A model generated the notes under the pieces. That model did no database searches. It saw only the letters and a list, made by a program, of their open reading frames with translations, and was not told the origin of the DNA. Positions 1-37,484 of a stretch of DNA of 37,484 nucleotides are shown here, piece after piece. The DNA lies in assembly GCA_903885445.1 (NCBI GenBank), contig CAISIO010000036.1:1-37484 (forward strand). Reading direction: 5' to 3'. Numbering within the stretch: the stretch's first letter is position 1; each line of letters opens with the position of its first letter. This DNA comes from Candidatus Staskawiczbacteria bacterium. Its GTDB lineage: Bacteria > Patescibacteriota > Minisyncoccia > Minisyncoccales > Staskawiczbacteraceae. The position numbers and the translations under genes were made by a program.

Positions 1-205
1 ACCTCTGGTGTATCAGTTGTCCTGCCAAGGGCATTGCTGAGTAGCTAAGTCGGGAATAGATAAACGCTGAAAGCATATAAGCGTGAAACTAACTCCAAGA
101 TGAGAACTCGTAGATTCCCCGCAGATTACGGGGTTGATAGGCTCCAGGTGTAAGGCCAGTAATGGCTTCAGCCGGGGAGTACTAATAAATCATTTTATCC
201 TTCGA
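1..205 (+). rRNA. rrl: 23S rRNA, 3' terminal part (truncated by window start)
   Basis: Conserved 23S 3' domain text, e.g. 'gtatcagttgtcctgccaagggcattgctgagtagct', 'actccaagatgag' and terminal 'gtactaataaatc'; followed by 5S. The exact 3' end is approximate. Confidence 0.9.
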
Positions 206-338
206 TATACTTAGCATTTGAGTATATTCGACATTAGCGTAAGTTTGTCTTTCTCGTTTCACTACGTGAAGATTAATAGATACAGATTTTATTTATCTTG
301 AAATAAGTATGCAAGACCGGAAATAAATTGAGTTTTCC

Positions 339-447
339 GGTGACGATTATACTGGAGTTGTCCCACCTGATCCCATTTCGAACTCAGAAGTGAAATACTC
401 CAAGGCCGATGGTAGTCATTCGTGGCGAGAGTAGGTAGTCGTCACCA
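339..447 (+). rRNA. rrf: 5S rRNA
   Basis: Terminal stem GGTGACGA (339) / TCGTCACC (439-446); core 'cccacctgatcccatttcgaactcagaagtgaaa...ccgatggtagt' is typical 5S. Confidence 0.93.
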
Positions 448-465
448 GAGCACTCAATTCTAAAA

Positions 466-489
466 AGTCCCGACATCGGGATTTTTTTT
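466..489 (+). terminator. Rho-independent terminator of the rRNA operon
   Basis: TCCCGA-CA-TCGGGA stem followed by TTTTTTTT. Confidence 0.85.
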
Positions 490-559
490 GTTGCAAAAAA
501 CCGGCGATAATGTAAAATAAAATTGTGGTATCCTAACGTTTACCCGAAAGGAAAATCCG

Positions 560-778
560 ATGCGCTGGGAAAAAGTTGCTAAATTGATTGCTACGGTCGT
601 ACTCGTGGCGATGGCTCTGCTCGTGGTCTATATAGGGATGGCGGGGCCCGTCATGGCGCCGTCTGTCTGGGTGCTTCTCTCGTCCCTTGTCATCAAGATG
701 CTTTGCCTCGCGATCGTAGTTGCCATCTTCTACCTAATCTACCACATATGGGCTAGGAGAAACCCGACGGCAACATGA
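560..778 (+). CDS. Small hydrophobic protein, two predicted TM helices (72 aa)
   Basis: ORF with SD-like 'aaagga' upstream of ATG; two hydrophobic stretches (LIATVVLVAMALLVVYIGMA; VLLSSLVIKMLCLAIVVAIFYLIY). Visibly GC-richer than neighbours; no family recognised. Confidence 0.6.
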   Translation: MRWEKVAKLIATVVLVAMALLVVYIGMAGPVMAPSVWVLLSSLVIKMLCLAIVVAIFYLIYHIWARRNPTAT

Positions 779-898
779 TTTGGCCAGGCGGAAGCAGGTC
801 GGTCCCTACTCTCCCAGAGCAAGGGGCTTTTTTGTTACAAAAATAAATATAGTTGCATAAAAAAATGTGTTGAGGTAAAATGCAGATAATATAGAAAC

Positions 899-1762
899 AT
901 GAACAGGGTTAAAAATTTTTCGATAAACAAAAAAAGGAACGGCTTTGTGCCAGTAATAATTGGTACAGCCGTTTTTTTATTTTTAATTTTTACTTTGAAT
1001 ATTTTTGTAACTCCAATTAGGAATGGTTTTTTTGCTTTGTCTTCGCCGATACAAAAAACTTTTTGGACGGCGGGCGAATCGTCTTCTTTATTTTTGGGTT
1101 CTATATTTAATGGAGGGGCAATTGCCAAAGAAAACGCGAATCTAAAAAACGAGAACCAGAAACTTTTAGCGCAGATCGCGTCTTTGCAATCAATAGAATC
1201 GGGAAGCCAGGCGCTAAACGACATGTCCGCATCCTGCCAAAATACCGGCTTAAAATACGTTATGGCAGGGGTAATTGGGTTGGACGAAAGTGATATTCTT
1301 TCAATAAACAAGGGTTCAGCCGACGGAATTTTAGAGGGAATGCCGGTTTTAAACCAGCAACATGTGCTTTTCGGCAAAATATTTAAAGTCTATAAAAATT
1401 TCTCAAAAATAATACTGGTTTCCAATAAAAACAGTGTTATAAATGTGAAAATCCAGCAAGCCGCGCCCACAGGTAATCCAGACGACCCTGTCGTCCCTGA
1501 AATTGACGGCGTTGTAAAAGGAAGCGGGGGATTGACCGCTTATTTGGATTTAATTCCTATAAGCAGCGCGATAAATCCGGGAGATATATTGGTGACTTCT
1601 GCAATAGAAAAATCATTTCCTAAGGATTTGCTTGTCGGTAAAATTATCCAAAAGCAAAAAAATGACCAAAAGCCGTTCCAACAGGCGCAAATCAGCTTAT
1701 TTTTGAACGTGAAAACAACCGACAATTTGTTCGTTATCACAAACTATAAGCAAACCAATTGA
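899..1762 (+). CDS. mreC: Rod shape-determining protein MreC
   Basis: N-terminal TM, coiled coil, then MreC-like beta domain (VMAGVIGLDESDILSINKGSADGILEGMPVL...GKIFKVYKNFSKIILVSNKNSVINVKI); followed by mreD and PBP2. Confidence 0.92.
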   Translation: MNRVKNFSINKKRNGFVPVIIGTAVFLFLIFTLNIFVTPIRNGFFALSSPIQKTFWTAGESSSLFLGSIFNGGAIAKENANLKNENQKLLAQIASLQSIESGSQALNDMSASCQNTGLKYVMAGVIGLDESDILSINKGSADGILEGMPVLNQQHVLFGKIFKVYKNFSKIILVSNKNSVINVKIQQAAPTGNPDDPVVPEIDGVVKGSGGLTAYLDLIPISSAINPGDILVTSAIEKSFPKDLLVGKIIQKQKNDQKPFQQAQISLFLNVKTTDNLFVITNYKQTN

Positions 1763-2265
1763 TGTGGAAAAAAACCCTCGCCGTAATTTTACTCTTTTAC
1801 GTATTTGCATTATTGCAGAGCAGTTTTTTGGCGCACTTTGCCTTATTCGGAGCTACTCCGAACCTGGTTTTTATACTTTTCTTCCTCGTTTCTTTTTTTT
1901 CTAAAAAAGAGGAAATTTATCAGGTAATTATTTTTGGCATAATAGCAGGGTTCTTTTTGGATATATTTTCGTATTCATATATAGGGTTATCGATTATTTT
2001 GCTTATAATTTTCGGATTTGTATTAAAAAAAATACAGTCTTTATTGAAGAACGCTGAGACCAAATATCCGCTTAAGTACTTTTTACCGCTTTTCACGGTC
2101 TTTTTATTGGCTTATGAGCTGCTAATTGGCGCAAGCCTATACTTTTTAGATCCAAGCCGGCTAAGGATAAATTTTGGCGTTGAGACTCTTTTCTATTTAA
2201 TTTATAATCTGATTGGCGCCTCTTTGATGTTTTATATTTATAAGAAAATACCGGAAGATGTTTAA
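1759..2265 (+). CDS. mreD: Rod shape-determining protein MreD
   Basis: Multi-TM ~168 aa protein overlapping mreC and preceding PBP2; MreD-like hydrophobic pattern. Confidence 0.85.
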   Translation: MMWKKTLAVILLFYVFALLQSSFLAHFALFGATPNLVFILFFLVSFFSKKEEIYQVIIFGIIAGFFLDIFSYSYIGLSIILLIIFGFVLKKIQSLLKNAETKYPLKYFLPLFTVFLLAYELLIGASLYFLDPSRLRINFGVETLFYLIYNLIGASLMFYIYKKIPEDV

Positions 2266-4186
2266 GAAATATAAAGTAAAAAATTCAGGATTTGACATAG
2301 AACCTCATGAGGTTTTTTTGGACAAGCTTGCCCATACAAAAGAAGACGAGCTGGGTTTATCTGAAAAAAAGTTTGAGGTACCCTTGAAAGAATGGATATC
2401 TTACGCTCTATTCGGGCTTTTTTTTGTTGCCGCGGCGGTTTTGTTCGCAAGGACTTTTTACTTTCAGATTATTCAAGGGAAAAAACTATATACAGAAGCG
2501 GAAAATAATAAAGGAAGCGTGAATTTAATTGTGCCGACGCGGGGAATAATTTACGATAAAAATATGGTAAAACTTGTGTTGAATTCTCCGGCGTACGACT
2601 TGGTTTGCGACAGAGCGCATTTCTCTTTTTCTTCGCAAGGCGTATTTAATGAAATAAATGACATCGCCGGCGTTGTCGGTTTAAACTCCGTTGATGTGGC
2701 TAGCAAAATCCAGGGCACGGATTCGTCGGAGGTTTTGATTGCTGATAATTTAGATCATGAGAAGCTTTTGTTATTAGAGTCTAAAATAAATAATTTTCCA
2801 AGCTGCAGAATCCAGCAGAATACCGCCCGAGATTATGTTTACGGCTCGGTTTTTTCACAGGTTTTAGGATATACTTCAAGGATAAATCATGACGAATATT
2901 CAAGCAGCACAGGATACGTAATTAACGATTACATAGGAAAAACAGGCCTGGAAAAGTATTATGAATTATATTTACGGGGAACGCCCGGGCAGTCTAAGGC
3001 GATAAAATCGGCGACCGGTACGCAGGAGGGAAGCCAAATTCTTACGCCGTCCGTCCCCGGCAATAATTTGGTTTTAAATATAGACGCTGATTTACAAGCC
3101 AGACTTTATGGCGCGCTTGAAAAAAATATACAAAAGATGGGGGGTAAAAAAGGAGCCGCGGTTGCAATGGACCCTCGAACAGGAGCTGTTTTGGCACTGG
3201 TTTCTTACCCGTCTTACGACGATAATTCATTTACAAAGGGAATAACCCAGGAAGATTATAATAAAATAGCCAACGACCCGTCTCAGCCGCTTTTTAACAG
3301 GGCAATTTCTGCAAAATATCCGACAGGGTCTACCATAAAACCATTTGAAGCTTCAGCTGCCCTGCAGGAAAAAATAATTTCGCCCGACAAACAAATAAAC
3401 GATATTGGATATATTTTGGTAAAAAATCAGTACGACCCGAGTATAGTTTATAAATATGGAGGAGTAACTCCGCACGGCTGGGTTGATATGAAAAAGGCGC
3501 TGGCTGTCTCGTCGAACATCTATTTTTACACAGTCGGCGGGGGATACGAAGACCAGCAGGGATTGGGCCCCACAAGAATAAAAAAATATCTTTCGCTTTT
3601 TGGATGGGACCAGAAGACCGGGATTGATTTGCCTGGAGAATTCTCAGGATTTATTCCTGACCCGGCTTGGAAAAAACAAGTCAAAAAACAATCCTGGGTA
3701 GATGGAGATACATATAACCTTTCAATTGGACAGTCGGATTTGCAAACAACTCCTTTACAAGTCGCGTCTGCTTATTGCGCAATCGCCAATGGCGGAACAT
3801 TATATAAACCGCAAATCGTAAGTAAAATTGTTGACGCAACCGACGCAACAAAAACTATTCAGGAATTCAGCCCGCAAGTTATAAGAAGCAGTTTTATTGA
3901 CCCTGCAAATCTGGAAATTGTAAGGGAAGGAATGCGAGACGGCGTGACCCAAGATTACGGACTTTCAAAATCGCTTAGAAGTCTTCCGGTTTCTGCCGCT
4001 GCCAAAACAGGAACCGCTGAAATCGGTTACAAAGACCAGTTTAATGTTTGGTCGTCGGTTTTTGCCCCATACGACAATCCAGAAATTGTCTTAGTTGTAA
4101 CCGCCGAAAACGTAAACGGCATCGGAGCAGTCACTTTGCCGGTAGCCCACGACGTTTTAGACTGGTACTTCTCAGATAAAAAATAA
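2258..4186 (+). CDS. mrdA: Penicillin-binding protein 2 (peptidoglycan transpeptidase)
   Basis: N-terminal TM, PBP dimerisation domain, transpeptidase motifs STIK (YPTGSTIKPF), SSN (AVSSNIYFY), KTGT (AAKTGTAEIG). Confidence 0.95.
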   Translation: MFKKYKVKNSGFDIEPHEVFLDKLAHTKEDELGLSEKKFEVPLKEWISYALFGLFFVAAAVLFARTFYFQIIQGKKLYTEAENNKGSVNLIVPTRGIIYDKNMVKLVLNSPAYDLVCDRAHFSFSSQGVFNEINDIAGVVGLNSVDVASKIQGTDSSEVLIADNLDHEKLLLLESKINNFPSCRIQQNTARDYVYGSVFSQVLGYTSRINHDEYSSSTGYVINDYIGKTGLEKYYELYLRGTPGQSKAIKSATGTQEGSQILTPSVPGNNLVLNIDADLQARLYGALEKNIQKMGGKKGAAVAMDPRTGAVLALVSYPSYDDNSFTKGITQEDYNKIANDPSQPLFNRAISAKYPTGSTIKPFEASAALQEKIISPDKQINDIGYILVKNQYDPSIVYKYGGVTPHGWVDMKKALAVSSNIYFYTVGGGYEDQQGLGPTRIKKYLSLFGWDQKTGIDLPGEFSGFIPDPAWKKQVKKQSWVDGDTYNLSIGQSDLQTTPLQVASAYCAIANGGTLYKPQIVSKIVDATDATKTIQEFSPQVIRSSFIDPANLEIVREGMRDGVTQDYGLSKSLRSLPVSAAAKTGTAEIGYKDQFNVWSSVFAPYDNPEIVLVVTAENVNGIGAVTLPVAHDVLDWYFSDKK

Positions 4187-4211
4187 GAAGAACGAGGAAT
4201 TAGCATCTTTT

Positions 4212-4240
4212 ATCGGGTCATCGCGTTGACCCGATTGTTT
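4212..4240 (+). terminator. Terminator after mrdA
   Basis: ATCGGGTCA-tcgc-gTTGACCCGAT hairpin followed by a T-rich tract (tgttttgtg). Confidence 0.7.
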
Positions 4241-4252
4241 TGTGTGCTTTCC

Positions 4253-4281
4253 TTGACATAGTAATTATAATATGATATACT
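4253..4281 (+). promoter_or_regulatory. Sigma-70-type promoter for the PEP-CTERM gene
   Basis: TTGACA (4253-4258), 17-bp spacer, TATACT (4276-4281). Confidence 0.8.
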
Positions 4282-4321
4282 TATGACTTAGGAGTTCGTT
4301 GTAAACAAAACAGTAATCTAC

Positions 4322-4374
4322 GGCATTCTCCGTGTGGGAGAGCCATATTCCAAGGAACGGGTCCAGTTGGACCC
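4322..4374 (+). promoter_or_regulatory. Structured 5' leader (two hairpins) just upstream of the SD of the PEP-CTERM gene
   Basis: Hairpin 1: GGC(at)TCTCC-gtgtg-GGAGAGCC (4322-4344). Hairpin 2: perfect GGGTCCA-gt-TGGACCC (4359-4374), abutting AAAGGAG. Confidence 0.55.
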
Positions 4375-4387
4375 AAAGGAGCCTCAG

Positions 4388-5113
4388 ATGAAGAACGCGG
4401 TGTTGGTTTCGATGGTGGCTGCGGTGTTGGTGACGTTCGGTGGCCTCACGTCCATGGCTTCGGCCGCGGGCGGATCCATTGGTTCGTCATCCTGGATCGA
4501 CCAAAGCTTCGACTTTGGCGACGTCAGGGGAGGGTACTCCACTGGTACCGACGGCGTTGGACAGATGGCGATGGGGGCGTGGTTGTCTGCGACATCCGGG
4601 ACAATCACAAACGCCTACATGAACATCTATCCGATGCCATGGATGGACCAGCCGGGGCAGACGTACTTTCAGGTGCGGGTGAGCTTTGATGGCACCTATG
4701 ATGTGTTGCCCACACTGAGCCCATATTTGGGCGAAAGTCAGTCGGCATCGCACAGAGGCGTGTCTCTCTCCGAGAGCATCAACCTCTACTCCTACAAGGA
4801 GTGGCTGCCCAACGACACGACGGATCCAACCGGTCCGGTTCAGGACAACGGCGGGGCTAGCGCAAGTATCAGTCCGTTCGTTATCACGACCAGTAACGGG
4901 GTTTTCCAGGACTGGTCCTGGACGAACCCCGATTCCGGTCAGACCTACAACGACTTTTCGTACGCGGTTTACTGGTACGGGTATACGGACAACCCTGCCG
5001 CAGCGACGATGTTCGGTTCGGTTCAACCAATGGGCGTTCCTGAGCCGGCGTCGCTGGCTCTGCTGGCCCTCGGCGGGCTGGCGGTAATCCGCCGTCGGCG
5101 GAAGATGCAGTAA
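4388..5113 (+). CDS. PEP-CTERM sorting-domain secreted protein
   Basis: Signal peptide (MKNAVLVSMVAAVLVTFGGLTSMASA) and C-terminal VPEPASLALLALGGLAVIRRRRKMQ, a canonical PEP-CTERM tripartite signal. ATG at 4388 preceded by 'aaaggagcctcag' (the ORF track start 4334 is upstream of the SD). Confidence 0.88.
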   Translation: MKNAVLVSMVAAVLVTFGGLTSMASAAGGSIGSSSWIDQSFDFGDVRGGYSTGTDGVGQMAMGAWLSATSGTITNAYMNIYPMPWMDQPGQTYFQVRVSFDGTYDVLPTLSPYLGESQSASHRGVSLSESINLYSYKEWLPNDTTDPTGPVQDNGGASASISPFVITTSNGVFQDWSWTNPDSGQTYNDFSYAVYWYGYTDNPAAATMFGSVQPMGVPEPASLALLALGGLAVIRRRRKMQ

Positions 5114-5150
5114 CCGGCCACGAGTGGCTGGAGGAATGCGCGAAAGCGCG

Positions 5151-5192
5151 GCGCTTGAGCACTAAGACCAATAGTGTATCAAGCGCTTTTTG
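5151..5192 (+). terminator. Terminator after the PEP-CTERM gene
   Basis: GCGCTTGA(gCACTA...TAGTG)taTCAAGCGC followed by TTTTTGTTTT. Confidence 0.82.
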
Positions 5193-5244
5193 TTTTGCAA
5201 AAAGTTTTTTATTTTGATATTATATACTAATTAAACATCAACAT

Positions 5245-6714
5245 ATGCCCGACATAGAAGAATTAAGAGAAACTAGAATCGCCAAATTAAAAAAGCTTAA
5301 GGAGGCTGGAATTTTGGCGTATCCGGCAAAAACGAACCGGACGCATAGTATTGCGGAAGTTATTGCAAACTGGAAAAAACTTTCCGGTGGAATTTTGGGG
5401 AAAAAATCTGTTGTAATTGCAGGAAGAATAATGGCGAAAAGGGGACAGGGCGGTTTGACTTTTGTTGATGTAAACGACGGCTCTGGAAAATTACAGGCGA
5501 TTATAAAACAAGATAAATTGGGAGAAAAGGGTTACCAATTCTTTTTGGATGTTTTTGATATTGGAGATTTTGTGGAAATAAAAGGAACTTTGTTTACAAC
5601 AAAAAGAGGAGAGAAAACAATTGAAGCGTCTGATTATAAAATGCTTTCAAAGGCGCTCTTGCCTTTGCCAGAAAAATGGCATGGAATACAAGACGTTGAA
5701 GAAAAGTTAAGAAAAAGATACTTGGATATTATTTTTAATCCCGAAGTGCGCGCCATGGTTGAGAAGAGGACAACGTTTTGGGCTTCCATGAGAGAATTTT
5801 TGGTAGAAAAAGGATTTTTAGAAGTGGAAACTCCTGTTTTGGAAACAACTCCGGGCGGAGCTGACGCAAGGCCATTTAAAACCCATCACAATGCTTTGGA
5901 TATAGATGTGTTTTTAAGAATTTCAATGGGTGAATTGTGGCAGAAAAAATTGATGGTGGCGGGATTTGAAAAAACTTTTGAGATTGGCAGGCAGTTTAGA
6001 AACGAGGGAATGGATTCAGAACATTTACAGGATTATTCGCAGATGGAATTTTATTGGGCATACGCCGATTATGAAATGGGAATGGAAATGGTTGAGGAGA
6101 TGTATAAATATGTTGCCAAGAAGACTTTCGGCACTTTAAATTTTAAAATCCGCGGATTTGATGTTGATTTGTCAAAGAAATGGGAAAAATATGATTATCA
6201 GTCTATAATTTCTAAATATACGGGAATAGATGTTTTAGAAGCAAGTGTTGATGAGATAGAAAAAGCTTTGCAGAAATTAAAGATAGACTATGATAAAAAT
6301 GGATTTAATAAAACTAGGGCAATTGATAACTTATGGAAATATTGCAGGAAAAATATTCCTGGCCCAGGATTTTTGATAAACGTGCCAATTATTATGGAGC
6401 CGTTGGCAAAAAGAATGGAGAAGAATCCAAAACTGGTGCAGAGATTTCAGGTGATTTTGGCTGGTTCTGAAATGGGCAAAGGATATTCAGAACTAAACGA
6501 CCCGATTGACCAAGCTGAAAGATTTGCAGAACAGCAAAAACTCCGTGATGCCGGCGACCAGGAAGCGCAAATGTATGACAAAGATTTCGTTGAAGCTCTT
6601 GAGCACGGGATGCCTCCAACCTGCGGTTTCGGAGTTTCCGAAAGATTATTCAGCTTCCTAATGGACAAGCCCGCCCGCGATTGCCAAATATTCCCCTTAA
6701 TGCGTCCAAAATAA
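5245..6714 (+). CDS. lysS: Lysine--tRNA ligase, class II
   Basis: OB-fold plus class II core; e.g. FLEVETPVLETTPGGADARPFKTHHNALD, FEIGRQFRNEGMDSEHLQDYSQMEFYWAYADY, FGVSERLFSFL. Confidence 0.94.
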   Translation: MPDIEELRETRIAKLKKLKEAGILAYPAKTNRTHSIAEVIANWKKLSGGILGKKSVVIAGRIMAKRGQGGLTFVDVNDGSGKLQAIIKQDKLGEKGYQFFLDVFDIGDFVEIKGTLFTTKRGEKTIEASDYKMLSKALLPLPEKWHGIQDVEEKLRKRYLDIIFNPEVRAMVEKRTTFWASMREFLVEKGFLEVETPVLETTPGGADARPFKTHHNALDIDVFLRISMGELWQKKLMVAGFEKTFEIGRQFRNEGMDSEHLQDYSQMEFYWAYADYEMGMEMVEEMYKYVAKKTFGTLNFKIRGFDVDLSKKWEKYDYQSIISKYTGIDVLEASVDEIEKALQKLKIDYDKNGFNKTRAIDNLWKYCRKNIPGPGFLINVPIIMEPLAKRMEKNPKLVQRFQVILAGSEMGKGYSELNDPIDQAERFAEQQKLRDAGDQEAQMYDKDFVEALEHGMPPTCGFGVSERLFSFLMDKPARDCQIFPLMRPK

Positions 6715-6721
6715 AAATTTT

Positions 6722-7087
6722 ATGCTAGAAGGCGAACCAAAACAAGAAGACAAAGAGCAAAAGCCCGAGATATTAGATATTTCTGATAGAGTCTCAGCAA
6801 TTATTAGCGACCCGGAAAAACAATTTAAATCAATTGAAATTATTGATTTATGTCATACTCCGGAAATAAGAAATGCGCAAGGATTATCTATCACTTTGAA
6901 TTATATGGGCGAAGACTGGGCTAATTGGGCAAAGGCGTGGAAAGAGGGCGGAACAGCCAGGCAGAAACGAGAAATTTCGATAAGGGTGACAAAAGCGCAG
7001 AAAGATAAATCGCCAAACGCATTTGCTTCCGGAGTGAAATGGATTGAAGTAGATGAACACGGAAACGAAATTAAAAAAGAAGAGTAA
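6722..7087 (+). CDS. Hypothetical protein (121 aa)
   Basis: Intact ORF between lysS and serS with tight spacing; no recognised family. Confidence 0.7.
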   Translation: MLEGEPKQEDKEQKPEILDISDRVSAIISDPEKQFKSIEIIDLCHTPEIRNAQGLSITLNYMGEDWANWAKAWKEGGTARQKREISIRVTKAQKDKSPNAFASGVKWIEVDEHGNEIKKEE

Positions 7088-7107
7088 ATAAATTTTAAAA
7101 TAAATTT

Positions 7108-8361
7108 ATGTTGGATATAAATTTTATTAGAGAGAATCCGCAAAAGGTCAAAGATGCTTGCAAAAATAAGAATGTGCAAGTAAGCGTTGTTTTGGTTTTG
7201 GATTTAGACAAGGAAAAGAGAGGATTGATGACGGAAATGGAAACGCTGAAGGCCGAGCAGAATAAAATTTCGCGAGGAGGCGCTGAAAACAAAGAAATTT
7301 TTGTACAGGCAAAAGAAATTAAGGGAAAAATTAAGGAAATAGAACCTAAATTGGAAAAAGTTGACGCGGAATTAAAAAGTTTGCTTTTGCAATTGCCAAA
7401 TGTTCCTTTTGATGACGTGCCGGTTGGAAAAGATGACTCGGGAAATATTGTTTTGAGAAAAGTTGGGCGACCTGCGAGCCAGTTGTTTAATAAGCCGAAG
7501 GATTATATGGAGCTGGGTACGGCTTTAGATTTAATTGATACAGAAAGAGCCGGGAAGGTTGCGGGCTCACGGTTTGGCTATATAAAAAGACAATTGCCAT
7601 TGCTTGAGTTTGCTTTGATAAAATTGGTAATGGATACTGTCACAAAAGAAAAGTTTATCCCTGTGATTCCGCCTGTTATGTTAAAAGACGAAATGGCGCG
7701 AGGGACAGGTTATTTTGAGGCTGGCGACAGGGACGAGGCTTATTATTTGCCCGATGATAATATGTATTTGGTTGGCACATCAGAGCAATCGCTTGTGTCT
7801 ATGCACGCAGGAGAAGTTTTAAATGAAAAAGATTTACCGTTGAGATACGCGGGATTTTCAACTTGTTTTAGGAGAGAGGCGGGAAGTTATGGAAAAGACA
7901 CAAAAGGTATCTTGCGAGTGCACCAGTTTGATAAATTAGAAATGGTTATCTTCTCAAAGCCGGAAGATTCAAAAGCAGAACATAAATTGCTATTATCTAT
8001 TGAGGAAAAATTAATGAAAGCCTTAAAATTGCCATATCAAGTTATAAATATTTGCACAGGAGATTTGGGCAGGCCGGCAGCAGCTAAATATGATATTGAA
8101 GCCTGGCTGCCATCGGAAAACAAATATAGAGAAACGCATTCAACATCTAATTGCACAGAATTCCAGGCGCGAAGATTAAACATAAGGTATAAAGACAAAG
8201 ATAATAAGACAAAATTTGTGCATACCTTAAACGGGACTGCGTTTGCGATTGGCAGGATTTTGATAATGATAATGGAAAATTATCAGCAGAAAGACGGAAG
8301 TATAAAAGTGCCGAAGGTTTTGCAGAAATATTGCGGATTTAAAATTATATCGCTACGCTAA
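7108..8361 (+). CDS. serS: Serine--tRNA ligase
   Basis: N-terminal coiled-coil arm, class II core (YLVGTSEQSLVSMHAGEVL, LPLRYAGFSTCFRREAGSYGKDTKGILRVHQFDKLEMV, ETHSTSNCTEFQARRLNIRYK). Confidence 0.95.
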   Translation: MLDINFIRENPQKVKDACKNKNVQVSVVLVLDLDKEKRGLMTEMETLKAEQNKISRGGAENKEIFVQAKEIKGKIKEIEPKLEKVDAELKSLLLQLPNVPFDDVPVGKDDSGNIVLRKVGRPASQLFNKPKDYMELGTALDLIDTERAGKVAGSRFGYIKRQLPLLEFALIKLVMDTVTKEKFIPVIPPVMLKDEMARGTGYFEAGDRDEAYYLPDDNMYLVGTSEQSLVSMHAGEVLNEKDLPLRYAGFSTCFRREAGSYGKDTKGILRVHQFDKLEMVIFSKPEDSKAEHKLLLSIEEKLMKALKLPYQVINICTGDLGRPAAAKYDIEAWLPSENKYRETHSTSNCTEFQARRLNIRYKDKDNKTKFVHTLNGTAFAIGRILIMIMENYQQKDGSIKVPKVLQKYCGFKIISLR

Positions 8362-8384
8362 AATTTTGCGAAATTTAAAAATAA

Positions 8385-9131
8385 ATGGAAATCACAATCA
8401 ACGGGGTTAGGGTAAATTACCAAACATTCGGGGGAGGGAAACCTTTCTTGATTTTGCACGGGTGGGGATCTAACTGCGAGAGATGGGCTGATGTAGCCGA
8501 ACCAATTTCGAAAAAAGGATTTAAGGTTATTGTGCCGGACTTGCCAGGATTTGGAAAATCAGATGCGCTTTCCGAACCATGGAACACTAATAAATATATT
8601 GATTGGATCGAAAGGTTTGTGAAAGAATTAAATCTTGGTGATTTTTATATTTTAGGGCATTCATTCGGCGGCGCGTTGGCATCAAAAATAGCGGTGAAAC
8701 ATGTTCAAGATGTAAAGAAATTATTTTTGGTTTCAGCGGCTTGCGTAAGGAAAAGAACCGCAAAGAAAAGCTGGTTTAGAAATATTTCCAAAGTTATAAA
8801 GATTTTTAATTTTTTACCGTACTATGCTTTTTTCAGAAAAGCAGTCTATAAATTCATAATTAGGAAAAGCGATTATGTGTATGTTGACGGGATAATGAAG
8901 GACACATATTTGAATGTGGTCGCTGAAGACCTGTCTTTTCATTTGCCGTTTATAAAAGTGCCAACTGTAATTATTTGGGGTGAAAAAGATGATTTTACGC
9001 CTATTGAAGACGCTTATTTTATAAACAAGCAAATAAAAAATTCAAAACTTTTAATCATCCCTGGCGCCGGCCACGATTTAAACCGAAAACAGCCGGAAAT
9101 TTTGGCTGAGGACGTTTTAAATAATATCTAG
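8385..9131 (+). CDS. Alpha/beta-fold hydrolase
   Basis: LHGWGSNCERW, nucleophile elbow GHSFGGALA, catalytic Asp region WGEKDDFTP, catalytic His GAGHDLN. Confidence 0.9.
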   Translation: MEITINGVRVNYQTFGGGKPFLILHGWGSNCERWADVAEPISKKGFKVIVPDLPGFGKSDALSEPWNTNKYIDWIERFVKELNLGDFYILGHSFGGALASKIAVKHVQDVKKLFLVSAACVRKRTAKKSWFRNISKVIKIFNFLPYYAFFRKAVYKFIIRKSDYVYVDGIMKDTYLNVVAEDLSFHLPFIKVPTVIIWGEKDDFTPIEDAYFINKQIKNSKLLIIPGAGHDLNRKQPEILAEDVLNNI

Positions 9132-10745
9132 ATGTTTACTTTGATAAGCGGTCTTTGGTTCATTTGGGAACTGAAATGTGTTTTATTTTGGCTTTATCTT
9201 TGGCAGTTAAAAGATTACCATGTCGGCAGATTTGCCGACCATTTTAGAACCTACAAAGGAAAGAAATTAATTTTTGATTTTGCGCAGATTTCCAAAATAG
9301 TTTTGTTGATTTTTTTTCTTGCGGCGGGTGACCTATTTATTTATATTTTCTCTGTTTTGTTTCTGATATATTTAGCAGAGGTTGTTTTGTTTTTAAAAGG
9401 CATTTTTACCAGATCTGTAAAGAAACCGGTCAGAACTTTAAAGATAATATTTTTATCCGCGGTTTCTTTCGGCGCAGTTATTTTATTTTTGGCTTTAATT
9501 TTTAGGCTGAATGATTCGTTCCAGCTCGCGGCCATCCTGGGTTTTGACATATTAACTCCTTTAATTGTTTCGGCAATAGTTCTTCTTTTCCAGCCGTTTT
9601 TTGTTCTGATAAGAAGCAACACCCTGAAAAAAGCTGCAGAAAAACTGGAGAGAATAAAAGCCTTGAGTAAAGTAAAAGTTATAGCCATCACCGGATCCTA
9701 TGGGAAAACGTCAACAAAAGAATTTTTGGCGACAATACTTTCAAAAAAATATAAAGTTTTAAAAACAAACGAACACCAAAACTCTGAAATCGGCGTTGCC
9801 AAGTGTATCCTGAATGACTTAAAGCCTAGCCACCAAATTTTTATCGCGGAAATTGGCGCGTATAATAAAGGGAAAGTCAAAGAAGTTTGCTCTATAATAA
9901 AGCCAGAAATTGGCATTGTAACCGGCGTCAACGAACAGCATCTGGCGCTTTTTGGTTCGCTTGAAAATTTGCTTTCCGCCGAAGGCGGAGAGGAACTTGC
10001 CGAGGCGTTGCCTCAGAATGGGCTTTTGGTTGTTAATGGCGATAATAAATACTGTTTGGATTTATACCATAAAATTAAAGATAAAAACCGAAAAATTTAT
10101 AGCTTAGGCAATAAAATCGTTGATGCCGATATTTGGGCCGATGACATTGAAGTTAGCAAAAATTATGTTTCTTTCGCGGCAATAGACAGGGCAAAAGAGT
10201 TCATGAATTTTAATGTCAGGGTTTTAGGAAAACAAAATGTGCAAAATTTATTAGGAGCTATTTTGATTGCGAAAGAGCTGGGCATGGATTTCGGCCAGAT
10301 CGCCGAGGCGTGCAAAAGTATCTCACAAAAACAGGCGGGGCTGGTTTTAAGAAACGGAAGACACGGAATTTATGTTGTAGACTCTTCTTATTCTGCCAAT
10401 CCCGATGGAGTTTTCGCTGATTTGGATTATTTTTCGGTTTTTAAAGGGAAACGCGCCATAGTAATGCCGTGTCTTATAGAACTGGGCGAAAAATCTGCGG
10501 TAATTCATGAAAGGATTGGAAGAAAAATTGCTGAGATTTGCGACCTGGCGATTATTACCAGCAAGGACAAGTTTGACGAAATAAAAAAAGGCGCGGTTGC
10601 GTCCGGAATGCCAGAGAAAAATATTATATTGTGCGACAAGGCGCAGGATATTTATTCGGCAATCACACTTTTCTGCAAATCGGGAGACGCGGTATTATTG
10701 GAGGGCCGTGTTCCGCAGGAGCTTATTAAATTACTGTCCGCATAA
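9132..10745 (+). CDS. Mur ligase family protein (MurF-like) with an N-terminal multi-TM domain
   Basis: P-loop ITGSYGKTSTKEFLATIL; NEHQNSEIGVAKCIL; GIVTGVNEQHLALFGS; VVDSSYSANPDGVFADLDYF; preceded by ~150 aa of hydrophobic segments. Confidence 0.88.
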   Translation: MFTLISGLWFIWELKCVLFWLYLWQLKDYHVGRFADHFRTYKGKKLIFDFAQISKIVLLIFFLAAGDLFIYIFSVLFLIYLAEVVLFLKGIFTRSVKKPVRTLKIIFLSAVSFGAVILFLALIFRLNDSFQLAAILGFDILTPLIVSAIVLLFQPFFVLIRSNTLKKAAEKLERIKALSKVKVIAITGSYGKTSTKEFLATILSKKYKVLKTNEHQNSEIGVAKCILNDLKPSHQIFIAEIGAYNKGKVKEVCSIIKPEIGIVTGVNEQHLALFGSLENLLSAEGGEELAEALPQNGLLVVNGDNKYCLDLYHKIKDKNRKIYSLGNKIVDADIWADDIEVSKNYVSFAAIDRAKEFMNFNVRVLGKQNVQNLLGAILIAKELGMDFGQIAEACKSISQKQAGLVLRNGRHGIYVVDSSYSANPDGVFADLDYFSVFKGKRAIVMPCLIELGEKSAVIHERIGRKIAEICDLAIITSKDKFDEIKKGAVASGMPEKNIILCDKAQDIYSAITLFCKSGDAVLLEGRVPQELIKLLSA

Positions 10746-10751
10746 GCTATT

Positions 10752-12008
10752 ATGTCAAAATATTTTAAGCCAATTTCAATTTCTTTGTCGCCAAATGTGG
10801 AAAAAGACGACGTAAAGCTCGCCTTGAATTTACTTATACGGCCGTGGTTGTGGAAAAAGGGAAAAGGAATTGGAGAATTAGAAGATAGTTTCAAAAAATA
10901 TCTTGGCGTAAAATATGCTGTTTCTTTTAATTCCGGGAGAAGTTCTTTTTATGCAATTTTAAAATCTCTGGAGTTGGAGAAGGGAAGCGGGGTTTTGTCG
11001 CAGGCTTTTACTTGTAACGCAGTGCCAAACCCTGTTTTATGGGCGGACTTAGAGCCAATTTACATTGATTGCAATACTGACGACTTTAACGTGGATATAA
11101 GCGATTTAAAGGCCAAAATTGGGCCCAATAGCAAGGTTTTGGTGGTCCAGCACACTTTTGGGTTGCCCGCTAATATGGACGAAATCCGGGCCATCTGCGG
11201 AGCCAATAACTTGATTTTGATTGAAGACTGCGCCCACTCCCTAGGGGCTGAATATAACGGTGAGAAAGTTGGAATTCACAGCAAAGCCGCATTCTTCAGT
11301 TTTTCCCGTGATAAAATTATATCTTCGGTTTATGGCGGAATGGCAATTACAAACGATGATGTTTTGGGGAGAAAATTACAGGAGTTGCAAAAAGAATTTG
11401 GTCAGCCGTCAAAGTGCTGGATTTGCCAGCAAATATGGCATCCGGTTTTATTGCGCTACTTTATTTTGCCGGTTTATAATTTTTTAGATTTAGGAAAGAT
11501 ATTTTTGGTTTTTGCCCAAGCCGCGCATATTTTATCAAAAGCGGTTTCGTGGAAAGAAAAAAGGGGATTGAGGCCGGATTATTTCCCTAAAGCCCTACCG
11601 AACGCACTTGCAGTAATGGCGTTGAACCAATTTAATAAATTGGAAAAATTTAACGCCCATAGGCAAAAAATTGCTGATTACTATTTTGAGGAGCTGAAAG
11701 ATGCAAAGTTTATTTTACCGAAAGCTTTCGCAAATCGGAGGAATATTTTTTTGCGATTTACAGTAAAGCATCCGAAAGCACACGATATAATTTACGAAGC
11801 TTGGCACAAGCAAAATATTTTATTGGGCGACTGGTATACGACGCCGATTGCTCCGTTTGACACAAAAGTTGAAGAAATTAAGTATAAGCCGGGCAGTTGT
11901 AGAAACGCCGAATATTTGGCAAAACACACGCTAAACCTGCCGACCCATATAAACATTTCTTTCAGCGATGCCGAAAGAATCGTAAATTTTTTAAAGAAAT
12001 GGAATTAA
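10752..12008 (+). CDS. DegT/DnrJ/EryC1/StrS-family PLP aminotransferase
   Basis: FNSGRSSFYAILKSL, VLVVQHTFGLPANMDEI, LIEDCAHSLGAEYNGEKVG, FFSFSRDKIISSVYGGMAIT (PLP-lysine region). Confidence 0.87.
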   Translation: MSKYFKPISISLSPNVEKDDVKLALNLLIRPWLWKKGKGIGELEDSFKKYLGVKYAVSFNSGRSSFYAILKSLELEKGSGVLSQAFTCNAVPNPVLWADLEPIYIDCNTDDFNVDISDLKAKIGPNSKVLVVQHTFGLPANMDEIRAICGANNLILIEDCAHSLGAEYNGEKVGIHSKAAFFSFSRDKIISSVYGGMAITNDDVLGRKLQELQKEFGQPSKCWICQQIWHPVLLRYFILPVYNFLDLGKIFLVFAQAAHILSKAVSWKEKRGLRPDYFPKALPNALAVMALNQFNKLEKFNAHRQKIADYYFEELKDAKFILPKAFANRRNIFLRFTVKHPKAHDIIYEAWHKQNILLGDWYTTPIAPFDTKVEEIKYKPGSCRNAEYLAKHTLNLPTHINISFSDAERIVNFLKKWN

Positions 12009-13036
12009 GAGAGATTACAAATAAAGATGAGTGGGAGGGTTTTTTGGCACAATGCGCCACAAAGACTTTTTTGCAGTCCTGGAATTGGGGCGAGTTTAAT
12101 CTAAAGATTGGAAGCAAAATTTGGAGATTTGGCGCATTCAACGGGGATAAATTATTGAGCGTCGTCTCGGTTTTAAGAGTTTCCGCCAGGCGCGGAATGT
12201 TTTTATTTCTTCCCCATGGGCCTGTTTTTACTGAAGGACTGGACGGAAAGGACCGAAAAGAGATTCTTGAGCTGATTCTGGTTATGTTAAAAGATGTTGC
12301 GGGACAGGAAGGGGCAAGTTTTATAAGGGTTGCGCCCATTTTGTTGGATAACGAAGAAAATAGGAATATTTTTGCGGAATTAGGTTTTAGAAATTCTCCA
12401 ATGCACGCTTCGGCTTACGAGGCGACATGGAAATTAGATATTTATCCATCAGAGGACGCGCTTTTGGTAAATATGCGGAAAACCACTCGTTATTTAGTTA
12501 AAAAGACCGGTGAAAATAAGGATATATCTATAGAAATTAGCTCTGACCCGAAAAACATTGCTATTTATCAACAATTAAACAAAGAAGTTTCAAGACGCCA
12601 GCACTTCGTGCCATTTTCGGCAGAATCCATAAAAAACGAGTTTGAGATTTTCGCGAAAGACAATCAAGCGGTTTTTATTTTTGGAAGATACAAAGGGGAA
12701 ATAGTTGCCGGCGCGCTTTTAATATTTTGGTCGGGAATTGCCTTCTATCATCAGGCCGCATCCTTGGGAAAATTTGCGAAGTTGTCGATTCCATATTTAT
12801 TGCAATGGCGGGCGATACAAGAAGCAAAGAGCAGGGGATGCGCAGTCTATGATTTTTGGGGATTTACTGACCCCGAAAAATTTCCAAACCATCCATGGGC
12901 GGGGCCGACTCTTTTTAAAATGGGTTTTGGCGGATACAAAGAAGAGTATATAAAGACGCAGGACTTTATTGTTTCTAGTAAATACTGGATAAATTATATA
13001 ATAGAAACTATTAGGCGGAGAATGAGGAATTTATAG
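11999..13036 (+). CDS. FemAB/FemX-like peptidoglycan interpeptide-bridge transferase (GNAT-like fold)
   Basis: TFLQSWNWGEFNLKIG, RVSARRGMFLFLPHGPVF, IYQQLNKEVSRRQHFVPFS, PYLLQWRAIQEAKSRGCAVYDFWGF: characteristic FemAB-family segments. Confidence 0.85.
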   Translation: MELREITNKDEWEGFLAQCATKTFLQSWNWGEFNLKIGSKIWRFGAFNGDKLLSVVSVLRVSARRGMFLFLPHGPVFTEGLDGKDRKEILELILVMLKDVAGQEGASFIRVAPILLDNEENRNIFAELGFRNSPMHASAYEATWKLDIYPSEDALLVNMRKTTRYLVKKTGENKDISIEISSDPKNIAIYQQLNKEVSRRQHFVPFSAESIKNEFEIFAKDNQAVFIFGRYKGEIVAGALLIFWSGIAFYHQAASLGKFAKLSIPYLLQWRAIQEAKSRGCAVYDFWGFTDPEKFPNHPWAGPTLFKMGFGGYKEEYIKTQDFIVSSKYWINYIIETIRRRMRNL

Positions 13037-13047
13037 CGCCCTAAAAT

Positions 13048-13902
13048 ATGTCGTATAGAAAAAAGCATATAAAAAATAAAATCCATGGAGCGCGGCCCAA
13101 GAAGTCGATTTTTAGAAAATTGTGGTTTTGGCTTGCTTTTTTAGTTTTACTGCTGGTTTTAACTGCCGTATATTTTCTGGTTTTTTATCCGGGGTTGCAG
13201 GTTGAAAATATTATAATCTCCGGAAATAAAAAAGTTGACAGTAAAGATTTGCAGGCCATTATTGAAGAGAAAATTAATAACAAAATATTTAGCGTTGTTG
13301 GTTTTGAGGTTTTTTCAAAAAGTATTTTTTTAGTTAACTCTGAGAAAATAAGTCAGGATGTTTTAGATGCCTTCCACACAATCGGAAAGGTGTCGGTAAT
13401 CAGAAAGTTTCCAAAAGCCTTAGATGTTGAGATTTTCGAAAGAGATGCCGCGGGAATTTTTTGTAGAGGAGAAAACCAGTGTTTTATGATTGACCAAAAT
13501 GGAATCATCTATCAGGAAGTAATTCCAAGCCAGATGGATTTTCATTGGACAATAATTAGACAAACCCTGAGTGACGGTAATATTTTCGCCGGCGAAAAAG
13601 TTGTGGCTCAAAATATAATCGATTCAATTTCAAAAATTCAGAAAGACCTCAGGGATAATTACAAAATAGATTTAAAAGAAGCCATGATATCAAGCCCTGT
13701 CAGGTTAAACATCACAACTGATAAAAATTGGCAGATTTATTTTGATCTCGGGCAGGGGTACGATATTTCCGCGCAGATAAAGAAAATGGATTTATTGCTG
13801 AGCGGAGGCATTTCAGCAGACAGTATGAAAAATTTGCGGTACATAGATGTGAGGCCGAAAGACAAGGCAATATATTGCGATAATAAGACCTGCGGAGAAT
13901 AA
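13048..13902 (+). CDS. ftsQ: FtsQ-like cell-division protein (POTRA domain)
   Basis: Basic N-terminus, a single TM, POTRA-like 'LQVENIIISGNKKVDSKDLQAIIEE', then 'FPKALDVEIFERDAAGIFCRGENQCFMIDQNGIIYQE'. Confidence 0.75.
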   Translation: MSYRKKHIKNKIHGARPKKSIFRKLWFWLAFLVLLLVLTAVYFLVFYPGLQVENIIISGNKKVDSKDLQAIIEEKINNKIFSVVGFEVFSKSIFLVNSEKISQDVLDAFHTIGKVSVIRKFPKALDVEIFERDAAGIFCRGENQCFMIDQNGIIYQEVIPSQMDFHWTIIRQTLSDGNIFAGEKVVAQNIIDSISKIQKDLRDNYKIDLKEAMISSPVRLNITTDKNWQIYFDLGQGYDISAQIKKMDLLLSGGISADSMKNLRYIDVRPKDKAIYCDNKTCGE

Positions 13903-13908
13903 CAACGG

Positions 13909-14484
13909 TTATTTTCTTTTCTTTTTAAGCTCGTTCACCTCCTTTTCCAGTTTTTTAATATAAGTTTCCAGTTTTCCTGTTTTTTCCGTAATCTTGGCCT
14001 CTAGTTGTTTTGTATGTCCGACAAGCGTTTCGGCAATGACCATCATTTCAGTGATATCTTCGATTGCTAGGAGAATAACCGGCGGGAAAGCGGCGGAAGT
14101 CGAACCGTTTTCTTTTGCAAAATGGATTTGCCTGGCGTTTAAAACCATCACTTTGTGCCCTATAAATGGAAAGTCGTGGTCTACTTCGAATCCCTTAAAA
14201 AATTTATTTTTAGGCAGAATGTCTTCAATAAGTTTTTTTAAAGCGGGGATATTCCATTGCCCGTCTCCAAGGTCATAAACTACCTTGCTTTCAGTGTCTA
14301 TGGGTTCTACGTGGAATGTCCTGTAAAAAGGTTCGTTAGCAACCAGTACTCGGAAATCTTTATCAAGAACCAAAACCGGTTCGCGAACAACATCGACGAC
14401 TGTTTTTATGTACGACCAGCTTCTTTTCCATAACTGTTCAAAAAAGTCTGGGTCAATGGTATTTTTATTTTGTTTATCTTTCAT
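13909..14484 (-). CDS. PAS-domain protein with C-terminal coiled coil (no kinase domain)
   Basis: VVDVVREPVLVLDKDFRVLVANEPFYRTFHV...ILLAIEDITE is PAS-like; C-terminus is heptad-like, Lys/Glu-rich. Confidence 0.78.
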   Translation of the reverse strand: MKDKQNKNTIDPDFFEQLWKRSWSYIKTVVDVVREPVLVLDKDFRVLVANEPFYRTFHVEPIDTESKVVYDLGDGQWNIPALKKLIEDILPKNKFFKGFEVDHDFPFIGHKVMVLNARQIHFAKENGSTSAAFPPVILLAIEDITEMMVIAETLVGHTKQLEAKITEKTGKLETYIKKLEKEVNELKKKRK

Positions 14485-14527
14485 ACCACCATGCCGATAT
14501 AGCTATAAAATTATTACAATACGCCAT

Positions 14528-14587
14528 TAATGGTCGGGTGTATATCTATTATTTTCTTTCTGTGCTATGCTTAACACCCAACCATTA
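14528..14587. repeat. Interrupted inverted repeat in the divergent intergenic region
   Basis: TAATGGTCGGGTGT (14528-14541) and ACACCCAACCATTA (14574-14587): 14-nt arms complementary except for one position; 32-nt spacer. Confidence 0.8.
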
Positions 14588-14591
14588 TCTC

Positions 14592-14619
14592 TTGACCCGT
14601 AACACCAGTGTAATAGAAT
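14592..14619 (+). promoter_or_regulatory. Putative promoter of the sigma-factor gene
   Basis: TTGACC (14592-14597), 16-bp spacer, TAGAAT (14614-14619). Confidence 0.55.
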
Positions 14620-14696
14620 GGGATAGTTTTTTTGTTGCGATTAAGAGCATTAATCTCAACTTAATCGTATTATTTGTAATATAAGCGTAATAAATC

Positions 14697-15206
14697 ATGA
14701 CCCCAAAGCAGGAAATATCATTAAGGGCAGTTCTGACAGCAGCGCACCTCAATTTTGAGAAGAAGCTTAACGTGCACGCCTTTTTTAAACTAAATGATCA
14801 TGAGCTTGGCGAAGATTTGGTGCAGGACGCCTTTATTAAAACGTGGAAATATCTTGTGAGAGGGGGGAAGATAGAAATAATGAGGGCATTTCTTTATCAT
14901 ATTCTGAACGATCTTATAGTGGATGAATACAGAAAGCACAAAACAAGTTCTCTTAATGTACTTATGGAAAAGGGTTTTGAGCCGAGCACCGGCAAATCTG
15001 ATCGTATTTTTAATCTTCTTGACGGGAAGGCATTGGTCCTTTTAATAGCGCAACTTCCCGAAACATACCAAAAAGTTATGCGGATGAAATATGTGCAGGA
15101 CTTATCTATAACAGAAATGTCTCTTATAACCGGGCAGTCGAAGAACGCAATTACCGTGCAAGCGTACAGGGGGTTGGAAAAACTGAAAAAACTCTGTAAA
15201 TTTTAG
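14697..15206 (+). CDS. ECF-like sigma-70 family RNA polymerase sigma factor
   Basis: Region 2 (LGEDLVQDAFIKTWKYL...FLYHILNDLIVDEYRKHK) and region 4 (LPETYQKVMRMKYVQDLSITEMSLITGQSKNAITVQAYRGLEKLKKL). Confidence 0.88.
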   Translation: MTPKQEISLRAVLTAAHLNFEKKLNVHAFFKLNDHELGEDLVQDAFIKTWKYLVRGGKIEIMRAFLYHILNDLIVDEYRKHKTSSLNVLMEKGFEPSTGKSDRIFNLLDGKALVLLIAQLPETYQKVMRMKYVQDLSITEMSLITGQSKNAITVQAYRGLEKLKKLCKF

Positions 15207-15215
15207 AGGTATCTA

Positions 15216-15244
15216 TTGACAAACACGTAGAATTAGTATATGGT
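15216..15244 (+). promoter_or_regulatory. Putative promoter overlapping the start of the CAP-protein ORF
   Basis: TTGACA (15216-15221), 17-bp spacer, TATGGT (15239-15244). Confidence 0.5.
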
Positions 15245-16235
15245 TAAGTATATGGATTACCTCGAGAAAATTAAGAATTTTATAGTGCCCTCGGGAAGCA
15301 ATAATTATAGATCCAGGTTTCTGCAAAACGACATTTTGCTTTATTGTGTAGTTTTCCTTTTGGTTTTAAAAATTGCGGCGTCCCTGGTTTCGATTAATTT
15401 CCCGCAGAATATATTTTTCGCTGATATAACAAAATCTGCTCTTGAAAATTTTGCTAACCAGACACGGCAGTCTTCCGGGTTAAAGCCTTTGGCCGAAAAC
15501 CAAAAATTGAATCAGGCCGCAGAACTAAAGGCGCAAAATATGTTGCAGAACAATTATTTTGACCATATAAGCCCCAGCGGGGTTACACCATGGTTTTGGT
15601 TTTTAAAAGCCGGGTATAGCTATAAATACGCCGGCGAAAATTTGGCAATTGGTTTTTTTGATTCACAGGAAGTTTTTAACGCCTGGCTTAATTCGCCGTC
15701 GCATAAAGCAAATATTATAAACCCTCATTACACGGAGGTCGGCACGGCCGTCCTCGGCGGTTTTGGCCAGAATAATTCGATTATTGTTGTTCAGGAGTTT
15801 GCAAGTCCGTCGTTGGCAAAACAGCCCGCAACAAAAACTATTAACCCCAAGGCAACGGCGGTACAGCCGAAAACAGTTGCGCCTGTTAGTAAAAATGTGC
15901 CCGTCGCAACTGCTATAAACGAAAAAGTTTTGTCGCAATCGACAGAATTGCAAAATACCATAGAGCCCTCGCCTAAAACAGGAGTAAACAACTTGCCTGC
16001 GAAAATCGCTAATTACGCAATCTATAACTACAACAAACTTTTGCAGGACATTATTTTTGGAGTTTCGTTGGTTGTAATTGGCATACTTTTAACACTTATA
16101 TTTTTCAATTTTAATATTACTTTTAAGAAAGAATTGGTTTTTAGGGCGGTTTTAATTATGTTTTTGTTGTCGGCGGCTACGCTATTAAACAGGGATTTGA
16201 TGATTTTATTCGTTCCGCACCAGATAATAATCTAA
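15240..16235 (+). CDS. CAP/SCP-like (YkwD-type) domain membrane protein
   Basis: LNQAAELKAQNMLQNNYFDHISPSGVTPWFWFLKAGYSYKYAGENLAIGF...AWLNSPSHKANIINPHYTEVGTAV; TM segments at both ends. The in-frame ATG at 15252 may be the real start. Confidence 0.9.
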   Translation: MVKYMDYLEKIKNFIVPSGSNNYRSRFLQNDILLYCVVFLLVLKIAASLVSINFPQNIFFADITKSALENFANQTRQSSGLKPLAENQKLNQAAELKAQNMLQNNYFDHISPSGVTPWFWFLKAGYSYKYAGENLAIGFFDSQEVFNAWLNSPSHKANIINPHYTEVGTAVLGGFGQNNSIIVVQEFASPSLAKQPATKTINPKATAVQPKTVAPVSKNVPVATAINEKVLSQSTELQNTIEPSPKTGVNNLPAKIANYAIYNYNKLLQDIIFGVSLVVIGILLTLIFFNFNITFKKELVFRAVLIMFLLSAATLLNRDLMILFVPHQIII

Positions 16236-16238
16236 ATT

Positions 16239-16961
16239 ATGGATAGAAAAAATATAAAAAAAATACTGAAGGCTGCAGTTATGATATATTTGGCAAGTTT
16301 TTTGATTATTAACTGGAACGACGTTTCCTGGGTTTTTAACTATAAAGAGGTTTCCGGTTTGGTCAACGCCTTTTTTAATCCTTATCCATCTATAGATGCT
16401 TCTACTATCGATGTGTATTTTTATCCAAACCATAGTCTGCCTGTGCAGGCAGGCCAAAATGTTGCAGTTGCGATAAAACCGGGAATTGCACCAGCACCGG
16501 TAAAAGAAGTGAAAACAAGCTATACAGACAAGCAGAATATGTTAGAGGTTCCGAAGATAGGCATTTCGGTCCCAATTATTTTTGCAGAAAGCGCGGATAA
16601 GGATTCGCTAATGAAAAATCTTGACCTTGGCGTGGTGTATTACCCAGGATCGGTTTATCCAGGACAAGCCGGCCAAATTGTAATTTTGGGGCACTCGGCT
16701 CCGACGGGCTGGCCTAAAATAAAGCATGATTGGGTTTTTACTGATTTGGAAAAATTAACTCCCGGGGACGAGATAATGATTGACTTGAACGGGAAACAGT
16801 ATAAATATTTAGTTAAGCAAAAAACAATAATTAAAAGGGGCGCAGACGTACCGACAGATACCTCGGGCGCAAATAATAGCGTTTTGACGCTAATCAGCTG
16901 TTGGCCGCCGGGAAAAGATTATCAGAGAATAGCAGTTGCGGCGGAATTAGTGGAGATCTAG
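16239..16961 (+). CDS. Sortase
   Basis: VPKIGISVPIIF..., catalytic His in VILGHSAPTGWP, catalytic Cys in LTLISCWPPGKDYQRIAV; N-terminal TM. Confidence 0.88.
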   Translation: MDRKNIKKILKAAVMIYLASFLIINWNDVSWVFNYKEVSGLVNAFFNPYPSIDASTIDVYFYPNHSLPVQAGQNVAVAIKPGIAPAPVKEVKTSYTDKQNMLEVPKIGISVPIIFAESADKDSLMKNLDLGVVYYPGSVYPGQAGQIVILGHSAPTGWPKIKHDWVFTDLEKLTPGDEIMIDLNGKQYKYLVKQKTIIKRGADVPTDTSGANNSVLTLISCWPPGKDYQRIAVAAELVEI

Positions 16962-17048
16962 CCGCGCCTTATGGTTGACTTTTTGTTGGTAATATGGTAA
17001 GGTGAGATATTAATTTAAAAAGTTGTAATGTTAAAAGATTAGAAAATT

Positions 17049-18971
17049 ATGAAAAAAGTAATTTATTTTTTGGCGATTTTCTTCGCTATATCATTTGCAG
17101 GCGCGGTTAACGCCGCCAACGGAACAATCTCGGGAACCGTCATAGGCCAGTCTTCCATAGCCTGTAATATTGATTCTGATTGCGGAGCTGCGGGCTATCA
17201 TGGAAGCCCATATTGCCAAGACAATGATGTTCGTCGCGACTATTGGGTTTGGTATTGTGATAACCCGGGAACGCCGGCAAGCACATGTACAAGCGAGGTG
17301 ACGAATAATCTTCAAGCATCCTGTACTGCCAATCAGACCTGCTCCAACGGTTCGTGCGCCAACAATCCAGCAATAACTTGCAGTACCAATTCTCAATGCG
17401 GAACCAACGGAATCGTAGGAGGCCCGTTTTGCAAAGGTAATAATGTTTATAAACACCTTACGGCATGGGCTTGCAGTAACGCCGGTACGACAGCAAGTTC
17501 TTGCGCGAGCGCTGTAACAGATCAATTACTGACAACCTGCGCTGCAAACCAGACATGCACAAATGGTTCGTGCTCCACGAATCCGGCAATAGCTTGTTCA
17601 ACCAACTCTCAGTGCGGGACCGACGGATTCACCGGGGTTTTATCTTGCCAAGGAAACGGAGTTTATCAGGATTATACAACTTATACCTGTAATAATTCCG
17701 GCCTAGCGGCAAGTTTTTGCACTCATGCAACTGCAACCAGATTAAAAACAGCATGTACTGCTAACCAGTCGTGCTCAGGCGGCAGCTGTATGCCGATTTC
17801 CTGCAACTCTAACTCCGATTGCGGAATAAACGGAATCACCGGAAGTTCTTTTTGCCAGGGAAATAGTGTTTACCAAAACTACATAAATTATACCTGTAAT
17901 AATCCGGGCACTGCGGCAAGCGCCTGCGTGAATTCCACAGCCGGCCAATTACAGACAACCTGTGGCGCAAATCAAACATGTTCTGCCGGAACTTGCAATA
18001 ATCCCATAAACACCTGTACGCCAAATTATCAGCAAAGCTGTTTGGGAAACAGCTTGTACTGGTACGACTCCTGCGGGACGCAACAAGGCTTTATTCAGAC
18101 CTGCCCGAACGGATGCAGCAACAACGCCTGCCAGGGATATATAAATAACTGTTCCTATCATTCATACCAAAAATGCGCCGGAAATAATTTATATTGGTTT
18201 GATTCGTGCGGAACACAGCAGGATTTGATTCAATACTGCACAAATGGATGTTCAAATAATTCTTGCCAATATTACAACAACAATAATAATTACGGGGCCT
18301 TAACCGTTGCCAAAACAGTCAGGAACTTGACCAGCGGTTCAGGATTTTCAACCTCGACTTACGCCTCGCCTGGGGATATGCTAATGTTTATGGTGACAAT
18401 CCAGGCAAGCGGGAGCGATAGTGTACGGAATGTTTTTGTTAAAGACATTCTCCCGGCAAATCTTATTTATAGCAACCAGTTAGTTATCGCTTGCGCGGGA
18501 GGAAATAATGGTTACAATAACTGCAGTAATAATTACAATAATCAGGGAAATATGATTTCCGGCATAAACCTGAATACAATTTATCCGGATCAAACAGTGA
18601 CGATAACCTACCAGGCGCAGGTTGCTCCGGCCCAAAACTTTGCTTTTGGGACAACAACCATGAATAATAATGTTTCCGTCACAAGTTCAAGCTTGGGATA
18701 TATCCCCGGAAGCAGCGCCGCGGTGGTAGTTACGAAGGCGACAGTGTTGGGAGCCAGCACGGTTTCAACAGGATTAACAAACAATTTTTGGGTAGACTCA
18801 TTTTTTCTACCCTTACTATTAACCTTAATCGGGTTGTGGATGTGGAAAGCAGGAATGTTTTTCGGGATAGAAAAATGGTTCGATAACAAAAAGAAAATCA
18901 AGAGGGGATACAATGCTGAAAAAGAGCTTTCAAAGAGGATCGCAAATATCCAAAAATTAGGAAAAGTATAA
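17049..18971 (+). CDS. Secreted/membrane-anchored Cys-rich repeat protein with a DUF11-like domain
   Basis: Signal peptide; four ~70-aa Cys-rich repeats and two ~45-aa repeats; DUF11-like region 'LTVAKTVRNLTSGSGFSTSTYASPGDMLMFMVTIQASGSDSVRNVFVKDILPANLIY'; C-terminal TM and basic tail. Confidence 0.82.
   Translation: MKKVIYFLAIFFAISFAGAVNAANGTISGTVIGQSSIACNIDSDCGAAGYHGSPYCQDNDVRRDYWVWYCDNPGTPASTCTSEVTNNLQASCTANQTCSNGSCANNPAITCSTNSQCGTNGIVGGPFCKGNNVYKHLTAWACSNAGTTASSCASAVTDQLLTTCAANQTCTNGSCSTNPAIACSTNSQCGTDGFTGVLSCQGNGVYQDYTTYTCNNSGLAASFCTHATATRLKTACTANQSCSGGSCMPISCNSNSDCGINGITGSSFCQGNSVYQNYINYTCNNPGTAASACVNSTAGQLQTTCGANQTCSAGTCNNPINTCTPNYQQSCLGNSLYWYDSCGTQQGFIQTCPNGCSNNACQGYINNCSYHSYQKCAGNNLYWFDSCGTQQDLIQYCTNGCSNNSCQYYNNNNNYGALTVAKTVRNLTSGSGFSTSTYASPGDMLMFMVTIQASGSDSVRNVFVKDILPANLIYSNQLVIACAGGNNGYNNCSNNYNNQGNMISGINLNTIYPDQTVTITYQAQVAPAQNFAFGTTTMNNNVSVTSSSLGYIPGSSAAVVVTKATVLGASTVSTGLTNNFWVDSFFLPLLLTLIGLWMWKAGMFFGIEKWFDNKKKIKRGYNAEKELSKRIANIQKLGKV
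17157..18011 (+). repeat. Four tandem ~72-codon Cys-rich repeats
   Basis: Starts at 17157, 17373, 17589 and 17796; consensus IxCxxNSxCGxxGxxGxxxCxGNxVYxxYxxYxCxNxGxxASxC...CxANQTCxxGSC. Confidence 0.85.
18012..18278 (+). repeat. Two tandem ~45-codon Cys-rich repeats
   Basis: CTPNYQQSCLGNSLYWYDSCGTQQGFIQTCPNGCSNNACQ and CSYHSYQKCAGNNLYWFDSCGTQQDLIQYCTNGCSNNSCQ. Confidence 0.85.
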
Positions 18972-18983
18972 TTAGGGGATAAA

Positions 18984-19009
18984 AAAACCGGCTTAACGGC
19001 CGGTTTTTT
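18984..19009. terminator. Probable bidirectional terminator between convergent genes
   Basis: AAAACCGGC-ttaacg-GCCGGTTTT with A-tract upstream and T-tract downstream. Confidence 0.8.
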
Positions 19010-19018
19010 GTTTTGGCG

Positions 19019-19618
19019 CTATTTTCTTCCTTCAAGGGCGGATTCTAAGGTTTCTTCGTCGGTGTACTCAAGCTCACCTCCAACAGGAATCCCTCTTGCC
19101 AGATGAGTGATTCTGGGAACCGGCAAGGGCGCTGCTGTTTTTATCGTTTGCTCGACTAAAACAGAGGTTGCCCTGCCTTCCGGAGTTGGATTTAATGCCA
19201 CAATTATTTCCGTGAAATTATTGCCCGCAAGGCGTTTTTTTAATTCTTCAATTCTTAATTGGCTAATGTCTTCTTTCCTCATTGTTGCAACCGTCCCGCC
19301 CAAAATAAAATACAATCCGTTGAATTTTTTAGTACTTTCAATAGACAGCAAATCAGTTTCTTTCTCAATAACACAGAGCAAGTTTTTATTTCGTGATGGA
19401 TTTTGGCAAATCGAGCAAAGCATGTTTTCGCCTTCAAATGGATTAAAACAAAGCGGGCACAATTTAATTTTATTTTTTAGCTCCAGAACCGCTGTAATAA
19501 GTTCGTCAATTTTTTCCTTAGGTTGCTTCATTAAATAATAAACAAAACGGCCGGCTGTCCGCGAGCCAACCGTTGGAAACCTTCTGAAAATATTTACTAA
19601 TTTATCTATCGAGTCCAT
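19019..19618 (-). CDS. recR: Recombination mediator protein RecR
   Basis: FRRFPTVGSRTAGRFVYYLM, CPLCFNPFEGENMLCSICQNPSR zinc finger, Toprim region, C-terminal ARGIPVGGELEYTDEETLESALEGR. Confidence 0.95.
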   Translation of the reverse strand: MDSIDKLVNIFRRFPTVGSRTAGRFVYYLMKQPKEKIDELITAVLELKNKIKLCPLCFNPFEGENMLCSICQNPSRNKNLLCVIEKETDLLSIESTKKFNGLYFILGGTVATMRKEDISQLRIEELKKRLAGNNFTEIIVALNPTPEGRATSVLVEQTIKTAAPLPVPRITHLARGIPVGGELEYTDEETLESALEGRK

Positions 19619-19623
19619 AATTT

Positions 19624-20976
19624 TTATCCTGCGTCTGCTCCATAATTTGCTTTATCTAAATCTCTAAAACTTGCCATATTTTTTTCGAAGTACAATTCTA
19701 TAGACCCGGTTGCCCCGTTTCTGTGTTTTTCTATTATAACCTGGGCGACGCCGGGCTTTAAGCTGTTTTCATTATAAAAATCCTCGCGGTAAATGAACAT
19801 AACAACATCGGCATCTTGCTCGATTGCACCAGATTCGCGCAAATCAGACAAGCGGGGGATTTGAGGCACGCGAGATTCCACCGCACGGGAAAGCTGGCTA
19901 AGAACAAGCACCGGGACTTCCAATTCTTTCGCCAGCATTTTTAGCGCCCTGGAATTTTCTGTAACTTGTTGCACTGGCGACGCAAACCTGTTCATAGGCT
20001 CCATTAACTGCAAGTAATCCACAATTAACAAACTTAATCCTTTTGTTGACTGAAGTCGTCGCGCCATTGCCCTAATTTGCAAAATATTCACAGAGCCGGC
20101 GTCGTCTATATATAAGGGCGCTTCAGACAGGCTTCCCATTGCATGTTGGATTCTTGAATAGTCGTCGTTGGTTAATTGTCCGGTTCGTAAATGCCAGGCT
20201 TCAATATTTCCAGTGGAAGAAATTAATCTGTCAGCTAGCTGGTCTTTTCCCATTTCAAGGCTGAATATTCCAACCGGCAAATTTTCCCTGACCGCCACAT
20301 GCCTGGCAATATCCAAAGCCAACGAGGTTTTCCCCATGCCAGGTCTTGCGGCTAAAATTACCAAGTCGGTTTTTTGCAACCCTGAAAGTTTGTTATCTAA
20401 ATCTTTAAATCCGGTCGGAACGCCTCTTAAAGCGCCATGGTGTTTTGCCAGCGAATCCAATCTCTCAAATGTTTCAGGCAAAATATCTTTTATCGCAATA
20501 AAATTTTTTGTTAAGGCCCTTTGCCCGATTTCAAAAACAGTTTTTTCCGCCTTATCAAGCAAATAGTCGACTTCTTCCGTTTCGTCAAAAGCTGACAGGC
20601 CGATTTCTTCTGAAGCAGAAATTAAATCTCTTAAAATCTTTTTTTGCCTGACAATTTTGGCGTAGTTGGCAATATGCGTTGCTGTTGGAACGGTGTTTAC
20701 CAAAGAAGTTAAATATGATGAACCGCCGATATCTTCGAGTTTATTTCGTTCTTTTAATTTAGACTAAACAGATAAAATATCAATTGGCTCGGATCGTTCG
20801 TAAAGCTCGGCCATTACCTGGTAAATATCCTGGTGAATTCCTTTGTAAAAATCTTCGGCCTTAATGAAGTCGACAACTTTTACGATTGCTTCTTTATCCA
20901 ACATTAAGCAACCCAGCAGAGATTGTTCTGCCTCGTTATTCTGCGGGGGTAGTTTGTCGGGTGATGAATTTGCCAC
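19624..20976 (-). pseudogene. dnaB: Replicative DNA helicase DnaB interrupted by an in-frame TAG codon (20764-20766)
   Basis: N-terminal fragment 20764-20976 (PPQNNEAEQSLLGCLMLDKEAI...EPIDILSV*) and C-terminal RecA-fold fragment (AARPGMGKTSLALDIARHVA, LLIVDYLQLM) are in the same frame. The 20 codons between the stop and the downstream TTG start (20703) read SKLKERNKLEDIGGSSYLTS, normal DnaB sequence. Functional status unknown. Confidence 0.85.
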
Positions 20977-21030
20977 GTTTTGGTTGTTTAATAGTCCACT
21001 TTAGCAAAACCCAAAGAGCAGGTAAAGGTC

Positions 21031-21059
21031 TTGACATCAATAAAATTGTATGCTAATTT
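21031..21059 (+). promoter_or_regulatory. Promoter for ncRNA candidate
   Basis: TTGACA (21031-21036), 17-bp spacer, extended -10 TGC-TAATTT (21051-21059). Confidence 0.7.
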
Positions 21060-21064
21060 ATGCT

Positions 21065-21387
21065 TAGTACGGTCAATAACGCGATCCCTCTGGTTAGAGC
21101 AACACATACTACGGGGTACATAGGAAGGCAGCGTTATTGAGGTCAGTCAAAGCCGTTCCCCGGCCCCCAAATATGGGCTAAGAACACGGCTTGTGACGGC
21201 TCCCTTCAGGTTTGGACGCTTTGAGAATGGGACTTCTATCTTTTCTCAAACCAAACCTGCCGGGAAATTGATTGGCAGGGAGGCCTCAACCGGCAAACGA
21301 CTCGAAAACTTTCTCCGGTTGGACCTTCAGGCGCTTTCGCTTTCATTAATCGGGTTTGCCCGAGAATGAAGCGATCGCGCCTTTTCT
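21065..21387 (+). ncRNA. Unidentified structured non-coding RNA candidate (~320 nt)
   Basis: No plausible sense ORF; multiple strong hairpins (21074-21139, 21150-21192, 21207-21259, 21287-21321) and a long terminator hairpin at the 3' end; own promoter. Start inferred from the promoter. Confidence 0.65.
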
Positions 21388-21390
21388 TTT
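21329..21390 (+). terminator. Terminator of ncRNA candidate
   Basis: AGGCGC-ttt-CGCTTtCATT-aat-CGGG-tttg-CCCG-ag-AATGAAGCG-atc-GCGCCT then TTTCTTTT. Confidence 0.8.
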
Positions 21391-21397
21391 GCCTTAT

Positions 21398-22801
21398 TTA
21401 GATACTTTTTATAACCGGGCCATTTTCGGAATCCTGGACGGAAAATCCTTGGCTTTCTATTTGCTGCCGCACCTGGTCGGCTTTTTGCCAATCTTTGTTC
21501 TTGCGGTGCGATTCTCTTTCTTTTACCAGTATTTTAATTCCAGCCGGAATAGTTTTGTTTACTTTCTGAAAATTAATAATTCCAAAGATTTTATTAATCT
21601 CTTGGAAAAATTTATACACTTCAGCAGCTTGTTTTTTTGAGATGGAATTTTTATCCAGTAGAATATTCGCTTTGCTTATAAAATCAAACATTACTGCAAA
21701 TGCTTTCGGCGTGTTGAAATCATCGTCTAATTCTTTATAAAAATCTATTTTTAGTTTTTTTATTTCCGAATTGGCCTCTTTTGATGCTTTTGCAATTTTT
21801 ACAGATTTTAATTTTCTTAGTAATTCCTCAATTTTTTCAACTGCCCCCCTGACTTCAATCATCACCGACTCGGAATAATCCATTGGGCTAGACCAAAGAT
21901 TTTTTGATACGAGGAATCTAAAGATATTTACCGGACATCTGGCCAGTAAATCTTTTATTGTAATGAAGTTTCCCAGAGATTTAGACATTTTTTGGCCGTT
22001 AACAGTTAGAAATCCCACATGCATCCAGTATTTTGCCATCGGCCTTTTACCGGAAATTGCCTCCATCTGGGCTATTTCCGCTTCATGATGCGGAAATATT
22101 AAATCTCGCGCGCCGCCATGAATATCATATTGCGGGCCAAAAAATTTTTCCGTTATTGCCGTGTCTTCAATGTGCCAACCCGGACGCCCATCGCCGAATG
22201 GAGCTGGCCAGCTGGGTTCATTCTCTGAAGAAAATTTCCAAAGACAAAAATCACCTCTGTTTTTTTTATCTTTACTGTAATCAATCCTGGAAACCGCGTC
22301 TTCTGCCCCCAGTACCGTTCTTCCCGCCAACTTACCGTAATTTTTAAATTTAGCGATATTATAGTAAATTCCGTCGTTCTCTATTTTGTATGCGAATCCT
22401 TTAGTTTGAAGTCTCTGTACCTGGCTGATTATTTCCTTAATATAGTCAGTTGCTCTCGGATATTTTGAAACACTATCAACTCCAAGCGCCTTCATACTTT
22501 GCATCCATTCCTTTTCAAACGCAGAAGCTAAATCTTTAGGAGTCACTCCCTTTTCTCTGGCCCTGGCAATTATCTTGTCGTCAATATTAGTAATATTTTG
22601 AATATAAAAAACATCATATCCTCGACTTCTTAAATATTTAACGAGCAAGTCAAAGGTTATGGCCAATTTCGCGTGTCCTAAATGAGAATAATCAAAAACA
22701 GTCGGCCCGCAAACAAAAAGGTTCACTTTTTTTGCCTTAATAGGTTTGAATAAATCTTTTTTACCGGTTAAGGTGTTGTAGATTCTCAAATTATTTTTCA
22801 T
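21398..22801 (-). CDS. cysS: Cysteine--tRNA ligase
   Basis: FVCGPTVFDYSHLGHAKLAITFD, GRPGWHIEDTAITEKFFGPQYDIHGGARDLIFPHHEAEIAQMEA, KMSKSLGNFITI. Confidence 0.96.
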   Translation of the reverse strand: MKNNLRIYNTLTGKKDLFKPIKAKKVNLFVCGPTVFDYSHLGHAKLAITFDLLVKYLRSRGYDVFYIQNITNIDDKIIARAREKGVTPKDLASAFEKEWMQSMKALGVDSVSKYPRATDYIKEIISQVQRLQTKGFAYKIENDGIYYNIAKFKNYGKLAGRTVLGAEDAVSRIDYSKDKKNRGDFCLWKFSSENEPSWPAPFGDGRPGWHIEDTAITEKFFGPQYDIHGGARDLIFPHHEAEIAQMEAISGKRPMAKYWMHVGFLTVNGQKMSKSLGNFITIKDLLARCPVNIFRFLVSKNLWSSPMDYSESVMIEVRGAVEKIEELLRKLKSVKIAKASKEANSEIKKLKIDFYKELDDDFNTPKAFAVMFDFISKANILLDKNSISKKQAAEVYKFFQEINKIFGIINFQKVNKTIPAGIKILVKERESHRKNKDWQKADQVRQQIESQGFSVQDSENGPVIKSI

Positions 22802-22810
22802 ATATTAGTG

Positions 22811-23467
22811 CTATAAATTATTTAACTCTTTATTAATAATCTTATTTTCGATAAACCCTTTTTTATTTAGGTCCAAAATCCTAGAAAAAATGCTCAAAAT
22901 TGCAAAAACTATCGCAACCCATAAAACATCGATAAAAAAGGCGGCGGGCGCTTCTGGCCAGAATATTAAAATTGCCGCGAGTACAAGCGAGAGTAAGACC
23001 ATCTTTGTTTTGCCGAAAATATTGGGGCTTACGTCTTTCTCGCGGGATTTATGGAATAAAGCAATCAGCGCGCCGATGATTTCTATGATAATCAACGACA
23101 AAAGCAGCCATTTGTGCAGTTTTAGCAGGCCATAAACCGCAATTGGAATAATTAAAATCCTGTCGGCTATCGGGTCTAACATGGTTCCGAACTCTGTTAC
23201 TTTGTTTAAACCCCGCGCAACCGAGCCGTCAAAAAGGTCTGTTAAAATGCCGACGCAAAACAGGAAAATTATCAAAAATTTATTTTCGATGCCGAAAAAG
23301 AATAGAAGTGCGAATAAGGCCATTCCGATTATTAGACGAAGATAGGTTATTTGGTTTGGCGATATTCTGCGGGGCCAGCACGGTTTTATAAAAACAAAAA
23401 GAACCTCATCCCTGTAATGGTCAATTTTTTCTAAAAAACTTTGCAAATTGTCTAAAACCGTTTTCAT
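22811..23467 (-). CDS. CDP-alcohol phosphatidyltransferase family protein (PgsA-like)
   Basis: Signature DLFDGSVARGLNKVTEFGTMLDPIADR; multi-TM. Confidence 0.9.
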   Translation of the reverse strand: MKTVLDNLQSFLEKIDHYRDEVLFVFIKPCWPRRISPNQITYLRLIIGMALFALLFFFGIENKFLIIFLFCVGILTDLFDGSVARGLNKVTEFGTMLDPIADRILIIPIAVYGLLKLHKWLLLSLIIIEIIGALIALFHKSREKDVSPNIFGKTKMVLLSLVLAAILIFWPEAPAAFFIDVLWVAIVFAILSIFSRILDLNKKGFIENKIINKELNNL

Positions 23468-23524
23468 ATAAACCTATACCAAATCATAGCAAATTTTCCA
23501 ATACTTGTTAATAGCCGCGAGGTT

Positions 23525-24097
23525 GTGATAAGATTACGCAATACAATGGATAAAAAAGACCTAATTTTAGCGGTAATTTGCGGACTATCTGTTGCCTGGA
23601 TAGCTAATGATTTTTTGAATAAGTACGGCTGGGTATTTTTTGTTGTTTTACCCGCGCTGGCAGTCGCCGGCCTTTTATTATGCGACATTATGGGCAAAAG
23701 ATATCTATTTATCAGACAGGCAGGAAAATTTGTTTTGGCGGGTGCGTTTACCGGCGTAATAGATATAAGGGTTTTCCAGCTTTTGTTTTTAGTAATCCCG
23801 ATTCCGCTGCTATTAAAGGCGGTTTCGTTTATAATTGCAACGTTAGTAAAATATTATTCCGACAAGCATTGGACATTTGAGAAGCACGAGAACGAGGGCG
23901 TAAACCGTGAAATAGCTTATTTTTTCCTGGTTGCCGTAGCGGGGTTGGCAATAAATGTTGTTTCTTTCTATTTTTTTAGTATGATAAGAGTTGGAATTTC
24001 TTTAAAGCTTTGGACGGAATTAAGCATCATACTCGCCGCGCTAACCTCTGCAACCTGGAACTTTTGCGGCTACAAATTTATTGTCTTTAAAAAATAA
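23525..24097 (+). CDS. GtrA-like family membrane protein
   Basis: QAGKFVLAGAFTGVIDIRVFQLLF...VKYYSDKHWTFEK...ATWNFCGYKFIVFKK; multi-TM. Confidence 0.8.
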   Translation: MIRLRNTMDKKDLILAVICGLSVAWIANDFLNKYGWVFFVVLPALAVAGLLLCDIMGKRYLFIRQAGKFVLAGAFTGVIDIRVFQLLFLVIPIPLLLKAVSFIIATLVKYYSDKHWTFEKHENEGVNREIAYFFLVAVAGLAINVVSFYFFSMIRVGISLKLWTELSIILAALTSATWNFCGYKFIVFKK

Positions 24098-24098
24098 C

Positions 24099-25208
24099 AT
24101 GGCAAATTTAGTTTTGTACAGAAAATATAGGCCGCAGACGTTTGGCGAGGTAATAGGGCAGGAGCACGTGGTTAAAACACTGACGAATTCTGTGAAAGGA
24201 AATAGCATTTCTCACGCTTATTTATTTTGTGGACCTCGGGGAAGCGGAAAAACAACTATTGCCAGATTATTTGCCAAAGCAATTAACTGCGAAAAGCCGG
24301 TTGATGGATTTGAACCGTGCAATAAATGTTCTTCTTGCCTGGAAATCATGGCAGGGAATTCTATGGATTTGGTCGAAATTGACGCAGCTTCCCACACCGG
24401 AGTTGACGATGTGCGGCAATTGATAGAAGGGATAAAATTCGCGCCAGTAAAATCGAAATACAAAATATTTATAGTTGACGAATGCCACCAGCTTTCAAAA
24501 TCTGCGTCAAACGCTTTGCTAAAAACTTTGGAAGAACCGCCAGCTCACGCCATTTTTATTCTGGCAACAACCGAGGCGCATAAAATGCTGGCAACAATTT
24601 TATCAAGATGCCAGAAGTTTGATTTTAAGAGATTACAGGTGCCCGAAATTATAAAAAAACTGGAGTTTATTTCCAAAAAAGAAAACGTAAAATTTGACGA
24701 TTCGGCATTGTCTTTAATTGCCCTTAACTCGCGCGGAAGCTTTCGCGATGCGGAATCCTTGCTTGACCAGTGTATGAGTTTCGCTGGAGAAAATAGCCAG
24801 ATTAAAACGCAAGACATTAAAGAATTGCTCGGAATTGTGGAGGTTTCAGAAATTTCTAGGCTGGTTGACTATTTAGTTTCTAAAAATACCAAAGAAGCGA
24901 TTTTATTTTTAAATACGCTGGCCGAAAACGGTGTTGACTTGCAGGAATTCACTAAAACTTTAGTTTTTTATTTACGGCAAGAATTGCTTTTAAAAATAGA
25001 CCCGGGTTTTTTAAATTTGCAAAACTCCGGCCTTTCGGCGCAAGAACTTGAAAAAATGAAAGCGCAAACCGCGAGCTTGGCTCAAAAAGAATTGCAGGAT
25101 ATGCTGGAATTGTTTATTGATGCGGAGAATAAAATTAAGTATTCGGCTGTTTCCCAGCTTCCGCTGGAATTGGCGATAATAAATATAAGTCAGAGGCAAG
25201 CCCAGTAG
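24099..25208 (+). CDS. dnaX: DNA polymerase III subunit gamma/tau (short form)
   Basis: LVLYRKYRPQTFGEVIGQEHVVKTL, GPRGSGKTTIARLFAKAINC, zinc-binding CNKCSSCLEI, IFIVDECHQLSKSASNALLKTLEEPP. ATG at 24099 preferred over the TTG at 24081. Confidence 0.95.
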   Translation: MANLVLYRKYRPQTFGEVIGQEHVVKTLTNSVKGNSISHAYLFCGPRGSGKTTIARLFAKAINCEKPVDGFEPCNKCSSCLEIMAGNSMDLVEIDAASHTGVDDVRQLIEGIKFAPVKSKYKIFIVDECHQLSKSASNALLKTLEEPPAHAIFILATTEAHKMLATILSRCQKFDFKRLQVPEIIKKLEFISKKENVKFDDSALSLIALNSRGSFRDAESLLDQCMSFAGENSQIKTQDIKELLGIVEVSEISRLVDYLVSKNTKEAILFLNTLAENGVDLQEFTKTLVFYLRQELLLKIDPGFLNLQNSGLSAQELEKMKAQTASLAQKELQDMLELFIDAENKIKYSAVSQLPLELAIINISQRQAQ

Positions 25209-25222
25209 TCTATTATGCGACG

Positions 25223-25256
25223 CAACCGTGTCCGACGCAAGCGCGGCTGTTTTTTT
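25223..25256 (+). terminator. Putative terminator after dnaX
   Basis: CAACCGTG-tccgacgcaag-CGCGGCTG imperfect stem followed by TTTTTTT. Confidence 0.55.
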
Positions 25257-25263
25257 GTTTCAG

Positions 25264-25272
25264 TTATCCACA
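25264..25272 (+). promoter_or_regulatory. Perfect DnaA-box-like 9-mer
   Basis: TTATCCACA, in the intergenic region downstream of dnaX. Confidence 0.3.
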
Positions 25273-25329
25273 TACTTGACACTCCGAAAAGATGTATAAT
25301 TAAAAAATATAAAACCAAAATAAAAATTT

Positions 25330-27087
25330 ATGGCAGAGCAACAATTAGTGGATTATATTAAAAAGGCAAAAGAAGCCGGTCAGTCTGATGAACAGACCCG
25401 GTCGATTTTATACAAAAGCGGATGGACGGAGCAGGAGGTCGGAGAAGCTTATGCGGTGCTGAACCCGCAAACGGCTCAAACGCAACCCAAGCCACAGCCT
25501 CAGGCGCAACCCCAGGTTGCCAGCCAGCCCAAAATAGATGACCAGCCGAAAGTTGTTCAGCAGCAAGTAAAACCTCAGGCGCAAGTTCAACCAAAAATAG
25601 AACCCGCAAAAACCACTCCGCAATATCAGTCGCAGCCTAAATTTCAGCAACAGCCAACCATGGCAAGTCCGCAAAGCGATATGCCCAGAATAAGAAAATC
25701 GCACTTGTTCTTAAAACTTATCATGGTTTTAATTATTCTTGTGATATTGGGCGGAGCCGGATATTTTGTAGCCGGCCAGTATATAAAACTACCCTATTTA
25801 GATGCTTTCACAAAAATTTCTGCGCCAAAACCGGAGGTTATCATTAGTAAAATGATGGCAAATATGAAAAGCGTTAAAACTTCGCACGCAGTACTTCAGG
25901 GAAACATTAGCGCTGTGGATAGTAAAAACGTGGCGCAAGGAAAATTATTTTTTAGCGCAGACGGCGATAGCGACACCGGCGATATTAGCAATCCAAAGGC
26001 AAACTTTACAGTTAATTTCAGCTTAACGCCTCCGGCATCCGAAGTGCCTTCTCCGGCGATTTCAACGAACCTAAACATTATTACTATTGGAGGCGCATCT
26101 TATGTGCGCATAAACGATCTCGCATTTAGTTCTCTTTTGCCCTTGCCTCCGGGAACCGATGTTTCGCAATTAAAAGATAAATGGATAAAAATTGATCAGA
26201 ATTCCATTGAGACTCTGTCGGCGACTCAGGGCGGGCAGATGGTTTTGCCAATGATTCCGGCGGCTGGCAATGGCGACATAATAAATATTCAAAATTTATT
26301 GTCTACTGAAAATGTTTTTACCTTTGACAAGCAATTAGCAGATGAAGTTGTCAGCGGGCAGGACACCTACCATTACTCGGTTTTAATTAGTAAAGCCACT
26401 CTTAAAGATTTGGTAGATAAAATGCTTGCGACAGAAATCCCTCAAGAGCCGGCTGGCGTTACAGATAACTCTTCTGCTCAGCCGATGCAAAATATAGCGC
26501 AGGCGTTCGCTAGCGGTTTTATTGAGGCAGTGGGCGACATAAACATGGAGATGTGGATTGGAAAAAAGGACAGCATGCTTTACAAACTCGCTATTGATAA
26601 AACAATTGATTTGAACAAAATTTATCCTGGAGCCGGATCGCAGATTGGGATTAAAATTAGCGCAACCAGCTCTAATTTCAATAAGCCCGTTTTAGTGCAG
26701 GAACCAATAGAGTTCCAGAAGATAGAAGATTTTATTTTACCTTTATTAAAACTTCAGGAGGTTAATTCCGATGTCAGCCAAATCGGTTCTGCGGCGGCCT
26801 TGTTATTTGGTGAAAACCAGAGTTATTCAACACTGTGCAGTCGCGGTTTGCTAAATGGATATCAAAAAATCCATGGAACCGATTTGGTGAATCTGAATAA
26901 TGATATCGTGGCGCAGGGCGCGAACAAACCAGCATGTTTTTCTGGCGCACAAGACTTCTGCGTTTCAACACAATTACCAGATGGAAATTATTTGTGTATA
27001 GATAAATATGGTATTACTGGCAATATAAAGTGCACTTTCTCTAAAACTGTTTGCGCGCCCAGCGCGGTAGAAGCGCCTCTGCAGTAG
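25330..27087 (+). CDS. Membrane-anchored protein: N-terminal helical (UBA-like) domain, Pro/Gln-rich linker, TM, extracytoplasmic domain
   Basis: MAEQQLVDYIKKAKEAGQSDEQTRSILYKSGWTEQEVGEAYAVL; PKPQPQAQPQV... linker; TM LFLKLIMVLIILVILGGAGYFVAG; a ~400-aa exodomain starting KMMANMKSVKTSHAVLQGNIS, loosely LppX/LolA-like. Confidence 0.75.
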   Translation: MAEQQLVDYIKKAKEAGQSDEQTRSILYKSGWTEQEVGEAYAVLNPQTAQTQPKPQPQAQPQVASQPKIDDQPKVVQQQVKPQAQVQPKIEPAKTTPQYQSQPKFQQQPTMASPQSDMPRIRKSHLFLKLIMVLIILVILGGAGYFVAGQYIKLPYLDAFTKISAPKPEVIISKMMANMKSVKTSHAVLQGNISAVDSKNVAQGKLFFSADGDSDTGDISNPKANFTVNFSLTPPASEVPSPAISTNLNIITIGGASYVRINDLAFSSLLPLPPGTDVSQLKDKWIKIDQNSIETLSATQGGQMVLPMIPAAGNGDIINIQNLLSTENVFTFDKQLADEVVSGQDTYHYSVLISKATLKDLVDKMLATEIPQEPAGVTDNSSAQPMQNIAQAFASGFIEAVGDINMEMWIGKKDSMLYKLAIDKTIDLNKIYPGAGSQIGIKISATSSNFNKPVLVQEPIEFQKIEDFILPLLKLQEVNSDVSQIGSAAALLFGENQSYSTLCSRGLLNGYQKIHGTDLVNLNNDIVAQGANKPACFSGAQDFCVSTQLPDGNYLCIDKYGITGNIKCTFSKTVCAPSAVEAPLQ

Positions 27088-27090
27088 AAA

Positions 27091-28074
27091 ATGGCACTAA
27101 AGAAAAACATTTTATGCTCTCTTTTAATAGTTGTCCTGCTTATCGGGGCAGCTATTTGTTTTTTATTACAGAACAGGCAAGATCAACAATCAATGAGCCG
27201 TAAACCAATATTTAATATTCACGAAAAAAAATACGTCCAATTATTGTTCGTCGGTGACTTGATGTTTGACCGTGGAATAAGGTATTATGCTGGTAAAAGC
27301 GGGGAGAACGAATTTATTTTTAATAAAATATCCTCAACTCTTTTGGCTAGTGATTTAGTGGTCGCTAATTTGGAAGGCCCGATTACGGATAGTAAATCTG
27401 TAAGCTCAGGAACTGTTCCGGGGAGCAAAGATAATTATTCTTTTACTTTTGACTCAAGCGTCGCAAAAACGCTTTTTAGGGAAAATATCAGAGTTGTTGA
27501 CCTGGGAAACAATCATATCTTAAATTTCGGCGGGGCGGGAGTAACCTCTACGGAAAAATATTTAGACAATGCCAGTGTCGGCTATTTCGGAGCGCCTGGC
27601 GGAGAGAAAAGCATAATTAAAAACATCAATGGCGTAAATATAGCATTCGTAAGCTATAATGAATTTTTAAGCAGTGATATTGCTCTCGAGCAGTCTGCAG
27701 CCATAAACGAAATTAAAAAATTAAAAAGCGAGGCTGATATTACAGTTGTTTTCAGCCATTGGGGCGTTGAATATGCTTTATCCCAGACAGAGGCTCAAAA
27801 GGCTTTGGCGCGGCAGTTTATTGATGCTGGCGCTGATTTAATCATCGGCAGCCACCCGCACGTCATAGAACCTATGGAGGCGTATAACGGCAAAAGAATC
27901 TATTATTCCCTGGGTAATTTTATTTTTGACCAATATTTTAGTGAAGATGTCCGAAAAGGATTAGGAGTTATTGTTATGATTGATAAAAACACAAAGCAGT
28001 TGGAATTTAAGGAAAAAGGGTTTTATTTATATAGTAACGGACAAACCCGCCTCGCCGGCGAGCCGGGCAATTGA
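27091..28074 (+). CDS. CapA-like (poly-gamma-glutamate synthesis type) metallophosphoesterase family protein
   Basis: LLFVGDLMFDRGIRYYAG, LVVANLEGPITD, VVDLGNNHILNFGGAGVTST, VVFSHWGVEY, DLIIGSHPHVIEPMEAYNGKRIYYSLGNFIFDQYF. Confidence 0.92.
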   Translation: MALKKNILCSLLIVVLLIGAAICFLLQNRQDQQSMSRKPIFNIHEKKYVQLLFVGDLMFDRGIRYYAGKSGENEFIFNKISSTLLASDLVVANLEGPITDSKSVSSGTVPGSKDNYSFTFDSSVAKTLFRENIRVVDLGNNHILNFGGAGVTSTEKYLDNASVGYFGAPGGEKSIIKNINGVNIAFVSYNEFLSSDIALEQSAAINEIKKLKSEADITVVFSHWGVEYALSQTEAQKALARQFIDAGADLIIGSHPHVIEPMEAYNGKRIYYSLGNFIFDQYFSEDVRKGLGVIVMIDKNTKQLEFKEKGFYLYSNGQTRLAGEPGN

Positions 28075-28110
28075 AAAAAACGAATAAAAATGATATAAAT
28101 AAGGAAACTT

Positions 28111-28181
28111 TGCGGGATCGTCTAATGGTAGGACACGGCCCTTTGGAGGCTGGTATTCTGGTTCGAGTCCAGGTCCCGCAG
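28111..28181 (+). tRNA. tRNA-Gln (anticodon TTG)
   Basis: Acceptor TGCGGGA/TCCCGCA, D arm GTCTAATGGTAGGAC, anticodon stem-loop CGGCC-CTTTGGA-GGCTG, T arm CTGGTTCGAGTCCAG; CCA not encoded. Confidence 0.92.
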
Positions 28182-28209
28182 CCGAAAAATATAATTAAAA
28201 AATAAAATT

Positions 28210-28293
28210 ATGCCATCTTGGGCAAACAAAAAAAGATTGGGAAGACAAGCGAAAAGAAGGAATAGAACTAAGTTGAGCAAAAAGAAAAGGTAA
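28210..28293 (+). CDS. Tiny hyper-basic protein (27 aa): MPSWANKKRLGRQAKRRNRTKLSKKKR
   Basis: ATG 28210 to TAA 28291-28293, directly after tRNA-Gln and followed by a terminator; below the ORF-track size cutoff. Confidence 0.55.
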   Translation: MPSWANKKRLGRQAKRRNRTKLSKKKR

Positions 28294-28308
28294 TTATTAG
28301 CGGCAAAA

Positions 28309-28335
28309 AAACGCCACTTTTAGGGCGTTTTTTAG
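28309..28335 (+). terminator. Terminator downstream of the tRNA / tiny ORF
   Basis: AACGCC-acttttag-GGCGTT followed by TTTTAGTTATTTT. Confidence 0.75.
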
Positions 28336-28351
28336 TTATTTTAATTAATAA

Positions 28352-28702
28352 TTATTTAGAGGTCTTTTTTATCAATAGCTCCAACAATTTTTTGGCTTCT
28401 ACGGTCGCCTCGTCTTGGGTTTTGCTTTTTGAAAATGATTGCCATTGGTTGAAAATTTCAGGATCGTTTAGGCCTCTCACCGCGGTTTCCAAGGAAAGCC
28501 TTGTTTCAAAATCGATTTGCTCTCCGGTGAGTAGAATTTTCTCAGTAAACAAGTTTCTAAAATCAAGAACCTTTCTATTTATTTGGTTTTGTTGCCATGC
28601 TTGAGAATTTTCCACTATAGCTGACACCAGGTATCCGTTAATCGCCAGGGAAAAGAAAGAAATCGCGCCCAACAAGAAAATAAAAAATATTTTTTTATCC
28701 AT
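28352..28702 (-). CDS. Small hypothetical membrane-anchored protein
   Basis: MDKKIFFIFLLGAISFFSLAINGYLVSAIVEN... start ATG at 28702 overlaps the stop of the giant gene by 8 nt (ATGGATAA); ORF-track start 28720 is further upstream. Confidence 0.7.
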   Translation of the reverse strand: MDKKIFFIFLLGAISFFSLAINGYLVSAIVENSQAWQQNQINRKVLDFRNLFTEKILLTGEQIDFETRLSLETAVRGLNDPEIFNQWQSFSKSKTQDEATVEAKKLLELLIKKTSK

Positions 28703-31700
28703 GACTTTTAATGTAAACAAGTATGCAAATTAGAATTATCACGAAAATAAATAGTAAGACCGATACAAGTAGCTGCCAATTAGCCCAGCCCGGCAAAATA
28801 TTTATTTTTTTAAGTTCAATATCCAGCTTAACGCCGTTATCTTCTTTTACAGAGAAGGCGTTTCCCTTAAAGCTGGCGTAACCAGGAGCAGAAACCGTTA
28901 AGTAATACTCTCCCTGCGGCACCATGAAAGAATATTTTCCTGTGTCGTCTGTTAGCGAGGGATTTTTCTGTAAGAATCTTTCAGCCGGCCATAATTCATA
29001 TTCTTTTTTGCTCGGGTTGAGCCAATAAAGGGAAACCGATGCATTTTCAATTCTAAGTTTTCCGTCGGCAGTTTGTTTGTAAACGTATCCTTCGGGATCA
29101 ACTACGGTGGTCATTTTTGTTTCTGTTGGCGTAATTGATTTGTCCTTGTACTCCACAACGGTTGTAACCTGATATTCTCCTCCTGCAGTCGGAGCATTAA
29201 TTTTTGCTTCAAAAACTCCAGGTCTAACTTCAGAATAGTCAAATTTTTGAACTAGCAGTCCGCTTAAAGCAGAGCTTTGCGATTGTTCAAGCGGTTGTTG
29301 AGCGGCAGCCAATGCTGCGCCGAATAACTGCGCCAAAATATTTCTATGCGGTTTGCTTAGTGTAGTTAAAGGATGTGTCAGCGTCATAAGCCCGGTTACT
29401 CGGCTGGCGGGATTAGCAGGTTTTATGACTAGTTGTAATGGCTGGCCGGAAATAGCAGTAATTTTTTGCTCGGCATTGCCTTTAGCGTCTATAATAAGAG
29501 AAGGGCTAAAATCAATCAGTTCACCGGCCGTCCTGGCAAAAACCATATTAGTCGGAATATTATTTATAGCGGAAGCGCTTAGCTGGACTAAAGGAATTGC
29601 ATCAACCGGCGCGGCAGAACCAATATTTTGCCCTTCAGGATTAGTTTCTGCTGATGAGGGGAGGACGGTTGCCGTTAATCCGGGCAAATATAACTCCGTT
29701 TGATTTAATTTTTCAACATCGGCTGGTTTACCAGTGTCGATATTTAAGGACTCTAATGTTTCTTTTAGCTGTGGCAATTTATCAGCAAAAAATCCGATAT
29801 CAGATTGAACCGGAGCAATATTTAAATCGCCAAGCGGGTTTACGCTCATAACCTGTAAATTCTGCAACGCCTCGGGTGTTTCCTGCGGAACAGATTCGTT
29901 TATCGGCGGATAGGTGATTTGCGGCGCGGGCGGCTGGATTCCCAGGAGTTCTGCTACCTGCTGTGTTAACTGCGTGATTTGTTGGGTAATTGTGTTTGTT
30001 TGCTCGGCAGGTGTTTCGGGCGGAGTTTGCGGAGCCGGGGCAGAGGATGGAGGAGTGTACAAACTGCCACTGCCGCCAACAGGGTTGTTACTATGATTAA
30101 TCACGCCCCATTTCAAATTGAAACTGGCCGTAGCACTATTGCCGACATTATCAACCACAGTTAAACTAATAACATAGTCACCATCTGTATCAGCTGTAAT
30201 TGTTGTGCTTTCTGCGTCAGCTGAGCCAAAGGTAACAATTCCAGGACCTGAAACTTCTGTCCATAAGTATGACGCAATCCCAGAACCGGCTTCATATATA
30301 TCACCAACTTGTGTAAATGTGCTGGCTTCTGTTCGGTCAGCTCGTGCCGAAACATCTGGAGGAGTTGTATCAATTTTTATTGATTTGGAAACTGTTGTTT
30401 GCGTATTTCCCGCGGCGTCTTTTGCGGCGTATCTAAAGTATGAATCAGGACCGTTCAATCCCTCCGACAAACTGACCGCGTAAGGCGAAGATAAAATCGC
30501 GCCACCAGTCGTCGGGTTGCATGTATTTGCCGTATCTCTGCAATAGTAAACCGCGGCAAGTCCAGATCCGCCCACATCACCCGGCGTCAAAGTAATTGTT
30601 TGATTGCTATTTTGCCAAACTCCATCCTTAGCTCCATAATCATCGGTCGCCGTTGGAGTAGTCTTGTCTATATTAATTGTCTGCATCACTACGGTTTCTG
30701 GATTATTCATCGCGTCAGTCGAATAATATCTTATATATGAAGTTCCGAGCGTAGAGATGACGGGCTTGCTGCTTGGGTTGTAGCTTAAGTTTGGAGTGCA
30801 GGCGTTAGATGTGGTGCAATACAGGGTTACTCCACATGGTGAACCGCCCCCGTCTCCGCAGGTAAGAGTTACTGTGACGTCCTGGCTAGACCAATTTGTG
30901 CTGAAATTATAGCCGTTACTGCCGCTGGCAACCGTGGTTGGAGCCGTCGTATCAATTTTTACAGTTTTTGTGACAGTGGTTTGCGTATTACCCGCGTTGT
31001 CTTGCGAAGCATAGCGAAAGTATGAAATTCCTTCAGTGGAAATGGAGACGGGGACGGTGTAAGCAGTACCAGTGCTAGGGTCGCAGGAAATACTGCTTGT
31101 GCAGTATTTTGTCCAAGCGATTGAAGAGCTTGGGGCAGGGTCAGTTGGAGTCAGGGTGATTGTCTGGCTAGTTGATTGCCACGAATCATTGTGAGTGAAG
31201 TTGTCTGTGGTTGTTGGAACTGTCGCATCCCAGATTAAGGTGAAATCATCTGTGCCGGAGTTCGTCGCGTTATCTGTGGCAGTTAAACGGATAACATAGC
31301 TTCCGTCTGTATCAACTGAAATTGTTGTTTGAGCTGTGGTGGATGTGCCGAAATTGATTGCTCCGGGACCCGACACTTTAGACCATGAATATGAAGCAAC
31401 TCCAGAACCTCCAGTGTCTGTGGCTGAACCTGTCTGGGTAAATTGAGTTTTCTTTATTTGGTCAGCTCCTGCGTTAGCAACAGGGTTTGTTGTATCCCAC
31501 ACTAAGGTAAATTCATCATAGACAGCTGTGCTTGCGTTGTCGGTGACTGTTAAACGAATAATATAAGTTCCTTCCTGGCCGGCGGTCACTGTTGTGTCTT
31601 CAGTAGTTGCTGTGCCAAAAGTTATTGCTCCGGGGCCCGATACTTTAGACCAAAGATAACTGGCTATGCCGGACGAACCTGCAGAGACTGTTGCATCCTG

Positions 31701-34700
31701 AGTAAATATGGCTTTCTTTGATTCATCGACGCCAGCGTTAACTGACGGACCATTTTTATCTATGTTAATTGTCTGGCTCTTAACTGTTTCTGTGTTATTA
31801 ACTGCGTCAGTGGAATAATATCGTACGTATGAAGTTCCTGCCGTTGAAACGGTGACAGTGGTCACGCCTTGTATATACGGCGTTGATGGAGTGCAGGAAT
31901 TAGATCCTGCGCAGTACAAGGTTGCTCCGCACCCAGACCCGCTTCCATCTCCGCAAGTTAGAGTGACCGTGACGTTTTGGTTGGTCCAACTGGTGCCGAA
32001 CGCGTATCCGTTACTGCCGCCAGCGACCGTGGTTGGAACGGCTGTATCAATCATGACTGTTTTAGAGACAGTGGTTTGCGTGTTGCCCGCGTTGTCTTGG
32101 GAAGCATAATTAAAGTAGCTTGTTCCTTCAATGGAAATGACGACCGGGACAGTGTAAGCAGTGCCTCCGCTCGGATTGCAACCGCTTCCGCTTGTGCAAT
32201 ACTTTGTCCAAGCGATTGAGGAGCTTGGGGCAGCGTCGGTTGGAGTCAGGGTGATTGTCTGGTTGCCCGATTGCCAGCTGGCGTTGTGAGTGAAGTTGTC
32301 TGTAGTTGTTGGGACAACGGAGTCTAGCTGGAAACTGATAGTGGTGGCAGTGCCGGCTGTGTCTTTGTATGCTTGGGTATTATCTTCACAAGCAGTGTAA
32401 ACCGTTGCTGATGCAGAATCTGAAATTAACGGCATTTGACAAGAGATTGATGTTGTTCCATCGCCCGTGCAATCAGTGTCGCCTGACATATTATCATAGG
32501 ACTTTGCTGAAGTTGCTGCTCGGCAATCTCCGTTCGCGCTCAAGGTTAATGTTATCAGCGGAGTATTGTCGGATGTTAGATATGGAGCAGAAGCATCACC
32601 ACCGACATTAGTGATAGTTTGGGTTGGGACGCTGGCGCCGATAGTCATAGTTTTGTCATCAGTTGCATCAACAACCCCGGTCGGTCCTTCGGCTAACAGA
32701 GAAAATTGTCCTGATGTTGTGGAATTAAAATTCTTAGCTTTCAATCCTGAAATTGTTACAGTGTCTCCGGCAACAAAATCAGTTGTAACATTTATTGTAG
32801 CTATTTTATTTGTGCCATCGTAAGTTACGTTACTGCTGGAAGCAACTTTGCTGGCATTTGTACCGCTAATAGTCGCAGTTGCAATTGTATTATCCCAAAT
32901 CATATCCAAACCGCTTGGAATTTTTATGCTTATGTCGCCGGTTGTATTGTCAGCTCTAATCAAAGGAACCGTTGCGTCGTCAGTGATTGTAATCGGAGAA
33001 ATTGTTGTAGATCCTGCGCCTAAAGCAAAATTTGTACTGGCGCCAGAAGAAATTGCGGGCAAGCGAGGAACATAAAAGGTATCAAATATGCTATTTGTAG
33101 TATCGCGCGCGGTAACCTTAAGCCGGTCAGCGCCCGCCTCAACAACTAAATAATGAAAACCATTATGCATATACTCCAAATAAGGATAAGTTGCGCACGG
33201 AATTCCGCAAGCCAATAGATCTGCTTCGGTGGGCGCCGTGGTAAGCGTAGCTCCTCCTCCGCCGGTGACAATTTGCGTCATTCCTTTTTTGCCCAACGAA
33301 GTCTCGGGCTTGAATACGCGCTGATATATATGAGTGTGGCCGTTGAATATAAGGTCAACGTTTCCTACGGCCAAAACATTATCCATTAAATCAATCAATC
33401 CTGAATCCGGGCTGTGGCCGGTTGGAGCTGTTGACCATGAATACGGCGGAACGTGAATCATTGCGATTCGCCATTTTGCGCCTGTAGCAGCAGAAGAAGC
33501 AAGGTCGGCTATCGCCCAATTACGTTGCGCTGACCCCGCGCCATTTCCCGCGTTGCTGTCTAAAATTATAAAGTGAGTATTACCATAATTGAAAGAATAA
33601 TAATAATTATTATTTGAGTTTCCATCGGTCGGCGCGTCAAAATATTTTGGGAAAGTTGTTGGAGAGCTTCCTCCCGTATCATGGTTTCCATAAACATTAT
33701 AAAGGACAGCATTTTTAGTCTGGTTTCTATATGGAAGGAAAAATTGTCCTTGCCATTCTGTATCTCCTCCGCCCATTGTGTGGTCTCCTGTAAAGAAAAA
33801 TATAGTTTTTGGATTGGTAGGGTCAGCGTCTGCTGCGTTGGAAATTATATTGGAATTATTCCAAAAAGCAGAGGACGGACTATCAGCGTTAGTAGCAACG
33901 TCTCCACCAACAGTAAAATTAAAAGCTGTTCCGGCTGCCGGAGCTGTTTTAAATGTGGAGTCCGCGCTTTTTGTTCCACTTCCATCGGTTACTTGATAGT
34001 GATAGGTTGCATTAGTGCTTAAGCCGGTCAAAACTATTTCGTGCTCATATAGGGTTGTAGAATTTACGGCTACCGGCGTTACGGTTTCATTCACGGTTGT
34101 TCCGTAACTTGAAGTGGCGCCGTATGCAACGCTTCCGGTGGCAGTTGAAGTGCTCGACGACCAAGCAATTTCGATACTTGTTGTTTCAACGTTTTCCAAA
34201 TAAGGGTAAACTGCGGTTAAAGTTGATGTTCCCATGGTGACAGGAAAACTTCCAGCCACAGTGGCGGTCGACGTAATATCGGTGCCTGCGAGTATTTCCA
34301 CTCCAGCAGTCGGAGCGGGCAAAGGTATTATTAAATCAGTAACGTCCACCAGAACGTGCACATAAGTACTGCTTCCCGCCGCTATGCTCAATCCTGAAAA
34401 AGCAGCCTTGTTTGCGGTAAAAGTTGAAACTGTACCCAAAACAGTTGTATCGGTCGCAGAATTATAAACCCCATTGCCATCGTCCGCAACTAATTTTATG
34501 TTTGAAAAGTCAGTGCCCGCCACGGAGTCGTTTCCATACTGCGTTAAAGTGATTGCAGAAACCGTTCCGGTGCCGGCAATTTTAAAAGTCCCAAAATATT
34601 GGCTTGCGGTATCTGGTAAAAATGTGGCGGCTACGTTGGCTTGATTGGAAAATGTTGCGCTTGGGCCGGTGATAGTAATTGTTTTAGTATCTGTAGCTGC

Positions 34701-37484
34701 CGTTGCTCCGCCAGAGCCCGCAACAATCAACACCATATTGCTGGCAGTAGAAGTATTTGAAAAGTTATTAAATTTAAGGCCATCAATTGTTATAGAATCA
34801 GATGCAACGAAATCGCTTGTCACCGGGATGACAACCGTGTGATCGGAATCTTCGTAGGTTACATCAACGCCTGTATTTATTTTTCCGGACGCGCCTCCGC
34901 CAATTGTCGGACGTTTTATGCTGTTATCCCATGTCATATTAAATCCTGCGGGAATTTTTACGCGCAAATCATTAAGAGCGGTAATTACCGGAGTATCAGA
35001 AGCGTCGGTCACTGTGATTTGCGCGGCGGTAGTTGAACTGTCGCCAACAACAAAACTTTGATTTGAGCCAGAAACCATTGTTAATGGGGTAGAGGAAACA
35101 CCTTCTTGCACAAGTTTTAAAGCGTTAAGATAAATCTTGCTAATCGGCGTATCTGTTTTGACGGTAAGTATTATTGTTCCGCCTACCGGAGTTAAACTGG
35201 TCCACTTAGCGACATAACCATCGACTGAATTATATCCTGTGTTATAAGTTGTTGAGTCGTTTGTAAGAGTTGTAGTTGAAATGGTTGTTCCAGCCGGACT
35301 TGCGTTAGTAAAGCCGGCAGTGACATTAGAAACTACAAATTTAGCCGGACGGGTAAAAGTTGAATCTGCTCTTATTCCTGCAGCTACCAAAGTAAACGTG
35401 CTGGCAGGAAGTCCGCTAAAAGTCACCGTAAAACTTCCGGCCTGGCCAGCAGAAGTTCCAGACGCTGTCACATAACCCATATTTATTATATTTCCAAATT
35501 CCGTAAACATCGGCGTTCCGCCGGGAGCTGCGGTAACCGGCGGCACAGCGGTTTCCGGTCCGATATTAAGCAGGGTATTCGCATTTAGATTGTCGGCAAA
35601 AGCAATTGTAACTCCTGTGTCGCTGCCATCAGCGTAATTTAACAAATGTCCGGTGTTTCCAAACCCGTAATTAGTTACGTTTCCAGTTGAAAGCACACCG
35701 GCAGTTGTTCCTCCGCAATCGTCATAAGCAGTGAATCCCGCGCTAATTGTAATTGTTTTATCATCGCTTGCCGTAGCCGTGTTCGCAGAATTTCCACTGA
35801 CAATTAACTGTAAATTATTGGCAGTTGAGGCGGCTGAAAAAGTTTTAAATTTCAATCCGTCAATCGTCAAGGTCTGTCCATTAGCAAAATCAGAAGTGAC
35901 GTCTATAATTAATGTGCTGGTTCCATCATATGTGACAGTAGTGGAAGCCTTAGCCGATGCTGTTCCGCCAAGCGTGGCTGTGCCGATGCTTGTATCCCAA
36001 ATCATATGAAATCCTGTTGGAATTTTAATGCGGATATCGTTGGCGGCAGTAATGGCGTGGTTAGTTGCGTCGTCGGTAACTGTAATTGTAGAAATCGTAG
36101 TGGGGGATTGATTTACAGAGAACGTCTGTATCGCCGCGGAAGAAATTGTTGGCGCTCCAATTGCTTTTGTTTTGTCATCGGTAGCAACAGCAGATCCGCC
36201 GGCGCCGGCTATAATTAATTGCAAGCTTGATGCGCTCGATGCGGCAGAAAAAGTTGTGAGCTTTAAACCAGAAATTACAGCTACATTTCCATTGGTAAAA
36301 TTACTGGCTACATGAACATATGCGGTTGTAGCGTTATCATATTCAACTGCCGGCGTTGCCGACATTTTTCCCGCGTCAACAGCAGTTCCGCTCGCAGTGG
36401 CAGAAGTGATTGTCTGGTCCCACACGGCGTGAAGTCCCGCAGGGATTTTAATTCTGATTCCGCTGGCAGAAGTGATTGTCGCGGTTGCCGCGTCAGTAAC
36501 AACTATGTTAGAAACCGCCGTTGAAGGATCGTTCTTAGCGAATGTTTGATTGGCGGCAGATGAAATTGAAGGAGCGACAACCGTAATTGTTTTAGTATCG
36601 TTTACAATTGGCGAACCGCCAGTGCCGGAAACAACCAAACCCAGATTGCTTGATGTTGAAGACGCGGTAGCGAGAAATTTTCCGCCGTCAACGGTTATTG
36701 AATCGGAAGCTGCAAAATCGCTGGTAACAGGAATTACCAAGGTATGATTTGAATCCTCATAAGTAACATCTACGCCCGTATTTATTTTACCAGCCGCGGC
36801 TCCGCCAATTGTCGGGCGCAACACGGAAGTGTCCCAGGCCATGTTAAATGCAGCCGGGATTTTAATTCTGATGTCACCCACGGCAGTAATGGCAGGCGAC
36901 GTACTGTTATCAGTGATGGTTATCTGCGACATTGTTGTGGCGCTGCTTCCAGCAACAAATGTTTGATTGGCGCCCGAAACCATTGCAGGAAGCCCGGTAA
37001 TCGTGACTGTTTTATCATCTGCAGCCGTTGCTGTATTGGCTTTATTTCCGCTAACAATAAATTGCAAATTATGCGCGGACGATGCTGTAAAAGTTGTGAA
37101 CTTAAGTCCGGCAATTGTTAACGTTTGCCCATTTGCAAAATCAGATGTAATATCCACCTTTAAAGTAGTTGCATCATCATAGCTTACAGTAGCCGATGCC
37201 TTTGCTGAAGCCGTGCCACCAAGAGTTGCTGTTGTTACTGTCTGATCCCATTCCATATTTAAACCGGAAGGTATTTTTATGCGGATATCATTTGTTGCGG
37301 ATATCGCGTGATTGGTTGCGTCGTCGGTAATAGTTATCGTGGAAATTGTTGTCGCCGAAGCGCCGACGGCAAATGTTTGGTTAGCGCCTGACGAAATAAT
37401 TGGCGCGCCGATAACTTTTGCTTTTGTATCGTTAGCCACAACTGTTTGCCCGGCGCCGGCAACTACTAATCCAAGGTTAGAGGT
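28695..37484 (-). CDS. Giant repetitive surface protein with embedded purple-acid-phosphatase-like domain and C-terminal TM (partial; N-terminus beyond window)
   Basis: Open frame continues to the window edge (…TSNLGLVVAGAGQTVVANDTK). Repeat modules, FN3-like + metallophosphoesterase motifs, REJ/PKD-like and Ig-like modules, coiled 'NTITQQITQLTQQVAELLGI', carboxypeptidase-regulatory-like region, TM 'LLVSVLLFIFVIILICILVYIKSHG'. Confidence 0.88.
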   Translation of the reverse strand, partial: TSNLGLVVAGAGQTVVANDTKAKVIGAPIISSGANQTFAVGASATTISTITITDDATNHAISATNDIRIKIPSGLNMEWDQTVTTATLGGTASAKASATVSYDDATTLKVDITSDFANGQTLTIAGLKFTTFTASSAHNLQFIVSGNKANTATAADDKTVTITGLPAMVSGANQTFVAGSSATTMSQITITDNSTSPAITAVGDIRIKIPAAFNMAWDTSVLRPTIGGAAAGKINTGVDVTYEDSNHTLVIPVTSDFAASDSITVDGGKFLATASSTSSNLGLVVSGTGGSPIVNDTKTITVVAPSISSAANQTFAKNDPSTAVSNIVVTDAATATITSASGIRIKIPAGLHAVWDQTITSATASGTAVDAGKMSATPAVEYDNATTAYVHVASNFTNGNVAVISGLKLTTFSAASSASSLQLIIAGAGGSAVATDDKTKAIGAPTISSAAIQTFSVNQSPTTISTITVTDDATNHAITAANDIRIKIPTGFHMIWDTSIGTATLGGTASAKASTTVTYDGTSTLIIDVTSDFANGQTLTIDGLKFKTFSAASTANNLQLIVSGNSANTATASDDKTITISAGFTAYDDCGGTTAGVLSTGNVTNYGFGNTGHLLNYADGSDTGVTIAFADNLNANTLLNIGPETAVPPVTAAPGGTPMFTEFGNIINMGYVTASGTSAGQAGSFTVTFSGLPASTFTLVAAGIRADSTFTRPAKFVVSNVTAGFTNASPAGTTISTTTLTNDSTTYNTGYNSVDGYVAKWTSLTPVGGTIILTVKTDTPISKIYLNALKLVQEGVSSTPLTMVSGSNQSFVVGDSSTTAAQITVTDASDTPVITALNDLRVKIPAGFNMTWDNSIKRPTIGGGASGKINTGVDVTYEDSDHTVVIPVTSDFVASDSITIDGLKFNNFSNTSTASNMVLIVAGSGGATAATDTKTITITGPSATFSNQANVAATFLPDTASQYFGTFKIAGTGTVSAITLTQYGNDSVAGTDFSNIKLVADDGNGVYNSATDTTVLGTVSTFTANKAAFSGLSIAAGSSTYVHVLVDVTDLIIPLPAPTAGVEILAGTDITSTATVAGSFPVTMGTSTLTAVYPYLENVETTSIEIAWSSSTSTATGSVAYGATSSYGTTVNETVTPVAVNSTTLYEHEIVLTGLSTNATYHYQVTDGSGTKSADSTFKTAPAAGTAFNFTVGGDVATNADSPSSAFWNNSNIISNAADADPTNPKTIFFFTGDHTMGGGDTEWQGQFFLPYRNQTKNAVLYNVYGNHDTGGSSPTTFPKYFDAPTDGNSNNNYYYSFNYGNTHFIILDSNAGNGAGSAQRNWAIADLASSAATGAKWRIAMIHVPPYSWSTAPTGHSPDSGLIDLMDNVLAVGNVDLIFNGHTHIYQRVFKPETSLGKKGMTQIVTGGGGATLTTAPTEADLLACGIPCATYPYLEYMHNGFHYLVVEAGADRLKVTARDTTNSIFDTFYVPRLPAISSGASTNFALGAGSTTISPITITDDATVPLIRADNTTGDISIKIPSGLDMIWDNTIATATISGTNASKVASSSNVTYDGTNKIATINVTTDFVAGDTVTISGLKAKNFNSTTSGQFSLLAEGPTGVVDATDDKTMTIGASVPTQTITNVGGDASAPYLTSDNTPLITLTLSANGDCRAATSAKSYDNMSGDTDCTGDGTTSISCQMPLISDSASATVYTACEDNTQAYKDTAGTATTISFQLDSVVPTTTDNFTHNASWQSGNQTITLTPTDAAPSSSIAWTKYCTSGSGCNPSGGTAYTVPVVISIEGTSYFNYASQDNAGNTQTTVSKTVMIDTAVPTTVAGGSNGYAFGTSWTNQNVTVTLTCGDGSGSGCGATLYCAGSNSCTPSTPYIQGVTTVTVSTAGTSYVRYYSTDAVNNTETVKSQTINIDKNGPSVNAGVDESKKAIFTQDATVSAGSSGIASYLWSKVSGPGAITFGTATTEDTTVTAGQEGTYIIRLTVTDNASTAVYDEFTLVWDTTNPVANAGADQIKKTQFTQTGSATDTGGSGVASYSWSKVSGPGAINFGTSTTAQTTISVDTDGSYVIRLTATDNATNSGTDDFTLIWDATVPTTTDNFTHNDSWQSTSQTITLTPTDPAPSSSIAWTKYCTSSISCDPSTGTAYTVPVSISTEGISYFRYASQDNAGNTQTTVTKTVKIDTTAPTTVASGSNGYNFSTNWSSQDVTVTLTCGDGGGSPCGVTLYCTTSNACTPNLSYNPSSKPVISTLGTSYIRYYSTDAMNNPETVVMQTINIDKTTPTATDDYGAKDGVWQNSNQTITLTPGDVGGSGLAAVYYCRDTANTCNPTTGGAILSSPYAVSLSEGLNGPDSYFRYAAKDAAGNTQTTVSKSIKIDTTPPDVSARADRTEASTFTQVGDIYEAGSGIASYLWTEVSGPGIVTFGSADAESTTITADTDGDYVISLTVVDNVGNSATASFNLKWGVINHSNNPVGGSGSLYTPPSSAPAPQTPPETPAEQTNTITQQITQLTQQVAELLGIQPPAPQITYPPINESVPQETPEALQNLQVMSVNPLGDLNIAPVQSDIGFFADKLPQLKETLESLNIDTGKPADVEKLNQTELYLPGLTATVLPSSAETNPEGQNIGSAAPVDAIPLVQLSASAINNIPTNMVFARTAGELIDFSPSLIIDAKGNAEQKITAISGQPLQLVIKPANPASRVTGLMTLTHPLTTLSKPHRNILAQLFGAALAAAQQPLEQSQSSALSGLLVQKFDYSEVRPGVFEAKINAPTAGGEYQVTTVVEYKDKSITPTETKMTTVVDPEGYVYKQTADGKLRIENASVSLYWLNPSKKEYELWPAERFLQKNPSLTDDTGKYSFMVPQGEYYLTVSAPGYASFKGNAFSVKEDNGVKLDIELKKINILPGWANWQLLVSVLLFIFVIILICILVYIKSHG
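30670..32325 (-). repeat. Large duplicated block (Ig-like pair) flanking two REJ/PKD-like modules
   Basis: ~560-bp block at ~31760-32325 and again at ~30670-31225: both encode PTTTDNFTHN(A/D)SWQS..QTITLTPTD.APSSSIAWTKYCTS... to ...SY(V/I)RYYSTDA.NN.ETV; high nucleotide similarity (e.g. 'gttgtgagtgaagttgtctgt(a/g)gttgttgg'). Confidence 0.85.
33075..34215 (-). other. FN3-like plus purple acid phosphatase-like metallophosphoesterase domain within the giant protein
   Basis: Five metal-site motifs in order: VGGDVATN, FFFTGDHTM, VYGNHDTGG, MIHVPPYS, FNGHTHIYQR; preceded by ETTSIEIAWSSSTSTATGSVAYG...THEY-like FN3 segment ending YHYQVTDGSG. Confidence 0.85.
35740..37420 (-). repeat. Four consecutive ~140-aa beta-rich modules
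   Basis: Conserved core '(I/V)TDxAT..I.(A/S)..DIRIKIP.G..M.WD.S...(T).GG'; DNA anchors near 37267, 36852, 36437 and 36015 (about 415-422 bp apart). Further copies near 34948 and 32916. Boundaries approximate. Confidence 0.85.

Follow-up and report, generated by a model that had tools for sequence, protein, structure and literature searches.

The gap between dnaB and cysS in the analysed DNA of the tiny, uncultured Candidatus Staskawiczbacteria bacterium (the whole stretch of 37,484 nt, referred to here as the window) carries an unannotated unit at nt 21031–21390 that is, on balance, probably a lineage-specific, stand-alone structured non-coding transcript of about 325 nt, which a variable slot holds as its present cargo. 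No counterpart turned up in 247 related genomes, and relatives have unrelated small genes behind the shared promoter at this place, so that the unit is read as a young local gene and not as a new universal RNA or a widespread family.

Organisation and folding of the unit

As stated in the preliminary description, the unit points away from dnaB, a minus-strand gene with its GTG start at 20976, and runs towards cysS, whose stop codon is at 21398; the terminator of the unit sits just before that stop. The promoter (nt 21031–21059, plus strand) comprises TTGACA at 21031–21036, a 17-bp spacer with TGC, and TAATTT at 21054–21059; its TTGAC box and an upstream block can be aligned in most of the relatives that have a large gap at this place (see below). 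The −10 box is weak: a TG stands upstream of it, but only three of its six bases fit the consensus, and the promoter was therefore absent from the output of the promoter scan. With the start placed from the −10 box, the predicted transcript covers nt 21066–21390 of the plus strand. On the minus strand, a putative promoter of dnaB (nt 20998–21026) was read by eye and consists of a −35 box TTTACC (21026–21021), a 17-bp spacer ending in TGC, and a −10 box TAAAGT (21003–20998), a block that is kept in syntenic relatives. The two −35 boxes stand back to back, that of the unit beginning 4 bp from the putative −35 box of dnaB. The dnaB gene itself has an in-frame TAG (nt 20747–20769, minus strand) where 25 of 25 aligned relatives have serine, and this TAG may stem from the assembly or from variation in the population, or it may truly be a nonsense mutation in an essential gene.

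The predicted transcript begins with a 5' domain (nt 21073–21140) in which a perfect 10-bp outer stem (21073–21082/21131–21140), recovered in the fold and in the stem count, encloses an inner hairpin with the loop UAGAGCAACACAU. There follow the predicted hairpin AAGCCGU/ACGGCUU (nt 21150–21192; stem 21150–21156/21186–21192), a 17-bp hairpin with a one-sided bulge of 4 nt (nt 21207–21259; pairing 21207–21215 and 21220–21227 with 21243–21250 and 21251–21259), and the hairpin CAACCGG/CCGGUUG (nt 21287–21321; stem 21287–21293/21315–21321). The first and last of these three have lone 7-bp stems that are at chance level when taken alone. The region around the last (nt 21280–21325) was also considered by eye, and then dropped, as a place of integron attC-like boxes; the box matches are partial. 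The unit ends with an intrinsic terminator (nt 21329–21390), a long interrupted hairpin and then UUUCUUUU; the hairpin spans about nt 21329–21382 and is followed by TTTCTTTT, the T-tract being on the plus-strand side only. This hairpin was not listed by the terminator scan. Promoter, stems and terminator were all found where the preliminary description had placed them, the outer stem being 1 bp longer than claimed.

The number of stems exceeds expectation. With the terminator left out, nt 21062–21325 contain six perfect stems of at least 7 bp versus 0.9 expected (reached in 0 of 400 dinucleotide shuffles) and two of at least 9 bp versus 0.04 expected (0.25% of 400 dinucleotide shuffles). The fold of the whole unit has a z-score of −4.2 to −4.6, or −2 to −3 without the terminator, and most of this signal is supplied by the terminator (z −5.6) and the 17-bp hairpin (z −4.9 alone). 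The fold of the reverse strand is at least as stable (z −5.1 to −6.6), and the strand of the unit is therefore set by the promoter and the T-tract.

Known RNA families and homologues

The Rfam search proposed in the preliminary description was carried out, and no family in Rfam 15 matches the locus at the gathering thresholds. At E ≤ 10 there were only weak terminator-like or chance matches, the best scoring 17 bits against thresholds of at least 50. RNase P RNA (RF00010) gave no match at nt 20900–21450 even at E ≤ 10, and tmRNA (RF00023) was found at the locus neither by covariance model nor by ARAGORN. The genome carries both genes on other contigs, RNase P RNA at C35:22480–22822 (109 bits) and tmRNA at C6:115777–116130, which bears out the earlier view that the unit is neither of them; other housekeeping RNAs are excluded by way of the absent Rfam match at the locus only. 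The lack of a match in Rfam, together with the excess of stems, supports the description of the unit as unannotated, structured and apparently non-coding, with its own promoter and terminator. Literature searches returned nothing on the dnaB–cysS slot or on such RNAs, and neither BLAST of phages and plasmids nor pattern scans of viral contigs gave a match.

Relatives of the CysS protein place the source in Candidatus Staskawiczbacteria (Patescibacteria). No homologue of the unit was detected by BLAST in 11 congeners, 35 family members and 247 genomes of the order, and there is no second copy in its own genome. Two covariance models, one for each half, recovered the window alone from the 247 genomes; as they were built from a single sequence and run with strict filters, a strongly diverged homologue could escape them. 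In a small search these models also returned a hairpin in genome G184 at E 0.013, a value that is not significant across the order. A conserved structured RNA family would be expected to show homologues with covariation, and the searches of the 247 genomes yielded no homologue. The suggestion of a housekeeping-class RNA or a new family was thus not upheld: the corresponding slot in relatives is nearly empty or contains unrelated small ORFs, and this absence of conservation is what the preliminary description had itself named as speaking against a family. The analysis gave no sign that the candidate RNA has a conserved role in the cell.

The inner 5' hairpin agrees with one array in G184 at 23 of 24 bases (96%), the 24-base BLAST match having an E-value of 2.2e-4 in that one genome and about 0.05 over 247, and AATAAC/GTTATT also flanks the array. 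At L038 1227–1600, G184 has three tandem promoter repeats, then three tandem copies of the hairpin repeat and a terminator-like hairpin; small orphan genes follow downstream, and one of them specifies a likely membrane protein. This hairpin repeat, to which the match had led, is a dispersed palindromic repeat of the order with the consensus CCCCAGTAGTAGAGCAAAGCTCACTACGGGGCA. It was found by pattern in 28 of 247 genomes, a model gives as many as 15 copies in one genome, and compensatory base changes occur in its stem. Its GTAG motif is reminiscent of REP elements; one copy is present in the genome studied here (G000:C26:1531–1606), and further loci are L119–L148 and L149–L178. Membership of the inner 5' hairpin in this repeat is not claimed, as a model built without the window and G184 gives it 9.1 bits (E = 3.2).

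The dnaB–cysS gap in relatives

The gene order pgsA–cysS–dnaB–recR is conserved across the family while the dnaB–cysS gap itself varies. Among the 26 relatives in which cysS and dnaB are adjacent, the gap measures 25–112 bp in 12 and 372–1289 bp in 14. The large gaps mostly hold a unit of promoter, cargo and terminator in the same orientation as in the window. Of these 14, 13 have a cargo of one or two small ORFs, typically behind a ribosome site and read in the direction of the window unit; the remaining one (G001, locus L016) has a non-coding cargo built of short repeats. The encoded proteins are mutually unrelated except at L010 and L015, which have a protein in common (42% identity, E 7e-31), and for this reason the slot can be said to carry real genes.

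What the window shares with the slots of its relatives is confined to the promoter side, namely a CAAAA block, AAG and TTGAC. Consistent with this, when the window gap was compared by BLAST with the 26 syntenic gaps, the promoter segment aligned best (L009, L010, L013 and L016; E from 3e-9 to 0.01), and the cargo part had no significant match. Three relatives (L021, L027 and L029) retain a TTGAC-containing promoter remnant and have no cargo. The GC content of the predicted transcript is 51%, compared with 37% for cysS, 42% for dnaB and 33% for the promoter side, and the cargo of several relatives is likewise higher in GC than its flanks. The raised GC fits a foreign or new origin of the cargo but is no proof of it. 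Without its terminator the window unit has a fold z-score of −3.0; the 12 scored coding units of relatives lie between about −1.3 and +1.6, L015 excepted. The latter (genome G003) is a two-ORF unit that, though coding, reaches z −6.9 without its terminator, far beyond shuffled sequence.

A second gap in the window, between mrdA and lysS (nt 4253–5210), has an AT-rich TTGACA promoter, a gene of 59% GC (window overall, 41.5%) with a PEP-CTERM motif, and then a terminator-like hairpin with a T-rich tail. In relatives it ranges from 17 to 1341 bp with differing contents, and one of them (G004, L200) encodes a protein similar to the product of the PEP-CTERM gene. As this gap is likewise variable, the dnaB–cysS slot is not unique. 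The window also codes for a protein of 2914 aa (nt 28695–37439, minus strand) with PKD-like repeats, a metallophosphatase domain and a C-terminal hydrophobic stretch, which is probably a surface protein.

Interpretation

A non-coding RNA cargo is favoured by the conserved promoter side and variable cargo, the stems in excess, and the lack of homologues and of any ORF match. Against it stand the poor −10 box, the equal folding of the reverse strand and the presence of a 58-aa ORF with a GTG start, and the reading draws on one sequence of the unit. If it is correct, the promoter would be active and the RNA would have been gained, or have newly arisen, recently in this lineage. The 5' stem and the terminator may stabilise the RNA, which, if it acts, would be a trans-acting accessory small RNA. 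Firing of the common divergent promoter region may also modulate transcription of dnaB or compete with it.

The strongest competing reading is that of a relic yielding a functionless transcript, either a decayed small orphan gene or palindromic repeats that accumulated behind an active promoter. We regard this as rather unlikely. It would fit the coding cargo at this place in relatives, the rapid turnover of cargo, the non-coding unit of short repeats in G001 and the commonness of dispersed palindromic repeats in these genomes, but is opposed by the stem excess, including the nested 10-bp stem and the 17-bp hairpin, by the single-copy nature of the sequence, and by the finding that the small proteins of relatives gave chance matches only, with no remnant of any of their ORFs in the unit. 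Coding and minus-strand readings are weaker. A coding reading, in which the transcript is the mRNA of a small protein that evolves fast and the hairpins form a leader structure, is improbable in spite of the small ORFs in 13 of 14 large gaps: the 58-aa GTG ORF (nt 21193–21369) overlaps the terminator hairpin, lacks an obvious purine-rich ribosome site and matches nothing, the longest ORF having no match in PHROGs or Pfam, and the unit has no ATG ORF of more than 26 aa and no noted ORF led by a Shine-Dalgarno sequence. Finally, cysS and dnaB are co-directional and the minus strand folds well, but a minus-strand structure at the 3' end of the cysS transcript or in a read-through leader of dnaB is very improbable, given that a T-tract follows the hairpin on the plus strand only, that the entire structure is followed downstream by the putative promoter of dnaB and that the divergent plus-strand promoter is conserved.

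Taking the unit as a non-coding RNA cargo, a bolder proposal sees the gap in Ca. Staskawiczbacteria as a slot dedicated to exchange, in which short foreign or newborn protein or RNA genes are swapped between a conserved divergent promoter and a terminator, with a functional structured RNA as cargo here; we consider this speculative and unlikely. The suspected housekeeping RNA gives way to a testable picture, that of a conserved divergent promoter beside the replicative helicase gene with a fast-changing small cargo that may sometimes be RNA. Provided that their cargo is functional, slots of this kind would offer a compact site for studying how genes are born and taken up in bacteria that depend on hosts and have reduced genomes.

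Compared with known systems, the unit falls in the size range of RNase P RNA and tmRNA but differs from them in having no Rfam match, and both of those genes lie elsewhere in the genome. With the dispersed hairpin repeat of the order it has 23 of 24 bases in common, in the inner 5' hairpin and one G184 array, and the covariance model of the repeat made without the window gives that hairpin 9.1 bits (E = 3.2). Slot units of Ca. Staskawiczbacteria relatives (L009–L036) occupy the same place in the same orientation, with the same promoter region and a terminator at the corresponding position, yet they carry ORFs, most with ribosome sites, and the window unit does not. Orphan small RNA genes of bacteria differ in that the candidate has no homologue and occupies a slot holding protein genes in relatives. 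It resembles them in being intergenic and structured, with a sigma70-type promoter and no good ORF, and the own promoter and intrinsic terminator that mark a stand-alone small RNA gene are both present, as judged from motifs and conservation only.
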